From the NCBI GenBank assembly GCA_030536515.1, contig JAUNPV010000015.1, positions 1 to 56,542 of the forward strand: a stretch of DNA of 56,542 bases. Direction: 5' to 3'. Shown here piece by piece: positions 1 through 56,542 of the stretch; position 1 is the first letter of the stretch; each line of letters begins with the position of its first letter. The position numbers were made by a program, and so were the translations under genes. Below the pieces are notes generated by a model. It worked only from the letters and a program-made list of their open reading frames with translations, made no database searches and was not told where the DNA came from. This DNA is from Eubacteriales bacterium (GTDB lineage Bacteria > Bacillota > Clostridia > Oscillospirales > Oscillospiraceae).

Positions 1-318
1 TATGCACCACCGTCAAATGCTGCAAGCCATAACTGCACGCCATCCCTCATCCGTCACGGCTACGCCGTGCCACCTATTGAATTAAGGAGCGATTGCCACA
101 GGCAATCGTTCTATTTTTATCTGCTGCGCAGAGCACCACCCCCGGGGGAAGGTATTAGGGGTGCGGGGGAAAATTTCCCCCACACCCGTAGGGGAGGGAT
201 AGTATCCCTCCCGCTGATTTGCCCCGGCAAATCAGGCGGCGCAAGCCGCAGGACCTGAAAGCGGCCCCCTCGTCGGGGGCCGACGGGCGGGTTCATAACC
301 CGCCCCTACGGAGGGCCC
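1..318. repeat. Intergenic palindromic repeat cluster
   Basis: No gene is visible. Bases 1-160 hold one half of a repeat family whose signatures are the words CCTCATCCG and CCCCCGGGGGAAGGT, plus an inner hairpin ATTGCCACAGGCAAT. Bases 188-309 hold a second family that starts CGTAGGG, ends CCCTACG and contains nested palindromes (GAGGGATAGTATCCCTC, a GATTTGCC/GGCAAATC pair, GCCCCCTCGTCGGGGGC, GCGGGTTCATAACCCGC). Both recur through the window. Confidence 0.75.
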
Positions 319-1056
319 TCAGTCGAATACAAGGCCCAGATACCCGGGCAGCACGGCATTTTTCTTAAACGGCAGAATCATGGCCGCCGCTCCCTGGCGG
401 AAAAATCCGGACCGGCAGTCCAGGGCGGCCACGGCGGCGGGGGCCAGGCGGGGGTCGCCCAGAAATTCCGCCGCCCGGAGGGTGTCATCCTCCACGGAAG
501 CGGCCAGCAAAATATCCTGCCCGGCCCAGAGCTGGGCGGATTCTGCCAAAAACGCCAGGCTGGGTCCCTCCTGGATGAGGCCGTCCCCGGGAAGCAGCAC
601 CCGCCGGAGGCGGCCGTATTCCTCCGGCGACACCCGCCGAAGGGGAAGGGTCCCGGCGGCGGTGCAGGTGAATTCCTCCGACCGGCCCCAGTCCCGGTAG
701 CCCAGGCTGCGGTACATCTCCCGCAGGCCCGCTTCCGCCGGGTACAGCAGGGCGGCGGCGTAGCCTTCCTGTTTCAGCAGGGCATGGGTGTCCTCCATGA
801 GAGCCCGGCACAGCCCCCGGCCCCGGAAAGGTTCCCCGGTGGCCACGGCGTAGACATAGGCGAATTTCTCCCCCCGGAAGGTCCCGTCCAGCCAGAAAAG
901 CATGGCCGCCGTTTCGCCCCCGTCTACGATGCACCGGCACCGGTCCGGGGCGTAGGCTGTTTTGAAAAAGCCGTCGATGAAGGCCTCCTCATCCCCGAAG
1001 GCCTCCCGCCACAGTTTCTTTAAGCCCTCCGTGGTCCGGGGGAAGTCAATCTCCAT
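319..1056 (-). CDS. GNAT-family N-acetyltransferase
   Basis: A 245-residue protein with an acetyl-CoA binding segment of the GNAT fold at residues 70-87, where the P-loop-like part reads FRGRGLCRALM. The following helix-strand region and YRSLGYRDWGR near residue 115 fit the end of the catalytic domain. The roughly 100 C-terminal residues resemble a second, degenerate GNAT half, so this may be a tandem-GNAT protein. The substrate cannot be read from the sequence. The ATG overlaps the last 11 bases of the upstream DUF2156 gene, so the two are translationally coupled and were probably co-inherited. No signal peptide or membrane segment is visible. A small-molecule, aminoglycoside-like or protein N-terminal acetylation role are all possible. 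Confidence 0.8.
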   Translation of the reverse strand: MEIDFPRTTEGLKKLWREAFGDEEAFIDGFFKTAYAPDRCRCIVDGGETAAMLFWLDGTFRGEKFAYVYAVATGEPFRGRGLCRALMEDTHALLKQEGYAAALLYPAEAGLREMYRSLGYRDWGRSEEFTCTAAGTLPLRRVSPEEYGRLRRVLLPGDGLIQEGPSLAFLAESAQLWAGQDILLAASVEDDTLRAAEFLGDPRLAPAAVAALDCRSGFFRQGAAAMILPFKKNAVLPGYLGLVFD

Positions 1057-1960
1057 CGTCGTAGTCCTCGGCCAGGCAGGCCCAGTGCTTTTCCACCATG
1101 TGGTGGGGGTTGTAGGACAGCTTGGCCTTGCGCAGGCCCTCCAGGCCCAGGTCGTCCTCCCGGTTCAGAAAGTTCAGCTCCGGGTATTTGCTGCGCAGAT
1201 ACTTGGCAAACTCGCAGTTGATGGCGGCGTAGGCCCCCTCCACGTCCTCCCGGGCCTTTTCAAAGTGAACGTCGTAGGTGTCCGCCGCCAGCCGGGTGCC
1301 CATGGTCAGGGCCAGCAGCTCGCCGCCGTCCAGCAGCAGCAGACCGTCGAAGCCCAGCTTGTCGTAGCCGCCGAAGGCCCGGTCCATGGCCACGCTTTCC
1401 AGCAGATAGTCCCCGTGGGGGTCCTCCTGGGTCCGGGCCTGGTACCACTGGGCCGCAAAATCCTGGGCCATATCCAGGTTGTCCATGGTCAGCGGCTCCA
1501 CCCGGTAGTCCGGGTGGTCGGCCTTGAAGCGGTTTAAGTGGTTCCGCTTTTTCTGAAATTTCCGGCCCTTCAGGTCCGCCAGGTCGTTGATATCGTAGAC
1601 ATAGTCAAAGCTGCCCCGGTCCGTGCGGAAGTGGAACCGGCCGGGAAACCAGCTTTCCAGCTCCTGGCGGTCGGCGTCCGACATATTGGTGATGCGGCAG
1701 GGGATGCCCCGCTCCCGGGAGTCGAGCAAAATTTCCTCCAGCACCTGCCGCCGGTCCCCGCTGCCGATGGGGTAGGGGTAGACGCTGCGGCCGTAGAAAT
1801 GGGAGAAAAAGGCCACGCACCCGTGAAGAAAGGCCACCTGCTGCCGGCCCCACATCCGCAGGTTGGCGAAGGAATATTCGCACCCCTGCTCGGGGACCTC
1901 CATTAAAATAGCGTTGTACTGCTCCCGCTGGGCGGCGTGGAGCCGCTGAAAATTGATCAT
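1046..1960 (-). CDS. DUF2156 protein (LPG-synthase C-terminal-like)
   Basis: A 304-residue soluble protein of the DUF2156 family, the GNAT-like fold that forms the aminoacyl-transfer domain of phosphatidylglycerol lysyltransferases. Family features visible are YVYDINDLADLKGRKFQKKR near residues 119-138, the aspartate/tyrosine-rich middle, and NFLNREDDLGLEGLRKAKLS near residues 263-282, which is very typical of clostridial DUF2156 proteins. It lacks the membrane-spanning flippase half of MprF, so it is not a complete lysyl-phosphatidylglycerol synthase; a cytosolic aminoacyl or acyl transfer role is an inference. It precedes and overlaps the GNAT acetyltransferase gene, so the pair forms a small leftward operon. 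Confidence 0.82.
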   Translation of the reverse strand: MINFQRLHAAQREQYNAILMEVPEQGCEYSFANLRMWGRQQVAFLHGCVAFFSHFYGRSVYPYPIGSGDRRQVLEEILLDSRERGIPCRITNMSDADRQELESWFPGRFHFRTDRGSFDYVYDINDLADLKGRKFQKKRNHLNRFKADHPDYRVEPLTMDNLDMAQDFAAQWYQARTQEDPHGDYLLESVAMDRAFGGYDKLGFDGLLLLDGGELLALTMGTRLAADTYDVHFEKAREDVEGAYAAINCEFAKYLRSKYPELNFLNREDDLGLEGLRKAKLSYNPHHMVEKHWACLAEDYDDGD

Positions 1961-2120
1961 AACGATGCCTCCTTGGTTTCCGGCCTATTGTAGCACAGTC
2001 TGCCCATTTTCTCAATGGGGTAGACAAAAGTTTCCCGGGATTGACAGGGAAATGGGGTCGGGGTTGAATTTTTGGATTCCCTGTGGTAAAATAGAACATA
2101 TTTTTCCCCGGGAGGTGCTT

Positions 2121-2912
2121 ATGAAAGAACTGCTTTCCCATCTTGGCAGCGGGCGGGGGCTGCTTTTGGCGGTCTGTCTGGGGCTGGCGCTGTTTGCCTT
2201 TGTGCTGAAATTCTGCCTGCCGGGGTATGGGTTTTCGGCCCTGGTGTGCCTGGTGCTCATTGGGCTGCTGCTGTTTTACGGATTTTTCCCCATGCTGGGG
2301 GCCAAATGGCCGGTGTTTACCAAAATCGTCACCCGGACCGTTACCGTCTGCCTGGTGCTCGGCATTCTGGTGGTTGCCGCCACGGAGGCGGTGATTATCC
2401 ATGCCTCCTTTGGCTCGCCGGAAACGCAGGTGGATTACATGGTGGTGCTGGGTGCCAAGGTCCGGCCCACCGGGCCCTCCGCCTCCCTCTGGGACCGGAT
2501 TTACGCCGCCGCCGACTATTTGCAGGCCCACCCGAACACCGTTGCCGTAGTCTCCGGCGGCCAGGGGGCCGACGAGCCCTGCACCGAGGCGGGGGTCATG
2601 TTCGACGAGCTTGTGTACCTGGGCATCGACCCGAAGCGGGTGTGGGTGGAGGAAGAAGCCACCTCCACCTGGGAAAATCTCCACTTCTCCCTGGACCTCA
2701 TCGAAGAAAAAACCGGACAGCGGCCCCAAAGGCTGGGGGTTCTGTCCAGCGAATACCATCTGTTCCGGGCCAGCCTGTTTACCAGGGCCTGCGGGGCCGA
2801 ATTTGTGGGCATTCCCGCCCGGACATCCAATCTCAGCCAGGCCGTCAACCACTTCATGCGGGAGGTTGCCGGGGTCTGGCACTACATTCTGTTAGGAGGA
2901 CGCTATGATTAA
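2121..2912 (+). CDS. DUF218/YdcF-like membrane protein
   Basis: A 263-residue protein with two N-terminal hydrophobic stretches (about residues 10-57 and 70-97) followed by a DUF218 domain (SanA/ElyC/YdcF group). Domain hallmarks are VVLGAKVRP at the start, SGGQGADEP in the centre, EEEATSTWENLHFS, and SSEYHLFRA near the end. Proteins of this group act at the cell envelope, and some affect envelope integrity or vancomycin sensitivity; the exact chemistry is not settled. I chose the ATG at 2121 because a GGAGG lies 5 bases upstream; the longer in-frame extension reads through low-quality, repeat-like sequence. The gene overlaps the M42 peptidase start by 8 bases, which implies co-translation. 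Confidence 0.83.
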   Translation: MKELLSHLGSGRGLLLAVCLGLALFAFVLKFCLPGYGFSALVCLVLIGLLLFYGFFPMLGAKWPVFTKIVTRTVTVCLVLGILVVAATEAVIIHASFGSPETQVDYMVVLGAKVRPTGPSASLWDRIYAAADYLQAHPNTVAVVSGGQGADEPCTEAGVMFDELVYLGIDPKRVWVEEEATSTWENLHFSLDLIEEKTGQRPQRLGVLSSEYHLFRASLFTRACGAEFVGIPARTSNLSQAVNHFMREVAGVWHYILLGGRYD

Positions 2913-3945
2913 CAAAACCTATGCAGACCTGGCCTGGGACCGGGCCGCCCAGCTGCTGGCCATCGACTCCCCCTCGGGCTACACCGCCAATGCCGCCCGG
3001 TGGGTGAAGGAGGCCTTCGAGGCCCTGGGCTTTGCCGCCCGCATCACCGCCAAGGGCGGCGTGGTGGCCGATCTGGGGGGCCTGGACGAGAAGGACGGCC
3101 TGCTGCTGGAGGCCCACGCCGACACCCTGGGGGCTATGGTGGCCCAGATTAAGGGAAACGGCCGCCTGAAGCTGACGGCCCTGGGGGGCATGAGCGCCAA
3201 CAACGGCGAGGCGGAAAACGTGCGCGTCTACACCCGGGCGGGCAAAATCTACGAGGGCACCTGCCAGCTGTGCAACGCCTCCGTCCACGTCAACGGCGAC
3301 TACGCCACCACCCAGCGGAGCTTCGACACCGTGGAGGTGGTGCTGGACCAGGCCGTTTCCTCGGCAGACGAAACCAGAAAGCTGGGCATTGAGGTGGGGG
3401 ACATTGTCTGCTTCGACCCCCGGACCCGCCGGACCGCCTCCGGCTATCTGAAAAGCCGGTTTTTGGACGACAAGCTGTCCGTGGGCATTCTGCTGGGCTT
3501 TGCCAAGTATCTGGCGGACAACCGCATTGTGCCCCGGCGGCGGGTGTACGTCCACGTCACCGTCTATGAGGAGGTGGGCCACGGCGGCTCCGCCTCGGTG
3601 CCGGCGGGCATTACCGAGGCCATTTCCGTGGACATGGGCTGTGTGGGCGAGGGCCTTTCCTGCACCGAGCGGCAGGTGAGCATCTGCGCCAAGGACTCCG
3701 GCGGCCCCTACAGCTACGACGTGGTGGGCAGGCTCATCGCCGCCGCCCAGGCCACGGAGGCCGACTACGCCGTGGATGTCTACCCCCACTACGGCTCCGA
3801 CGTGGAGGCCACCCTCAGAAGCGGCGCAGACATCCGCCACGGCCTCATCGGCGCCGGTGTCTACGCCAGCCACGGCTACGAGCGCAGCCACATCGACGGG
3901 GTGTATAACACCTTGAAGGTGCTGTGCGGGTATCTGGGGGTCTGA
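2905..3945 (+). CDS. M42 family metallo-aminopeptidase
   Basis: A 346-residue cytosolic peptidase of the M42 family (glutamyl aminopeptidase / deblocking aminopeptidase, often labelled endoglucanase M). Metal and catalytic residues are readable: H71 and D73 in EAHADTLG, D188/D189 in FLDDK, the Glu pair E222-E223 in EEVGHGG, D243 in VDMG and H329 in RSHIDGV. Length is normal for the family. Such enzymes form dodecameric, two-metal tetrahedral particles that trim peptides released by proteases. The start overlaps the DUF218 gene and the stop TGA shares a base with the next ATG (TGATG), so the three genes form a tight operon. Base composition is strongly GC-rich, like the rest of the core genes. 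Confidence 0.93.
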   Translation: MINKTYADLAWDRAAQLLAIDSPSGYTANAARWVKEAFEALGFAARITAKGGVVADLGGLDEKDGLLLEAHADTLGAMVAQIKGNGRLKLTALGGMSANNGEAENVRVYTRAGKIYEGTCQLCNASVHVNGDYATTQRSFDTVEVVLDQAVSSADETRKLGIEVGDIVCFDPRTRRTASGYLKSRFLDDKLSVGILLGFAKYLADNRIVPRRRVYVHVTVYEEVGHGGSASVPAGITEAISVDMGCVGEGLSCTERQVSICAKDSGGPYSYDVVGRLIAAAQATEADYAVDVYPHYGSDVEATLRSGADIRHGLIGAGVYASHGYERSHIDGVYNTLKVLCGYLGV

Positions 3946-4394
3946 TGGAGCTTTGGAAGATTCGGGAGCACCCGGAGCTGGCCCAGACTGCCGCCCTTTG
4001 GTTTCACGAAAAGTGGGGCGTTCCTCTGGATGCCTACGAGCAGAGCATCCGAGCCTGTCTCGCCGGGAAATCCCCCGTTCCTCAGTGGTATGTGGCGTTG
4101 GAGGCAGGCCGGATTATCGGCGGCTTGGGTGTTATTGATAACGATTTCCATAACCGGAAGGACTTAAGTCCCAATGTCTGCGCCGTGTATGTGGAGCAGG
4201 CTTACCGCTGCCGGGGCATTGCCGGGCAGCTGTTGCGCCTTGTCTGCCAGGACATGAAGGCTCTGGGCATCGGCACGCTGTATCTCATCACCGACCACCT
4301 AAACTTTTACGAGCGGTACGGCTGGAAGTTTTTCTGCATGGTCCAGGGGGATGGGGAGCAGGAAATGTGCCGTATGTATATGCATCAAGCATAA
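3945..4394 (+). CDS. GNAT-family N-acetyltransferase
   Basis: A 149-residue single-domain acetyltransferase. The conserved acetyl-CoA motif is VYVEQAYRCRGIAGQLL at about residues 84-100, followed by the LYLITDHLNFYERYGWKFF segment typical of GNATs that place a tyrosine as general acid. Substrate unknown. The ATG at 3945 overlaps the stop of the M42 peptidase gene by one base, so translation is probably coupled; an alternative ATG at 3924 has no better ribosome site and would overlap more. It ends 4 bases before a two-way terminator. Confidence 0.85.
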   Translation: MELWKIREHPELAQTAALWFHEKWGVPLDAYEQSIRACLAGKSPVPQWYVALEAGRIIGGLGVIDNDFHNRKDLSPNVCAVYVEQAYRCRGIAGQLLRLVCQDMKALGIGTLYLITDHLNFYERYGWKFFCMVQGDGEQEMCRMYMHQA

Positions 4395-4423
4395 AAAATT
4401 CCCGGTCTTGCGGCCGGGAATTT
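4393..4423. terminator. Bidirectional intrinsic terminator
   Basis: A hairpin with arms AAAATTCCCGG and CCGGGAATTTT, flanked by A and T runs on both sides. It lies between the convergent acetyltransferase and ECF S-component genes and can stop transcription from either side. Confidence 0.85.
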
Positions 4424-4427
4424 TAAT

Positions 4428-4964
4428 TTATCGATGCAGCGCCTTTTTCAGCACCGGGGTGATGAGCAGGGCGATGGCGCCGCCGATGAGGGCGGTTGCA
4501 AGCTGGGGCCAGGCGAACATGGTGGGCAGGACCTTCAGCATCGGCTCCTTCAGCGTGCCGGCGGCCAGCAGGGCGGGGGCGGCCAGGCCGCAGATGAGCT
4601 GGGTCACCAGCAGGTACAGCGTCACGAATTTTGCAGCGGCGGCGGCCAGCCAGGCCAGGAGCTTCCGGAGTGTATTTTCCCGGTACAGCAGGCTCAGCAG
4701 CACCACGAACACGGTGTTGCCCACCATGATGGCGGGGACGGTGACGGCCTGGGGGGCGATGACCAGCAGGAAGGCCAGCACCGGGGAGACCAGGGCCACG
4801 ACGATGCCGCTGCCCATGCCCGCAAACAGGGCGGCAATGGCCAGAACTGCGTTGACGCAGGAGCCGGTGACCAGCTGGCCCAGAGGCTTGGTGACGCTTT
4901 GCAGCACCACCAGCAGCGCCAGCAGCACGGCGGTTTCGGTAATCCAACGGATTTTTTTGTTCAT
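4428..4964 (-). CDS. ECF transporter S component
   Basis: A 178-residue, almost wholly hydrophobic protein with five to six predicted membrane helices. It starts MNKKIRWITETAVLLALLVV, the typical opening of energy-coupling-factor substrate-binding (S) subunits, with an Ala-rich helix-1 signature used to dock on EcfT. Known relatives import vitamins such as folate, riboflavin, pantothenate or niacin; nothing here fixes the substrate. The shared EcfA/EcfT module must be encoded elsewhere. The ATG at 4964 is preceded by GGAAAGAAG. It follows the TM1266-like regulator gene by 23 bases, so both sit in one operon behind the attenuator-like leader at 5249-5421. Confidence 0.82.
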   Translation of the reverse strand: MNKKIRWITETAVLLALLVVLQSVTKPLGQLVTGSCVNAVLAIAALFAGMGSGIVVALVSPVLAFLLVIAPQAVTVPAIMVGNTVFVVLLSLLYRENTLRKLLAWLAAAAAKFVTLYLLVTQLICGLAAPALLAAGTLKEPMLKVLPTMFAWPQLATALIGGAIALLITPVLKKALHR

Positions 4965-4987
4965 TTTCCACACTTCTTTCCGGGAAC

Positions 4988-5248
4988 TCAGGGTGTGCCG
5001 GAGATCACGCTGGAATAGGCGGTTTTGACGCTGACCCCGGGAAGGCCCCCGATTTTCCCCGCCAGGGCGGAGATGGTATTCTGGGGAGCGTCCAGGGCGA
5101 TGGAGATGATGCTGATGCCCCGCTTCCGGTAGGGGATGCCCATGCGGCCGATGATATAGTCCCCATTGGCGTGGAGCAGGCCATTCAAGGCCTCCACCGA
5201 GTCCGGATTTTCCACAATGATGCTCATAACGGCGACCCGTGTTTCCAT
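4988..5248 (-). CDS. TM1266-like ACT-domain regulator
   Basis: An 86-residue protein that reads as a single ferredoxin-like/ACT fold. RVAVMSIIVENPDSVEALN, GDYIIGRMGIPYRKRGI and the close GLPGVSVKTAYS match the TM1266 family, usually annotated as a putative iron-only hydrogenase system regulator because homologues neighbour hydEFG genes. No hydrogenase maturation gene is in this window; here its partner is an ECF S component. I start it at 5248 because GGAGGAAATCAC precedes that ATG, whereas the upstream ATG has no site. The ACT-like fold suggests binding of a small ligand; the DNA or protein target is unknown. Confidence 0.82.
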   Translation of the reverse strand: METRVAVMSIIVENPDSVEALNGLLHANGDYIIGRMGIPYRKRGISIISIALDAPQNTISALAGKIGGLPGVSVKTAYSSVISGTP

Positions 5249-5421
5249 GTGATTTCCTCCCAACAAAAAATGCCGTCACCCTGGGGGTGCGGCAAAGCAA
5301 AGCCTGATTCAGTGGAACGGATTGCCACACCAGTCTGCGGACTGGTTCGCAATGACATTCCGGAATCGGGCAAATACGTTTGGCACCTTTCACGCAGCGG
5401 ATGCTTAATGTCAGGATGGTG
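5249..5421 (-). promoter_or_regulatory. Leader with terminator before the TM1266-ECF operon
   Basis: The 5' leader of the TM1266-ECF operon is about 170 nt long. Just before the ribosome site, bases 5265-5293 read on the minus strand as a stem GCCG-CACCC / GGGTG-CGGC followed by ATTTTTTG, an intrinsic terminator. Upstream lies a hairpin of the ATTGCC/CAATGAC repeat family (about 5318-5356). The arrangement fits an attenuated leader. I could not match the upstream part to TPP, FMN, THF or other vitamin riboswitch consensus sequences. Confidence 0.5.
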
Positions 5422-5426
5422 AGGTA

Positions 5427-5455
5427 ATTATATCAGAGATTTCCACAAAAGTCTA
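5427..5455 (-). promoter_or_regulatory. Promoter for TM1266-ECF operon
   Basis: On the minus strand TAGACT, a 17-bp spacer and TATAAT. It lies about 180 bases upstream of the TM1266-like start codon. Confidence 0.65.
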
Positions 5456-5496
5456 TGGTGGAATCATAGAATTCAGGCGGAAATTCTTGGCAGTAT

Positions 5497-6180
5497 TTAC
5501 CGAAGCAGCAGCCCGATGAGGTGGATTGCCACAAGGTGGGCCGGGTAGTACCAGTAGAACAGGGGACCGATGGAGGCCTTGCCCCGCTGACCGTTGTACA
5601 GGGCCAGCAGCGGAATCGCCGCCAGAGAATACCACTGGACGCCGCCGCAGTCCGAGGCCAGCAGCACCAGCCCCGCCCCCAGCAGGAACAGCCGGGCAGG
5701 TCCGGTTTTCCCAAAATAGGCCGCCACCGGCAGCAGCACCCCGAAGAAGCCGTAGTCCACATAAAACCCCGGCACCCACCGGGGCAGAAGCTGGCAGACG
5801 GCGTAAATTCCCGCCGCAAGGGCCAGGGGAACCAGAGGCCGATTTTTCTCCTCGCCCCATTCCAGGGCCCAAATCAGGGCAACAGACAGGGAAAAGGTTA
5901 CGAGAATGCACATATACAGCGAGTCCATGGCGAAAAAGTACACCAGCTGGCACAGCGCCGCCAGCCCCGCCAGCCGCCCCAGATACCTTCCCCGGCTGCG
6001 GGTGTAGCGGCAGCCCTCGGCAATCATGTAGGCATAAATGGGCATGGCCAGCCGCCCGATGATGCGCAAAATCAGATACTGGGGCAGAAGCTGGGCTCCG
6101 ATGTGGTCAATGGTCATGGCCGCCATAGCGATGATTTTCAGCTGATTCCCGGTAAGCCAGGAACGGGACGGTGCATTCAT
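5497..6180 (-). CDS. TraX family membrane protein
   Basis: A 227-residue polytopic membrane protein of the TraX family. It opens with WLTGNQLKIIAMAAMTIDHI, the family signature, and shows about seven to eight hydrophobic segments and a final YWYYPAHLVAIHLIG motif. TraX of plasmid F acetylates the N-terminus of pilin, but chromosomal TraX proteins in Firmicutes stand alone and are thought to be membrane acyltransferases of unknown substrate. I use the ATG at 6180, which has AGGAG 8 bases upstream; the alternatives at 6186 and 6189 are too close to that site. It is the only gene of its transcription unit and is preceded by the hairpin at 6227-6278. Confidence 0.85.
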   Translation of the reverse strand: MNAPSRSWLTGNQLKIIAMAAMTIDHIGAQLLPQYLILRIIGRLAMPIYAYMIAEGCRYTRSRGRYLGRLAGLAALCQLVYFFAMDSLYMCILVTFSLSVALIWALEWGEEKNRPLVPLALAAGIYAVCQLLPRWVPGFYVDYGFFGVLLPVAAYFGKTGPARLFLLGAGLVLLASDCGGVQWYSLAAIPLLALYNGQRGKASIGPLFYWYYPAHLVAIHLIGLLLR

Positions 6181-6226
6181 AAACATCACTCCTATGCTGC
6201 TATTGTACCACAGCTGTCAATAAAAA

Positions 6227-6278
6227 AGAAATGACCCTTGATGACTGTCTTGCAACCAGATCATCAAGGGTCATTTCT
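6227..6278 (-). terminator. Perfect 18-bp inverted repeat, terminator-like
   Basis: Arms at 6227-6244 and 6261-6278 pair perfectly around a 16-base loop. Read on the minus strand it is followed by TTTTTTATT, so it is an intrinsic terminator facing traX. A short reading frame of ten codons (MMLDTKSEQK) behind AGAGAGGTTAACC ends inside its first arm on the same strand, as in leader-peptide attenuators. Confidence 0.6.
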
Positions 6279-6333
6279 GTTCACTCTTGGTATCTAACAT
6301 CATTGGTTAACCTCTCTTTCTGCGGATTACAGC

Positions 6334-6475
6334 CAGCCTCTTCTGTGACAAAAATTGAATCACTTCCGGATAAATTTTGGTTTACAAAAATTGGATTTAT
6401 GGAAACGGAAGAAACTCGAAGGGGCCGGATGCGGGGCTTCCCGGTATTTACGTGAAGCCTTGGTTCAAGAAGTCA
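6334..6475 (+). pseudogene. Possible coding remnant, unrecognised
   Basis: A short reading frame gives SLPDKFWFTKIGFMETEE and continues only after a frame change as GLPGIYVKPWFKKSLVS. The composite resembles the C-terminal part of a small-molecule transferase (GNAT-like), but I do not recognise the family. It has no start, no ribosome site and is AT-richer than its neighbours. The rest of 6279-6600 shows nothing I can name. Confidence 0.25.
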
Positions 6476-6603
6476 TTGGTATCACCTCTTTGTAGCTATA
6501 GGATACCACAGGAAAATGGAAAAATCAAGTGGGAAACCTGTACAAAACTGCCAGTTTCCATTTTGGCACTATGAAGAAATTGGGGAATCTGCCCGAATTA
6601 TCA

Positions 6604-6757
6604 TTGACAAAGGCCAACGGGTTATGATATACTAAACACGTTAGGCAGCGCCGGAGCGGCGGAAATTCCGCCTCCGCCGGTGTCGCAAATCCTGGGATTT
6701 TGTCAACATTCACATGGATGCAAGGCAAAATCCCGGCAAAATTGTATTTCTGATTGC
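6604..6757 (+). promoter_or_regulatory. Promoter followed by two hairpins
   Basis: TTGACA at 6604-6609, an 18-bp spacer and TATACT at 6628-6633 make a clear promoter. The next 110 bases contain a GC-rich palindrome (GGCGGAAATTCCGCC core) and a second pair GGGATTTTG / CAAAATCCC that loops out about 25 bases. There is no U-run and no reading frame. It could be a small RNA or an extra upstream start for the pur operon. Confidence 0.4.
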
Positions 6758-6786
6758 TTGCCAAGAATCCTGTATCGTGTTATAAT
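6758..6786 (+). promoter_or_regulatory. Promoter of the pur operon
   Basis: TTGCCA, 17-bp spacer, TATAAT. The -10 lies about 10 bases before the ZTP riboswitch, so the aptamer is the first thing transcribed. Confidence 0.85.
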
Positions 6787-6794
6787 CTGTCTGT

Positions 6795-6924
6795 AAAGAG
6801 AAACCCTTATGACTGACGGAACAGTGGAGCACCACATGGAGTAAGGGCATACATTCGCCGACCGTCTGGGCACACTTTTCCGCTCTGTAAAGAGGGTGGA
6901 CGAAGTGCGCCCATTTTATTTTTT
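6795..6924 (+). promoter_or_regulatory. ZTP (pfl) riboswitch with terminator
   Basis: The leader shows the ZTP/pfl aptamer in order: a first strand GAAACCCTTATGACTGACGG, an inner stem GTGG-AGCA-CCAC, GGAGTAAGGG closing the outer stem, then the 3' signature GCCGACCGTCTGGGCA at 6857-6872. The terminal GGGCA is shared with a terminator hairpin (GGGCACACTT at 6868-6877 with AAGTGCGCCC at 6903-6912, then ATTTTATTTTTT). ZTP/ZMP accumulates when 10-formyl-tetrahydrofolate is short; binding should prevent the terminator and switch on the purine genes downstream. purE follows in 33 bases. Confidence 0.93.
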
Positions 6925-6956
6925 GGAATGCTTTTCAATCAGGAGGAACTCATCGG

Positions 6957-7451
6957 ATGAAAAAAGTCGGAATCATCATGGGCAGTGACAGCGATTTGCC
7001 AATCCTGCGCAAAACCATGGATACCCTGCACGCCCTGGACATCCCCTATGAATGCCACATTTACTCCGCCCACCGGACTCCCGTGGAGGCCCGGGACTTC
7101 GCCCTGAACGCCCGGAAAAACGGCTTCGGCGTGCTCATCGCCGCCGCCGGCATGGCCGCCCACCTGGCCGGCGCCATTGCCGCCAACACCACCCTGCCCG
7201 TCATCGGCATTCCCTGCAAGGGCCCCTGCTTTGACGGGATGGACGCTCTGCTGGCCACCGTGATGATGCCCACCGGCATTCCCGTGGCCACCGTGGCGGT
7301 CAACGGCGGCGCCAATGCAGCGCTGCTGGCCGCCCAGATAATCGCCGTGTCCGACGAGGCCCTGGCCCAGCGGCTGGACGCCAAGCGTGCCGCCGACGCC
7401 GCCAAGGTCCTGGAAAAGGACGCCGCCCTGCAAAAAGAGCTGAACGCCTGA
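6957..7451 (+). CDS. purE: N5-CAIR mutase
   Basis: A 164-residue protein converting N5-carboxyaminoimidazole ribonucleotide to CAIR. It has the PurE landmarks GSDSDLPIL (residues 9-17), the active-site SAHRTP (about 41-46), an [11 protein letters not shown] loop and the [14 protein letters not shown] segment. These follow the bacterial class I layout rather than the AIR-carboxylase layout, although the loop is clostridial in flavour. Class I normally needs PurK to supply N5-CAIR, and no purK is present in this window, so it lies elsewhere or is bypassed at high CO2. First gene after the ZTP riboswitch, with an AGGAGG ribosome site. Confidence 0.95.
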
Positions 7452-7456
7452 GTGCC

Positions 7457-7641
7457 CGTAGGGGAGGGATATCATCCCTCCCGCTGATTTGCCTTGCAAA
7501 TCAGGCGATGCACAGCATCGCAGGAAAACGGATTGCCACAGCCAGTGTGCGCACTGGCTTCGCAATGACATACTTTCGGCGCCGATTCCTCCTGCGGCGG
7601 TCTCAAAACTGCCCGGGCGGGATGATATCCCGCCCCTACAG
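7457..7641. repeat. CGTAGGG-type palindromic repeat within pur operon
   Basis: Starts CGTAGGGGAGGG and ends CCCGCCCCTAC, with nested palindromes for GAGGGAT/ATCCCTC, GATTTGCC/GGCAAATC-like and GGGCGGGAT/ATCCCGCCC. In the middle (about 7531-7571) it holds a copy of the ATTGCCAC...GCAATGACA hairpin. It occupies the purE-purC gap, so the operon mRNA must carry these hairpins. Confidence 0.7.
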
Positions 7642-7713
7642 GGGCTTTAACAACCTTGTCCGTAAACCCATTCACATATACATTCATTCATTTCAGAAAG
7701 AGGTCAAAATTTT

Positions 7714-8403
7714 ATGGAAAACCTGAAGCTGCTGTACACCGGTAAAACCAAGAATGTCTACGCTCTGCCCAACGGAAACTGCCTGCTGAAGTTCAAGGAC
7801 GACTGCACCGGCAAGGACGGTGTGTTCGACCCCGGCGAGAACTCCGTGGGCCTGACCATCGAGGGCGTGGGCGATGTGAACCTGCGTATGTCCATCTACT
7901 TCTTCGAGAAGATCAACGCCGCCGGTATCCGCACCCACTATGTTTCCGCCGACCTGGATAACACCACCATGGAGGTGCTGCAGGCCAAGGTCTTCGGCAA
8001 GGGCCTGGAGGTCATCTGCCGGTACAAGGCCGTGGGCTCCTTCTTCCGCCGCTACTCCGACTACTGCACCGAGGGCCAGGACCTGCCCGCCTATGTGGAG
8101 ACCACCTTCAAAAACGACGAAAAGGGCGATCCCCTGGTCACCAAGGACGGCCTGGTGGATTTGGGCATCATGACCGCCAAGCAGTACGACGACCTGAAGT
8201 CCATGACCCAGGCCATCACCAAGATTGTGGCCGACGACCTGAAGGCCAAGGGCCTGGACCTGTACGACATCAAGTTCGAGTTCGGCTACGATGCCCAGGG
8301 CAATGTCATGCTCATCGACGAGATTGCCTCCGGCAATATGCGTGTCTACAAGGACGGCAAGTACATCGACCCCATGACTCTGAACGGCCTGTTTTTCGGC
8401 TAA
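7714..8403 (+). CDS. purC: SAICAR synthase
   Basis: A 229-residue phosphoribosylaminoimidazole-succinocarboxamide synthase that joins aspartate to CAIR with ATP. The N-terminal YTGKTKNVY is the family nucleotide-binding hairpin, [13 protein letters not shown] carries the substrate-binding arginines, and [20 protein letters not shown] is the metal/ATP site. In most PurC proteins this last motif is followed by SPDxxR; here it reads ASGNMRV, a variant form that I also associate with other gut Clostridia and Bacteroidetes. The start has AGAGG 9 bases upstream. It lies 262 bases after purE with repeats in between and no visible new promoter. Confidence 0.94.
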
Positions 8404-8433
8404 GCAACCATCGAACCTGATCCCACAGGCCGT

Positions 8434-8550
8434 AGTGAAAAGGTAATAGTGAATAGTGAAGAGGTAGGGTGTGGCTTCGCCACGATTTAAATTCATCGGC
8501 GCAGCCGATACCTCACTTCTTCACTATTACCTCTTACTTCTTCACTATCC
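8434..8550. repeat. Inverted repeat rich in TTCACTAT
   Basis: The left part carries AAGGTAATAGTGAATAGTGA and the right part TCACTATTACCTCTTACTTC, so the ends pair; the centre holds the small hairpins GTGGCTTCGCCAC and ATCGGCGCAGCCGAT. It fills the purC-purF gap and is unrelated in sequence to the CGTAGGG repeats. Confidence 0.7.
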
Positions 8551-8602
8551 ACCATCCGCCTGTGAAAAAACAGCGCAACATCTTAAAGGAGGAACAACTT
8601 CT

Positions 8603-10024
8603 ATGGGTGGTTTCTTCGGGACGATTTCCCGCAAAGACTGCATTTACGACGTGTTTTTTGGCACGGATTACCATTCTCACCTGGGCACCAAGCGGGGCGG
8701 CATGGCCTTCTATGACCGGGACAAGGGCTTCCAGCGCCAGATTCACAACATTGAAAATACCCCCTTCCGCACCAAGTTTGACGCCGACATGGCAAAATTC
8801 GCTGGCTGTGCCGGCATCGGCTGCATTTCCGACACGGACCCCCAGCCCCTGCTGGTGCGCTCCCACTTAGGGCTCTTCGCCATCTCCACCGTGGGCATCA
8901 TCAACAACGCCGAGGACCTGGTGGAAAAGACCTTCTCCGGCCCCGGCCATCAGTTTATGGCCATGTCCTCCGGCAGCGTCAACACCACGGAGCTCACCGC
9001 CGCCCTCATCAACCAGAAGGACAATCTGCTCGACGGCATCCGCTATGCCCAGCAGGTTATCGACGGCTCGTGCACCATTTTGCTGCTGATGAAGGACTGC
9101 ATCATCGCCGCCCGGGACCGCCTGGGCCGCCTGCCGGTCCACGTGGGCAAAAACGAGGACGGCTGCTGCGTGTCCTTTGAGTCCTTCGCCTATCACAAGC
9201 TGGGCTATCAGGATTACTACGAGCTGGGACCCGGGGAGGTGGTGCGCATCACCGCCGATGCTGTGACCCAGCTGGCGGCCCCCGGCAAGGATATGAAGGT
9301 CTGCGCCTTCCTGTGGACCTACTACGGCTACCCCAACTCCAACTACGAGGGCCGCAATGTGGAGGTCATGCGCTGCCGCAACGGCGAGATTATGGCCCGG
9401 GAGGAGCAGAAAAACGGCACCATGCCCGATGTGGACTTCGTGGCGGGTGTCCCCGACTCCGGCCTGCCCCACGCCATCGGCTATGCCAACTTCTCCCACA
9501 AGCCCTTTGCCCGGCCCTTCGTGAAGTACACCCCCACCTGGCCCCGGTCCTTCACCCCCTCCAACCAGGCCATGCGCTCTCTGGTTGCCAAGATGAAGCA
9601 GATTCCCGTGCCGGAGCTGATTCAGGGCAAGAAGCTGCTGTTTGTGGATGACTCCATCGTCCGGGGCACCCAGCTGCGGGAGACTGTGGATTTCCTCTAC
9701 GAAAGCGGCGCCAAGGAAGTGCATATGCGCTCGGCCTGCCCGCCCATTATGTATAACTGCAAGTATCTGAACTTCTCCCGCAGCAACTCCGACATGGAGC
9801 TGCTGGCCCGGAAAACCATCCAGCAGCTGGAGGGCGACGAGGGCCAGAACCATCTGGAGGAATACGCCGATGCCTCCACCCAGCGGGGCCAGTGTATGCT
9901 CAAGGCCATCTGCCAGGAAATGGGCTTTGACTCCCTGGGCTACCAGTCCCTGGACGGCCTCCTGGAGGCCATCGGCCTGGATAAGGACAAGGTCTGCACC
10001 TACTGCTGGTCTGGTAAGGAATAA
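8603..10024 (+). CDS. purF: Amidophosphoribosyltransferase, Cys1-less type
   Basis: A 473-residue PurF-like protein for the first step from PRPP to phosphoribosylamine. The PRPP-binding loop LLFVDDSIVRGTQ lies at about residues 345-357, and a C-terminal CTYC pair (C465, C468) matches the cysteines that hold the Fe-S cluster in Bacillus-type PurF. The N-terminus is MGGFFGTISRKDC: the cysteine that should follow Met, the Ntn nucleophile of the glutaminase half, is absent, and the HNGN motif is replaced by STVGIINN. The protein belongs to a recognisable MGGFFG subfamily seen in Bacteroidetes and Clostridia. It may use free ammonia or another amidase. Start chosen by AAAGGAGGAACAAC. Confidence 0.88.
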   Translation: MGGFFGTISRKDCIYDVFFGTDYHSHLGTKRGGMAFYDRDKGFQRQIHNIENTPFRTKFDADMAKFAGCAGIGCISDTDPQPLLVRSHLGLFAISTVGIINNAEDLVEKTFSGPGHQFMAMSSGSVNTTELTAALINQKDNLLDGIRYAQQVIDGSCTILLLMKDCIIAARDRLGRLPVHVGKNEDGCCVSFESFAYHKLGYQDYYELGPGEVVRITADAVTQLAAPGKDMKVCAFLWTYYGYPNSNYEGRNVEVMRCRNGEIMAREEQKNGTMPDVDFVAGVPDSGLPHAIGYANFSHKPFARPFVKYTPTWPRSFTPSNQAMRSLVAKMKQIPVPELIQGKKLLFVDDSIVRGTQLRETVDFLYESGAKEVHMRSACPPIMYNCKYLNFSRSNSDMELLARKTIQQLEGDEGQNHLEEYADASTQRGQCMLKAICQEMGFDSLGYQSLDGLLEAIGLDKDKVCTYCWSGKE

Positions 10025-10032
10025 AAAATCCC

Positions 10033-10101
10033 CGTAGGGAACGGATTCATCCGTTCCGTCACTGCACTGAAAAAGCGGAACGGATAAATCCGTTCCCTAC
10101 G
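10033..10101. repeat. CGTAGGG...CCCTACG palindrome
   Basis: A 69-bp element with ends CGTAGGGAACGGATTCATCC and its near reverse complement. It carries the short palindrome GGAACGGAT/ATCCGTTCC twice and lies in the purF-purM gap. Confidence 0.8.
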
Positions 10102-10132
10102 GTGCGCCAATAAACAACAAAGGAGCTACCAA

Positions 10133-11182
10133 ATGGATCATAAGAATTCCCAGTCCGCCAGCTATGCGGCTGCCGGTGTGGACATTACCGCCGGCTACCG
10201 GGCGGTGGAGCTGATGAAAAAGCACGTGGCCCGCACCCGCAACGAGGGCTGCCTGGATGATGTCGGCGGCTTCGGCGGCTGCTTCGGCCTGCCCACCGGC
10301 CTGGAGGAGCCCGTTCTGGTCTCCGGCACCGACGGCTGCGGCACCAAGGTGAAGCTGGCCATTCTCATGGACAAGCACGACACCATCGGCATCGACGCTG
10401 TGGCCATGTGCGTCAACGATATTATCTGCTGCGGCGCAAAGCCCCTGTTCTTCCTGGATTACATCGCCTGCGGCAAGAACGTCCCCGAAAAGATTGCCCA
10501 GATTGTCGCCGGCGTGGCCGAGGGCTGCGTCCAGTCCGGGGCAGCTCTCATCGGCGGCGAGACCGCCGAGCATCCCGGCCTGATGCCCGTGGAGGACTAC
10601 GACCTGGCAGGCTTCGCCGTAGGCATTGTGGACAAGAAGAAAATCATCGACAACACCCGGATGCAGGCCGGCGACGTGGTCATCGGCCTGGCCTCCACCG
10701 GCATTCACTCCAACGGCTTTTCTCTGTGCCGGAAGGTCTTCGACATCGACAATAACAACCCCGAGCTGTACGTGGCCCGGGAGGAGCTGGGCGGCAAGAC
10801 CATTGCCGAGGCTCTGCTGGTGCCCACCCGCATCTACGTCAAGGCCATTCTGGCGCTGCTGGAAAAGGTGGATGTCAAGGGCATTTCCCACATCACCGGC
10901 GGCGGCTTCTACGAAAACATCCCCCGGTCCATCCCCGACGGCCTGTGCGCCAAAATCGACAAGGCCGCCGTCCGGGTCCTGCCCATTTTCGATATGATTG
11001 CCGCCTGGGGCAATATCCCCGAGCGGGATATGTTCAACACCTACAACATGGGCGTTGGCATGAGCGTAGTGGTCCCGGCGAACCAGGTGGAGGAGGCTAT
11101 TGCCATCCTCACCGCCCACGGCGAGACCGCTTACGTCATCGGCTCCATTGTTGAGAATGAGGAAAAGGTGATTTTGGCGTGA
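10133..11182 (+). CDS. purM: AIR synthetase (FGAM cyclo-ligase)
   Basis: A 349-residue PurM that closes the imidazole ring of FGAM to AIR using ATP. Visible are [12 protein letters not shown] near the start, the ATP-binding [12 protein letters not shown] at about residues 65-76, a conserved VNDIICCGA, and [11 protein letters not shown] near residue 142. Length is as expected. The start is preceded by AAAGGAGCTACC. Its last bases overlap the purN start by four (GTGA), so purM and purN are translationally coupled. Confidence 0.96.
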
Positions 11183-11775
11183 AAACCAAAATTGCGGTTC
11201 TTGTTTCCGGCGGCGGCACCAATTTGCAGGCCCTCATCGATGCCCAGGGGAGCACCCTTGTCAGCGGCGAAATCGCCCTGGTTGTCTCCAACAACCCCGG
11301 GGCCTACGCCCTGGAACGGGCAAGAAACGCCGGCATCGCCACCGCTGTGGTGACCAAAAAGCAGTGCGGCTCCCAGGCCGCCTTTGAGGAAAAGCTCAAG
11401 GAAATCCTGGCGGAGCACGGCATCGAGGTCATTATCCTGGCGGGCTTTATGACCATCCTCACCGAGAGCTTCACCGCCGCCTACCCCCGGCGCATTCTCA
11501 ACGTCCACCCGTCCCTGATTCCCGCCTTCTGCGGCGAGGGCTACTACGGCCTCCGGGTCCATGAGGAAGCCCTCCGCTACGGCGTGAAGGTCACCGGCGC
11601 AACGGTGCATTTCGTCAACGAAATTCCCGACGGCGGCGAGATTATCGCCCAGAAGGCGGTGTACATCCAGCCCGGCGACACCCCCGAGGTGCTGCAAAAA
11701 CGGGTCATGGAGCAGGCCGAATGGGTCCTGCTGCCCCAGGCGGCAGAAAAGGTCTGCGCCCAGCTGCAAAAATGA
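11179..11775 (+). CDS. purN: GAR formyltransferase
   Basis: A 198-residue folate-dependent phosphoribosylglycinamide formyltransferase. Landmarks are [15 protein letters not shown] (phosphate-binding loop, residues 6-20), [14 protein letters not shown], the formyl-folate binding [22 protein letters not shown] with the catalytic Asn-His, and [17 protein letters not shown]. The start is GTG and shares GTGA with the purM stop. Use of 10-formyl-THF links this step to the ZTP riboswitch at the head of the operon, which senses folate shortage. Confidence 0.95.
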
Positions 11776-11784
11776 GACTGCACC

Positions 11785-11904
11785 CGTAGGGAACGGATTT
11801 ATCCGTTCCGTCGGGCCTGTGGCCCGAAACTTGGATGACACACAAGGAAGAAAATTTGCCCATCGAGGTCAAATTTTCTTTCGGAACGGATGAATCCGTT
11901 CCCT
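11785..11904. repeat. CGTAGGG-type repeat after purN
   Basis: Begins CGTAGGGAACGGATTTATCC and ends GGATGAATCCGTTCCCTAC, with an internal AAATTTGCC/AAATTTTC stem. It is a longer version of the 10033-10101 element. Confidence 0.75.
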
Positions 11905-11937
11905 ACCGAAGATTTCTGAAAATTTGGAGGCTTCAAA

Positions 11938-12651
11938 ATGAATGTCTATGAAACCAAGACCATGGGGGAGCGCCTCTGTGGCAACAGCTATCCCGGCCGG
12001 GGCATCGTCCTCGGCGTGACCCCTGACGGGAAGAAGGCCGTGGCCGCCTATTTCATCATGGGCCGCAGCGTCAACAGCCGCAACCGTGTGTTCATTCAGG
12101 AGCCTGACGGCATCCGCACCGAAGCCTACGACCCCTCCAAAATGGAGGACCCCAGCCTCATCATCTACCACCCCGTCCGGGAGGTGGGCCGGGGCCTGAT
12201 TGTCACCAACGGCGACCAGACCGACACCATCCGGGAGTTCCTGGAAAAGGGCCTTCCCATGGAGCAGGCTCTGCGGACCCGGAAGTTTGAGCACGACGGC
12301 CCCAACTGGACCCCCCGAATCTCCGGCCTTCAGTCCCCCGACGGCAGCTACAAGCTGTCCATCCTCAAGTCCAACGACCCCGAGGGCACCGACTGCGCCC
12401 GGTTTACCTTCGAATACCCCGGCAAGGCAGGCCTGGGCCACTTTATCCACACCTACGTCTGCGACGGCAATCCGGTGATTCCCACCTTCCAGGGGGAGCC
12501 GGAGCGGGTGAGCATCCCCGCCGACATCGATGCCTTTGCTTCCGAGCTGTGGGAAAACCTCAACGAGGCCAATAAAATCTCCCTGTTCGTCCGCTACACC
12601 GACCTGGAGACCCGGACCTTCGAGCAGCGGATTTTCAACAAGCACCAGTAA
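11938..12651 (+). CDS. purO: IMP cyclohydrolase, PurO type
   Basis: A 237-residue protein of the PurO/IMP_cyclohyd family, the Ntn-hydrolase-fold enzyme first known from archaea that closes FAICAR to IMP. Recognisable parts are CGNSYPGRGIVLGVTPDGK, YFIMGRSVNSRNRVF with the conserved arginines and asparagines, and the mid-protein WTPRISGL. It replaces the N-terminal cyclohydrolase domain of ordinary bifunctional PurH. The next gene supplies the other half, AICAR formyltransferase, as a separate protein. The ATG has TTGGAGG 8 bases upstream. Family identity is by motif; the reaction is the family's established activity. Confidence 0.9.
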   Translation: MNVYETKTMGERLCGNSYPGRGIVLGVTPDGKKAVAAYFIMGRSVNSRNRVFIQEPDGIRTEAYDPSKMEDPSLIIYHPVREVGRGLIVTNGDQTDTIREFLEKGLPMEQALRTRKFEHDGPNWTPRISGLQSPDGSYKLSILKSNDPEGTDCARFTFEYPGKAGLGHFIHTYVCDGNPVIPTFQGEPERVSIPADIDAFASELWENLNEANKISLFVRYTDLETRTFEQRIFNKHQ

Positions 12652-12774
12652 GCGCTTTGTATGCACCGTAGGGCGGCCTGCCCTCAGGCCGCCGCCCGGA
12701 TATTCCGACGAAAAATCCGGGGGAACGGCTCGCCATGACGTTTTGGCGATGAAAACAGAAATGGAGAATGCTTT

Positions 12775-13959
12775 ATGAAAGAATTTGAACTGAAATACGG
12801 CTGCAACCCCAACCAGAAGCCTGCCAGCATCTACATGGCCGACGGCTCTGACCTGCCCATCACCATTCTGAACGGCCGCCCCGGCTACATCAACTTCCTG
12901 GACGCTCTGAACTCCTGGCAGCTGGTGAAGGAGCTGAAGGAGGCCACCGGAATGCCCTGCGTCACCTCCTTCAAGCACGTGTCCCCCACCTCCGCCGCCG
13001 TGGGCAAGGTCCTGCCTGAGGACCTGAAAAAGGCCTGCTTTGTAGACGATATTGAGGGCCTGGACGAAAATCCCCTGGCCTGCGCCTACGCCCGTGCCCG
13101 GGGCGCGGACCGGCTGTGCTCCTTCGGCGACTGGGTGGCCCTCAGCGACGTGTGCGACGAGCTCACCGCCAGGCTCATCGCCCGGGAGGTCTCCGACGGC
13201 GTGATTGCCCCCGGCTATACCGACGAGGCCCTGGCCGTGCTGAAAACCAAGCGCAAGGGCAGCTACAACGTGGTGGCCATCGACCCCGCCTACGTTCCTG
13301 CCGAGCAGGAGACCAAGCAGGTCTTCGGCGTCACCTTCCAGCAGGGCCGGAACAATTTCAAAATCGGCGAGCACCTGCTCACCAACATCGTCACCGACAA
13401 CAAGGACATCCCCGAGTCCGCCAAAATCGACCTGATTGTGTCCCTCATCACCCTGAAATACACCCAGAGTAATTCCGTGTGCTTTGCCTATGACGGCCAG
13501 GCCATCGGCGTGGGCGCAGGCCAGCAGTCCCGGGTCCACTGCACCCGGCTGGCCGGCGGCAAGGCCGACACCTGGTTCCTGCGCCAGCATCCCAAGACTC
13601 TGAACCTGCCCTTCCGGGAGGACCTGGGCCGCCCCGGCCGGGACAACGTCATTGACGGCTACATCAACGGCAACGAGGAGGACGTGTGCGCCGAGGGCGT
13701 TTGGCAGAAGTACTTCACCGTCCGTCCCGAGCCGCTGACCGCCCAGGAGAAGAAGGAATACCTCTCCTCCCGCCAGGACGTGGCCCTGGGCAGCGATGCC
13801 TTCTTCCCCTTCCCGGACAGCGTCCAGCGGGGCGTGGCCTCCGGTGTCAAGTACATTGCCCAGCCCGGCGGCTCCATCCGGGACGATTTGGTCATTGACG
13901 AGTGCAACAAGCACGGCGTTGCCATGGCCTTCACCGGTATGCGCCTGTTCCACCACTAA
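12775..13959 (+). CDS. Stand-alone AICAR formyltransferase
   Basis: A 394-residue protein equal to the C-terminal transformylase domain of PurH, moving the formyl group of 10-formyl-THF to AICAR. It starts directly at KYGCNPNQKPA and carries the catalytic Lys-His pair K67-H68 in SFKHVSPTSAA; SNSVCFAYDGQAIGVGAGQQ is the conserved substrate region and the close is the usual GGSIRDDLVIDECNKHGV. No MGS-like cyclohydrolase domain precedes it, consistent with PurO in the gene before. AICAR here is also the ZMP sensed by the operon's riboswitch when folate is low. The 12652-12774 gap holds half of a GCGGCCTG/CAGGCCGC repeat. Confidence 0.93.
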   Translation: MKEFELKYGCNPNQKPASIYMADGSDLPITILNGRPGYINFLDALNSWQLVKELKEATGMPCVTSFKHVSPTSAAVGKVLPEDLKKACFVDDIEGLDENPLACAYARARGADRLCSFGDWVALSDVCDELTARLIAREVSDGVIAPGYTDEALAVLKTKRKGSYNVVAIDPAYVPAEQETKQVFGVTFQQGRNNFKIGEHLLTNIVTDNKDIPESAKIDLIVSLITLKYTQSNSVCFAYDGQAIGVGAGQQSRVHCTRLAGGKADTWFLRQHPKTLNLPFREDLGRPGRDNVIDGYINGNEEDVCAEGVWQKYFTVRPEPLTAQEKKEYLSSRQDVALGSDAFFPFPDSVQRGVASGVKYIAQPGGSIRDDLVIDECNKHGVAMAFTGMRLFHH

Positions 13960-14022
13960 GTGAATTTACCATAGGGGACAGCCCCAAAAAGGCTGCCCCC
14001 TATCGGTGCGTTTAGAATACCC

Positions 14023-14188
14023 CCGTAGGGGAGGGTGGTGCTCCGCGCAGCGGATGAAAATAAGTCGATTGCCAGTGGCAATCGCTCCATAACATAAAAT
14101 GCACCCCTCCCGCTTTGCGGCTTACAGCCGCAAAGTCCCCATTTTCCACAGGAAAATGGGGCGGACAGCCGCAAGGGCTGTCCCTACG
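14023..14188. repeat. CGTAGGG-type composite repeat before purD
   Basis: Starts CGTAGGGGAGGG, ends GGGCTGTCCCTACG. Nested palindromes include ATTGCCAGTGGCAAT, TTTGCGG/CCGCAAA, CCCCATTTTCC/GGAAAATGGGG and GACAGCC/GGCTGTC. It appears to be two repeats of the family joined head to tail. Confidence 0.7.
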
Positions 14189-14223
14189 AACGGGTTTCCT
14201 GATTTTTACATACGGAGGTCAAC

Positions 14224-15489
<1,266 letters not shown>

Positions 15490-15500
15490 AAACCATTTTT

Positions 15501-15602
15501 CGTAGGGGAGGGGCTTGCCCCCTCCCGCCATGCGGGCTTTGCCCCCATGGACCCCATTTCCCACGGGAAATGGGGCGGACAGCCGCAAGGGCTGTCCCTA
15601 CG
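15501..15602. repeat. CGTAGGG...CCCTACG repeat before purL
   Basis: A 102-bp element with nested GGGGAGGGG/CCCCTCCC, CCCATTTCCC/GGGAAATGGG and GACAGCC/GGCTGTC palindromes; its right half matches the right half of the 14023-14188 element. Confidence 0.75.
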
Positions 15603-15646
15603 CATTGGATAAGTTAGAAATTACTGAAACATAGGAGGAACATCCC

Positions 15647-18600
15647 ATGGTTTATCGTGTATTTGTTGAAAAAAAGGAAGGGCTGGACAATGAGGCCCGG
15701 GGGCTGCTGGGGCAGGCCCGGAGCCTTTTGGGCATGGAGCGGCTGGAAAAGGTCCGGCTGTTTAACCGCTATGACGCGGAAAACATCAGCCGGGAGCTGT
15801 TTGACTACGCCGTCAAGACCGTCTTCTCCGAGCCCCAGCTGGACACTGCCTCTGCTGCCGTAGAGCTGCCCGGGGCCGCCGTCTTTGCCGTGGAGGCCCT
15901 GCCCGGTCAGTTCGACCAGCGGGCCGACTCCGCCGCCCAGTGCATCCAGATTATCTCCCAGGGGGACCGGCCCCTGATTCGCACCGCCAAGGTCTACGCC
16001 CTGTACGGTTCCCTCACGGAGGCCGATATTGCGGAGTTTAAGAAGTACGTTATCAACCCCGTGGAATGCCGGGAGGCCTCCCTGGAGACCCCGGAGACTC
16101 TGGCCATTCAGTATGAGATTCCAACCGAGGTGGCTACCCTCACCGGCTTCACCAAGCTGACCCGGGAGGGGCTGGCTGACTTCATCCGGCAGTACGGCCT
16201 TGCCATGGACCTGGACGATATCACCTTCTGCCAGGCCTATTTCGTCAAAGAGAACCGGGACCCCACCATCACCGAAATCCGGATGATTGACACCTACTGG
16301 TCCGATCACTGCCGCCACACCACCTTCGGAACCATCATCGACGATGTGCGCTTCCAGGACGAGCTGCTGCAAGAGACCTACAACGAATATCTCGCCACCC
16401 GGGAGGCCCTGGGCCGGACCCACAAGCCCATCTGCCTGATGGACCTGGCCACCATCTCCGTCAAGGCCCTCCGGGCCGCCGGGAAACTGGACAAGCTGGA
16501 TGAATCCGAGGAAATCAACGCCTGCACCGTCAAAATGACCGTCACCGTGGACGGCCAGGATGAGCAGTGGCTGCTGCTGTTCAAAAACGAGACCCACAAC
16601 CACCCCACCGAAATCGAGCCCTTCGGCGGCGCCGCCACCTGCATCGGCGGCGCCATCCGGGACCCCCTGTCCGGCCGGTCCTATGTCTACGGCGCTATGC
16701 GTGTCACCGGCGCAGCCGACCCCCTGAAGCCTGTGTCCGAGACCATCCCCGGCAAGCTGCCCCAGCGGAAGATTGTCACCACCGCTGCCGCCGGCTATTC
16801 CTCCTACGGCAACCAGATCGGCCTTGCCACCGGCATTGTCGATGAAATTTACCACCCCGGCTATGCGGCTAAGCGGATGGAGATTGGCGCAGTGATTGCC
16901 GCCGCTCCTGCGGAAAATGTCCGCCGGGAGCGGCCGGACCCCGGCGATATCGTCATTCTGCTGGGCGGTGCCACCGGCCGGGACGGCTGCGGCGGCGCCA
17001 CCGGCTCCTCCAAGAGCCACACCGTGGAATCCCTGGAGACCTGCGGGGCCGAGGTCCAGAAGGGCAACGCCCCCGAGGAGCGGAAGCTCCAGCGGCTGTT
17101 CCGGAACTCCGAGGCCTCCCGCCTCATCAAGCGCTGCAACGACTTTGGCGCAGGCGGCGTGTCCGTTGCCATCGGCGAGCTGGCCGACGGGCTGACCATC
17201 GACTTAAACGCCGTGCCCAAGAAGTACGACGGGCTGGACGGTACGGAGCTGGCCATTTCCGAGTCCCAGGAGCGGATGGCCGTGGTGGTGGAGGCCAAGG
17301 ACGCCCCCCGGTTCCTGGAGCTGGCAGCCACCGAAAATCTGAACGCCGTGCCCGTAGCCACCGTCACCCAGGAGCCCCGGCTGGTCATGCACTGGAACGG
17401 CAAGACCATCTGCGACATCAGCCGGGAGTTCCTGAACTCCAACGGCGCAGACAAGCACATCACCTGCGTCACCGACAAGCCCGAAACCTTTAACAAGACC
17501 GTTTCCGGCTCCTTTGCTGAGAACTTCCTGGCCGTGGCCTCCGATTTGAACACCTGCTCCAAGCGGGGCCTGTCCGAGCGGTTCGACTCCACCATCGGTG
17601 CCGGCACGGTGCTCATGCCCTTCGGCGGCAGACATCAGCTGACCCCCATCCAGGCCATGGTCCAGAAAATCAGCGTGGAGAAAAAGCACACCGACGACTG
17701 CTCCTTCATGGCCTTCGGCTACAACCCCTTCATCACCACCGCCTCCCCCTACCACGGGGCCTATCTGGCGGTTGTGGAGTCTGTTGCCAAGCTGGTAGCC
17801 TCCGGCGCTTCCTTTAAGGACGTGTACCTGACCTTCCAGGAGTATTTTGAGCGCCTGGGCAAGGACCCCGAGCGCTGGGGCAAGCCTCTGGCGGCACTGC
17901 TGGGCGCTTTCAAGGCCCAGATGAACTTAGGCATCGGTGCCATCGGCGGCAAGGACTCCATGTCCGGCACCTTTGAGAAGCTGGATGTGCCCCCCACCCT
18001 GGTGTCCTTCGCCGTCACCACCGGAAAGACCGCCGAGGTGGTTTCTCCCGAATTCAAGGCTGCGGGCCACACCGTTTCCCTCCTGCTGCCCCAGCTGGAC
18101 GAGAACGGCCTGCCCGTCACCGAGTCCCTGCTTGCAAACTTCAATTTGGTCACCAAGCTGATGCGTGAGGGCAAGGTTGTGGCGGCCTACACCCCCGGCA
18201 TGGGCGGCGTGGCCGAGGCCGTGATGAAAATGGGCTTCGGCAACGGCCTGGGCTTTGCCTTTGACGAGGGCCTGACTCTGGAGCAGCTGTTCGGCTATGC
18301 CTACGGCGGCTTCGTGCTGGAGCTGGCGGACCGGGAGCCTGTGGGCCTCTGCCTGGGCACCGTCACCGCCGACGGCACCTTCTCCTACGGAAGCGAGAGC
18401 CTGTCCCAGGAGACCGTGCTGAATGCCTATGAGAGCAAGCTGGAAAGCGTCTACGCCTGCAACATCCCCACTCCCGACCAGCCCATGGAGACCTTCTCCT
18501 ATGAGGCCGGGGAGCGGAAGGCCCCCGCTGTGAAGGTGGCAAGGCCCAAGGTGCTGATTCCCGCCTTCCCCGGCACCAACTGCGAGTACGACTCCGCCAA

Positions 18601-19339
18601 GGCCGTCCGGGATGCCGGGGCAGAGCCGGAGATTATCGTCATCAACAACCTGTCCGCCGACGGCATCGCCCGGAGCGTGGACCGGTTTGCCCGGGAGCTG
18701 AAGGATGCCCAGATGGTGTTCATCCCCGGCGGCTTCTCCGGCGGCGACGAGCCCGACGGCTCCGGCAAGTTCATCACCGCCTTCTTCCGCAACGCTGCCA
18801 TCAAGGAGGGCGTCACCGAGCTGCTGGACAGCCGTGACGGCCTGATGTGCGGCATCTGCAACGGCTTCCAGGCCCTCATCAAGCTGGGTCTGGTGCCCTA
18901 CGGCAAAATCATCGACACCGACGAGAGCTGCCCCACCCTGACCTTCAACAACATCTCCCGGCACCAGAGCCGCATCGTCCGCACCCGGGTGGCCTCCAAC
19001 AAGTCCCCCTGGCTGAGCCTGACCAACGTGGGCGATGTGTACAACGTGCCCATTTCCCACGGCGAGGGCAAGTTCCTGGCCAGCGAGGAGCTGATTCGAA
19101 AGCTGGCGGCCAACGGCCAGATTGCCACCCAGTACGTGGACCTGAACGGCCGGGCCACCGGCGACGTCCACTTCAACCCCAACGGCTCCCTGTACGCCAT
19201 CGAGGGCATCACCTCCCCCGACGGCCGGGTCTTCGGCAAAATGGGCCACTCCGAGCGAATCGGCCAGGGCCTGTACCGCAACGTCCCCGGCGAGTACGAC
19301 ATCCAGATGTTCAAGGCGGCTGTGAAGTATTTCAAATAA
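15647..19339 (+). CDS. purL: FGAM synthase, one-chain clostridial type
   Basis: A 1230-residue phosphoribosylformylglycinamidine synthase with all parts in one chain. It opens with a PurS-like domain (YRVFVEKKEGLDNEARGLL), then the catalytic halves with TYWSDHCRHTTF, FKNETHNHPTEIEPFGGAAT and DFGAGGVSVAIGELADG, then a glutaminase domain from about residue 965. There FPGTNCEYDSAK, FIPGGFSGGDEPD, the nucleophile C1071 in CGICNGFQ and ISHGEGKF are intact. This is the clade II single-chain form common in Clostridia, distinct from PurSQL and from proteobacterial PurL. Last gene of the pur operon; the structured element at 19391 lies just downstream. Confidence 0.96.
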   Translation: MVYRVFVEKKEGLDNEARGLLGQARSLLGMERLEKVRLFNRYDAENISRELFDYAVKTVFSEPQLDTASAAVELPGAAVFAVEALPGQFDQRADSAAQCIQIISQGDRPLIRTAKVYALYGSLTEADIAEFKKYVINPVECREASLETPETLAIQYEIPTEVATLTGFTKLTREGLADFIRQYGLAMDLDDITFCQAYFVKENRDPTITEIRMIDTYWSDHCRHTTFGTIIDDVRFQDELLQETYNEYLATREALGRTHKPICLMDLATISVKALRAAGKLDKLDESEEINACTVKMTVTVDGQDEQWLLLFKNETHNHPTEIEPFGGAATCIGGAIRDPLSGRSYVYGAMRVTGAADPLKPVSETIPGKLPQRKIVTTAAAGYSSYGNQIGLATGIVDEIYHPGYAAKRMEIGAVIAAAPAENVRRERPDPGDIVILLGGATGRDGCGGATGSSKSHTVESLETCGAEVQKGNAPEERKLQRLFRNSEASRLIKRCNDFGAGGVSVAIGELADGLTIDLNAVPKKYDGLDGTELAISESQERMAVVVEAKDAPRFLELAATENLNAVPVATVTQEPRLVMHWNGKTICDISREFLNSNGADKHITCVTDKPETFNKTVSGSFAENFLAVASDLNTCSKRGLSERFDSTIGAGTVLMPFGGRHQLTPIQAMVQKISVEKKHTDDCSFMAFGYNPFITTASPYHGAYLAVVESVAKLVASGASFKDVYLTFQEYFERLGKDPERWGKPLAALLGAFKAQMNLGIGAIGGKDSMSGTFEKLDVPPTLVSFAVTTGKTAEVVSPEFKAAGHTVSLLLPQLDENGLPVTESLLANFNLVTKLMREGKVVAAYTPGMGGVAEAVMKMGFGNGLGFAFDEGLTLEQLFGYAYGGFVLELADREPVGLCLGTVTADGTFSYGSESLSQETVLNAYESKLESVYACNIPTPDQPMETFSYEAGERKAPAVKVARPKVLIPAFPGTNCEYDSAKAVRDAGAEPEIIVINNLSADGIARSVDRFARELKDAQMVFIPGGFSGGDEPDGSGKFITAFFRNAAIKEGVTELLDSRDGLMCGICNGFQALIKLGLVPYGKIIDTDESCPTLTFNNISRHQSRIVRTRVASNKSPWLSLTNVGDVYNVPISHGEGKFLASEELIRKLAANGQIATQYVDLNGRATGDVHFNPNGSLYAIEGITSPDGRVFGKMGHSERIGQGLYRNVPGEYDIQMFKAAVKYFK

Positions 19340-19390
19340 TCCACTGGCTCCGAAGATAACAGAACAGGCCGCCCAACGGGCGGCCTCAGC

Positions 19391-19583
19391 CTGTCGAAAA
19401 ACCCCTTCGGGGCTTTCCGACAGAAGGGATGCAGCCTGCTGCGTGCATAATTTGTACGCCTATGGCGTACAAATTCCACACTTGCAGTCTGAGATGTATT
19501 TTCGTCCAGGTACAGGCCCCGGCCGAAAATGATTTAGAATTTATTTGCCGCTGCGGCGGCAAACTCTGCGAGGCTTTTTCGAC
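19391..19583 (+). repeat. Four-hairpin structured element, copy A
   Basis: Four hairpins in order: CTGTCG...CGACAG at 19391-19423 with inner CCCC-TTC-GGGG; AATTTGTACGCC/GGCGTACAAATT at 19449-19475; ATTTTCG...CGAAAAT at 19498-19530 around TACAGGC; TTTGCCGC/GCGGCAAA at 19544-19563; then CTCTGCGAGGCTTTTT. The same layout occurs at 22.8, 44.9 and 52.4 kb with different but still paired stems. In this copy the left end GTCGAAAAA can also pair with the right end TTTTTCGAC. Confidence 0.8.
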
Positions 19584-19589
19584 GCCCTG

Positions 19590-20030
19590 AGGCCGCCCAA
19601 CGGGCGGCCTGTTCCTATGTGACGACGAAGCGAAAAGCCTTCTCCGCACCAATACCTTCCCCCGGGGGGAAGGTGGATTGCCCGAAGGGCAAGACGGATG
19701 AGGGATGGCGTGCAATTATTGCTTGAAGCATCTGACGGTAGTGCATACAGAACCCGACCTGTCGCCATCCCTCATCAGTCACCAGTTTGCGAACTGGTGC
19801 CAGCTTCCCCCCGGGGGAAGCTATTGGGCGCAACCCGTAAGGCCCGGCATTCTTGACGGGCACTACGCTGCCAGCCAGGCACGGACCTGTACCGCACGTT
19901 AAGTTACTGCCCGCATTCCTCATCCGCCCCAGTGTTGCGACACTGGGGCACCTTCCCCCCGGGGGAAGGTATCGCGGGGGGCCGGTGGCAGCGGCAAAAA
20001 GCCCGGATACTTTCGTATCCGGGCAATTGT
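19590..20030. repeat. CCTTCCCCCGGGGG/GATGAGG palindromic elements
   Basis: No gene. A full element spans about 19664-19827: ACCTTCCCCCGGGGGGAAGG, a hairpin ATTGCCCGAAGGGCAA, GGATGAGGGATGGCG, a unique centre, then the inverted end. A half element follows at 19910-19970 around CCCAGTGTTGCGACACTGGG. The stretch 19588-19615 holds a GAGGCCGCCCAACGGGCGGC stem also found at 19362-19383, flanking copy A. The hairpin CCCGGATACTTTCGTATCCGGG at 20000-20022 follows the jag stop codon and may end that operon. Confidence 0.65.
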
Positions 20031-20041
20031 GCTATGTACCG

Positions 20042-20962
20042 TTACCGAACGTACTCAATGACAACCCGGCGGTTGGGTTCTACGCCGGTGGAGTGGGTGG
20101 TGATGTTTTCCATGTCCTGGAGGGCGGCGTGGATGACGTGGCGCTCGTAGGCGTTCATGGGCTCCAGGGTGGTGCGGCGGCGGGCCTTCAGGACCTGCTG
20201 AGCCTTCTTCCGGGCGTAGCGGCGGAGGCTGTCCTCCCGCTTCTCCCGGTAGCGCTCAGCGTCCACGTTCACCCGGATGTGACCTTCCACGCCCCGGTTG
20301 ACGGTGTAGTTGGTCAGGTGCTGGATGGCATCCAGGGTGTCGCCCCGGCGGCCAATCAGGTAGCCCAGGTCCTCGCCCACCAGGTCCACCTTGTAGCTGC
20401 TGCCGTCCTCCTTGAAGCAGTGGGGCACGGCCTTGGAATCCATGTGCTCCAGCAGACCCTTGATAAAGACCTCAATCTTCTCCTCGGTGGAGCCGGGCTC
20501 GGCGGGGGTGTAGACCCTGGGCTCGGCGGGAGCCTTGGGGGCACGGGGTGCTCTGGGAGCATCGGGCTTGCGCTCGGGCCGGGGAGCACGGGGGGCGGGA
20601 GCGGCCTTGGGGGCCTCGGGGGCCTCAGGCGCGGCGGCCTTGGGCGGCTCGGGCTTCTTCTCAGGAGCCTTGGGAGCGGCCTTGGGGGCCACGGCGGTCT
20701 GAGGGTTCTTCACAGGGGCGGCGGCCTTGGGCTTGGAGCGGGAGGCAGCGCCCAGGGCGCTCTTGGGCGCGACAGGAGCCGGGTCCGGGGCCTCGTAGGT
20801 CACCTGAACCTTGGCAGGCTGGGCACCGAAGCCCAGAAAGCCGCCCTTCGCCTGCTGCAGCACCAGGACGGACACGCTGTCACGGTCCAGGTTCAGCTGA
20901 TGCAGGGCAGCCTCAATGGCCAGATCGATGGTCTTGCCGGTGGTTACAATGGTCTTTTCCAT
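20042..20962 (-). CDS. khpB: RNA-binding protein Jag/KhpB
   Basis: A 306-residue protein with Jag_N domain (residues 1-52, ending KGGFLGFGAQPAKVQV), a 100-residue linker rich in Ala, Pro, Lys and Arg (58-157), a KH domain (about 160-238, GxxG loop IGRRGDT) and an R3H domain (243-305, with the R274/H278 pair in ERHVIHAAL). KhpB pairs with KhpA to bind many RNAs and influences cell elongation in Firmicutes. The linker is long and low-complexity, a possible disordered spacer. It directly follows yidC (3-base gap), the conserved order of the rpmH-rnpA-yidC-jag cluster. Confidence 0.93.
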   Translation of the reverse strand: MEKTIVTTGKTIDLAIEAALHQLNLDRDSVSVLVLQQAKGGFLGFGAQPAKVQVTYEAPDPAPVAPKSALGAASRSKPKAAAPVKNPQTAVAPKAAPKAPEKKPEPPKAAAPEAPEAPKAAPAPRAPRPERKPDAPRAPRAPKAPAEPRVYTPAEPGSTEEKIEVFIKGLLEHMDSKAVPHCFKEDGSSYKVDLVGEDLGYLIGRRGDTLDAIQHLTNYTVNRGVEGHIRVNVDAERYREKREDSLRRYARKKAQQVLKARRRTTLEPMNAYERHVIHAALQDMENITTHSTGVEPNRRVVIEYVR

Positions 20963-20965
20963 GGC

Positions 20966-22204
20966 TTATTCCTCCGTGTTGGCGTAACGGTCCGGGTCAT
21001 AGCTGCGGCCCTTGCAGTAGGGGCGGCTGGCAATGCCGGAGGGGGCGTCGGTCTGCTGGGCCTCGTCCTCCAGGATGCCCTTTTTGGAGGCGTATTCCCT
21101 GGCGGCGGCAGCCTTGGCGGCCTGCTCCTGGTCACGCTGCTGCTTTTGCAGCTTCTTCTTGCTGGTGTTGGCGGTGATGCCCTCGGGGTTGGCGGCCCGG
21201 CGCTCGGCACGCAGGCGCTCCTTCTCGGCCTCAAGGCGCTCGGCCTCCTGGGCCTTGCGGATGCGCACCGCATCCTCGGCATCGTAAATCTTGCGGTAGT
21301 GCTTGGTCTGGAACACGTCGATGACCAGGCGGGCCATGCCGCTGACGAACCAGTACACAGACAGGGCACCGGACACGGTGAAGCCAATCCACAGGCTCAT
21401 CAGGGGCATCATCCACATCATGGTCTGGGTGGTCTGGGCGGTCTGGGATTTCTTGGCGGTCTCCTCGTCCTGGACACCGTTCTTGTCGGTGATGACGGAC
21501 TCGTTGAGCTTCTGCATAATCCAGGTGGACAGCACCTGGCTGCCGGCGGAGAGCACGGGCACCAGGAAGGCGCCGATGTGGGCCCAGTCATAGGCGCTCC
21601 AGCTCCAGAAGGCGAAGCTGGGGATGGCGCCGATGTTGATGCCCAGGAAGTTAAAGTTGATACCGGCCAGGGTCTCGGCGGAGAGGCCGGGAATCTGGGC
21701 GGACAGCTGGGAGGCAAACTGGGGAATCAGCTGGGCGGCGGTGACCTGGTCATAGTAGGTGTTGCTGGAGAACAGCTCCCCGGCCCCGGCCTTGATGATG
21801 TCCACAATCTGCTGGGCAACCTCGGGGGTCTCCATGAGGATGTAGGTAATGGGCTGGCGGATGACGGTGAACAGGGGAATGAGGATCAGCATGGGCACGA
21901 TGCTCCACAGGCAGCCGCCGCCCATGGACACGCCCTCGTCCTGGTACAGCTGGCGGATGGCCTCATTCTGGCGCTGGGGGTCGTCGGCGTACTTGGCCTG
22001 AATCTCCTGCTGGCGGGGGGTCAGGCGGGACATCTTCATCATGCTCTTTTTGGACTTGGCGGTGATGGGCAGCAGAACCAGCTGCACCAGCACGGCAAAC
22101 AGAATCATGGCGATGCCGTAGTTCTGGGTCAGGCCGTACAGCACGTTCAGCAGGAAGCCGAAGGGCACGGTCACCAGGTCGGATAGCTTAAATGCAAGTA
22201 ACAT
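20966..22204 (-). CDS. yidC: Membrane protein insertase YidC/OxaA
   Basis: A 412-residue insertase of the short Gram-positive type, without the large periplasmic domain of proteobacterial YidC. Helices are visible at about 28-48 (MILFAVLVQLVLLPI), around 96-118 and in the 190-290 region. The cytoplasmic hairpin after the first helix is KSKKSMMKMSRLTPRQQEIQ, the expected charged loop. The C-tail from about residue 300 is highly charged and helical (many Arg/Glu/Lys), as in relatives that bind ribosomes. The conserved groove arginine is probably within this first long helix-loop region, but I cannot place it confidently. Start supported by AAGGAG 8 bases upstream. Confidence 0.94.
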   Translation of the reverse strand: MLLAFKLSDLVTVPFGFLLNVLYGLTQNYGIAMILFAVLVQLVLLPITAKSKKSMMKMSRLTPRQQEIQAKYADDPQRQNEAIRQLYQDEGVSMGGGCLWSIVPMLILIPLFTVIRQPITYILMETPEVAQQIVDIIKAGAGELFSSNTYYDQVTAAQLIPQFASQLSAQIPGLSAETLAGINFNFLGINIGAIPSFAFWSWSAYDWAHIGAFLVPVLSAGSQVLSTWIMQKLNESVITDKNGVQDEETAKKSQTAQTTQTMMWMMPLMSLWIGFTVSGALSVYWFVSGMARLVIDVFQTKHYRKIYDAEDAVRIRKAQEAERLEAEKERLRAERRAANPEGITANTSKKKLQKQQRDQEQAAKAAAAREYASKKGILEDEAQQTDAPSGIASRPYCKGRSYDPDRYANTEE

Positions 22205-22232
22205 GGACTTTTCTCCTTATTTCCTTAGAAAG

Positions 22233-22445
22233 TCACGGCACGGGGTCAAAAATGTCGCCCTTGTAAAAGGGGTTGCAGCGCAGCAGGCGCTTCAGCGCCA
22301 GCCAGCCGCCCTTGGCGGCCCCGTATTTGTTGATTGCTTCCAGTGCATAGGCAGAGCAGGTGGGCCGGAACCGGCACCGGGCCGGAAAGGCCGGGGAAAT
22401 ACAGCGCTGATAGAAACGGATGAGCAGAACAAGCAGAGCCTTCAC
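22233..22445 (-). CDS. yidD: Membrane insertion efficiency factor YidD
   Basis: A 70-residue protein with the YidD signature: [20 protein letters not shown], then [11 protein letters not shown] and [14 protein letters not shown], including the conserved cysteines. YidD sits at the inner membrane face and assists YidC. The start is GTG and shares GTGA with the rnpA stop, the usual coupling in this cluster. Confidence 0.95.
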
Positions 22446-22786
22446 AGCGGGTCCTCCCGCAGGAGCCCGGCCTTTTTGGCCAGGGCCAGGTAGCTTTTGG
22501 CCAGAGCATCGAAGGAAGCGTCCACCGCCTTGCTCCGGGCCACCACCACGATGTCCCAGCCGGGGAGGAAGCGCTCCTCGTTCAGCCGGTAAATTTCCCG
22601 CAGGCGGCGGCGGGTGCGGTTGCGGACCACGGCATGGCCCAGCTTCTTGCTGACGGTGATGCCCACACGGTTAGCCCCCGTGCGGTTCTTCCGGGCATAG
22701 AGCACCAAAGATGCATCCGCCTTGCCGGAGGTGTGATACAGCCGCCGAAAGACGTGATTGAGTTTTAAGCTGGATGAATACTTCAT
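22442..22786 (-). CDS. rnpA: Ribonuclease P protein component
   Basis: A 114-residue basic protein with the RNase P protein fold. [15 protein letters not shown] is the usual start, and the RNR motif [15 protein letters not shown] lies at residues 50-64 with R55-N56-R57. It helps the catalytic RNA process tRNA 5' ends. The ATG at 22786 has AGAAGG 7 bases upstream; a longer in-frame start would extend into the structured element copy B, so I reject it. Between this gene and rpmH there are about 300 bases instead of the usual short gap, filled by copy B and a terminator. Confidence 0.95.
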
Positions 22787-22798
22787 AATAGAACCTTC

Positions 22799-22986
22799 TG
22801 ACAAAAGCCTCGCAGAGTTTGCCGCCGCAGCGGCAAATAAAGTTCAAACATTTTCGGCCGGGGCGCGTACCTGGACGAAAATTCCTCTCAGGCTGCGTGT
22901 GTGGAAATTTCCGCTTTAGCGGAAATTTCTGCACGAAGCAGACTGCAATCCCTTCTCGATTTTAGTCCCGAAGGGACTGAAATCGA
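22799..22986 (-). repeat. Four-hairpin structured element, copy B
   Basis: Minus-strand copy. In reading order: first hairpin with outer CGATTT/AAATCG-like arms and inner AGTCCC-TTC-GGGACT (22956-22986); GAAATTTCCGC/GCGGAAATTTC (about 22905-22930); ATTTTCG...CGAAAAT (about 22849-22883); TTTGCCGC/GCGGCAAA (22818-22837); then CTCTGCGAGGCTTTTGTC. It ends directly before the rnpA ribosome site, in the same direction as rpmH and rnpA. Confidence 0.75.
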
Positions 22987-22989
22987 AAT

Positions 22990-23038
22990 AAAAAGGGAGC
23001 GGGGTAAATGAACAACCATTCACCCCGCTGTAGCTCCC
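22990..23038 (-). terminator. rpmH terminator
   Basis: On the minus strand the arms GGGAGC...GCGGGGT and ACCCCGCTCCC fold and are followed by TTTTTATTT. It lies 46 bases after the rpmH stop and should end much of the rpmH transcript before rnpA. Confidence 0.85.
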
Positions 23039-23083
23039 GTTTCGCTTCTATGCGCGTATTTTGTTTCCCACGAGGGCTGCGCA

Positions 23084-23218
23084 TCAGGCGGACAGAACCT
23101 TGCGGCCCTTCGCACGACGGCGGGCCAGAACCTTACGGCCATTGGAAGTAGCCATTCTCTGACGGAAACCGTGGACCTTGGAACGGTGACGGCGGCTGGG
23201 CTGATAGGTACGCTTCAT
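23084..23218 (-). CDS. rpmH: Ribosomal protein bL34
   Basis: A 44-residue ribosomal protein L34, [20 protein letters not shown] at the N-terminus and [12 protein letters not shown] at the C-terminus, fully typical. It is a large-subunit protein rich in Arg and Lys. The start follows CAGGAGGTGTATGTAA. In most Firmicutes rpmH is divergent from dnaA at the replication origin; here the sequence to its right holds only repeats and then capA, so the cluster has been separated from dnaA. Confidence 0.98.
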
Positions 23219-23314
23219 TTACATACACCTCCTGTCAAAAATCATCTATGCTCGACAGTCAGAATTGACCGCAGCAAAACATTCTCAAGCACGACCTCAC
23301 AGTCATGCCCGACC

Positions 23315-23343
23315 ATTATAACCGAAAAAGGCAGATTGGTCAA
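23315..23343 (-). promoter_or_regulatory. rpmH promoter
   Basis: TTGACC, 17-bp spacer, TATAAT on the minus strand, about 100 bases before the rpmH start. A near-consensus strong promoter. Confidence 0.9.
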
Positions 23344-23392
23344 CAATTTTTTCAAAAAAACTTTGGGGAAATGTAAAATCCTTTCCGGGAAC

Positions 23393-23692
23393 TGTAGGGC
23401 GGCCTGCCCCCTCCCGCCGGCCCCCCCGCCAGGGGGCCGCAACCGAGCCCGTCAACTGTGCAGTCCAGGCGGCGCACCCCAAAACCTTCCCCCGGGGGGA
23501 AGGTGGCTTGCCCGAAGGGCAAGACGGATGAGGAATGCGGGCAGGAATGCTATGTGCGGTATCGGTACGTGCCTCCACCAGGCTCTGGCAAACGCACCGT
23601 AGGGCCCGGCATCCTTGACGGGCCGCTGCCGAAACGGCACGTCCAGGAGGCCGTGCCCTACGGACGCAAAAGCGCAATGACATGGTGGGACT
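23393..23692. repeat. Repeat cluster between rpmH and capA
   Basis: No gene. In order: a CGTAGGG-like fragment GTAGGGCGGCCTG, half of a CCTTCCCCCGGGGG/GATGAGGAATGCGGG element (23485-23545), then GTAGGGCCCGGCATCC-type and GGCACG/CGTGCC palindromes ending GTGCCCTACG at 23662. Confidence 0.7.
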
Positions 23693-24775
23693 TCAATAAG
23701 CCGGGGGCAGGTTGGGGCCGTCGAAGGTGCCGTTCAGCTTGGCCAGGACCCGGTCGTATGCCTCGCTGCCGGGGGCCAGGGGGGTGGGCTGGTAGTTGTT
23801 GCGGCCCTCCATGGAGCTGACGCTTACCGGCACAACGGTCCGCTCCCCCAGCCGGACCCCCTCGGGTCCCCGGATAATCTGCTGCTGAATCAGGGCGGAG
23901 TCGTAGTCCTGGGGGTAGATGTTGCCGCCGAAGCTGAAATTGCCCATGGAGTAGAAAATCACGCCGCCGCCGTATTCCTCAATGGGCTGGAGCACGTGGG
24001 GGTGAGAGCCCCAGACGATGTCCGCCCCGGCATCAATGGCGGCGTGGGCTACCGCCACCTGCTCGTCCGTGGGCCGGTAGGTCATCTCCACACCCCAGTG
24101 GGGGGCCACAATCACCACATCGCAGCCCGCCTGCCGGAGGGCGGCAATCTCGGCGGTCATGTCCTCCACGTCCAGCAGGTAGTACACCATGGCATACACC
24201 CCGATTTTCAGCCCGTTTTCCGTGGTGATGACCGCTGAACTGTCCCGCTCCACATAGGGAACCCCGGCGGCGTTCAGGGTGTCCAGGGTGGATTGGTAGC
24301 CGTCAGCGCCGTAATCCTGGGCGTGGTTGTTGGCCAGGGACACAAAGTCCACGGAGTTCTCCGTGAGGATGTTCACAAAGGCGGTGGGCCCCCGGAACAC
24401 GTGCTTTTTGGACACATAGCTGCCCCCATCGGCCAGGGGACCCTCCAGGTTGGCGAAGGTGCACTCGTCGTTTTCAAAATAGTCAATGACATTGGCAAAG
24501 GGGTAGCGGTAGTCCTCCCCGACGGTCTTGACGAAGCCGTAGCCTGCGTAGAAATGGAAGGGATTGCAGCCTAGGGTGCTGTCCCCGGTAAAGGTGAGGG
24601 TAAAGCATTCCTCCGGAGCCTCGGTGGCGGGAGGAAGTGTCTCTGCCTCCGTGGTGGCAGGAACGGTGGTTTCCTGCACAGCGGTGGTGGGCGGGGCGGT
24701 TGTGACAGGGGCTTCCCGCTTTCCACAGCCGGTCAAGAGGAACAGACAAAGCAGAATGAAAGCAGCTTTTTTCAT
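23693..24775 (-). CDS. CapA-family lipoprotein
   Basis: A 360-residue secreted lipoprotein. Residues 1-17 are a lipoprotein signal (lipobox LTGC, Cys17), followed by a Thr/Pro/Glu-rich spacer and a CapA/PGA_cap metallophosphatase-fold domain: FTGDSTLGCNP, FANLEGPL, SLANNHAQDYG, VIVAPHWGVEM and WGSHPHVLQPIEEY carry the conserved metal-binding Asp, Asn and His residues. CapA proteins take part in poly-gamma-glutamate capsule synthesis, but stand-alone clostridial copies occur without capBC genes, as here, so the true role is open. The ATG at 24775 starts exactly at the signal peptide; the upstream extension runs into repeats. Confidence 0.88.
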   Translation of the reverse strand: MKKAAFILLCLFLLTGCGKREAPVTTAPPTTAVQETTVPATTEAETLPPATEAPEECFTLTFTGDSTLGCNPFHFYAGYGFVKTVGEDYRYPFANVIDYFENDECTFANLEGPLADGGSYVSKKHVFRGPTAFVNILTENSVDFVSLANNHAQDYGADGYQSTLDTLNAAGVPYVERDSSAVITTENGLKIGVYAMVYYLLDVEDMTAEIAALRQAGCDVVIVAPHWGVEMTYRPTDEQVAVAHAAIDAGADIVWGSHPHVLQPIEEYGGGVIFYSMGNFSFGGNIYPQDYDSALIQQQIIRGPEGVRLGERTVVPVSVSSMEGRNNYQPTPLAPGSEAYDRVLAKLNGTFDGPNLPPAY

Positions 24776-24799
24776 ATAGTTCAGCCTTTCTTGTATATG

Positions 24800-25414
24800 G
24801 ATGGAACCCCAATACCTTCTCCCCGCAAGGGGGACGCCGCATCCGTAAGCCGCTAAAGCGGCAACGGCTGCGCAGCCCCGGGGGGAAGGTGCCCCAGTGC
24901 GCACACTGGGGCGGATGAGGAATGCGGGCGGTAACCTGATGTGCGGTACAGGTACGGGCTTGCTGGCAGCTATGTTTTACCATTCAGCAAGCACGGACCT
25001 TTCCATCAACCAGCCTTGCCGCCCGCATTCCTCATCCGTCACGGCTTACGCCGTGCCACCTAGTAAATTAAGGGGCGATTGCCACTGGCAATCGTTCTAT
25101 TTCAATCTGCTGCGCAGAGCACCACCCCCGGGGGAAGGTATTGGGGTGCGGCGGAAAATTACTTCCGCACCCGTAGGGGAGGGTTATCAACCCTCCCGTC
25201 GGCCCCCGGCGAGGGGGCCGCTCTGTATCGTTACACAGCGGCGGCCTGAGGGCAGGCCGCCCTACGGTGTGTTTATCATAGCCTCGTGGAGGCCCGAACC
25301 GATTCAACAGTTAAGGTTATCGCCCGCATTCCTCATCCGTCACGGCTAACGCCGTGCCACCTTCCCCCCGGGGGAAGGTATTGGGGTGCGGAGGAGGATT
25401 GCAGAAATGACAAA
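24800..25414. repeat. Dense palindromic repeat region
   Basis: No gene over about 640 bases. It holds at least one full CCTTCCCCCGGGGG/GATGAGGAATGCGGG element and one half element (24812-25145 and 25325-25383), an ATTGCCACTGGCAAT hairpin, and a CGTAGGG...CCCTACG element at 25172-25265 made of GAGGGTT/AACCCTC, GGCCCCC/GGGGGCC and GCGGCCTG/CAGGCCGC palindromes. Confidence 0.7.
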
Positions 25415-25443
25415 CCCCTCCCGGCTTATCGCCCGGGAGGGGT
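25415..25443 (-). terminator. typA terminator
   Basis: Read on the minus strand, ACCCCTCCCGG pairs with CCGGGAGGGGT and is followed by TTTGTCATTT, 6 bases after the typA stop codon. Confidence 0.75.
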
Positions 25444-25448
25444 GGGGG

Positions 25449-27284
25449 TTATGCCTGGTCCTGGGCACGCTTTTTCATCAGCTGGCGCATCCGGAGGCCG
25501 TGGTCCAGCTCCCGCTTGCGGATGCGCAGGCTCTTGGGGGTGCATTCCAGCAGCTCGTCGTCTGCCAGGAACTCCAGGCACTGCTCCAGAGAGAACACCC
25601 TGGGCGGGGTCAGACGGGCGGCATCGTCGGAGCCGGCGGCCCGCATATTGGTCAGCTGCTTGCGCTTGCAGACGTTGACGGTCATGTCCTCGTTCCGGCT
25701 GCAAATGCCCACCACCATACCGGCGTACACCGGGGTGCCGGGGCCGATGAGCAGGGCGCCCCGCTCCTGGGCGGCGGCCAGGCCGTAGGTGACGGCTTCG
25801 CCGCTTTCGTGGGCAATGAGGGAGCCCACCTGGCGGCGCTCAATCTCGCCCTTCATGGGGGCGTAGGAATCCAGGACCGAGGACATGATGCCCTCGCCCC
25901 GGGTATCGGTGAGAAATTCGTTCCGGTAGCCGAACAGGCCCCGGGAGGGCACCAGGAACTCCAGACGGTAGCGGCTGCCCATGGGGGTCATGCTCAGCAG
26001 GTCTGCCTTCCGGCGGCCCATTTTCTCGATGACGGTGCCCATGCACTCCTCGGGCACGTCGGCCACCATCCGCTCGATGGGCTCGCAGGTTTTGCCGTCA
26101 ATCTCCTTGGTCAGCACACGGGGGGTGGAGACGGAGAACTCGTAGCCCTCCCGGCGCATGGTCTCCATGAGGATGGACAGGTGCATTTCGCCACGGCCCG
26201 CCACATTGAAGGCATCGGTGCCCTGCTCGGTGACGTGGAGGGACACGTCCTTCAAAAGCTCCTTTTCCAGCCGGTCCCGGAGATTCCGGGAGGTGACGAA
26301 CTTGCCCTCCTTGCCTGCAAAGGGGGAGTCGTTGACGGCGAAGGTCATTTCGATGGTGGGGTCGGAGATTTTCACAAAGGGCAGAGGCTCCACAGCTTCG
26401 GGAGCGCACAGGGTCCGGCCGATGGTGATGCCCGCCATGCCGGACAGGGCCACAATCTCACCGGCGGAGGCGGACTGGACCGGGTTCTTGGCCAGGCCGT
26501 CGTACTCGTACAGAGCCACCACCTTGCCCTTCTGCTTGATTTCGGGGTCGTGGTAGTCGCAGATGGTGACCTCCTGGTTGACCTTGATGGTGCCACGCTC
26601 CACCCGGCCCACGGCGATGCGGCCGACGTACTCGTTGTAGTCAATGGAGGATACCAGCAGCTGCAGGGGGGCGTTCTCGTCGCCCTGGGGCGGGTCAATG
26701 TAGTTGATGATGGTCTCGAACAGAGGCACCAGGTCGGTACCGGCGGCGTCGGGGCTGTAGGAGGCAGTGCCCTGGCGGCCGGAGCAGAAGACGGTGGGGG
26801 AGTTGAACTGGTCGTCGGTGGCATCCAGGTCCAGCAGCAGCTCCAGCACCTCGTCCATGACCTCATGGACCCGGGCGTCGGGCTTGTCGATTTTGTTGAC
26901 GGCCACGATGACCTTGTGGCCCAGCTCCAGGGCCTTTTGCAGCACGAACCGGGTCTGGGGCATGGGGCCCTCGGCGGCGTCCACCAGCAGAATGACGCCG
27001 TTGACCATTTTCAGGATGCGCTCCACCTCGCCGCCGAAGTCGGCGTGGCCCGGGGTATCCACAATGTTGATTTTATAGTCCTTGTAGTGGACGGAGGTGT
27101 TCTTGGCCAGAATGGTGATGCCCCGCTCCCGCTCCAGATCGCCGGAGTCCATGACCCGGTCCACGGAGGCCTGGTTTTCCCGGTAAATTCCGCCCTGCTT
27201 CAGCATTTCGTCCACCAGGGTGGTTTTGCCGTGGTCAACGTGGGCAATGATGGCAATGTTTCTGATTTTTTCCTGAGCTGCCAT
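25449..27284 (-). CDS. typA: Ribosome-associated GTPase TypA/BipA
   Basis: A 611-residue translational GTPase of the EF-G/LepA class. G motifs are AHVDHGKTT (G1), DTPGHADFGGEVER (G3) and VNKIDKPDA (G4); the elongation-factor domains and the BipA-specific C-terminal domain (GLFGYRNEFLTDTRGEGI) follow. BipA acts on 70S ribosomes in ribosome assembly and stress or low-temperature growth. Length is normal. Single gene with its own promoter 55-80 bases upstream and its own terminator. The ribosome site is AAGGAGATATATCATA. Confidence 0.97.
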   Translation of the reverse strand: MAAQEKIRNIAIIAHVDHGKTTLVDEMLKQGGIYRENQASVDRVMDSGDLERERGITILAKNTSVHYKDYKINIVDTPGHADFGGEVERILKMVNGVILLVDAAEGPMPQTRFVLQKALELGHKVIVAVNKIDKPDARVHEVMDEVLELLLDLDATDDQFNSPTVFCSGRQGTASYSPDAAGTDLVPLFETIINYIDPPQGDENAPLQLLVSSIDYNEYVGRIAVGRVERGTIKVNQEVTICDYHDPEIKQKGKVVALYEYDGLAKNPVQSASAGEIVALSGMAGITIGRTLCAPEAVEPLPFVKISDPTIEMTFAVNDSPFAGKEGKFVTSRNLRDRLEKELLKDVSLHVTEQGTDAFNVAGRGEMHLSILMETMRREGYEFSVSTPRVLTKEIDGKTCEPIERMVADVPEECMGTVIEKMGRRKADLLSMTPMGSRYRLEFLVPSRGLFGYRNEFLTDTRGEGIMSSVLDSYAPMKGEIERRQVGSLIAHESGEAVTYGLAAAQERGALLIGPGTPVYAGMVVGICSRNEDMTVNVCKRKQLTNMRAAGSDDAARLTPPRVFSLEQCLEFLADDELLECTPKSLRIRKRELDHGLRMRQLMKKRAQDQA

Positions 27285-27337
27285 ATTATGATATATCTCC
27301 TTTTTTGAAGTGAATAAACAGTTTCTCTCAAATTAGA

Positions 27338-27366
27338 AATATACCACATTACCAAAGATAATGCAA
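27338..27366 (-). promoter_or_regulatory. typA promoter
   Basis: TTGCAT, 17-bp spacer, TATATT on the minus strand in an AT-rich stretch that contrasts with the GC-rich surroundings. Confidence 0.75.
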
Positions 27367-27404
27367 CATTTTTGTTGAAGATTTACGAAAAAATTTTGCC
27401 CGCA

Positions 27405-27825
27405 AGGCGGGAGGCTAATGCGTTACGAACCCTGGCGGTGGACCACCACCATTGGGGGCCACTCGGTGACGGACATCGACACAGACATTCCGTAGGGGAG
27501 GGTCACTGACCCTCCCGGGCAGCTACGGGATTGAGGCAGTAAACTTGATGCAGAAGCGCCGGATAACAAAAAAACCTTCCCCCGGGGGGAAGGTGGCCCG
27601 GCGTAAGCCGGGTCGGATGAGGAATTCGGGAGATAAGGTTATGGGTTGTACAGGTTGGTGCTTGCTGATTCCGAACGATTCTACGCACGAACGTATGCAA
27701 CAACGTAAGTTCCCGCCCGCATTCCTCATCCGTCACCATGTCCCAGTGTGCGCACTGGGACATGGTGACACCTTCCCCCCGGGGGAAGGTTTTTCCCCCT
27801 GCCCGGGAGGGCAGGGGGATGTGTG
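27405..27825. repeat. Repeat cluster with a complete GATGAGG element
   Basis: No gene. 27421-27460 shares TTACGAACCCTGGCGG and CCATTGGGG with the inverse strand near 46080-46120. A CGTAGGGGAGGGTCACTGAC fragment lies at 27492. A complete element spans 27572-27792: CCTTCCCCCGGGGGGAAGG, a stem GGCCCGGCGTAAGCCGGG, GGATGAGGAATTCGGG, a centre of about 90 bases, then GCATTCCTCATCC, a stem around CCAGTGTGCGCACTGG and the inverted end. Confidence 0.7.
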
Positions 27826-27830
27826 AAACG

Positions 27831-29717
27831 TTAACCTTTTTGTAGCTGCTGCTTTTGGTATTGGAGGGTGTACAGATTGTAATATCTGCCCTTTTGGTGC
27901 AGCAGCTCCTGGTGGGTGCCCTGCTCCAGGATTTCGCCGTGGGACAGGAGGATAATGTTGTCGGCGTGCTGGATGGTGGACAGGCGGTGGGCCACAATCA
28001 GCATGGTGCCGATGTTTTTCATCTTTTCCAGGGAGTCCTGGATGAGAACCTCTGTCTCGGTGTCGATGTTGGCGGTGGCCTCGTCCAGAATCATAATGCT
28101 GGGCTTGTGGATGATGGTGCGGGCGAAGGAAAGCAGCTGGCGCTGGCCGGCGGAGAAGTTGTTGCCCCGCTCCCGGACCACCTCGTCCAGACCGTGGTCC
28201 AGACGGCGGATGAAGGCGTCGGCGTTGACATACCGGCAGGCCTCCCACACCTGCTCGTCGGAGATACCCTGGGACCTGAGCAGGATGTTGCTGCGGATAT
28301 CGCCGGAGAACAGGAACACGTCCTGGAGCATCTGGCCGAAGTGCCGCCGCAGGGAGGCGATTTTGATTTTCCGGATGTCGATGCCGTCGATGAGGATTTG
28401 GCCCTTCTGAATGTCGTAATTGCGGCAGATGAGGCCTAAAATGGTGGTTTTGCCGGAGCCGGTGGAGCCGACAAAGGCCACGGTCTGCTTGGGCTCCACG
28501 TGGAAGGACACGCCCTTCAAGACCCACTCGCCGGGCTTGTAGGCAAACCACACGTCCCTGAATTCAATCTCGCCCCTGATTTCCGGCAGGTCCACAGCGT
28601 CGGGCTCGTCCACCACCTCGGGGACCATGTCCATGATGGTAAACACCTTTTCGGCGGAGGCAAAGGCCCGCTGGAGCACGTCGAACTGCTCGGCCAGGGT
28701 CTGGATGGGGTTGAAAAATTTGTGGATGAACAGGTAGAACGACACCATGACGGCGCTGTCCACCGTCTGGCCCAGGAACACAATGTCCTGGATATAGCCC
28801 TTGGCGCCGAAGTAGAACAGGCACAGGGTCGAGGAGATATAGAGCATATAGACCATGGGCCGGAAAATGCCGAAGACGTACATCTGGTTCTGCTTGCACT
28901 TTTCCAGACGGCGGCTGCGCTGCAAAAAGTCCTCGTACTTCTGCTGCTCCCGGTTGAAAATCTGGGTGATTTTGATGCCGGACAGGTTTTCGGACAGGTA
29001 GGTGTTGATGTCGGTCCGGGCGTTGTTCACATCCCGGTGGACCTTCCGGGAGAACTTCCGGAAAATCACCGTGAACAGCACCACAAAGGGCACGAAGCAC
29101 AGCACCATCAATGTCAGCGCATAGTTCAGCAGCAGCATGGCCCCGAACACGCCCACCACGATGACCACGTTTTTCACCATGGCCACCAGCACGTTGGTGA
29201 ACATCATGGAAATGGCGTTGGTGTCGTTGCAGACCCGGGTCACCAGCTTGCCCACGGGGATGTTGTTGAGCTGCTCGTGAGACAGTGACTCAATGTGGGT
29301 GAAGATGTCCTGGCGGAGTTTGGACAGGATTTTCTGGCCGGTTTTCTGCAAAATCATGGCGGTATAGTAGGTGCAGACCATGGAAACCACCAGAATTCCC
29401 CCATAGACGGCCACCAGCTTGAACAGGTAGGAAAGTTCAAAATCCTCCTTGATAACGTCCTGAATGGCACCGATGAGCAGGGGGGAGACAATGTCGTACA
29501 CCACGGACAGAACCATGATCAGCATGACCCACAGGAATTCCTTCCAGTAGGGCTTGGCGTAGACCATCAGCCGCCGGGCCAGCTCGCCGTCGCCCATGTG
29601 GCGCTCGCTGGGGTGGGCATCCTTCTGGCGGCGCAGGAGAATATAGGCCGCCACGAACAGCAGGGTGAAGGCTCCGATGATGGCCCCCACAATGAGAACA
29701 GGCAGATACTCAGCCAT
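27831..29717 (-). CDS. ABC exporter half, canonical ATP site
   Basis: A 628-residue ABC half-transporter: an N-terminal anchor helix, six membrane helices (about 65-370) and an ATPase domain with GSTGSGKTT (about 417-425), FSAGQRQL (about 520) and IMILDEATANID (about 540). The catalytic Glu is present, but the signature reads SAGQ instead of SGGQ. It overlaps the partner gene by 8 bases. In such heterodimers the working ATP site uses this protein's Walker motifs with the partner's SGGQ signature. Relatives (BmrCD, LmrCD, TM287/288) export drugs or lipids; the substrate here is unknown. The ATG at 29717 matches family N-termini. Confidence 0.92.
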   Translation of the reverse strand: MAEYLPVLIVGAIIGAFTLLFVAAYILLRRQKDAHPSERHMGDGELARRLMVYAKPYWKEFLWVMLIMVLSVVYDIVSPLLIGAIQDVIKEDFELSYLFKLVAVYGGILVVSMVCTYYTAMILQKTGQKILSKLRQDIFTHIESLSHEQLNNIPVGKLVTRVCNDTNAISMMFTNVLVAMVKNVVIVVGVFGAMLLLNYALTLMVLCFVPFVVLFTVIFRKFSRKVHRDVNNARTDINTYLSENLSGIKITQIFNREQQKYEDFLQRSRRLEKCKQNQMYVFGIFRPMVYMLYISSTLCLFYFGAKGYIQDIVFLGQTVDSAVMVSFYLFIHKFFNPIQTLAEQFDVLQRAFASAEKVFTIMDMVPEVVDEPDAVDLPEIRGEIEFRDVWFAYKPGEWVLKGVSFHVEPKQTVAFVGSTGSGKTTILGLICRNYDIQKGQILIDGIDIRKIKIASLRRHFGQMLQDVFLFSGDIRSNILLRSQGISDEQVWEACRYVNADAFIRRLDHGLDEVVRERGNNFSAGQRQLLSFARTIIHKPSIMILDEATANIDTETEVLIQDSLEKMKNIGTMLIVAHRLSTIQHADNIILLSHGEILEQGTHQELLHQKGRYYNLYTLQYQKQQLQKG

Positions 29718-31485
29718 TGGCTTCCCCTCCTTCCTCCTCCAGCCGCTGGAGGTCCACCATCTTCCGGTAGGCCGGGCAGCTGCTGTACAGGTCCTCGTGC
29801 CGCCCGAAGGCCACCAGGCGGCCCTCGTCCAGGAACAGGATTTTGTCCATCTGCTCGATGGTGGAAATCCGGTGGGCAATGAGAATGGTGGTCTTTCCGG
29901 CCCGGGTGGTCCGCAGGTTGCTGAGGATGGTGCGCTCGGTTTTGGTGTCCACGGCGGACACGGAGTCGTCCAGAATCAGAATGGGCGCATCCTTCATCAG
30001 GGCCCGGGCAATGGAAATGCGCTGCTTCTGGCCGCCGGAAACGGTAACGCCCCGCTCGCCCAGCACGGTTTCGTAGCCCTGCTGGAAGTCGGCGATGTTG
30101 TTGTTGACATCGGCCAGCTCGGCGGCGTGCTTGACGGACTCGTGGTCCTTCCGGGCGGCGCCGAAGGCGATGTTGTTTTCAATGGTGTCCGAGAACAGGA
30201 AATTGTCCTGGGGCACATAGGCGCAGCCCGCCCGGACGGAGCGGATGGACAGGTCGTTGACATCCTGGCCGTCCACAAACAGCGTGCCGTCGGGGACGTT
30301 GTAGGTACGTAAAATCAGGTCCACCAGGGTGGTCTTGCCGGAGCCGGTCTTGCCCACCAGGCCCACGTTTTCCCCCGCATGGATGGTAAAGGAGATGTTT
30401 TCCAGAGCGTCAAACTCCCCGTCGGGGTACTGAAAGCTCAGGTCCCGGAATTCAATCTCGCCCCGGACGGTCTGGAGGTCCCGGACACCGGGCCTGTCCT
30501 TGACGTTCAGGGGAGCGTCCAGCAGCTCGCTGATGCGCTTGAGGGAGGCCTTGCCCCGGGAGGTCATGTCGATGAGCTCGGACACGGCCATCACCGGCCA
30601 GATAATGGCATCAAAATAGCCGATGAACTCCATCAGCTGTCCGGCATCGAACCGGTGGCGGTAGACCAGGTAGCCGCCGTAGCCCAGAATCACGCAGAAC
30701 ACGCTTTCGATGAACAGGTTCACCATGATTTTTAAGGTTACGGAGGCCTTGGTGAAGTCGATGTTGGCATCCTCGTTTTCCCGGTTCAGGCTCTTGAAGG
30801 CCATCAGCTCCCGGGCCTCCTTGACAAAGGCCTTGATAACGGCGATGCCGGAGAAGCTCTCCTGGGAGAAGTCGGACAGCTTGGAGAAGCAGGCCTGGCG
30901 GTAGTCCCACTTGCGCTCCATCCGGCGGCCCAGAATGGTGGCGGCCACCAGCAGGAAGCTCATGGGAATCATGGACAAAACGGTGAGCATCCGGTCCATC
31001 CGCCACATTTTGACGAAGGCCAGCCCGCCCAGCAGCAGAGCGTCAAAGAGCATCAGCACGCCCCAGGTGAAGCACTCCTGAACGGTCTCCAAATCATTGG
31101 TGAACAGGCTCATCAGGTCTCCTACCTTGTTGACCTGGTAGTACTGCTGGCTCAGGTCCTTGGCGTGGTCAAACATCCGGTCGCGCAGGTCGGCATCCAC
31201 CCGGATGCCGGTGCCGAAGAAGCACACCCGCCAGATAAACCGGCCGAACACCATGGCCAGAATAATCCAAACCATGGGCATACAGATTTGGTCCAGCAGA
31301 AAATCCATGTCGAAGACGGCGCCCGCCCCGTCCTGCAGGCCCTGGTTCATGCCGTTGATGACCAGCCGGTACAGCTCCGGAATTTTCAGCTGAAGGATAT
31401 CCACCATCACCAGCGACGCCAGCCCAAGCAGCAGCATGGCTGCATATTTCAGATAGTAACGGTTGATGTGTTTTCCGAAAATCAT
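29710..31485 (-). CDS. ABC exporter half, degenerate ATP site
   Basis: A 591-residue ABC half-transporter with six membrane helices and an ATPase domain. Walker A is GKTGSGKTT (about 377), the signature VSGGQKQR is intact (about 482), and Walker B reads LILDDSVSAVD (about 503), with Asp where the catalytic Glu should be. This marks it as the partner that carries the non-hydrolysing site of a heterodimeric exporter, matching the other gene's non-standard signature. The ATG at 31485 has AAAGGAGGGAACCGA before it. Both genes are read leftwards as one operon; no regulator gene is adjacent. Confidence 0.92.
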   Translation of the reverse strand: MIFGKHINRYYLKYAAMLLLGLASLVMVDILQLKIPELYRLVINGMNQGLQDGAGAVFDMDFLLDQICMPMVWIILAMVFGRFIWRVCFFGTGIRVDADLRDRMFDHAKDLSQQYYQVNKVGDLMSLFTNDLETVQECFTWGVLMLFDALLLGGLAFVKMWRMDRMLTVLSMIPMSFLLVAATILGRRMERKWDYRQACFSKLSDFSQESFSGIAVIKAFVKEARELMAFKSLNRENEDANIDFTKASVTLKIMVNLFIESVFCVILGYGGYLVYRHRFDAGQLMEFIGYFDAIIWPVMAVSELIDMTSRGKASLKRISELLDAPLNVKDRPGVRDLQTVRGEIEFRDLSFQYPDGEFDALENISFTIHAGENVGLVGKTGSGKTTLVDLILRTYNVPDGTLFVDGQDVNDLSIRSVRAGCAYVPQDNFLFSDTIENNIAFGAARKDHESVKHAAELADVNNNIADFQQGYETVLGERGVTVSGGQKQRISIARALMKDAPILILDDSVSAVDTKTERTILSNLRTTRAGKTTILIAHRISTIEQMDKILFLDEGRLVAFGRHEDLYSSCPAYRKMVDLQRLEEEGGEANG

Positions 31486-31599
31486 TCGGTTCCCTCCTTT
31501 TTCATAAAAACTGCAAGTCTCGTTATCATAGCACATTCGAGAGAATTTTACAACTAAAAAGTTTGATTTTGCAAAAGAAAAACGAACCGGCGAAGACAG

Positions 31600-32140
31600 A
31601 AAAAGCCTTCCCCCCGGGGGAAGGTATTGGGGTGCGGGGGAAAATTTTTCCGCACCCGTAGGGGCGGGTTACCAACCCGCCCGTCGGCCCCCGCCGAGGG
31701 GGCCGCAACCGGCTTTCCTGATTGGAAAGCCGGTTCCTTGTTCACAGCTTGGACTTCGTGAAGCGCTCAGTCGGAGTGTTTCCCCCCGTAGGGCACGGCC
31801 TCCCGGACGTGCCGTTCTGCCAGCGGCCCGTCAAGGATGCCGGGCCCTACGTTGCAGTTGTTTTGGCAAGTGGAGGCACGAACCGATACAACAGTTGAGA
31901 TTTCCGCCCGCATTCCTCATCCGCCCCAGTGTTGCGACACTGGGGCACCTTCCCCCCGGGGGAAGGTTTTTCGCCTTACGGGACCGCCCCGTAGGGGAGG
32001 GATAGTATCCCTCCCGCTGATTTGCCCCGGCAAATCAGGCGGCGCAAGCCGCAGCACCGGAAAGCGGCCCCCTCGCCGGGGGCCGACGGGCGGGTTACTA
32101 ACCCGCCCCTACGGGGGCTCGGAAAGCCTCCCTCCGATTG
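31600..32140. repeat. Repeat cluster upstream of ABC exporter
   Basis: No gene. It contains CCTTCCCCCCGGGGGAAGGT (31607-31628), a CGTAGGGGCGGGTTACC fragment, CGTAGGGCACGGCCTCCCGG...GGGCCCTACG at 31787-31852, a GCATTCCTCATCC half element with CCAGTGTTGCGACACTGG (31905-31968), and a CGTAGGG element at 31990-32114 almost identical to the one at 188-309, including its GATTTGCC/GGCAAATC stem. Confidence 0.7.
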
Positions 32141-32146
32141 GCACAA

Positions 32147-32175
32147 AGAAAGCCCGCCAACCGGCGGGCTTTTTG
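32147..32175. terminator. Terminator after MATE gene
   Basis: Arms AAAGCCCGCC and GGCGGGCTTT with T-rich flanks on both strands, directly after the MATE stop codon. Confidence 0.85.
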
Positions 32176-32176
32176 T

Positions 32177-33550
32177 TTAAGCGCCCTTGCCTTCCTTCAG
32201 CAGCTTTTTGAAGAAGGTCACAAAGGCGGTGAAGGTAATCAGGGCGGCGGTGATGTCGGAGACTGGCTCTGCCAGGAACACGGCGAAGGCCTTGTTTTCG
32301 AAGAACAGGGGCAGAAGGAAAATCAGGGGAATCAGCAAAATGAGCTTTCGCAGGCAGGCCATGAACATGGTCATCTTGGCCTGGCCCAGGGCCATGAAGG
32401 TCTGCTGGCAGCCAATCTGAATGCCCACGGAGAAGCACCCCGCCAGGAAAATCCGCATGGCCCAGCCGGTGTAGGCAACCAGGGCCTGGTCGCTGGTGAA
32501 GATGCCCGCAAAGACATCGGGCAGCAGCAGAATCAGCAGCCAGAAGCAGGTGGAATAGGCGGTGCAGGCCAGAAACTGGCACAGGAAGGCCTCCTTCACC
32601 CGTTTCAGCTTCCCGGCACCGTAGTTGTAGCTGATGATGGGCTGGCCGCCCTGGCAGATGCCGGACAGCGGCATGGAAATCAGCTGGTTGAGGGAGGTGA
32701 GCACCGTCATGGCTCCCACGGCCACGTCGCCGCCGTACCGGGCCAGAGACGAGGTGAAGCTGACGGACAGGATGCTCTCGGTGGAGAGCATGATGAAGGT
32801 GGAGGCCCCCAGGGCCAGGGCGGGCATGATGATGGGCCGGCGTAGGGGCATATTCCGGGCCTTCAGCCGGAGCACGGCCTTGCTGCCCGTGAGGAATTTG
32901 AGAATCCACAGGGCGCTGACCGCCTGGCTCAGCACCGTGGCCAGGGCTGCGCCGGACACGCCCATGTCAAAGACGAAAATGAAAATGGGGTCCAGGATGA
33001 TGTTGATGACAGCACCGATGACCGTGGTGAGCATACTGATTTTGGAGAAGCCCTGGGCGGTGATGAACACGTTCATGCCCATGACAATCAGCACGAACAC
33101 GGAGCCCAGCACGTAAATCCGCCCGTACTCCACGGCGTAGGGAAGGGTGGCATCGCTGCCGCCGAACAGCCGCACCAGGCCCGGGAGCCAGAGGTAGAAC
33201 GCTGCGGTGAGCACCGCCGCCAGGAGAAGCTCCACGGTGAAGCAGTTGGCCATGATTTTTTCCGCCTTGTCGTTGTCCTGCTGGCCCATGGCGATGGCCG
33301 CCCGGGGCGCGCCGCCGGAGCCGGGCAGCATGGCAAAGGCGGTGATGAGCATTAAAATGGGGGCGAACAGCCCAACGCCGGTGAGGGCCGTGCCGCCGAT
33401 GCCGGGGATGTGGCCGATGTAAATGCGGTCTACGATGTTGTAAAGCAGATTGATGACCTGGGCCACCACGGCGGGAACCGCCATCTGCACCATCAGCTTT
33501 TTGACGCTGCCGCTGCCCATGTCCTGACTGCCTGATCTTGTGATTGCCAT
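32177..33550 (-). CDS. MATE family efflux transporter
   Basis: A 457-residue multidrug and toxin extrusion protein with twelve predicted membrane helices in two homologous halves. The first half starts KLMVQMAVPAVVAQVINLLY and contains YIGHIPGIGGTALTGVGL; the second repeats LNQLISMPLSGICQGGQPII, a hallmark of NorM/DinF-type pumps. Such pumps exchange Na+ or H+ for cationic drugs. The gene lies 226 bases downstream of a MarR-type regulator in the same direction, so drug-responsive control by that regulator is likely. The gap contains a chain of hairpins (33579-33764). The ribosome site is AAAGGAGTTATTCAA. Confidence 0.93.
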   Translation of the reverse strand: MAITRSGSQDMGSGSVKKLMVQMAVPAVVAQVINLLYNIVDRIYIGHIPGIGGTALTGVGLFAPILMLITAFAMLPGSGGAPRAAIAMGQQDNDKAEKIMANCFTVELLLAAVLTAAFYLWLPGLVRLFGGSDATLPYAVEYGRIYVLGSVFVLIVMGMNVFITAQGFSKISMLTTVIGAVINIILDPIFIFVFDMGVSGAALATVLSQAVSALWILKFLTGSKAVLRLKARNMPLRRPIIMPALALGASTFIMLSTESILSVSFTSSLARYGGDVAVGAMTVLTSLNQLISMPLSGICQGGQPIISYNYGAGKLKRVKEAFLCQFLACTAYSTCFWLLILLLPDVFAGIFTSDQALVAYTGWAMRIFLAGCFSVGIQIGCQQTFMALGQAKMTMFMACLRKLILLIPLIFLLPLFFENKAFAVFLAEPVSDITAALITFTAFVTFFKKLLKEGKGA

Positions 33551-33578
33551 TTGAATAACTCCTTTTATACTAATTTTT

Positions 33579-33764
33579 AATAAAACGATTTATCGTTTTA
33601 TTGGGTGGCAGAATGCCACCCAATCGCCGCAGGCGATTAAAAATGAAGTCAATACATTTCTTTGGGGCGTTGCGGTGAAAACAGAAAAACTTGTTTTTCT
33701 GTTTTCGGCGGAAAGCCCCCCAGCCGTCAGGCTGGATAATAAAAATCTTGTGAAAGATTTTTAT
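33579..33764. repeat. Chain of six hairpins between marR and MATE
   Basis: Consecutive palindromes: AATAAAACGA/TCGTTTTATT (33579-33602), GGGTGGC/GCCACCC (33603-33621), ATCGCC/GGCGAT (33623-33637), GAAAACAGAAAAAC/GTTTTTCTGTTTTC (33677-33706), CAGCC/GGCTG (33721-33734) and ATAAAAATCTT/AAGATTTTTAT (33739-33764). An outer GGGGC/GCCCC pair encloses the fourth. Confidence 0.7.
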
Positions 33765-33776
33765 TAAGAAATAGTA

Positions 33777-34217
33777 TTATGGATTCATTTGCTGCATATT
33801 CTCCCGGAGCCGCTCCAGGAGGCTGCCCCACAGGGCCAGCTCCTCCGGGGCGATGCCCTGGCAGACGGCGGCGAAGAACGAGCGCTGAATGTCCCGGCCC
33901 TCCCGGGCGATGGCCTGGCCGCCGGGGGTCAGGGCCAGGTGGGCGGTGCGCCGGTCGGCGGGGTCAAACCGCCGCTCCAGCAGCTGCTTCTGCTCCAGCA
34001 GGGCCACCGCCTGGGACACGTGGGACTTGGCGATGCCCCGGCCCCCGGAAACGTCCGCCGCCCGGTCCAGCCCCGGGTGGTTATACAGAAACAGCAGCAC
34101 ATCCAGCTCGTTCCGGGTCAGTGCCTTGCTCCGGCACAGAGGCTCCAGAAACTGGCTGTACAGCTTCCGGGCGGTGCAGAGCATATCAAAATAGTGGACA
34201 GAAGGGGAAAATTCCAT
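33777..34217 (-). CDS. MarR-family transcriptional regulator
   Basis: A 146-residue winged-helix regulator. The DNA-binding part runs about residues 30-100: LTRNELDVLLFLYNHPG, then IAKSHVSQAVALLEQKQLLE as recognition helix and the wing RRFDPADRRTAHLALTPGG, all standard for MarR proteins. It probably represses its own promoter and the downstream MATE pump: two palindromes, GTTCAGAAATGAAC and TAGTTCGAAACTGAACTA, flank the promoter, one beyond the -35 and one over the start site. The inducer is unknown. Start at 34217 with AAGGAGGCGGCT upstream. Confidence 0.92.
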   Translation of the reverse strand: MEFSPSVHYFDMLCTARKLYSQFLEPLCRSKALTRNELDVLLFLYNHPGLDRAADVSGGRGIAKSHVSQAVALLEQKQLLERRFDPADRRTAHLALTPGGQAIAREGRDIQRSFFAAVCQGIAPEELALWGSLLERLRENMQQMNP

Positions 34218-34231
34218 AGCCGCCTCCTTGA

Positions 34232-34304
34232 TAGTTCAGTTTCGAACTACCCTATTATAGCGCACGCCGGGAAAATGTCAAGAGGGAACTGTTCATTTCT
34301 GAAC
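34232..34304 (-). promoter_or_regulatory. marR promoter with two operator palindromes
   Basis: On the minus strand TTGACA (34276-34281), 16-bp spacer, TATAAT (34254-34259). An 18-bp palindrome with half sites TAGTTC/GAACTA covers 34232-34249 just downstream of the -10; a 14-bp palindrome GTTCA/TGAAC covers 34291-34304 upstream of the -35. Both share the core GTTC...GAAC, as expected for a MarR dimer. Confidence 0.8.
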
Positions 34305-34318
34305 TTTCTACAAAAACA

Positions 34319-34343
34319 CTGCCTGCTTCCCCAGAGGGAAGCA
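34319..34343 (-). terminator. Terminator after ImmA-like gene
   Basis: Arms GCCTGCTTCC/GGAAGCAGGC, followed on the minus strand by AGTGTTTTTG. It separates the ImmA gene from the marR promoter. Confidence 0.8.
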
Positions 34344-34360
34344 GGCACAATGTCCATATC

Positions 34361-34789
34361 CTAAAAGTATAATTCCGTCGCCACATTGCCGTGGACATAG
34401 TAGCAAACGGCTTTTTTGATGAAATCCTCCGTCACGCCGAAGCGGTCGGCCAGGTCCCAGACCTCGGTGCAGCCCTGGGCCACGGCGTCGTCCAGGTCGT
34501 CCACGGGAATCAGGGCGGTGATGGCCCATTTGTCCGCCCGGTTTTCGTGGCGCTGGCGGCTGTCCCGGGGGGCGTAGCGGTTGTAAAAGCTGCCTGTGAG
34601 ACAATGCCCAAGCTCGTGGCTTAAATGGACCCGCTCCTGGGTGGTCCCGTCCAGCACGGCGGCATCCATGCCGATGAAGCAGGCCCCGGCCTCGTCCATC
34701 ACCGACATGGAGCCGGTCTGGGGCAGAGGAAAGGACAAAACGGGAATATTCTGCTGGGCCGCCAAATCATAAAGTGCCCCCGTTTCCAT
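34361..34789 (-). CDS. ImmA/IrrE-family metallopeptidase
   Basis: A 142-residue zinc peptidase of the ImmA/IrrE (COG2856) family. The metal site is HELGH at residues 58-62 with a third ligand Glu in ENRADKWA (about 82-89). ImmA of ICEBs1 and IrrE of Deinococcus cleave a partner repressor after damage or cell signalling. Here the next gene upstream encodes an XRE repressor, the usual arrangement, so this peptidase probably cuts that repressor. I start at 34789 because GGAGGG lies 6 bases upstream; the ATG at 34795 abuts that site too closely. It is the last gene of its unit and is followed by a terminator. Confidence 0.88.
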   Translation of the reverse strand: METGALYDLAAQQNIPVLSFPLPQTGSMSVMDEAGACFIGMDAAVLDGTTQERVHLSHELGHCLTGSFYNRYAPRDSRQRHENRADKWAITALIPVDDLDDAVAQGCTEVWDLADRFGVTEDFIKKAVCYYVHGNVATELYF

Positions 34790-34873
34790 AGGCATCCCTC
34801 CAATCCGCATACTTTGTCATTGCGCACCAGCGCACACGCCTGCGGCAAGCCGTATTCCCTCTGTACCGTGTAA

Positions 34874-34922
34874 AGGAGAACGGATTGCCACAACCAGTCT
34901 GCGGACTGGTTTCGCAATGACA
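34874..34922. repeat. ATTGCCAC...GCAATGACA hairpin repeat
   Basis: A 40-bp palindrome, ATTGCCACAACCAGTCTGCG continuing to its complement ending CGCAATGACA. The same unit occurs near 5318-5356, 7531-7571, 36191-36230 and 48999-49038. It fills the gap between the ImmA and XRE genes. Confidence 0.75.
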
Positions 34923-34927
34923 AACTT

Positions 34928-35260
34928 CTAATCCTTCTTATCCGCCTCCCGCTGCTTGACGAAGGCGGCGAAGCGCTTGACCTCGTCGTACATGGCGTCG
35001 GTGATGTCCCCGTCGCCGCCAAAGAGGGCGAATTTAATCTGCTCGTCGCTGACGGCGTCCCGGGGCTCCGCCTCCCGGCAGAGCAGATAGTCGGTGGTGA
35101 CGCCGAAGTAGGCCGCCAGCCGGGCGGCGGTGGTGCCGTTGGGCTGGCCGCCGGCCTTCCACTTGGCCACGGCAGAGCGGTTCAGGCCGATATCCGTGCA
35201 GGCCCGGTACACGCTGACCCCACGCTGGTCACACAAGGACTTGAATCTGGTAAAAAACAC
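34928..35260 (-). CDS. XRE-family repressor
   Basis: A 110-residue regulator with an N-terminal helix-turn-helix of the Cro/CI type: residues 1-60, RFKSLCDQRGVSVYRACTDI, then NRSAVAKWKAGG as recognition helix and LAAYFGVTTDYLL closing the domain. The C-terminus is charged and helical. The start is GTG with GGGGAG upstream. Next to it is an ImmA-like peptidase gene, and upstream lie three copies of an operator TACTWAAGTA. The arrangement copies the ImmR/ImmA switch of integrative elements, but no integrase or conjugation gene is present, so the pair may have been adopted by the host. Confidence 0.88.
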   Translation of the reverse strand: MFFTRFKSLCDQRGVSVYRACTDIGLNRSAVAKWKAGGQPNGTTAARLAAYFGVTTDYLLCREAEPRDAVSDEQIKFALFGGDGDITDAMYDEVKRFAAFVKQREADKKD

Positions 35261-35298
35261 AAAAGCTCCCCCTCACTGTTTGTGCAGGTTTCGTAAGA

Positions 35299-35376
35299 TT
35301 ACTAAAGTAGACAAAATAACAGTTGACAGGCTACTAAAGTAGTGCTATACTGTGGCTAAGCAAGTTACTTAAGTAA
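35299..35376 (+). promoter_or_regulatory. Promoter with three XRE operator copies
   Basis: Plus-strand promoter TTGACA (35323-35328), 17-bp spacer, TATACT (35346-35351). Operators TTACTAAAGTAG (35299-35310), CTACTAAAGTAG (35331-35342) and TTACTTAAGTAA (35365-35376) lie upstream, inside the spacer and at about +10. A repressor bound to the middle one would block the promoter, which reads towards the Spo0A-domain gene. Confidence 0.75.
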
Positions 35377-35407
35377 TCACTTCCGACGAGAAATGCAATA
35401 GCCCTCT

Positions 35408-35497
35408 GTAGGGCGGCCTGCCCCCAGGCCGCAGAGCCGGGACAGAATCGCAGCCGAAAGGTGACGGCGGCCTGAGGGCAGGCCGCCCTACAGGGTT
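35408..35497. repeat. GCGGCCTG/CAGGCCGC CGTAGGG-type repeat
   Basis: Starts GTAGGGCGGCCTGCCCCCAG and ends CAGGCCGCCCTAC, with a 50-base centre. It lies in the 5' leader of the Spo0A-domain gene. Confidence 0.8.
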
Positions 35498-35651
35498 GCT
35501 ACATTTATTATACATAGGGTGATTACAAAAGTCAATCATTTTGCCGAAAAAAGATGACTAATGTACGCTTGCGGCAGGGGATGGCTTCTGGCTGACAGCA
35601 TAGCACAGAATCCGTCCAATAAAACGGGTATGAATGCAAGGAGGAACGGCT

Positions 35652-36143
35652 ATGAGCAATTTGGAAATGCAGGTCAACGCCCTCATGGGGCTGTGCCTGG
35701 CGGAAAACGACCGGGACCGGGAGCAGCTGCGCCGGGAGGTGCGGCGGCTGATGGAGGACAGAAAAAAAGCCCCCGCCGATGCGGAGGCAATCATTGGGGA
35801 GATTTTGCTGGAGCTGGGGGCCCCGGAGCACCTGCTGGGCCACCCCTACGTGGTGCGGGCCATCGCCCTGGTGGCCCAGGACCGGATGTACATCCGAAAC
35901 ATCACCTTCGGGCTGTACCCCCAGCTGGCGGTGGAATTTGACACCCGCCCGGCCCGGGTGGAGCGGGCCATCCGCCACCTCATCGAGGTGACCTGGTCCC
36001 GGGGGGACTGGGACATTTTGCAGCGCTACTTCGGCAACACCGTCAGCGCCGACAAGGGCAAGCCCACCAACGGGGAGTTCATCGCCAGGCTGTCCAATGT
36101 GGTGAAGGCAAGACTGCGGGGCGAGTCGGGGATGATGCAGTAA
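35652..36143 (+). CDS. Stand-alone Spo0A DNA-binding domain protein
   Basis: A 163-residue protein whose residues 44-156 match the effector domain of Spo0A: TRPARVERAIRHLIEVTWSR is nearly the Spo0A recognition-helix block, followed by GKPTNGEFIARLS. The phospho-acceptor receiver domain of real Spo0A is missing; the first 40 residues are a short charged helix (RDREQLRREVRRLMEDRKK) that may dimerise. It may bind 0A-box-like sites without needing phosphorylation, or be regulated by expression alone. The ATG follows AAGGAGGAACGGCT. Its leader runs back to the promoter with XRE operators 300 bases upstream, so the XRE/ImmA pair likely controls it. Confidence 0.88.
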   Translation: MSNLEMQVNALMGLCLAENDRDREQLRREVRRLMEDRKKAPADAEAIIGEILLELGAPEHLLGHPYVVRAIALVAQDRMYIRNITFGLYPQLAVEFDTRPARVERAIRHLIEVTWSRGDWDILQRYFGNTVSADKGKPTNGEFIARLSNVVKARLRGESGMMQ

Positions 36144-36188
36144 AAATGTGCCGCACCTTTTGGTGCAGCACACAGCTAAAATACAGAT

Positions 36189-36232
36189 TGTCATTGCGAA
36201 CCAGGGTGCGCCCTGGCTCGCAATGACATTCA
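36189..36232. repeat. TCATTGCGA...GCAATGACA hairpin
   Basis: One more copy of the TTGCGAACCAGG...CCTGGCTCGCAA palindrome, just after the Spo0A-domain gene. A separate hairpin GTGCCGCACC/GGTGCAGCAC at 36147-36172 may be a weak terminator for that gene. Confidence 0.7.
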
Positions 36233-36254
36233 AAATTGCTTCACTGGTTGAAAT

Positions 36255-36863
36255 TCACCGCCGCTCCCGGGTTCGGTACATCACCAGCAGGCCGGTGCCG
36301 AGGTAGACGAGCCAGAAGATGCAGCAGGCCGTCAGGCCACGGTGGAGCTGGGGATAGGGGGCCGGGACACCGCCCAGCAGAAGATTGTAAAAAACGGACA
36401 GGGGCATGAAGCTCACCAGCCAGATGTTGATGCGCCACCAGACCCGGTACAGCCCCGGCTCCCGGTGGTCGGCAAAGGCGAACCGGGCCACGGCGTAGAG
36501 CATCAGCCCTAAAGCCAGGAACACGGCTCCGGGGAGAAGGGCATCTGCGGTCTGCTCCTCGTACCAGGTGATGACGCCAAAGAGCAGGCCGAAGGTATTC
36601 ATCACCGTGGACACAATGGCGAAAATCACCGGGGGACGGATGGAAAGGGCCTCCTTCTTCACCGGCTCGATGCCCCGGAGCAGGTAGTCCGTGGAGACAT
36701 CGAACAGCTCACTGAGCTGGATGACCCGCTCTAAGTCCGGGGTGCTCTGCTCGCTTTCCCACTTGCTCACCGCCTGCCGGGACACCCCCACCCGGTCCGC
36801 CAGCTCCTCCTGGGACATTCCGCTTTTTCTGCGGAGGACTTGAATTCTGTCTGCAATATTCAT
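36255..36863 (-). CDS. XRE regulator with membrane domain
   Basis: A 202-residue protein with an N-terminal Cro/CI helix-turn-helix (residues 1-65: IADRIQVLRRKSGMSQEELA, VSRQAVSKWESEQSTP, LSELFDVSTDYLL) joined to about four hydrophobic segments (residues 75-195). This soluble-DNA-binding plus membrane layout is frequent in Clostridia and is thought to sense the envelope; the ligand is unknown. The ATG has AAAGGTGG upstream. It stands alone on the minus strand and its promoter region holds the tRNA T-arm inverted repeat. Confidence 0.88.
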   Translation of the reverse strand: MNIADRIQVLRRKSGMSQEELADRVGVSRQAVSKWESEQSTPDLERVIQLSELFDVSTDYLLRGIEPVKKEALSIRPPVIFAIVSTVMNTFGLLFGVITWYEEQTADALLPGAVFLALGLMLYAVARFAFADHREPGLYRVWWRINIWLVSFMPLSVFYNLLLGGVPAPYPQLHRGLTACCIFWLVYLGTGLLVMYRTRERR

Positions 36864-36883
36864 TCTGAATACCACCTTTCTTT

Positions 36884-37162
36884 TAGGCATACGGGAGTCG
36901 AACACGCACCGGTTTTCAGGGGCTGTTTTCCGCCAGCACGGCGGAAAATCCCTTGGCAATACGACAGTATTCCCGGCGTGATTTTCCTTGTTCTGACGAA
37001 AAACAGCTCCCTGAAAACTGCGAAGCACCTGTCAGCTGTGGATATTGGAGGGATTTCCGCCGCAGAGGACGCAGCCTTGCTGGCGCAAGGCAAGGACGAA
37101 CAGGCGAAAAGCACCCAATAGACACGCTGACAGGCGATGCGGGTTCGACTCCCGTATGCCTA
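36884..37162. repeat. Inverted repeat built on a tRNA T-arm fragment
   Basis: TAGGCATACGGGAGTCGAAC at 36884-36903 is the exact reverse complement of 37143-37162. The right copy, extended to 37139, shares the 19 bases GCGGGTTCGACTCCCGTAT with tRNA-Gly at 37655-37673. Between them lie TTTTCCGCC/GGCGGAAAA (36929-36951) and a long-range pair GGTTTTCAGG-like / CCTGAAAACT. No tRNA body is present in this segment. Confidence 0.7.
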
Positions 37163-37273
37163 GGATGGGAATATTGTACCAAACAGCCCGGTTGCATTAC
37201 CACCAGGCGGAGCTGGAAGGTTGTCAACCGGCGGTTGCGTTGGGGATTTTGCGGCAAAACAGCTCCCTGACCC

Positions 37274-37302
37274 TTGACAATCGGCGGCCGGGAGGCTATA
37301 AT
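37274..37302 (+). promoter_or_regulatory. Promoter of antisense RNA
   Basis: TTGACA, 17-bp spacer, TATAAT: a consensus promoter with no reading frame after it, driving the short RNA at 37309-37402. Confidence 0.85.
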
Positions 37303-37308
37303 AACCAT

Positions 37309-37402
37309 AGAAACAGGGCGCTGTCGATAGACGGTTAGCTCCCTAAGTTTGTAAAGAAGTAACTGCCTGCTTGGGGAAGCGTGGGGCGGTTACTTCTTTT
37401 TT
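37309..37402 (+). ncRNA. Candidate type I antitoxin RNA
   Basis: A transcript of about 94 nt bounded by the promoter at 37274-37302 and a terminator (arms AGAAGTAACTGCC at 37355-37367 and GGCGGTTACTTCT at 37385-37397, then TTTTTT). The body contains CGCTGTCGATAGACGGTTAG and AGCTCCCTAAGTTTGTAAAG, words I recognise from antisense RNAs beside holin-like toxin genes in Firmicutes. It overlaps the 3' end of the toxin relic on the other strand, as in the TxpA/RatA arrangement. Confidence 0.65.
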
Positions 37403-37466
37403 GTGATCTGAATGATTTAAGCTGACGATAAAGGTACAGAACATGAAAAGCTCTGCATATGTAACC
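37390..37466 (-). pseudogene. Decayed holin-like type I toxin
   Basis: On the minus strand the reading frame gives TYAELFMFCTFIVSL and, after dropping one extra A in a run of three, IIQITKKK then stop. TFIVSLIIQITKKK is the typical C-terminus of the small hydrophobic holin-like toxins (Hol_Tox). The N-terminal part and ribosome site are missing, so the gene is truncated and frameshifted. Its own promoter (37473-37501) and the antisense RNA are still intact. Confidence 0.55.
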
Positions 37467-37472
37467 AATTTT

Positions 37473-37501
37473 ATTCTAACAAATCAGACAGATATTGTCA
37501 A
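37473..37501 (-). promoter_or_regulatory. Promoter facing the toxin relic
   Basis: Minus strand TTGACA, 17-bp spacer, TAGAAT. The start site would lie near 37466, at the edge of the toxin remnant. Confidence 0.7.
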
Positions 37502-37608
37502 TATCCTTGCACAAATCCGGACACCGGGAATATTTTCGGGAGAAAATCATCCGCCGACAAAAAAGGACTTGAATTTTCCGGCACACTCTGCTATAATACA
37601 CACCAGAT

Positions 37609-37682
37609 GCAGGATTCGTATATCGGTAGTACAACAGCTTCCCAAGCTGTGAAGGCGGGTTCGACTCCCGTATCCTGCTCCA
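37609..37682 (+). tRNA. tRNA-Gly (anticodon CCC)
   Basis: A 74-nt tRNA with encoded CCA. Acceptor GCAGGAT pairs with ATCCTGC; the anticodon arm is ACAGC-TTCCCAA-GCTGT with anticodon CCC; the T arm is GCGGG-TTCGACT-CCCGT; discriminator base T. It has its own promoter TTGAAT (37569-37574), 17-bp spacer, TATAAT (37592-37597) and a terminator two bases after the CCA. It would read the GGG glycine codon. Confidence 0.95.
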
Positions 37683-37683
37683 G

Positions 37684-37717
37684 AAAAAAGAGGATTGCTT
37701 TCGCAATCCTCTTTTTT
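37684..37717. terminator. Terminator of tRNA-Gly
   Basis: AAAAAAGAGGATTGC/GCAATCCTCTTTTTT hairpin with loop TTTC, 2 bases after the tRNA CCA. Confidence 0.9.
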
Positions 37718-37718
37718 C

Positions 37719-37888
37719 AGTGAAATAAATCCTTCGGATTTGTGAAATGCACTTCGTGCGTGAAATACGCCTTCGGCGTGTGAAATGCCTGCGGGCGTGG
37801 GTGGATTTATTTCATTTCACATTGCGCAGCAATATTTCACGTGGGCGCAAGCCCACATTTCACATTCTGCGAAGCAGAATATTTCACT
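37719..37888. repeat. Array of mini-hairpins spaced by GTGAAAT/ATTTCAC
   Basis: Left half: hairpins AAATCC-TTC-GGATTT, GCAC-TTC-GTGC, ACGCC-TTC-GGCGT and GCC-TGC-GGGC separated by the spacer GTGAAAT. Right half: hairpins ATTGC-GCA-GCAAT, GTGGGC-GCAA-GCCCAC and ATTCTGC-GAA-GCAGAAT separated by ATTTCAC, the reverse complement of the left spacer. The bases at 37720-37731 pair with 37803-37814. It is not a CRISPR: the spacers are constant and the hairpins vary. 37889-38076 holds nothing I recognise. Confidence 0.85.
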
Positions 37889-38076
37889 ATGGAACACTTT
37901 GAATAAATCGTCTGCGGCTGTGCAGTACGAAAAGCGAGAAATACACCCAGCGTTCCTTTGCTGTCGGCGATTGCCGATTTCATCAGAGCTTCCTTATCGG
38001 AACAATAGCAACGGTATCGGAATCATATTTGCGTATTTATCGGAACAATGCCAGGATTCCTTTTTTGAAAATAAAC

Positions 38077-38103
38077 ACCGCCGCAGGTCCTGCCTGCGGC
38101 GGT
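38077..38103 (-). terminator. Terminator of chromate transporter pair
   Basis: ACCGCCGCAGG/CCTGCGGCGGT hairpin followed on the minus strand by GTTTATTTT, 16 bases after the stop codon. Confidence 0.8.
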
Positions 38104-38119
38104 AATTCTTATCCTACCC

Positions 38120-38710
38120 CTATCCCATTCCGAACAAAACGCCCACCAAAGCGGAGGCTCCGATGAAGAGGATGGGGTGCAGGCTCTTGGTTTTCTTGAC
38201 CTTGTTGGTCAGCAGCCACAGCACGGCGGCCAGGAGGATGCCCTTCCAGTTGATGCCCAGCAGGGGGAAGACCTCGGGGCTGAACAGGTTCGTCATTGCC
38301 ACGGACAGTCCGGCGGCGGCGATGAGGCCCGTGGAGGCGGGGCGCAGGCCGTAGAAGGCATCGTTGACGTACCGGTTCTCCCGGAAGCTCTTGAGGAGCT
38401 TTGCCACGATGAGAATGATGATGATGGCGGGGCTGACCAGGCCCAGGGTGGCGCAGACCGCACCCAGCAGGGCGGCGGGGGTGCCTCCCTGGGCGGCGCC
38501 GGTGACGAAGCCCACGTAGGTGGCCATGTTGGCGCCGATGGGGCCGGGGGTGGATTCGCTGACGGCAATCATGTTGGCCAGGTCGTTGTGGGTAAACCAG
38601 CCGGTTGCGTCGGACAGCTCATACAGGAACGGAACGGTGGCCATGCCGCCGCCGATGGAGAACAGGCCCACCTTAAAAAAGGATAAAAACAGCTTCAAAT
38701 ACAGCATCAT
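38120..38710 (-). CDS. Chromate transporter, short subunit 2
   Basis: A 196-residue, highly hydrophobic single-domain CHR protein. LFLSFFKVGLFSIGGGMATV and MIAVSESTPGPIGANMATYVG are the two CHR family signatures (FxxGxxxFGGG and the TPGPI turn). Two such half-size proteins are encoded by adjacent genes and together equal one long ChrA. Long ChrA exports chromate with proton exchange; for short pairs in anaerobes the true anion is uncertain. The start ATG at 38710 overlaps the stop of the upstream subunit gene, so the two are made together. Confidence 0.9.
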   Translation of the reverse strand: MMLYLKLFLSFFKVGLFSIGGGMATVPFLYELSDATGWFTHNDLANMIAVSESTPGPIGANMATYVGFVTGAAQGGTPAALLGAVCATLGLVSPAIIIILIVAKLLKSFRENRYVNDAFYGLRPASTGLIAAAGLSVAMTNLFSPEVFPLLGINWKGILLAAVLWLLTNKVKKTKSLHPILFIGASALVGVLFGMG

Positions 38711-39249
38711 TTCTGTTTCCCTCCCAGCGTGTGCAGGATAATTCCGGCGGCAGCGGCGGCCAGCACGAACCACACCGGGCTCAGAGAGGAGAAGTAGCTC
38801 CCCAGGGCCACAACCAGGAAAATCGCCAGGGTGGCCTTGTCCACCACCGCCTTTTTATAGAGCTTCACCACGGCGTTGAGAATCAGCACGCACACGCAGA
38901 TGCGCACGCCGCCGAAGGCATCCTGGACCCAGCCGATGTGGGAGTAGGCCTCGATGACCCCGGCCAGCGCAGACAAAATCACCAGGCTGGGGAACACAAC
39001 CCCCAGGGTGGCGATAATGCCGCCGAAAATGCCCTTGTTTTTTTGGCCGATGAAGGTGGCGGTGTTGACGGCGATGATGCCGGGGGTGCACTGGCCGATG
39101 GCGTAATAGTCCATCAGCTCCTCCTCGGTGGCCCAGCCCTTGCTGTCCACCACCTCCCGCTGGAGGATGGGCAGCATGGCATACCCGCCGCCGAAGGTCA
39201 TCACGCCCACCCTGGCAAAGGTGAGAAACAGGTCCAGATAGATATTCAT
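38707..39249 (-). CDS. Chromate transporter, short subunit 1
   Basis: A 180-residue CHR-domain protein with about five membrane helices. LFLTFARVGVMTFGGGYAML and DYYAIGQCTPGIIAVNTATF are the same two signatures seen in its partner. It is first in the two-gene operon. The ATG at 39249 has GGAGG 5 bases upstream. The paired proteins probably insert in opposite orientation and act as a heterodimer, as inferred for short-chain CHR systems. Confidence 0.9.
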   Translation of the reverse strand: MNIYLDLFLTFARVGVMTFGGGYAMLPILQREVVDSKGWATEEELMDYYAIGQCTPGIIAVNTATFIGQKNKGIFGGIIATLGVVFPSLVILSALAGVIEAYSHIGWVQDAFGGVRICVCVLILNAVVKLYKKAVVDKATLAIFLVVALGSYFSSLSPVWFVLAAAAAGIILHTLGGKQK

Positions 39250-39412
39250 GGAACGCCTCCTTTTTATATTCATTCTCATTATAGTGATTTTGAAAAAAAT
39301 GTCAATCACCGGACGCTCCTGCGCCGCCGGCTGGGGGGAGAAATTTTCTTGGGAGCTTTCCTTTTTGGCGGCAGCGTGCTATAATAAAATCGCACAAGGG
39401 AGGGCTGCTGCA

Positions 39413-39829
39413 ATGACACGGACAGAATTGGAATGCTACATCACGGAAACCTACGGCGCAGAGCGGGAGCTTCCCTGGAAGACATCTCCGTTGAATGCTG
39501 TTTTCCGGCGGAACGACACCAGAAAGTGGTTTGCGCTGGTGATGAACGTGCCGAAACGGAAGCTGGGGCTGTCGGATGACGGGGCAGTGGACATTTTGAA
39601 TGTAAAATGCGACCCGGTTATCATCGGAAGCCTCCGCCTGGAGCAGGGCTTTTTTCCGGCCTATCACATGAACAAGGACAGCTGGATTTCCGCCGCCCTG
39701 GACGGAAGCGCCGGGGAGGAGCAAATCAAGTTTCTACTGGAAAGAAGCTACGAGCTGACAGCTCCGAAGAGAAGGAAAAGCCCGGCAGACCCCGGTATTT
39801 CGGAAAAGACTGCCAACAAAACGGAGTAA
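39413..39829 (+). CDS. MmcQ/YjbR family protein
   Basis: A 138-residue protein of the MmcQ/YjbR family with the CyaY-like fold. Typical parts are TETYGAERELPWKTSPLNAV near residues 11-30, WFALVMNVPKRKLGL, VNVKCDPVIIGSLR-like LNVKCDPVIIGSLR, and FFPAYHMNKDSWISAALDG near residue 83. The family is annotated as DNA-binding but its function is not established. It has the ribosome site AAGGGAGGGCTGCTGCA and a TATAAT 32 bases upstream of the start. The end is convergent with ftsH across a shared terminator. Confidence 0.88.
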   Translation: MTRTELECYITETYGAERELPWKTSPLNAVFRRNDTRKWFALVMNVPKRKLGLSDDGAVDILNVKCDPVIIGSLRLEQGFFPAYHMNKDSWISAALDGSAGEEQIKFLLERSYELTAPKRRKSPADPGISEKTANKTE

Positions 39830-39830
39830 A

Positions 39831-39859
39831 GCCCGGGAACATCACGTTCCCGGGCTTAG
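39831..39859. terminator. Two-way terminator between yjbR and ftsH
   Basis: AAGCCCGGGAAC/GTTCCCGGGCTT hairpin between the two convergent stop codons, with A/T-rich flanks. Confidence 0.85.
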
Positions 39860-39862
39860 AAT

Positions 39863-41770
<1,908 letters not shown>

Positions 41771-41822
41771 AGTACCCTCGCCTCCTTCGAATATTTCATC
41801 GGTTCTGAAAGATGTTTGCCCT

Positions 41823-41943
41823 ATCATATCACACTTTTCCCCGGTAAGCAACGAAGGAACAGGCTCCATTGGGTAAATTTTCTGTGAATTGGGCGGGGTA
41901 CGGAAAAATATGTGTTGAGAAATTGCAGGAAAGCTGTTATACT
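41823..41943. promoter_or_regulatory. Divergent promoters of ftsH and rRNA methylase
   Basis: Minus strand: TTGCTT (41846-41851), 17-bp spacer, TATGAT (41823-41828) for ftsH. Plus strand: TTGAGA (41915-41920), 17-bp spacer, TATACT (41938-41943) for the methyltransferase gene. The two are 60 bases apart with no overlap. Confidence 0.8.
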
Positions 41944-41982
41944 GCTATCATCTACTACTATAGATTTGTTGGAGTGAATTCT

Positions 41983-42798
41983 ATGGAAAATAAACGCCGT
42001 CCCGAAAAACGGGATGCACCCCGCCGGGCAGACCGGTTTGCAGACCGCCCCGCCCCGGCAGAGGAGGTGGAGGGCCAGCTGGAGGGCCGCAACGCCATTG
42101 CCGAGGCCATTGCCAGCGGCCGCACCATTGACAAGGTCTTTGTGGCCGCCGGAGATACCGACCGGGGCCTGCAGCGGCTGGCCGCCCAGGCCAAGGAGGC
42201 CGGGGCCGTGGTGGTTCCCGTGGACCGCCGGAAGCTGGACGCTATGTCCACCACCCGGGCCCATCAGGGCATCATCGCCCTGGCTGCCGCCCATGAATAC
42301 TATGCAATCGAGGACCTGCTGGCCGAGGCCGAGGCCCGGGGGGAGGCCCCACTGCTGGTCATCTGCGACGAGCTGTCGGACCCCCACAACCTGGGAGCGA
42401 TTTTAAGAAGCGCCGAGTGCGCCGGAGCCCACGGGGTCATCATCCCCAAGCGCCGCAGCGTGGGGCTGACCGCCACTGTGGCCAAGGCCTCCGCCGGGGC
42501 GGTGGAGTATATGAAGGTGGCCCGGGTCACCAACGTCAACGCCGCCATTGCCCAGCTGAAGGACAGAGGCGTCTGGGTTTTCGGCACCGCCGCCGAGGGG
42601 TCCATCCCCATGTACCGTGCGGACCTGACGGTCCCCGCCGCCATTGTCATCGGCAATGAGGGCGACGGCATGAGCCCCCTGGTCCGGAAAAACTGCGACG
42701 TGATGGTGAGCATTCCCATGAAGGGGAGAATTTCCTCCCTGAACGCCTCCGCCGCCGCCTCCATTTTGCTGTACGAGGCCGTCAGACAGAGACAGTAA
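41983..42798 (+). CDS. rlmB: 23S rRNA 2'-O-methyltransferase, RlmB-like
   Basis: A 271-residue SPOUT methyltransferase of the TrmH/RlmB group. Residues 1-30 are a basic, probably disordered leader; the substrate-binding domain starts QLEGRNAIAEAIASGRTIDK, and the SPOUT knot carries LLVICDELSDPHNLGAILRS, IVIGNEGDGMSPLV and IPMKGRISSLNASAAASILL, the three TrmH motifs. RlmB methylates G2251 of 23S rRNA in E. coli; whether this homologue hits the same base is an inference. The ATG follows its promoter by 40 bases. The next gene starts 73 bases downstream. Confidence 0.93.
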   Translation: MENKRRPEKRDAPRRADRFADRPAPAEEVEGQLEGRNAIAEAIASGRTIDKVFVAAGDTDRGLQRLAAQAKEAGAVVVPVDRRKLDAMSTTRAHQGIIALAAAHEYYAIEDLLAEAEARGEAPLLVICDELSDPHNLGAILRSAECAGAHGVIIPKRRSVGLTATVAKASAGAVEYMKVARVTNVNAAIAQLKDRGVWVFGTAAEGSIPMYRADLTVPAAIVIGNEGDGMSPLVRKNCDVMVSIPMKGRISSLNASAAASILLYEAVRQRQ

Positions 42799-42871
42799 CA
42801 AAACCGACCGCGCTGCTGCGTATCCGGCCCCGGGCCGGTCCGGCAATGTGCTTATCAAGGAGGGATTCCCT

Positions 42872-44902
42872 ATGGAAAACGAAGAAAAAAGTCAGGACCT
42901 CACCCCCGAAGTCGGGGAAGGCGAGGAATTTGACTTAAACGATATCCTCAACGAGTTCCACGACCTGCCTCAGGAGGACGAGGTGGAGCCTGACGAGGAG
43001 CTGAGCCAGCTGCTGCAAATGCCCGACCCCGACATCACCCCGGTGGTGGTGAAGGAGCCGGAGCTGGCCCTGCCGGAGGAGGAGAGTGCCGGCCAGGACG
43101 ACACCGTGGTCTTTGAGACCCCGGCGGAGGAGGCGGAAAAGGACCCCACCGATGATGACACCGTGGTTCTGGAACGGCCCCCGGAGACTGCCCCCGCCTT
43201 TGAGGTGGAGGAGGAGTTCATCCCCGCTCCCATTGTGTTCACCCCCCACTCCCGGCTGAAGGAGCTGCGGAAAAAGCTGGTGGCAGGCCCGGAAAAGCGG
43301 TATTACGAGCTGACCAGCCAGGGCATCGGACGGCTGCAAATCGCCATTCTGGTGAGCATTGTGCTGGTGGCCCTGTGCGCCGGGGTGACCACCCTGTTCG
43401 CCCTGGACATGGTGCCGGAGAACCGGCTGCGGCTGGTGATTTTCAGCCAGGTGCTGGCCATGCTGGTGTCCGCCCTTATGGGCTGCAATCTGATGCTGGA
43501 CAGCCTGGCGGACCTGTGGCACGGCCGCTTCAGCGTCAACACCCTGCTGACCGTCACCTTTATCGCCTGCTGCGTGGATGCAGTGCTGTGCCTGCAGGAG
43601 CTGCGGGTGCCCTGCTGCGCCGCCTTCAGCCTGGAAATGGCCATGGCCCTGTGGGGCCGGTATCAGAAGCGCACCGCCGAGATTGCTCAGATGGACACCA
43701 TGCGCAAGGCGGTCCGCCTCCACGGCATCACCCGGACGGAGAAATTCTGGAACGGGGCCGACGGTCTGCTGCAGACCGAGGGCGAGGTGGAGGACTTCAT
43801 GGAAAATTACGACAAGACCTCCGGCCCGGAGCTGATCCAGGGCATCTATGCCTTTGTGTGTCTGCTGGCCTGCGCCGCCATTGCGGTGTTCACGGGGCTG
43901 CTCCACGGGGCGAGCCTGGGCATCCAGGTGCTGGCCACCAGCCTGCTGGTGGCGGTGCCTGCCAGCTTCTTTGTGGCCATCACCCGGCCCTTCGGCATTC
44001 TGGAGCACCGGCTGCACATGGTTGGCTCCGTGATCTGCGGCTGGCAGGGGGTCAAGGGTCTGTGCGGACGGCTGGCCTATCCCCTGCAGGATGAGGACCT
44101 GTTCCCCCAGGGCTCCACCAAGCTCAACGGGGTGAAGTTCTACGGCAGTCGCAGCCCGGAGGAGACCATCGCCTTCTCCACGGCCCTCATCTGCGCCGCC
44201 GGCGGCGGCCTGGTGCCGGTGTTCAAGCAGCTGCGGGAGAGCCGGGGCGGCCTGGAGCACACGGTGGAGAATTTCCAGAATTACGGCGGCGGCGGCATCG
44301 GCGGCGAGGTCTGCGGCGAGCCGGTGCTGATGGGCAGCCTGAACTTCATGCAGGACATGGGGGTGGAAATCCCCGAGGGGACCATGGTGTCCCAGGCGGT
44401 GTACGCTGCCATCGACGGCAAGCTCAGCGCCGTCTACGCCATTTCCTATGCCAAAATGCGCTCGGCGGCGGCGGGGCTCGTGACCCTCACCGGCTACCGG
44501 AAGCTGACGCCGGTGATGCTGTGCGGGGACTTTATGCTCACTGAGGAATTCATCCACGGCAAGTTCGGCGTGAAGCCCCGGCGGCTGGTGTTCCCCGACC
44601 GGGAGGAGCGGGAGGCGCTGTCAAAGCGTCAGCCCAACCCCGAGGAGCCGGTGCTGGCCATGTCCACCCGGGAGGAGCTGGTGGGCAAGGCCTATGCCGT
44701 CACCGGTGCCCGGTCCCTGGCCACCTCTGTGCGGCTGGGCATGGGCATCCACCTGTTCGGCGGCATTCTGGGAATGCTCATCATGCTGGTGCTGGGCTAC
44801 CTGGGCGCCACGGAGCTGCTGACCCCCACCAACGTGCTGCTCTACCAGCTCATCTGGGCCGTCCCCGGCCTGCTGGTTACGGAGTGGATGCGGACAGTTT
44901 AA
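42872..44902 (+). CDS. P-type-ATPase-like membrane pseudoenzyme
   Basis: A 676-residue protein. Residues 1-120 are very acidic and lack structure; then come paired membrane helices (about 152-205, 222-262, 323-372) and a last pair (about 628-672). The middle resembles a P1B-type ATPase: LLVAVPASFFVAITRPFGIL (359-378) lines up with the CPC helix, and NFQNYGGGGIGGEVCGEPVL followed by MGSLNFM resembles the N-domain. However, the CPC is VPA, the phosphorylated DKTGT is replaced by DEDLFPQG (407-414), and TGES and GDGxND are absent. It therefore cannot be phosphorylated in the known way. I do not know its role; a scaffold or sensor function is possible. The ribosome site is AAGGAGGGATTCCCT. Confidence 0.75.
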   Translation: MENEEKSQDLTPEVGEGEEFDLNDILNEFHDLPQEDEVEPDEELSQLLQMPDPDITPVVVKEPELALPEEESAGQDDTVVFETPAEEAEKDPTDDDTVVLERPPETAPAFEVEEEFIPAPIVFTPHSRLKELRKKLVAGPEKRYYELTSQGIGRLQIAILVSIVLVALCAGVTTLFALDMVPENRLRLVIFSQVLAMLVSALMGCNLMLDSLADLWHGRFSVNTLLTVTFIACCVDAVLCLQELRVPCCAAFSLEMAMALWGRYQKRTAEIAQMDTMRKAVRLHGITRTEKFWNGADGLLQTEGEVEDFMENYDKTSGPELIQGIYAFVCLLACAAIAVFTGLLHGASLGIQVLATSLLVAVPASFFVAITRPFGILEHRLHMVGSVICGWQGVKGLCGRLAYPLQDEDLFPQGSTKLNGVKFYGSRSPEETIAFSTALICAAGGGLVPVFKQLRESRGGLEHTVENFQNYGGGGIGGEVCGEPVLMGSLNFMQDMGVEIPEGTMVSQAVYAAIDGKLSAVYAISYAKMRSAAAGLVTLTGYRKLTPVMLCGDFMLTEEFIHGKFGVKPRRLVFPDREEREALSKRQPNPEEPVLAMSTREELVGKAYAVTGARSLATSVRLGMGIHLFGGILGMLIMLVLGYLGATELLTPTNVLLYQLIWAVPGLLVTEWMRTV

Positions 44903-45118
44903 TCTGGTGAAAATCCCCTTCGGGGCTTTCCACCAAAGAAGTTGCAGTCTGCTTAGCGCAGAAAATGCCCGCCGATGGCGGGCATTTTCCACACACGCAG
45001 CCTGAACGGTATTTTCGGCCAGGTACACGCCCTGGCCGAAAATGTTTGAATTCTTTTGCCGCTGCGGCGGCAAACTCTGCGAGGCTTTTGCGGAACCGGC
45101 TGCCGTTCCTTTTTTGTT
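44903..45118 (+). repeat. Four-hairpin structured element, copy C, with terminator
   Basis: It begins at the base after the preceding stop codon. Hairpins: TGGTG/CACCA with inner CCCC-TTC-GGGG (44905-44935); AAAATGCCCGCC/GGCGGGCATTTT (44962-44988); ATTTTCGGCCAGG/CCTGGCCGAAAAT (45011-45043); TTTGCCGC/GCGGCAAA (45054-45073); then CTCTGCGAGGCTTTT. A terminator-like stem GGAAC/GTTCC and TTTTTTG follow at 45092-45117. Confidence 0.8.
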
Positions 45119-45136
45119 CATAATTGCTCCAAACGG

Positions 45137-45165
45137 TTGCAAATTCCCGGATTTTGCGGTATAAT
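45137..45165 (+). promoter_or_regulatory. Promoter of lipoprotein gene
   Basis: TTGCAA, 17-bp spacer, TATAAT, about 30 bases before the start codon. Confidence 0.8.
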
Positions 45166-45197
45166 GACACACAAAGGAAACCAAGGAGGATATTTCC

Positions 45198-45998
45198 ATG
45201 AAAAAGAATGTTTTTGCAGTCATTGCCCTGGCTGCGGCGCTGGTCCTGGTGCTGTGCGGCTGCGGGAAGAAGGATACCGACACACCTCCGGAAAAGCTGC
45301 CCGAGTCCGGGGAGCTGGGGCTGAATTCGGTGGAGCTGTCCGCCTATGCCTGGAGCAGCAACAACGGCGCCACCGTGTCCGTCAAGGCCCAGCCCGCCTA
45401 CTATGCCGAGGGCATGAAGGCCCAGCTCGTCGTCCGTCTGGAGGGCGAGGAGGTGGAAAACGAGGAATGCACCTGGGATAACGGCTATTTCTATGCGGAG
45501 GCGGACCTGAACGCCGACGACGGCCTGTGCTACTACCTGATCCTCACCGCACCCGACGGCGAGACCGCCGAGCTGGAGGTGAACACCCCCAACAATCCTG
45601 GGGACGAGGACCTCATCAACCTGGCCCACGCCCTGGAGGCCTACTGCCACATGGACGTTTCCGACTTCACCTACAGCGGCAGCAAGCTGACGGTCCACAG
45701 CGGCCTGGCCCAGATTCAGCTGCCCCAAATTGCCCAGGACGGCGGCAGCGTTGCCTGCGATAAGGCCGAGCTGGTGCTGCTGTACAACGAGCAGGAGGTG
45801 GCCCGGGTAAAGCTGCCTCTGACGGAGGACATCAGCCAGGTGGCGGTGTCCGACGTGGTCTTTGACGTGCCTGCCATGCAGGACGACGAGCAGCTGATGC
45901 TGAACCTGGAGGTGACCCTCACCGACGGCCAGCTCCTGACCGCCCCCGCCTGCACCTGGTTCTACAACGACGGCCAGCTGCTGCCTGCGGTGGGCTGA
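45198..45998 (+). CDS. Lipoprotein of unknown function
   Basis: A 266-residue exported lipoprotein. Residues 1-22 are a signal peptide with lipobox LCGC (Cys22). The mature part is acidic and rich in beta-strand-forming segments; it appears to hold two Ig-like or beta-sandwich units: about 38-110 (YAWSSNNGATVSVKAQPAYY, ECTWDNGYFYAEADL) and 150-262 (DFTYSGSKLTVHSGL, LEVTLTDGQLLTAPACTWFY). The repeated ECTW / ACTWFY pattern suggests an internal duplication. I do not recognise a named family. It is monocistronic with its own promoter and a strong terminator 17 bases after the stop. Confidence 0.8.
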   Translation: MKKNVFAVIALAAALVLVLCGCGKKDTDTPPEKLPESGELGLNSVELSAYAWSSNNGATVSVKAQPAYYAEGMKAQLVVRLEGEEVENEECTWDNGYFYAEADLNADDGLCYYLILTAPDGETAELEVNTPNNPGDEDLINLAHALEAYCHMDVSDFTYSGSKLTVHSGLAQIQLPQIAQDGGSVACDKAELVLLYNEQEVARVKLPLTEDISQVAVSDVVFDVPAMQDDEQLMLNLEVTLTDGQLLTAPACTWFYNDGQLLPAVG

Positions 45999-46016
45999 TT
46001 CCAAACGCACCCCATG

Positions 46017-46045
46017 GGGCGGCCTGACCTCAGGCCGCCCTTTTT
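46017..46045 (+). terminator. Terminator after lipoprotein gene
   Basis: GGGCGGCCTGA/TCAGGCCGCCC hairpin followed by TTTTTG. The stem is the GCGGCCTG/CAGGCCGC palindrome of the CGTAGGG repeat family, here doing duty as a terminator. 46046-46269 holds no gene that I can see. Confidence 0.8.
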
Positions 46046-46269
46046 GCGCCGCCGGTGGAAGGTATACCGCAATTTCGTTTCCCCAATGGTGCCGGATTCC
46101 CGCCAGGGTTCGTAACGAATCAGCTGCCCGCCTTGCGGGCTCTTTGGGCATTTTTCACGGGTTTTCGGGTGGAATTATGTCAAGGGGCGCAATTTTCACA
46201 AATTTCTGCCCCCGCCTTTGTTTTTTATGTGAAATCTATAAAAAAGTTGAAAAAATCCTCTTTTTGAGA

Positions 46270-46298
46270 TTGATTTTATGGGGCGTTTGGCATACAAT
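46270..46298 (+). promoter_or_regulatory. trmL promoter
   Basis: TTGATT, 17-bp spacer, TACAAT, in an AT-rich stretch 56 bases before the trmL start. Confidence 0.7.
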
Positions 46299-46353
46299 AG
46301 AAGGCGACGGATTTGAAAGCAAGTCCGGTGCTTTATGACTGAGGTGATGCTGT

Positions 46354-46848
46354 TTGCTGAACATTGTCCTGGTGGAGCCTGAGATTCCTCAGAACTGCGG
46401 CAACATCGCCAGAACCTGCGCCGCCACCGGCTGCGCCCTGCATCTCATCCGGCCGCTGGGATTCGATATCTCAGAAAAGGCCGTCCGCCGAGCGGGGCTG
46501 GACTACTGGAACCTGGTCCAGGTCTGCGACTACGAAAGCCTGGAGGATTTCTTTTCGAAGAACCAGGTCAGCGAGCTGTGGTGCCTGTCCACCAAGGCTC
46601 CCCGGAGCTACTGCGAGGCAAAGTATCACGACGGCTGCTACCTGTTTTTCGGCAAGGAAACCAGGGGCCTGCCGGAGGAATTTCTGGCAGAGCACTATGA
46701 CCAGACCGTGCGCATTCCCATGCGGGCCCAGGCCAGAAGCCTGAACCTGAGCAACGCCGTGGCCGTCACCGTCTTTGAAGCACTGCGTCAGCTTTCCTTT
46801 CCCGGTCTGCAAGATTTCGGAAAAATGCGGGAGAATATTCCCGGTTAA
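46354..46848 (+). CDS. trmL: tRNA (cytidine/uridine-34) 2'-O-methyltransferase
   Basis: A 164-residue minimal SPOUT methyltransferase. [20 protein letters not shown] is the TrmL opening; [15 protein letters not shown] and [20 protein letters not shown] are knot motifs 2 and 3. TrmL methylates the wobble ribose of tRNA-Leu isoacceptors. The start is a TTG, supported by GAGGTGAT 7 bases before it; the nearby ATG is out of frame. It lies 16 bases upstream of pgk and is probably co-transcribed with it. Confidence 0.93.
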
Positions 46849-46864
46849 ATGGAGGAGAACTACC

Positions 46865-48064
46865 ATGAACTACAACAAGAAGTCTATTGAGGACATCGAA
46901 GTAGCCGGCAAGCGCGTTCTGTGCCGCTGTGATTTCAACGTTCCCACCAAGGACGGCAAAATCACCTCCGACAAGCGCATCGTGGCTGCCCTGCCCACCA
47001 TCCAGTACCTGATTGCCCACAAGGCCAAGGTCATCCTGTGCTCCCACATGGGCAAGCCCAAGGGCGAATGGAAGCCCGAGCTGAGCCTGAAGGTTGTGGC
47101 TGCCCGGCTGACCGAGCTGCTGGGCCAGGAGGTCATCATGGCCGCCGACGTGGCCGGTGACGACGCCAAGGCCAAGGCCGCCGCCCTCCGGGAGGGCCAG
47201 GTGATGCTGCTGGAGAACACCCGTTACATCAAGGGCGAGACCAAGAACGACCCCCAGCTGAGCAAGGACCTGGCAAGCCTGGCCGATGTGTTCGTCAACG
47301 ACGCCTTCGGCACCGCACACCGTGCCCACTCCTCCACCGCCGGCGTGGCCGACTATCTGCCCGCTGTCTGCGGCTATCTGGTCCAGAAGGAAGTGTCCAT
47401 CATGGGCAAGGCCCTGGCCAATCCCGAGCGGCCCTTCGTGGCTATTCTGGGCGGCGCCAAGGTCTCCGACAAGCTGAACGTCATCAACAACCTGCTGGAG
47501 AAGGTGGACACCCTTATCATCGGCGGCGGCATGGCCTACACCTTCCTGGCCGCCAAGGGCTACGCCGTGGGCAAGTCCCTGCTGGATGAGGAAAAGGTCG
47601 CCTACTGCAAGGAAATGATGGACAAGGCTGCCGCCAAGGGCGTTAAGCTCCTGCTGCCCACCGACGTGGTGGTGGCCGATGCCTTCCCCTCTCCCATTGA
47701 TGGACCCATCGAGGTCTCCACCGTGGCCGCTGATGCCATCCCCGCCGACAAGATGGGCCTGGACATCGGCGAGGCCACCTGCCAGACCTTCGCTGCCGCT
47801 GTGAAGGCCGCCAAGACCGTGGTCTGGAACGGCCCCATGGGCGTTTTTGAGAACCCCACCCTGGCCAAGGGCACCATCGCCATGGCCCAGGCCCTGGCCG
47901 ACTCCCAGGCGGTTACCATCGTCGGCGGCGGCGACTCCGCTGCTGCCTGCGAGCAGCTGGGCTTCGCCGACAAGATTACCCACATCTCCACCGGCGGCGG
48001 CGCTTCCCTGGAATTCCTGGAAGGCCTGGAGCTGCCCGGCATCGCCTGCCTGGAGGACAAGTAA
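46865..48064 (+). CDS. pgk: Phosphoglycerate kinase
   Basis: A 399-residue glycolytic kinase making ATP from 1,3-bisphosphoglycerate. [16 protein letters not shown] (residues 17-32) holds the substrate-binding Asp/Asn; [20 protein letters not shown] and [13 protein letters not shown] follow, and the nucleotide domain shows [15 protein letters not shown] and [12 protein letters not shown]. Codon use is strongly biased, as expected for a highly expressed gene. The start has GGAGGAGAACTACC. It precedes tpiA by 152 bases in the same direction. Confidence 0.98.
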
Positions 48065-48074
48065 GAATCTGACA

Positions 48075-48125
48075 TCGTAGGGGAGGGTCAGTGACCCTCC
48101 CGCCGATGCGCAGCATCACAGAAAA
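48075..48125. repeat. CGTAGGG-type half repeat in pgk-tpiA gap
   Basis: CGTAGGGGAGGGTCAGTGAC with its GAGGGTCA/TGACCCTC palindrome and the adjoining GATGCGCAGCATC hairpin. Confidence 0.7.
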
Positions 48126-48216
48126 GGAATTTCCTGTGTTTCATCCCCACACTTTCATAAATATGTCATACACCATCGAAAAATCGATGTGTCTATAAAA
48201 AGGAGAAATTAGAAAA

Positions 48217-48993
48217 ATGAACAGAAAATATCGCAAGACCGTCATTGCCGGTAACTGGAAGATGAACAAGACCCCCTCCGAGACCAAGGAGTATATGACC
48301 CAGCTGAAGGCCATTATGCCCAGAGGCCGCTGGTGCGACGTGGCCCTGTGCGTGCCCGCCGTGTGCATCCCCGCCGCTGTCCGGGCCATGCGTGAGACCC
48401 GTGTGGGCATCGGCGCTGAGAACTGCAACGCCAACGCCTCCGGCGCTTACACCGGCGAGATTGCCACCAATATGCTCACCGATGCCGGCTGCAAGTACGT
48501 CATCATTGGCCACTCCGAGCGCCGTGCCATGGGCGAGACCGATGCCGATGTCAACGCCAAGGTCCTGGCCGCTCTGGAAGCCGGCCTGATTCCCATTATG
48601 TGCTGCGGCGAGAGCCTGGAGCAGCGTCAGAGCGGCATCACCGCTGAGCACATCACCATGCAGATCAAGCTGGGTCTGGCTGGCGTGCCCGAGGAGAAAA
48701 TCCGCAAGGTCATCATCGCCTACGAGCCCATCTGGGCCATCGGCACCGGCCTGACCGCCACCCCCGAGCAGGCTGAGGAGGTCTGCGAGATGATCCGCAC
48801 CGTGGTCCGCAAGCTGTACTCCTCCAAGAACGCCCGTGCCATCTCCATTCTGTACGGCGGCTCCATGAACGAGAAGAACGCCTTCGAGCTGCTGGCTCAG
48901 CCCGACATCGACGGCGGCCTCATCGGCGGCGCTTCCCTGGTGCCCGAGAAGTTCGTCAAGATCATCGAGGCTGCCAACCAGCCCATCGTGTAA
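48217..48993 (+). CDS. tpiA: Triose-phosphate isomerase
   Basis: A 258-residue TIM barrel. Catalytic residues are visible: Lys in GNWKMNKTP (residues 11-19), His in [10 protein letters not shown] (about 91-100) and Glu in [11 protein letters not shown] (about 169-179); the phosphate loop reads [14 protein letters not shown]. It interconverts dihydroxyacetone phosphate and glyceraldehyde 3-phosphate next to pgk in glycolysis. The start follows AAAAGGAGAAATTAGAAAA. A strong terminator ends the unit at 49057-49088. Confidence 0.98.
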
Positions 48994-48996
48994 GAA

Positions 48997-49088
48997 CTGT
49001 CATTGCGAACCAGTCAGCAGACTGGTGTGGCAATCCGTTCTATATTGACTGCCTGTGGAGCAGCTGCTTATGGCAGCTGCTCCTTTCT
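48997..49088 (+). terminator. ATTGCGAACC hairpin and tpiA terminator
   Basis: 48999-49038 is another copy of the TCATTGCGAACCAG...CTGGTGTGGCAAT hairpin. 49057-49083 is a separate stem GGAGCAGCTGC/GCAGCTGCTCC followed by TTTCTT, an intrinsic terminator for pgk-tpiA. Confidence 0.85.
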
Positions 49089-49098
49089 TAGTCCGATG

Positions 49099-49193
49099 TG
49101 CGTAGGGACAGCCCTTGCGGCTGTCCGGCCATGCGCAGCATGGCGCCATTCCCCCTGGGAATGGCCGGGAGGGGGCAAGCCCCTCCCCTACGC
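49099..49193. repeat. CGTAGGG...CCCTACG composite repeat
   Basis: Starts CGTAGGGACAGCCCTTGCGG and ends AAGCCCCTCCCCTACG, with nested GACAGCC/GGCTGTC, CATGCGCAGCATG and CCATTCCC/GGGAATGG palindromes. It reads as the 15501-15602 element in reverse. Confidence 0.75.
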
Positions 49194-49213
49194 TGATTCT
49201 GCGAGGTATCGTT

Positions 49214-50248
49214 ATGAAAACCCTTCATTTATCCGCCGAAGTCTCCGAAACGGCGGAAATTGCGGCAAATTTGATAAAAAACGGCGAGCTGGTGGCCATT
49301 CCCACCGAGACCGTCTACGGTCTGGGGGCCAATGGGCTGGACGAAGCTGCCGTTGCCAAAATATTCGAGGCCAAGGGCCGCCCCCAGGACAATCCCCTGA
49401 TTCTGCACATCAGCTGTGCGGAGGAAATGGAGAAGTTTTGCAAGGACATTCCCCGGGCCGCCTATGACCTGGCGGAAAAATTCTGGCCGGGACCGCTGAC
49501 CATCGTGCTGCCCGCCCGGGACATCGTGCCCCGGCGGACCACCGGCGGCCTTTCCACCGTGGCCGTCCGCTGCCCGGACAACGCCGTCACCCGGGAAATT
49601 ATCCGGCTGGCCGGGGTGCCCATTGCGGCTCCCTCCGCCAACATCTCCGGCAAGCCCTCCACCACCACCGCCCAGCACGTGGCCCACGACCATGAGGGCC
49701 GCATTGCCGCCATTGTGGACGGCGGCCCCTGCCGGGTGGGGGTGGAGTCCACCATTGTGGATTTGACCGAGGACCGGCCTCGACTCCTGCGGCCCGGCGG
49801 CATCGGCCCGGAGCAGCTGCGGGAGGTGCTGGGGGACCTGGTGGTGGACAAGGCCGTCACCGCCCAGATTGACAAGGACGCTGTGGTGAAGGCCCCCGGC
49901 ATGAAGTACCGCCACTATGCTCCCGCCGAGCCGGTGGTCATTGTCTCCGGCTCCCGGGAACGGGCGGCGGAGTACATCCACGCCCACTTTGTCCCCGGGG
50001 ACCGGGTGCTGTGCTTCCAGGAGGAGCTGCCCCTGTATGGGGACTGCAAGCCCCTGGCCTACGGCCGGGAGGCGGATGTGAACACCCTGTCCGCCGGGCT
50101 GTTCGCCGCCCTCCGGGAGCTGGACGACCCGGCCATTCACAAGGTCTATGCCCGGTGCCCCGAGGGGGGCGGCGTGGCCTACGCCGTCCAGAACCGGCTG
50201 AAAAAGGCGGCGGCCTTCCACATCGTGGATGCGGAGGCGGAGCTGTGA
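49214..50248 (+). CDS. Threonylcarbamoyl-AMP synthase (Sua5 type)
   Basis: A 344-residue long-form YrdC/Sua5 protein. The YrdC domain covers about residues 12-205: ELVAIPTETVYGLGANG, IFEAKGRPQDNPLILHI with the Lys/Arg ATP-bicarbonate site, PSANISGKPS, and VESTIVDLTEDRPRLLRPGG. A linker and the extra Sua5 domain follow (about 230-344, VVIVSGSRERAAEYI, VAYAVQNRLKKAA). It makes the activated threonylcarbamoyl for t6A37 of tRNAs that read ANN codons. The ATG has GAGG 7 bases upstream. It overlaps coaE by four bases (GTGA). Confidence 0.95.
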   Translation: MKTLHLSAEVSETAEIAANLIKNGELVAIPTETVYGLGANGLDEAAVAKIFEAKGRPQDNPLILHISCAEEMEKFCKDIPRAAYDLAEKFWPGPLTIVLPARDIVPRRTTGGLSTVAVRCPDNAVTREIIRLAGVPIAAPSANISGKPSTTTAQHVAHDHEGRIAAIVDGGPCRVGVESTIVDLTEDRPRLLRPGGIGPEQLREVLGDLVVDKAVTAQIDKDAVVKAPGMKYRHYAPAEPVVIVSGSRERAAEYIHAHFVPGDRVLCFQEELPLYGDCKPLAYGREADVNTLSAGLFAALRELDDPAIHKVYARCPEGGGVAYAVQNRLKKAAAFHIVDAEAEL

Positions 50249-50826
50249 TACTTGGAATCACCGGCGGCACCGGTTGCGGCAAGACCACCCTGCTGGAGCT
50301 GCTCCGGGACCGGGGCGCGCTGGTTCTGGACTGCGACGAGGTCTACCACGGGCTGCTGAAGACCGACCGGCAGCTGCTGGCCGCCATTGCGGCCCGGTTT
50401 CCGGGTACAGTGGAAAACGGCGTTTTACTGCGGAAAAAGCTGGGAACCATCGTATTTTCCGACGAAAACGCCCTGCGGGAGTTAAACAAAATCACCCATG
50501 CCGCTGTAAAGTCCGAGGTCCTGCACCGCCTGGAGGCGGCCCCGGAGCTGGCCGCCATCGATGCCATCGGCCTGTTTGAAGGGGATTTGGCGGGCCTGTG
50601 CGACGTGACCGTGGCCGTCACCGCTCCGGCGGAGGCCCGAATCCGGCGGCTCATGGCCCGGGACGGCATTTCCGAGGATTACGCCCGCAGCCGCATTGCC
50701 GCCCAGCACGGGGAGGACTGGTTCCGGGAAAGATGCACCTACACCCTCCGCAACGACGGCACCCGGGAGGACTTCCGGGAAAAGTGCCTTGCATTTTTGC
50801 GGGAAATTGGTATAATAAACAAATAA
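50245..50826 (+). CDS. coaE: Dephospho-CoA kinase
   Basis: A 193-residue P-loop kinase for the last step of coenzyme A synthesis. The P-loop is GITGGTGCGKTTLLELL at the N-terminus, followed by DCDEVYHGLL (substrate Asp), AAIDAIGLFEG and an adenine-lid segment RIRRLMARDGISEDYARSRI. The start is GTG within the stop of the preceding gene, so translation is coupled. It differs from many CoaE proteins in reading AIDAIGLFE where AVLxxPLLFE is common, still with the final Glu. Confidence 0.92.
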   Translation: MILGITGGTGCGKTTLLELLRDRGALVLDCDEVYHGLLKTDRQLLAAIAARFPGTVENGVLLRKKLGTIVFSDENALRELNKITHAAVKSEVLHRLEAAPELAAIDAIGLFEGDLAGLCDVTVAVTAPAEARIRRLMARDGISEDYARSRIAAQHGEDWFRERCTYTLRNDGTREDFREKCLAFLREIGIINK

Positions 50827-50840
50827 ACGTGCTGCACAAA

Positions 50841-51002
50841 AGCCTCCCCTGTGTAAGGGGAGGTGGCACGGCGAAGCCGTGACGGAGGGGTTGTCTGGCA
50901 GTAAGATACTGCCAAGCAGCCGGGAAAATGGAGAAAACCATGGACTCGGTGGAGCAACCCCTCAGTCAGCTTCGCTGACAGCTCCCCTTGCACAGGGGAG
51001 CC
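50841..51002. repeat. 160-bp element with CCTCCCC...GGGGAG ends
   Basis: Left end AGCCTCCCCTGTGTAAGGGG, an inner GGCACGGCGAAGCCGTG hairpin and GACGGAGGGGTTG; right end CAACCCCTCAGTCAGCTTCG, a hairpin GTCAGCTTCGCTGAC and CTCCCCTTGCACAGGGGAG. The GGAGGGGTTG/CAACCCCTC pair and the ends are inverted. It looks like a small non-autonomous mobile element, distinct from the other repeats. Confidence 0.75.
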
Positions 51003-51040
51003 ATTGGGTGCGGCAACATTTTGAAAAGGAGAAACAACAT

Positions 51041-52426
51041 ATGACCCCTGATGAACTGCGTGAAAATCTGCTGATGGCCCCCAAGAACGGCTTTGCCCGG
51101 CTGAGCGCCGGGGAGCGGGCGGAGATGGAGGCCTACTGCAAGCGCTACATGGCCTTCATGGACCAGGCCAAAACCGAGCGGGAGGCCACCGACTGGGCCG
51201 TCCGGGAGGCGGAAAAGCGGGGCTTCAAGCCCTTTGCCGTGGGCATGACTGCCAAGCCCGGCGATAAAATCTACTACAACAACCGGGGCAAGTCCATCGC
51301 CCTGGCCGTCATCGGCACCGAGTCCCTGGCCGGCGGCGCCAACATCTGTGCCGCCCACGTGGACTCCCCCCGGATGGACCTGAAGCCCAACCCCCTGTAC
51401 GAGGATTCTGAGATTGCCTACTTCAAAACCCACTACTACGGCGGCATCAAGAAGTACCAGTGGGTGACCATTCCCCTGGCCATTCACGGCGTGGTGTGCC
51501 GGAAGGACGGCTCCTGCGTCACCGTCACCATCGGCGAGGACGAAAACGATCCGGTGCTGATGGTGTCCGACCTGCTGATTCACCTGTCCGCCGACCAGAT
51601 GCAGAAAACCGCCGCCAAGGTCATTGCCGGTGAGCAGCTGAATGTGATTCTGGGCACCGAGCCTCTGGAGGGCGAGGGCAGCGACATGGTGAAGCTGAAC
51701 ATGATGAAGCTGCTGAACGAAAAGTACGGCCTCATCGAAGCCGACTTCCAGACCGCCGAGCTGGTGGTGGTTCCCGCCGGACGCTGCCGGGAGGTGGGCC
51801 TGGACCGGAGCCTCATCGGCGCTTACGGCCACGACGACCGGGTCTGCGCCTACGCCGAGCTGGAGGCCCTGTTCACCATGCCCCAGCCTGCCAAGACCGC
51901 CGTGTGCATCCTGGCCGACAAGGAGGAGATTGGCTCCGTGGGCATTTCCGGAATGCAGAGCCACTTCTTTGAGCACTTCATGGGCACCCTGTGCGCCGCC
52001 CAGGGCGTTAACCTGGAGGACTGCTTCGCCGCCTCCTTCTGCCTGTCCGCCGACGTGTCCAACGCCTTTGACCCCAACTTCCCGGACACCTGCGACAAGC
52101 GGAACAACTCCGCTCTGAACTACGGCGTTTCCATCTGCAAGTACACCGGCTCCCGTGGCAAGGGCGGTGCTTCCGACGCCTCCGCCGAGGCCATGAGCCA
52201 CATCCGCCAGACCTTCGACGGAAACGGCGTTATCTGGCAGCTGGCCACCCTGGGCAAGGTGGACCAGGGCGGCGGCGGCACTGTGGCCGCCTACATGGCA
52301 AACCGGAACATCGTCACCGTGGATGCCGGCGTGCCCGTGCTGAGTATGCACGCCCCCGTGGAGCTGGTTTCCAAGCTGGACTGCTACGAAACCATGCTGG
52401 CCTGCAAGGCTGTCTACCTCGCTTAA
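51041..52426 (+). CDS. M18 family aminopeptidase
   Basis: A 461-residue M18 (aspartyl aminopeptidase / aminopeptidase I) metallopeptidase. Metal ligands sit in AAHVDSPRMDLKPNPL (His and Asp, about residues 105-120), YGHDDRVCAY (Asp), ADKEEIGSVG (catalytic Glu pair, about 293-302), SADVSNAFDPN (Asp) and VPVLSMHAPVELVS (His near the end). The enzymes form large tetrahedral dodecamers that remove N-terminal acidic or neutral residues. The start follows AAAAGGAGAAACAACAT. The stop codon is followed directly by structured element copy D. Confidence 0.95.
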   Translation: MTPDELRENLLMAPKNGFARLSAGERAEMEAYCKRYMAFMDQAKTEREATDWAVREAEKRGFKPFAVGMTAKPGDKIYYNNRGKSIALAVIGTESLAGGANICAAHVDSPRMDLKPNPLYEDSEIAYFKTHYYGGIKKYQWVTIPLAIHGVVCRKDGSCVTVTIGEDENDPVLMVSDLLIHLSADQMQKTAAKVIAGEQLNVILGTEPLEGEGSDMVKLNMMKLLNEKYGLIEADFQTAELVVVPAGRCREVGLDRSLIGAYGHDDRVCAYAELEALFTMPQPAKTAVCILADKEEIGSVGISGMQSHFFEHFMGTLCAAQGVNLEDCFAASFCLSADVSNAFDPNFPDTCDKRNNSALNYGVSICKYTGSRGKGGASDASAEAMSHIRQTFDGNGVIWQLATLGKVDQGGGGTVAAYMANRNIVTVDAGVPVLSMHAPVELVSKLDCYETMLACKAVYLA

Positions 52427-52614
52427 TGGCGAAAATCCCCTGGTGGGGCTTTCCGCCAGGGGGATTGCAGTCTGCTTAGTGCATAAAATGCCCGCCTATG
52501 GCGGGCATTTTCCACACACGCAGCCTGAGAAGTATGTTCGGCCAGGTACACGCCCTGGCCGAACATGATTGAATTTTATTTGCGCCTGCGGGCGCAAACT
52601 CTGCGAGGCTTTTT
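52427..52614 (+). repeat. Four-hairpin structured element, copy D
   Basis: It begins at the base after the M18 stop codon. Hairpins: TGGCG/CGCCA (52427-52458) with inner CCCC/GGGG; AAAATGCCCGCC/GGCGGGCATTTT (52485-52511); ATGTTCGGCCAGG/CCTGGCCGAACAT (52534-52566); TTTGCGCC/GGGCGCAAA (52579-52598); then CTCTGCGAGGCTTTTT. Compared with copy C, an A-T pair in stem 3 has become G-C and stem 4 has changed on both sides. Confidence 0.8.
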
Positions 52615-52623
52615 GACACGCAG

Positions 52624-52656
52624 AAAGGCGGCACCGAATTGGTGCCGCCTTTTTCT
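52624..52656 (+). terminator. Terminator after copy D
   Basis: AAGGCGGCACC/GGTGCCGCCTT hairpin followed by TTTCT. It probably ends the coaE-M18 transcript including copy D. Confidence 0.85.
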
Positions 52657-52703
52657 ATTTGTTTGAAGCGTGCGTAGGGACAGCCCTTGCGGCTGTCCGG
52701 CCT

Positions 52704-53210
52704 TTAGTGAAACAGTTTTGCGTCCAGCCCCCGCTTGCTGATGGCGAAGTAGAGGATGGAGCCGAAAATCAGCAGGACGGCGGCCTCGCCGATGGCCACG
52801 AACAGGGCGTTGAGCAGGAAGGCGTCGCCGATGTACACCGTCAGCTCCCAGCCCACCAAAATGGCGTTGGTCAGGGCGGGCATCAGCAGACCGGCCAGAG
52901 GCAGTCCCTTGAACCGAATGCCCCGCATGAGCCACATGGCCTGGACGGCAAGGTAGGTGGCCAGGGTTCCAACGGCCCAGTCCAGAGGCAGGGCCCCGGC
53001 GTAGGACAGGTTGAAAATCAGGCACCCCAGGCTCAGCCCGGGAATGGCGGCGGGGGTGAAAAAGGCCAGCACGCACAGCATCTCCGACAGCCGCATCTGA
53101 ATGGCAAAGGAGGCGGAGTTGGGGAGAATAAAGTCCTGGGCATAGGTCAGGACCACGTACAATGCGGCAATAATGGCGGCGTGGGCGATAAAGCGGATTT
53201 CTTTTTTCAT
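52704..53210 (-). CDS. queT: QueT family queuosine-precursor transporter
   Basis: A 168-residue membrane protein, the ECF S component of the QueT (DUF988) family, which imports a queuosine precursor such as preQ1 or preQ0. It opens with KKEIRFIAHAAIIAALYVVL and contains SFAIQMRLSEMLCVLAFFTP and the GLSLGCLIFNLSYAGALPLD turn typical of the family; six helices are likely. The assignment agrees with the preQ1-I riboswitch in its leader, which is independent evidence. Single gene. The ATG follows TTTGGAGGAAACC. The EcfAT energy module is not in the window. Confidence 0.94.
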   Translation of the reverse strand: MKKEIRFIAHAAIIAALYVVLTYAQDFILPNSASFAIQMRLSEMLCVLAFFTPAAIPGLSLGCLIFNLSYAGALPLDWAVGTLATYLAVQAMWLMRGIRFKGLPLAGLLMPALTNAILVGWELTVYIGDAFLLNALFVAIGEAAVLLIFGSILYFAISKRGLDAKLFH

Positions 53211-53228
53211 GGTTTCCTCCAAATAATA

Positions 53229-53278
53229 CAAAAAACAGGCGCACCACGCCTGCAAAACAAAAAGGGCGCAATGCGCCC
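53229..53278 (-). terminator. Two tandem terminators in the queT leader
   Basis: On the minus strand the first stem GGGCGC-ATT-GCGCCC (53264-53278) is followed by TTTTTGTTTTG, and a second stem CAGGCG/CGCCTG (53236-53252) by TTTTTTGT. Both lie between the aptamer and the ribosome site. Confidence 0.85.
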
Positions 53279-53283
53279 ATCGG

Positions 53284-53324
53284 TTCCTAGTTTTGTTTAC
53301 CGACAGGATGGTTACGAACTGTCC
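53284..53324 (-). promoter_or_regulatory. preQ1-I riboswitch
   Basis: On the minus strand GGACAGTTCGTAACC, then ATCCTGTC closing the stem, then GGTAAACAAAACTAGGAACC. The loop TTCGTAACC and the A-rich tail AAACAAAACTAGG match the preQ1-I pseudoknot aptamer. Bound ligand should favour the first terminator and shut off queT. Confidence 0.88.
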
Positions 53325-53340
53325 TATGAAATTCGGGTGT

Positions 53341-53369
53341 ATTTTAGCACAAAAAATGGAACTTGTCAA
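53341..53369 (-). promoter_or_regulatory. queT promoter
   Basis: TTGACA, 17-bp spacer, TAAAAT on the minus strand, just upstream of the aptamer. Confidence 0.85.
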
Positions 53370-53379
53370 TACGCTTGCA

Positions 53380-54247
53380 CCTGTAGGGCGGCCTGACCTC
53401 AGGCCGCCGCAATGTGATGGGAGTAGGGCACGGCCTCCCGGACGTGCCGTTCTGCCGTAGGGCCCGTCAAGGATGCCGGGCCCTACGGCACCTCCATGCG
53501 CTCTGGCTTTTTGCGCTGTTAAAAAGGGGCAGAGTGAAAAAGCATTCCCCCGCACCCCAATACCTTCCCCCGGGGGGGGAAGGTGCCCCAGTTCGCAAAC
53601 TGGGGCGGATGAGGAATGCGGGAGATAACCTTAACTGTTGTAACGGTTCGTGCTTGCTGGTGGGCAGATTTGACCTTTTGCAGGCACGGACGTTTCTGTC
53701 ATCCGACCTTGCCGCCCGCATTCCTCATCCGTCTTGCCCTTTGGGCAAGCCAAGGGGTGCGTCGCCGGGACTTTTCGGTTGACGGAGCCAGCGGCGGCCT
53801 GGGGGCAGGCCGCCCTACGGTGCATGGTGGGAGCACGAACCTGTACCGCACATAAGGTTACCGCCCGCATTCCTCATCCGTCTTGCCCTTCGGGCAATCC
53901 ACCTTCCCCCCCGGGGGAAGGTATTGCGCCGCCGCCGGGACTTTTCGGTTGACGTAGCCAGCGGCGGCGTGAGGGCACGCCGCCCTACGGTGCGTTGGGG
54001 ATAATGGGAAAACCCCCTTCCCGTCAGGGAAGGGGGGAGTGGACAGCCGCGAGGGCTGTCCCTACGCATGGTTGGGGGTGGTGTGAAGCGGAACGGATGA
54101 ATCCGTTCCCTACGGGGTGGGGGTATACGGCGGAGCGGACAGCCGGGAGGGCTGTTCCTACGCATGATTTGGGGGTGTGTGAAGCGGCACGGATGAATCC
54201 GTGCTCTACGGTGGGGTGCATGGCGGCACGTCCGGGAGGCGGGCGGA
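53380..54247. repeat. Large repeat field between queT and thrS
   Basis: About 870 bases without a gene. In order: GTAGGGCGGCCTGACCTCAG palindrome (53382-53410); GGCACGGCCTCCCGG...CCCTACGG (53427-53487); a full CCTTCCCCCGGGGG/GATGAGGAATGCGGG element (53562-53745); a GCATTCCTCATCC half element (53865-53925); two GCGGCCTG / GCGGCGTG units, each beside the words GGGACTTTTCGGTTGACG; then GACAGCC, GGAACGGAT and GGCACGGAT units to 54214. Nearly every repeat type of the window is represented. Confidence 0.75.
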
Positions 54248-54251
54248 GGGG

Positions 54252-56048
54252 TTACACTTCCTTGGACTTGGAGGCAATCTCCATGAGGCACTTGGCGGTG
54301 AAGGCGTCGGGGGTCATGGCACCCAGGTCGTCGCCCTTGCGGGTGCGGACGGAAACCGTGCCGTTTTCCATGTCACGGTCGCCCACCACCAGCATATAGG
54401 GAATCTTCTGCATCTGGGCCTCCCGAATCTTGTAGCCCAGCTTTTCGGAGCGGCAGTCGGCCTCGGCGGTGATGCCGACGGCCTCCAGCTTTTTGACCAG
54501 CTCGTTTGCGTACTCGTGGGTCCGGTCGGTGATGGGCAGCACCCGGACCTGGGTGGGCATCATCCACAGGGGCAGAGCGCCGGCGTACTTTTCAATCAGG
54601 TAGGCCAGGGTCCGCTCGTAGCAGCCGAGGCTGGTGCGGTGGATGATATAGGGGGTCTTTTTCTGGCCGTCGGCATCGGTGTACTCCATGCCGAACTTCT
54701 GGGCCAGCAGCATATCAATCTGGATGGTGACGATGGTGTCCTCTTTGCCGAAGACGTTCTTGTACTGGATGTCCAGCTTGGGGCCGTAGAAGGCTGCCTC
54801 GTCGATGCCAATGGAATACTCCACACCCAAATCGTCCAGAATCTGCTGCATGGTGGCCTGGGCAGTTTCCCACTGCTCCTTAGTGCCCTCGTACTTGTTC
54901 TTGGGGTTGGCGGGGTCCCACTGGGAGAAGCGGAAGGTGCAGTTTTCCAGCATACCCACGGTGTCCAGGCAGTATTTTGCCAGCTCCAGGCAGCCCTTGA
55001 ACTCCTCCTCCAGCTGGTCCGGGCGGAGAATCAGGTGGCCCTCGGAAATGGTGAACTGGCGGACACGAATCAGGCCGTGCATTTCGCCGGAGTCCTCGTT
55101 GCGGAACAGGGTGGAGGTCTCACCTAAGCGCATGGGCAGGTCCCGGTAGCTCCGGGCCCGGTTCAGGAACACCTGGTACTGGAACGGGCAGGTCATGGGC
55201 CGCAGGGCGAAGCACTCCTTGGTCTCGTCGTGGGGGTCCCCCAGGACGAACATTCCGTCCAGGTAGTGGTCCCAGTGGCCGGAAATCTTATACAAATCGG
55301 ACTTGGCCATCAGGGGGGTCTTGGTCAGAAGGTAGCCCCGCTTCTGCTCCTCGTCCTCCACCCAGCGCTGGAGCTTCTGGATGACCCGGGCACCCTTGGG
55401 CAGCAGAATGGGCAGGCCCTGGCCGATGCACTCGACGGTGGTGAAGAATTCCAGCTCCCGGCCCAGCTTGTTGTGGTCCCGCTTCAGGGCCTCCTCCTGG
55501 CGCTTCAGGTACTCCTCCAGCTCGTCCTTGGTGGGGAAGCCGATGCCGTAAATCCGCTGGAGCATCTTCCGGCTGGAATCCCCCCGCCAGTAGGCGCCGC
55601 AGGCCCGGGTGAGCTTGAAGCCGTTGTGGCGCAGGCGGCCGGTGTGGTCCAGGTGGGGACCGGCGCACAGGTCGGTGAAGTCCCCCTGGGTGTAGAAGGA
55701 GATGACGGCATCCTCAGGCAGGTCCTGGATGAGCTCCACCTTGTAGGGCTCGTTCTTTTCCTCCATGTAGGCAATGGCCTCGGCCCGGGGCTTTTCGCTG
55801 CGCTCGATGCGGATGCGCTCCTTGATAATCTTCTTCATCTCCGCCTCAATCTGGGTCAGATGGTCGGGGGTGAAGGTGAAGGGAGCGTCAAAGTCGTAGT
55901 ACCAGCCCTCGTCAATGGCGGGGCCGATGGCGAGCTGGACCTCGGGCCACAGCCGCTTGACGGCCTGGGCCATCACATGGGAGCTGGTGTGCCAGAAGGT
56001 TTTGCGGTATTCGGGGTTTTCAAAGGTGTACAGATTTTCTTCGGACAT
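54252..56048 (-). CDS. thrS: Threonyl-tRNA synthetase without TGS domain
   Basis: A 598-residue class II synthetase. The editing domain begins at once (WHTSSHVMAQAVKRLWP with zinc-like H20 and H24) and the catalytic core shows RNEDSGEMHGLIRVRQFTIS (motif 2), the zinc-binding RPMTCPFQYQVF and motif 3 HRTSLGCYERTLAYLIEKY; the anticodon domain ends the protein (DRTHEYANELVKKLEAVG). The usual N-terminal TGS domain of about 60 residues is missing, and there is no in-frame coding upstream, so this is a true short form. Expression is set by the T-box leader upstream. Confidence 0.95.
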   Translation of the reverse strand: MSEENLYTFENPEYRKTFWHTSSHVMAQAVKRLWPEVQLAIGPAIDEGWYYDFDAPFTFTPDHLTQIEAEMKKIIKERIRIERSEKPRAEAIAYMEEKNEPYKVELIQDLPEDAVISFYTQGDFTDLCAGPHLDHTGRLRHNGFKLTRACGAYWRGDSSRKMLQRIYGIGFPTKDELEEYLKRQEEALKRDHNKLGRELEFFTTVECIGQGLPILLPKGARVIQKLQRWVEDEEQKRGYLLTKTPLMAKSDLYKISGHWDHYLDGMFVLGDPHDETKECFALRPMTCPFQYQVFLNRARSYRDLPMRLGETSTLFRNEDSGEMHGLIRVRQFTISEGHLILRPDQLEEEFKGCLELAKYCLDTVGMLENCTFRFSQWDPANPKNKYEGTKEQWETAQATMQQILDDLGVEYSIGIDEAAFYGPKLDIQYKNVFGKEDTIVTIQIDMLLAQKFGMEYTDADGQKKTPYIIHRTSLGCYERTLAYLIEKYAGALPLWMMPTQVRVLPITDRTHEYANELVKKLEAVGITAEADCRSEKLGYKIREAQMQKIPYMLVVGDRDMENGTVSVRTRKGDDLGAMTPDAFTAKCLMEIASKSKEV

Positions 56049-56104
56049 AAATATCCCTCCTTAAATATTGGGGGTAGGGTATCAATTTTCATTTTTGTGT
56101 TTAC

Positions 56105-56347
56105 ACAATAAAAATATCCCACCCCTGAAAAATCAGGGGTGGGATACAAAGTATTCCACGGTTCCACCCTGGTTGCGGTCTGTGGCCGCCACTCATTGAC
56201 GCAGTAACGGGCGCACCCGGCATGGCATTTCCGCACATACGGCTCGGAAGTGGTGGCGGCCCCGGCAGGGGTACAGGGCCATTTCAGCAATCAGGCCCCT
56301 CTCTGGGAATCTTTCCGGAAACGCATATCTTCGTCGCTGCCTTTAAT
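56105..56347 (-). promoter_or_regulatory. T-box riboswitch of thrS
   Basis: A 5' leader of about 240 nt on the minus strand. It contains the T-box AGGGTGGAACCGTGG (56156-56170) that binds the tRNA acceptor end, and a terminator with arms TATCCCACCCCTGA/TCAGGGGTGGGATA followed by TTTTTATT (56110-56147). Uncharged tRNA-Thr should favour the antiterminator. I could not place the specifier codon with confidence. Confidence 0.92.
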
Positions 56348-56353
56348 ATAGAG

Positions 56354-56382
56354 AATTTAGCACATTTTTTTGAGAAAGTCAA
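56354..56382 (-). promoter_or_regulatory. thrS promoter
   Basis: TTGACT, 17-bp spacer, TAAATT on the minus strand, directly before the T-box leader. Confidence 0.8.
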
Positions 56383-56419
56383 GACCTTTTCTGAGAAGAA
56401 AGGCGGCAAGCGATAATGG

Positions 56420-56542
56420 GAAAAGGCTGCCAGCGGGTCCGATGATAGAGTGGCCCCGGCGAAGCAAAATACCTTCCCCCGGGGGCTGCGCAGCCGTTGC
56501 CGCTTCAGCGGCTTACGGATGCGGCGTCCCCCTTGCGGGGAG
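56420..56542. repeat. Repeat element cut by window end
   Basis: CCTTCCCCCGGGGG at 56472-56485, then GCTGCGCAGCC and CCGCTTCAGCGG hairpins and CATCC-like GGATGCGGCGTCCCCCTTGC. It matches the variant at 24815-24890 in reverse orientation and continues beyond the window. Confidence 0.65.

Follow-up and report, generated by a model that had tools for sequence, protein, structure and literature searches.

A dispersed, covarying MITE-like family with terminator-duplicating insertion and a probable IS1182-type mover in mostly gut-dwelling Clostridia

Introduction

The 56,542-nt stretch of DNA analysed here (the window; contig JAUNPV010000015.1 of assembly GCA_030536515.1, an Eubacteriales bacterium of the Oscillospiraceae) carries four copies of a sequence in which the same hairpins recur while the letters of their stems change. 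A preliminary description made from the window alone read this pattern as selection on RNA shape and pointed to placement behind gene ends, which raises the question of whether the sequence is kept there for what it does to the gene or arrives there because it moves. Here we follow the four copies into related genomes, and describe a real, deeply covarying and mobile MITE-like family with terminator-duplicating insertion and a probable IS1182-type mover.

Results and discussion

Four copies in the window

All four copies are present where they had been reported and correspond to the four strong matches of a covariance model in the window, although the model was trained on 28 sequences that include copies B, C and D, with copy A one base off one of the training sequences. 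Aligned with their flanks included, the four copies have a mean column identity of 81%, and copy C folds 5.5 sd under the mean of 200 shuffles. The sequence confirms that copies C and D begin directly after stop codons. Copy A, given as 19391–19583, is rightly located and is longer than that; it has terminal inverted repeats and lies between two copies of one 21-nt hairpin (Table 1). The gene upstream of copy A matches the Pfam families GATase_5, AIRS_C and FGAR-AT linker. The 684-codon ORF before copy C has no match in Pfam, and an impression by eye that it encodes a proton pump was set aside. The window also holds two Gut-1 RNAs beside a tRNA, and a ZMP/ZTP riboswitch (Table 1).

Table 1. 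Coordinates in the window of the four element copies, their parts and other RNA features.
Feature	Position	Strand	Basis
Copy A, complete element including both inverted-repeat ends (CAGCCTGTCGAAAA ... TTTTCGACGCCCTG)	19387..19589	+	read in sequence
Copy A core	19431-19573	+	covariance-model match
Copy A target hairpin, left copy, AGGCCGCCCAACGGGCGGCCT	19366..19386	.	read directly
Copy A target hairpin, right copy, same orientation as left, loop AAC in both	19590..19610	.	read directly
Copy B, between the end of an rpmH-like gene (recognised by eye only) and rnpA (Pfam PF00825)	22799..22986	-	sequence and covariance model
Copy B core	22808-22946	-	covariance-model match
Copy C, first base directly 3' of the TAA of the 684-codon ORF	44903..45091	+	sequence and covariance model
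Copy C core	44944-45084	+	covariance-model match
Terminator-like hairpin and T run, 3' of copy C	45092..45115	+	by eye
Copy D, first base directly 3' of the TAA of an M18 aminopeptidase gene (Pfam PF02127)	52427..52614	+	
Copy D core	52467-52608	+	covariance-model match
Terminator hairpin AAAGGCGGCACC-GAAT-TGGTGCCGCCTTTTT, 3' of copy D	52624..52654	+	by eye
ZMP/ZTP riboswitch	6799-6878	+	RF01750, 61 bits
tRNA, beside the Gut-1 RNAs	37609-37679		
Gut-1 RNA, first of two adjacent on opposite strands	37718-37791	+	Rfam RF01706
Gut-1 RNA, second of two	37809-37889	-	Rfam RF01706

Dispersal and host range

A BLAST search of the organism's own 2.63-Mb genome with copy D returned 55 pieces; both conserved words were present in 29 of the 30 loci fetched, and the genome holds about 30 copies, each about 190–205 bp long. 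Among 40 genomes of relatives the element was matched in 11, ten of which belong to the 25 of the genus (own genome included), and its distribution is patchy even inside the genus. In an order-wide sample, searched with strict filters and at most 16 candidates scored per genome, 23 of 197 genomes had a match, namely 13 of the 15 listed genomes of the own family and ten from four further families. A pattern scan of GTDB genomes found at least 117 stretches; among the 80 matches listed, nearly all are from Oscillospiraceae, Ruminococcaceae or unplaced Clostridia, including Papillibacter cinnamivorans and Pseudoflavonifractor gallinarum, and those in Corynebacterium, Deltaproteobacteria, Microvirga and Streptomyces look like chance. 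The hosts are mostly gut-dwelling bacteria, and a further seven matches lie on viral contigs.

On several putative phage contigs from IMG/VR (L185, L186, L189/L190) the element lies, by eye, 3' of a stop codon and 5' of a ribosome-binding site, and L189 and L190 look identical around it. One locus (L159) considered as an element with ORFs inside is an ordinary copy beside other genes. Another copy (L064, G012:C24:2400-4200) is broken between stems 3 and 4 by an element of ~0.4 kb with inverted ends of its own (TGCTTATC...), and two hairpin copies still flank the interrupted element.

Ends and flanking hairpins

The end motif of copy A, CAGnCTGTCGAAAA, occurs 18 times without mismatch in the own genome, with its inverse, by eye, at the other end. 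The terminal inverted repeats are incomplete in copies C and D, and are not evident in the subfamily adjacent to stop codons, whose mover may for that reason differ. Judged by eye, 13 of 29 own copies have a whole hairpin on both sides, its loop changed in some; the remainder include three with direct repeats of just 6 to 10 nt, one with two different hairpins, and examples with a hairpin on the left only (L017, L030) or on the right only (copies C and D). Other genomes show the same flanking arrangement, also by eye, with unrelated hairpins, the loop being inverted in one case (L037).

Of 121 pattern hits whose flanks are long enough, a set that includes chance hits, 34 are bounded by exact direct repeats of at least 12 nt, compared with 0 of 605 permuted controls; among non-redundant copies the figure is 38 of 164, compared with 3 of 820 permuted-flank controls. 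The majority of copies (126 of 164) have no long flanking repeat. Duplications range from about 6 to 41 nt, and the 32 duplicated segments of at least 16 nt fold at -0.53 kcal/mol/nt on average, where control windows have -0.17. A stem-loop target is seen for copies with a flanking hairpin and for the insertion sequences (ISs) described below.

Two other features were met beside terminators. One is a repeat of the TGTCATTGCGA type, dispersed in the genus and close to certain of its terminators (L017, L004, L224, L225). The other, from position 2910 of a locus behind an M18 gene (L257, genome G012), is a terminator followed by CAGAATGTCGAAAAAGCCC..., with the same type of end and another interior; it is perhaps another small element or an IS remnant.

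A probable IS1182-family partner

The own genome contains a 1.6-kb IS1182-family element whose ends are CTGCCTGTCGAAAAAG and, inverted, CAGTTTGTCGAGAAACCCC, where the short element has CAGnCTGTCGAAAAACCCC. The hairpin AGGCCGCAGAATTTTTCTG stands on both sides of this IS, the frame of which has an internal TAG; the IS of genome G021 has an open frame of 504 codons and is flanked on either side by a perfect hairpin of 25 nt. The proteins of both ISs pass the cut-off of 270 bits of the NCBIfam IS1182 model NF033551, with 388.5 bits at L205 and 324.3 bits at L203; these scores belong to ISs that share the end motif and not to the short element itself. A transposase search of 120 genomes of the family gave matches in 22. 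We examined 12 ISs (11 loci from that search and that of G021), five of which have element-like ends (L203/L350, L205, L351, L352, L353); hairpin copies lie on both sides of four of the five, with an exact repeat of up to 31 nt, and L351 (genome G283) has a hairpin on the right only. None of the other seven shows ends of this type near its frame or a duplication, a similar motif being present ~500 nt upstream in L358, and no direct repeat was seen at four further IS loci. Across 40 genomes the PF13751 transposase does not track the element (4 of 11 genomes with it, 6 of 29 without), a comparison that weighs little either way because draft assemblies may lose ISs. Three occurrences of CAGACTGTCCAAAA, considered as another IS, lie in what looks by eye like unrelated coding sequence.

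The element is thus short, dispersed and multi-copy, with terminal inverted repeats, target duplications and an autonomous IS with matching ends. We consider it probable that it is a MITE-like, non-autonomous mobile element with a deeply conserved multi-hairpin core, moved by an IS1182-family transposase that cuts at the feet of hairpins. In such a scheme a DDE transposase of this family would recognise the inverted-repeat ends and attack the stem-loop of a terminator at its feet, as in the model for IS1272. Were the strands joined at opposite feet, gap repair would duplicate the whole hairpin, the upstream gene would keep its terminator, and the second copy would lie beyond the element. Other events would leave the element on one side of the hairpin only, and so directly behind a stop codon, while the shape of the core may serve mobility or tolerance.

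In the published work, stem-loops are replaced by IS1272 and not duplicated; a variant is drawn, as a possible pathway only, whose strand joining at the 5' feet would yield two copies of the entire stem-loop (PMC5678879). TnSha1 and IS1272 are reported to use hairpins, including several terminators, as insertion sites, where they cause deletions and make no duplication (PMC4923244). The family described here resembles these IS1182-family elements of Staphylococcus in its stem-loop targets, which there too include several terminators and have no sequence consensus (PMC5678879, PMC4923244). Unlike them, as far as the cited sections of those papers go, many copies here and four ISs duplicate the whole hairpin in place of deleting or replacing it, and the unit is a 0.2-kb element without a transposase. 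As the published IS1182 relatives delete the target hairpin, whole-hairpin duplication would be a new variant, and the duplications seen here match what the drawn variant predicts.

Gene ends and empty sites

Of 112 distinct copies, 107 have enough flank to be placed relative to ORFs of at least 100 codons, which were called in this analysis and some of which may be spurious. Among these, 23 have their 5' end within ~9 nt of a same-strand stop codon, 14 have their 3' end within ~9 nt of an opposite-strand stop, and eight have both, filling convergent gaps. Both orientations to the neighbouring gene occur.

The placement of copies A, C and D after gene ends, to which the preliminary description drew attention, is real; it is not that of a conserved regulatory site. 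With 30 loci fetched per gene, own copy included, the element lies behind the gene of copy A in two (own and G057) and is absent from 28, behind that of copy C in three (own, reversed in G008, partial in G012) and behind that of copy D in one. The G057 copy (L290:1296-1435 +) runs antisense to the orthologue of copy A's gene; because orientation or extent differs in this way, the relatives' copies at the A and C gene ends look like separate insertions. In 18 relatives a terminator-like hairpin follows, by eye, most of the stop codons at the end of copy A's gene. In genome G198 the element stands between a TAA and the terminator AAAAAAGCCTGCCGCATTGCGGCAGGC, and in G263, where the protein is 98% identical, the same terminator lies six bases past the TAA without the element, a clean empty site; one of 18 orthologous loci scanned, own copy included, carries the element. 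The G198 copy, the one stop-adjacent copy with so close an empty site, is therefore an insertion at a terminator, as are the hairpin-flanked copies. The gene-end position reflects insertion at terminators. The preliminary description had set a mobile repeat without an RNA product against its own reading; the mobile half of that alternative is what we find: the copies are dispersed, the ends are inverted repeats, targets are duplicated, a close relative has an empty site, and there is a transposase partner.

It is possible, and we would put it well below simple mobility, that what began as a mobile element was subsequently taken over as a terminator or mRNA 3'-end module. The eight copies that fill convergent gaps between long-ORF stops suggest as much, but inspection by eye shows at their borders no strong hairpin next to a long T run, some of the ORFs concerned may not be genuine, and copies C and D retain a separate downstream terminator.

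Fold and covariation

The four shared hairpins, with stems that change and yet stay paired, hold up well beyond the window. In an alignment of 130 distinct covariance-model matches, made by fitting to that model and with a number of opposite-strand matches among them, all 41 pairs show changes on both sides, with 1059 such cells compared with a mean of 267 in shuffles; in 25 sequences taken with the fold predicted for the reverse strand, 26 of 53 pairs do so and 98.4% of cells pair. Both sets of counts ignore relatedness. Two words that had been described as single-stranded, GCAGTCTG and GCAGCCTG, instead pair together (CAGYCUGC with GCAGYCUG) around stem 2, and the pair covaries among relatives, e.g. 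CGGCCCGC/GCGGGCCG. The loop of stem 3 has nine bases, GUACACGCC in the pattern-found copies; the constancy of this word and of the tail CTCTGCGAGGC is built in, since both were the search pattern. Two closing helices carry no weight here: GCCU/AGGC, seen by eye, is not kept in other subfamilies, and the four-pair GCAG/CUGC of the reverse-strand fold is invariant in the 25-sequence alignment. Nor does the element appear to be an Rfam motif, as had been suggested: over the whole window it falls below the gathering cut-off of every family, and copy C and five further loci gave sub-cut-off matches only. That the fold is kept while the sequence changes is strongly supported, and selection on shape is likely, though it probably operates inside a mobile element, and the strand concerned may be the reverse of the one first proposed.

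Some copies vary in their interior. An extra piece lies within the element in L024, L027, L029 and L030; it is alike in the last three, where it sits inside the stem-3 loop (AGAAGGTGAATTGCCCCGAAGGGG...), and split matches in other members of the genus may be the same insert. Six loci of genome G243 (L299-L304) form a subfamily with an added 5' stem (GCGTGTCGAA..TTCGACACGC) and an altered stem-3 loop (GAGGCRCATGTCC), flanked on both sides, by eye, by hairpin-like repeats.

Which strand is constrained

Of 166 non-redundant elements, 144 fold better as the reverse complement of the strand originally described and 22 as the described strand, with a mean difference of 6.6 kcal/mol, whereas in control windows 0.6–1.4 kb upstream the preference is 212 to 213. 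Perfect stems are symmetric under reverse complementation, so this difference comes from loops and mismatches. The bias holds in four sequence groups (41/43, 66/83, 24/25 and 13/15), and with RNAalifold one alignment reaches -69.0 when folded as the reverse strand and -52.4 as the described one. Isolated mismatches in Watson–Crick-only stems, read on the described strand, comprise 78 A·C, 25 G·T and 95 others, or 66 A·C and 25 G·T without the conserved stem-3 mismatch; by group, the only clear A·C excess is in the window's own (29 to 4), the others having 30 to 16, 4 to 0 and 3 to 5. Copies share ancestry, and these strand counts are accordingly not independent. Against the reverse-strand reading, when covariance models of the two strands were built from the same 28 sequences, the described strand scored higher in 73 of 82 matched hits, a comparison drawn from 131 and 143 rows with weaker and repeated rows left out, and between models that hold different helices. 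Judged from the folding energies and mismatches, the constrained strand is the likelier to be the reverse complement, with the covariance-model comparison in disagreement.

A more ambitious reading places on that opposite strand of the element a functional structured RNA, or a single-stranded DNA form that is recognised, kept across several families of the order, with the fold part of its movement or tolerance; it would then be a mobile non-coding RNA gene that rides the IS1182 transposase into terminators and copies the terminator on landing. We offer this tentatively.

The compensatory changes might instead be produced in DNA, one arm of a palindrome templating correction of the other, with no selection on the fold. 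Stem 2 is indeed a nearly perfect long palindrome in two copies (own L002 and Papillibacter L084). We think this unlikely, as the conserved stem-3 A·C position stays while the arms change, and the strand bias of the isolated mismatches is not what arm copying predicts. Less likely still is the cis-acting or small regulatory RNA, selected at gene ends, of the preliminary description. The very strong covariation and the many copies near stop codons speak for it, but the element is rarely found at orthologous sites (the A, C, D and G198 loci above), the copies of A's and C's relatives look like separate arrivals, and it can point either way relative to the adjoining gene. A SINE-like retroelement inserted by reverse transcriptase, as a varying duplication length and a unit resembling structured RNA could suggest, is very improbable, since the duplication length follows the hairpin and the inverted-repeat ends are common to IS1182 elements with the same duplication.

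A mobile element with a conserved fold

The MITE-like reading has parallels elsewhere. Bcr1-type repeats of the Bacillus cereus group are mobile repeats with a conserved RNA fold; they belong to a different host group, and the likeness is one of description. The BOX, RUP and SPRITE repeats of Streptococcus pneumoniae are likewise short, dispersed and intergenic, with extensive RNA folds and presumed mobilisation in trans; in the sections cited, their descriptions mention no hairpin duplication, the comparison being one of descriptions (PMC3049150, PMC10969869). In a literature search covering partial listings and few subscription papers, we found neither a description of this element family nor a report of hairpin duplication by IS1182 elements.

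The flanked copies provide natural products of whole-hairpin duplication, which, in the portions of the literature cited here, had until now just been drawn as a possibility for IS1182-family transposition. Insertions of this kind may be of little consequence for the host, as the gene does not lose its terminator. The 166 non-redundant, deeply covarying copies provide a test set for fold selection within a mobile element, and for the strand on which it acts, and copies of this MITE-like family may account for some of the 'structured RNA' candidates in the intergenic regions of these bacteria.
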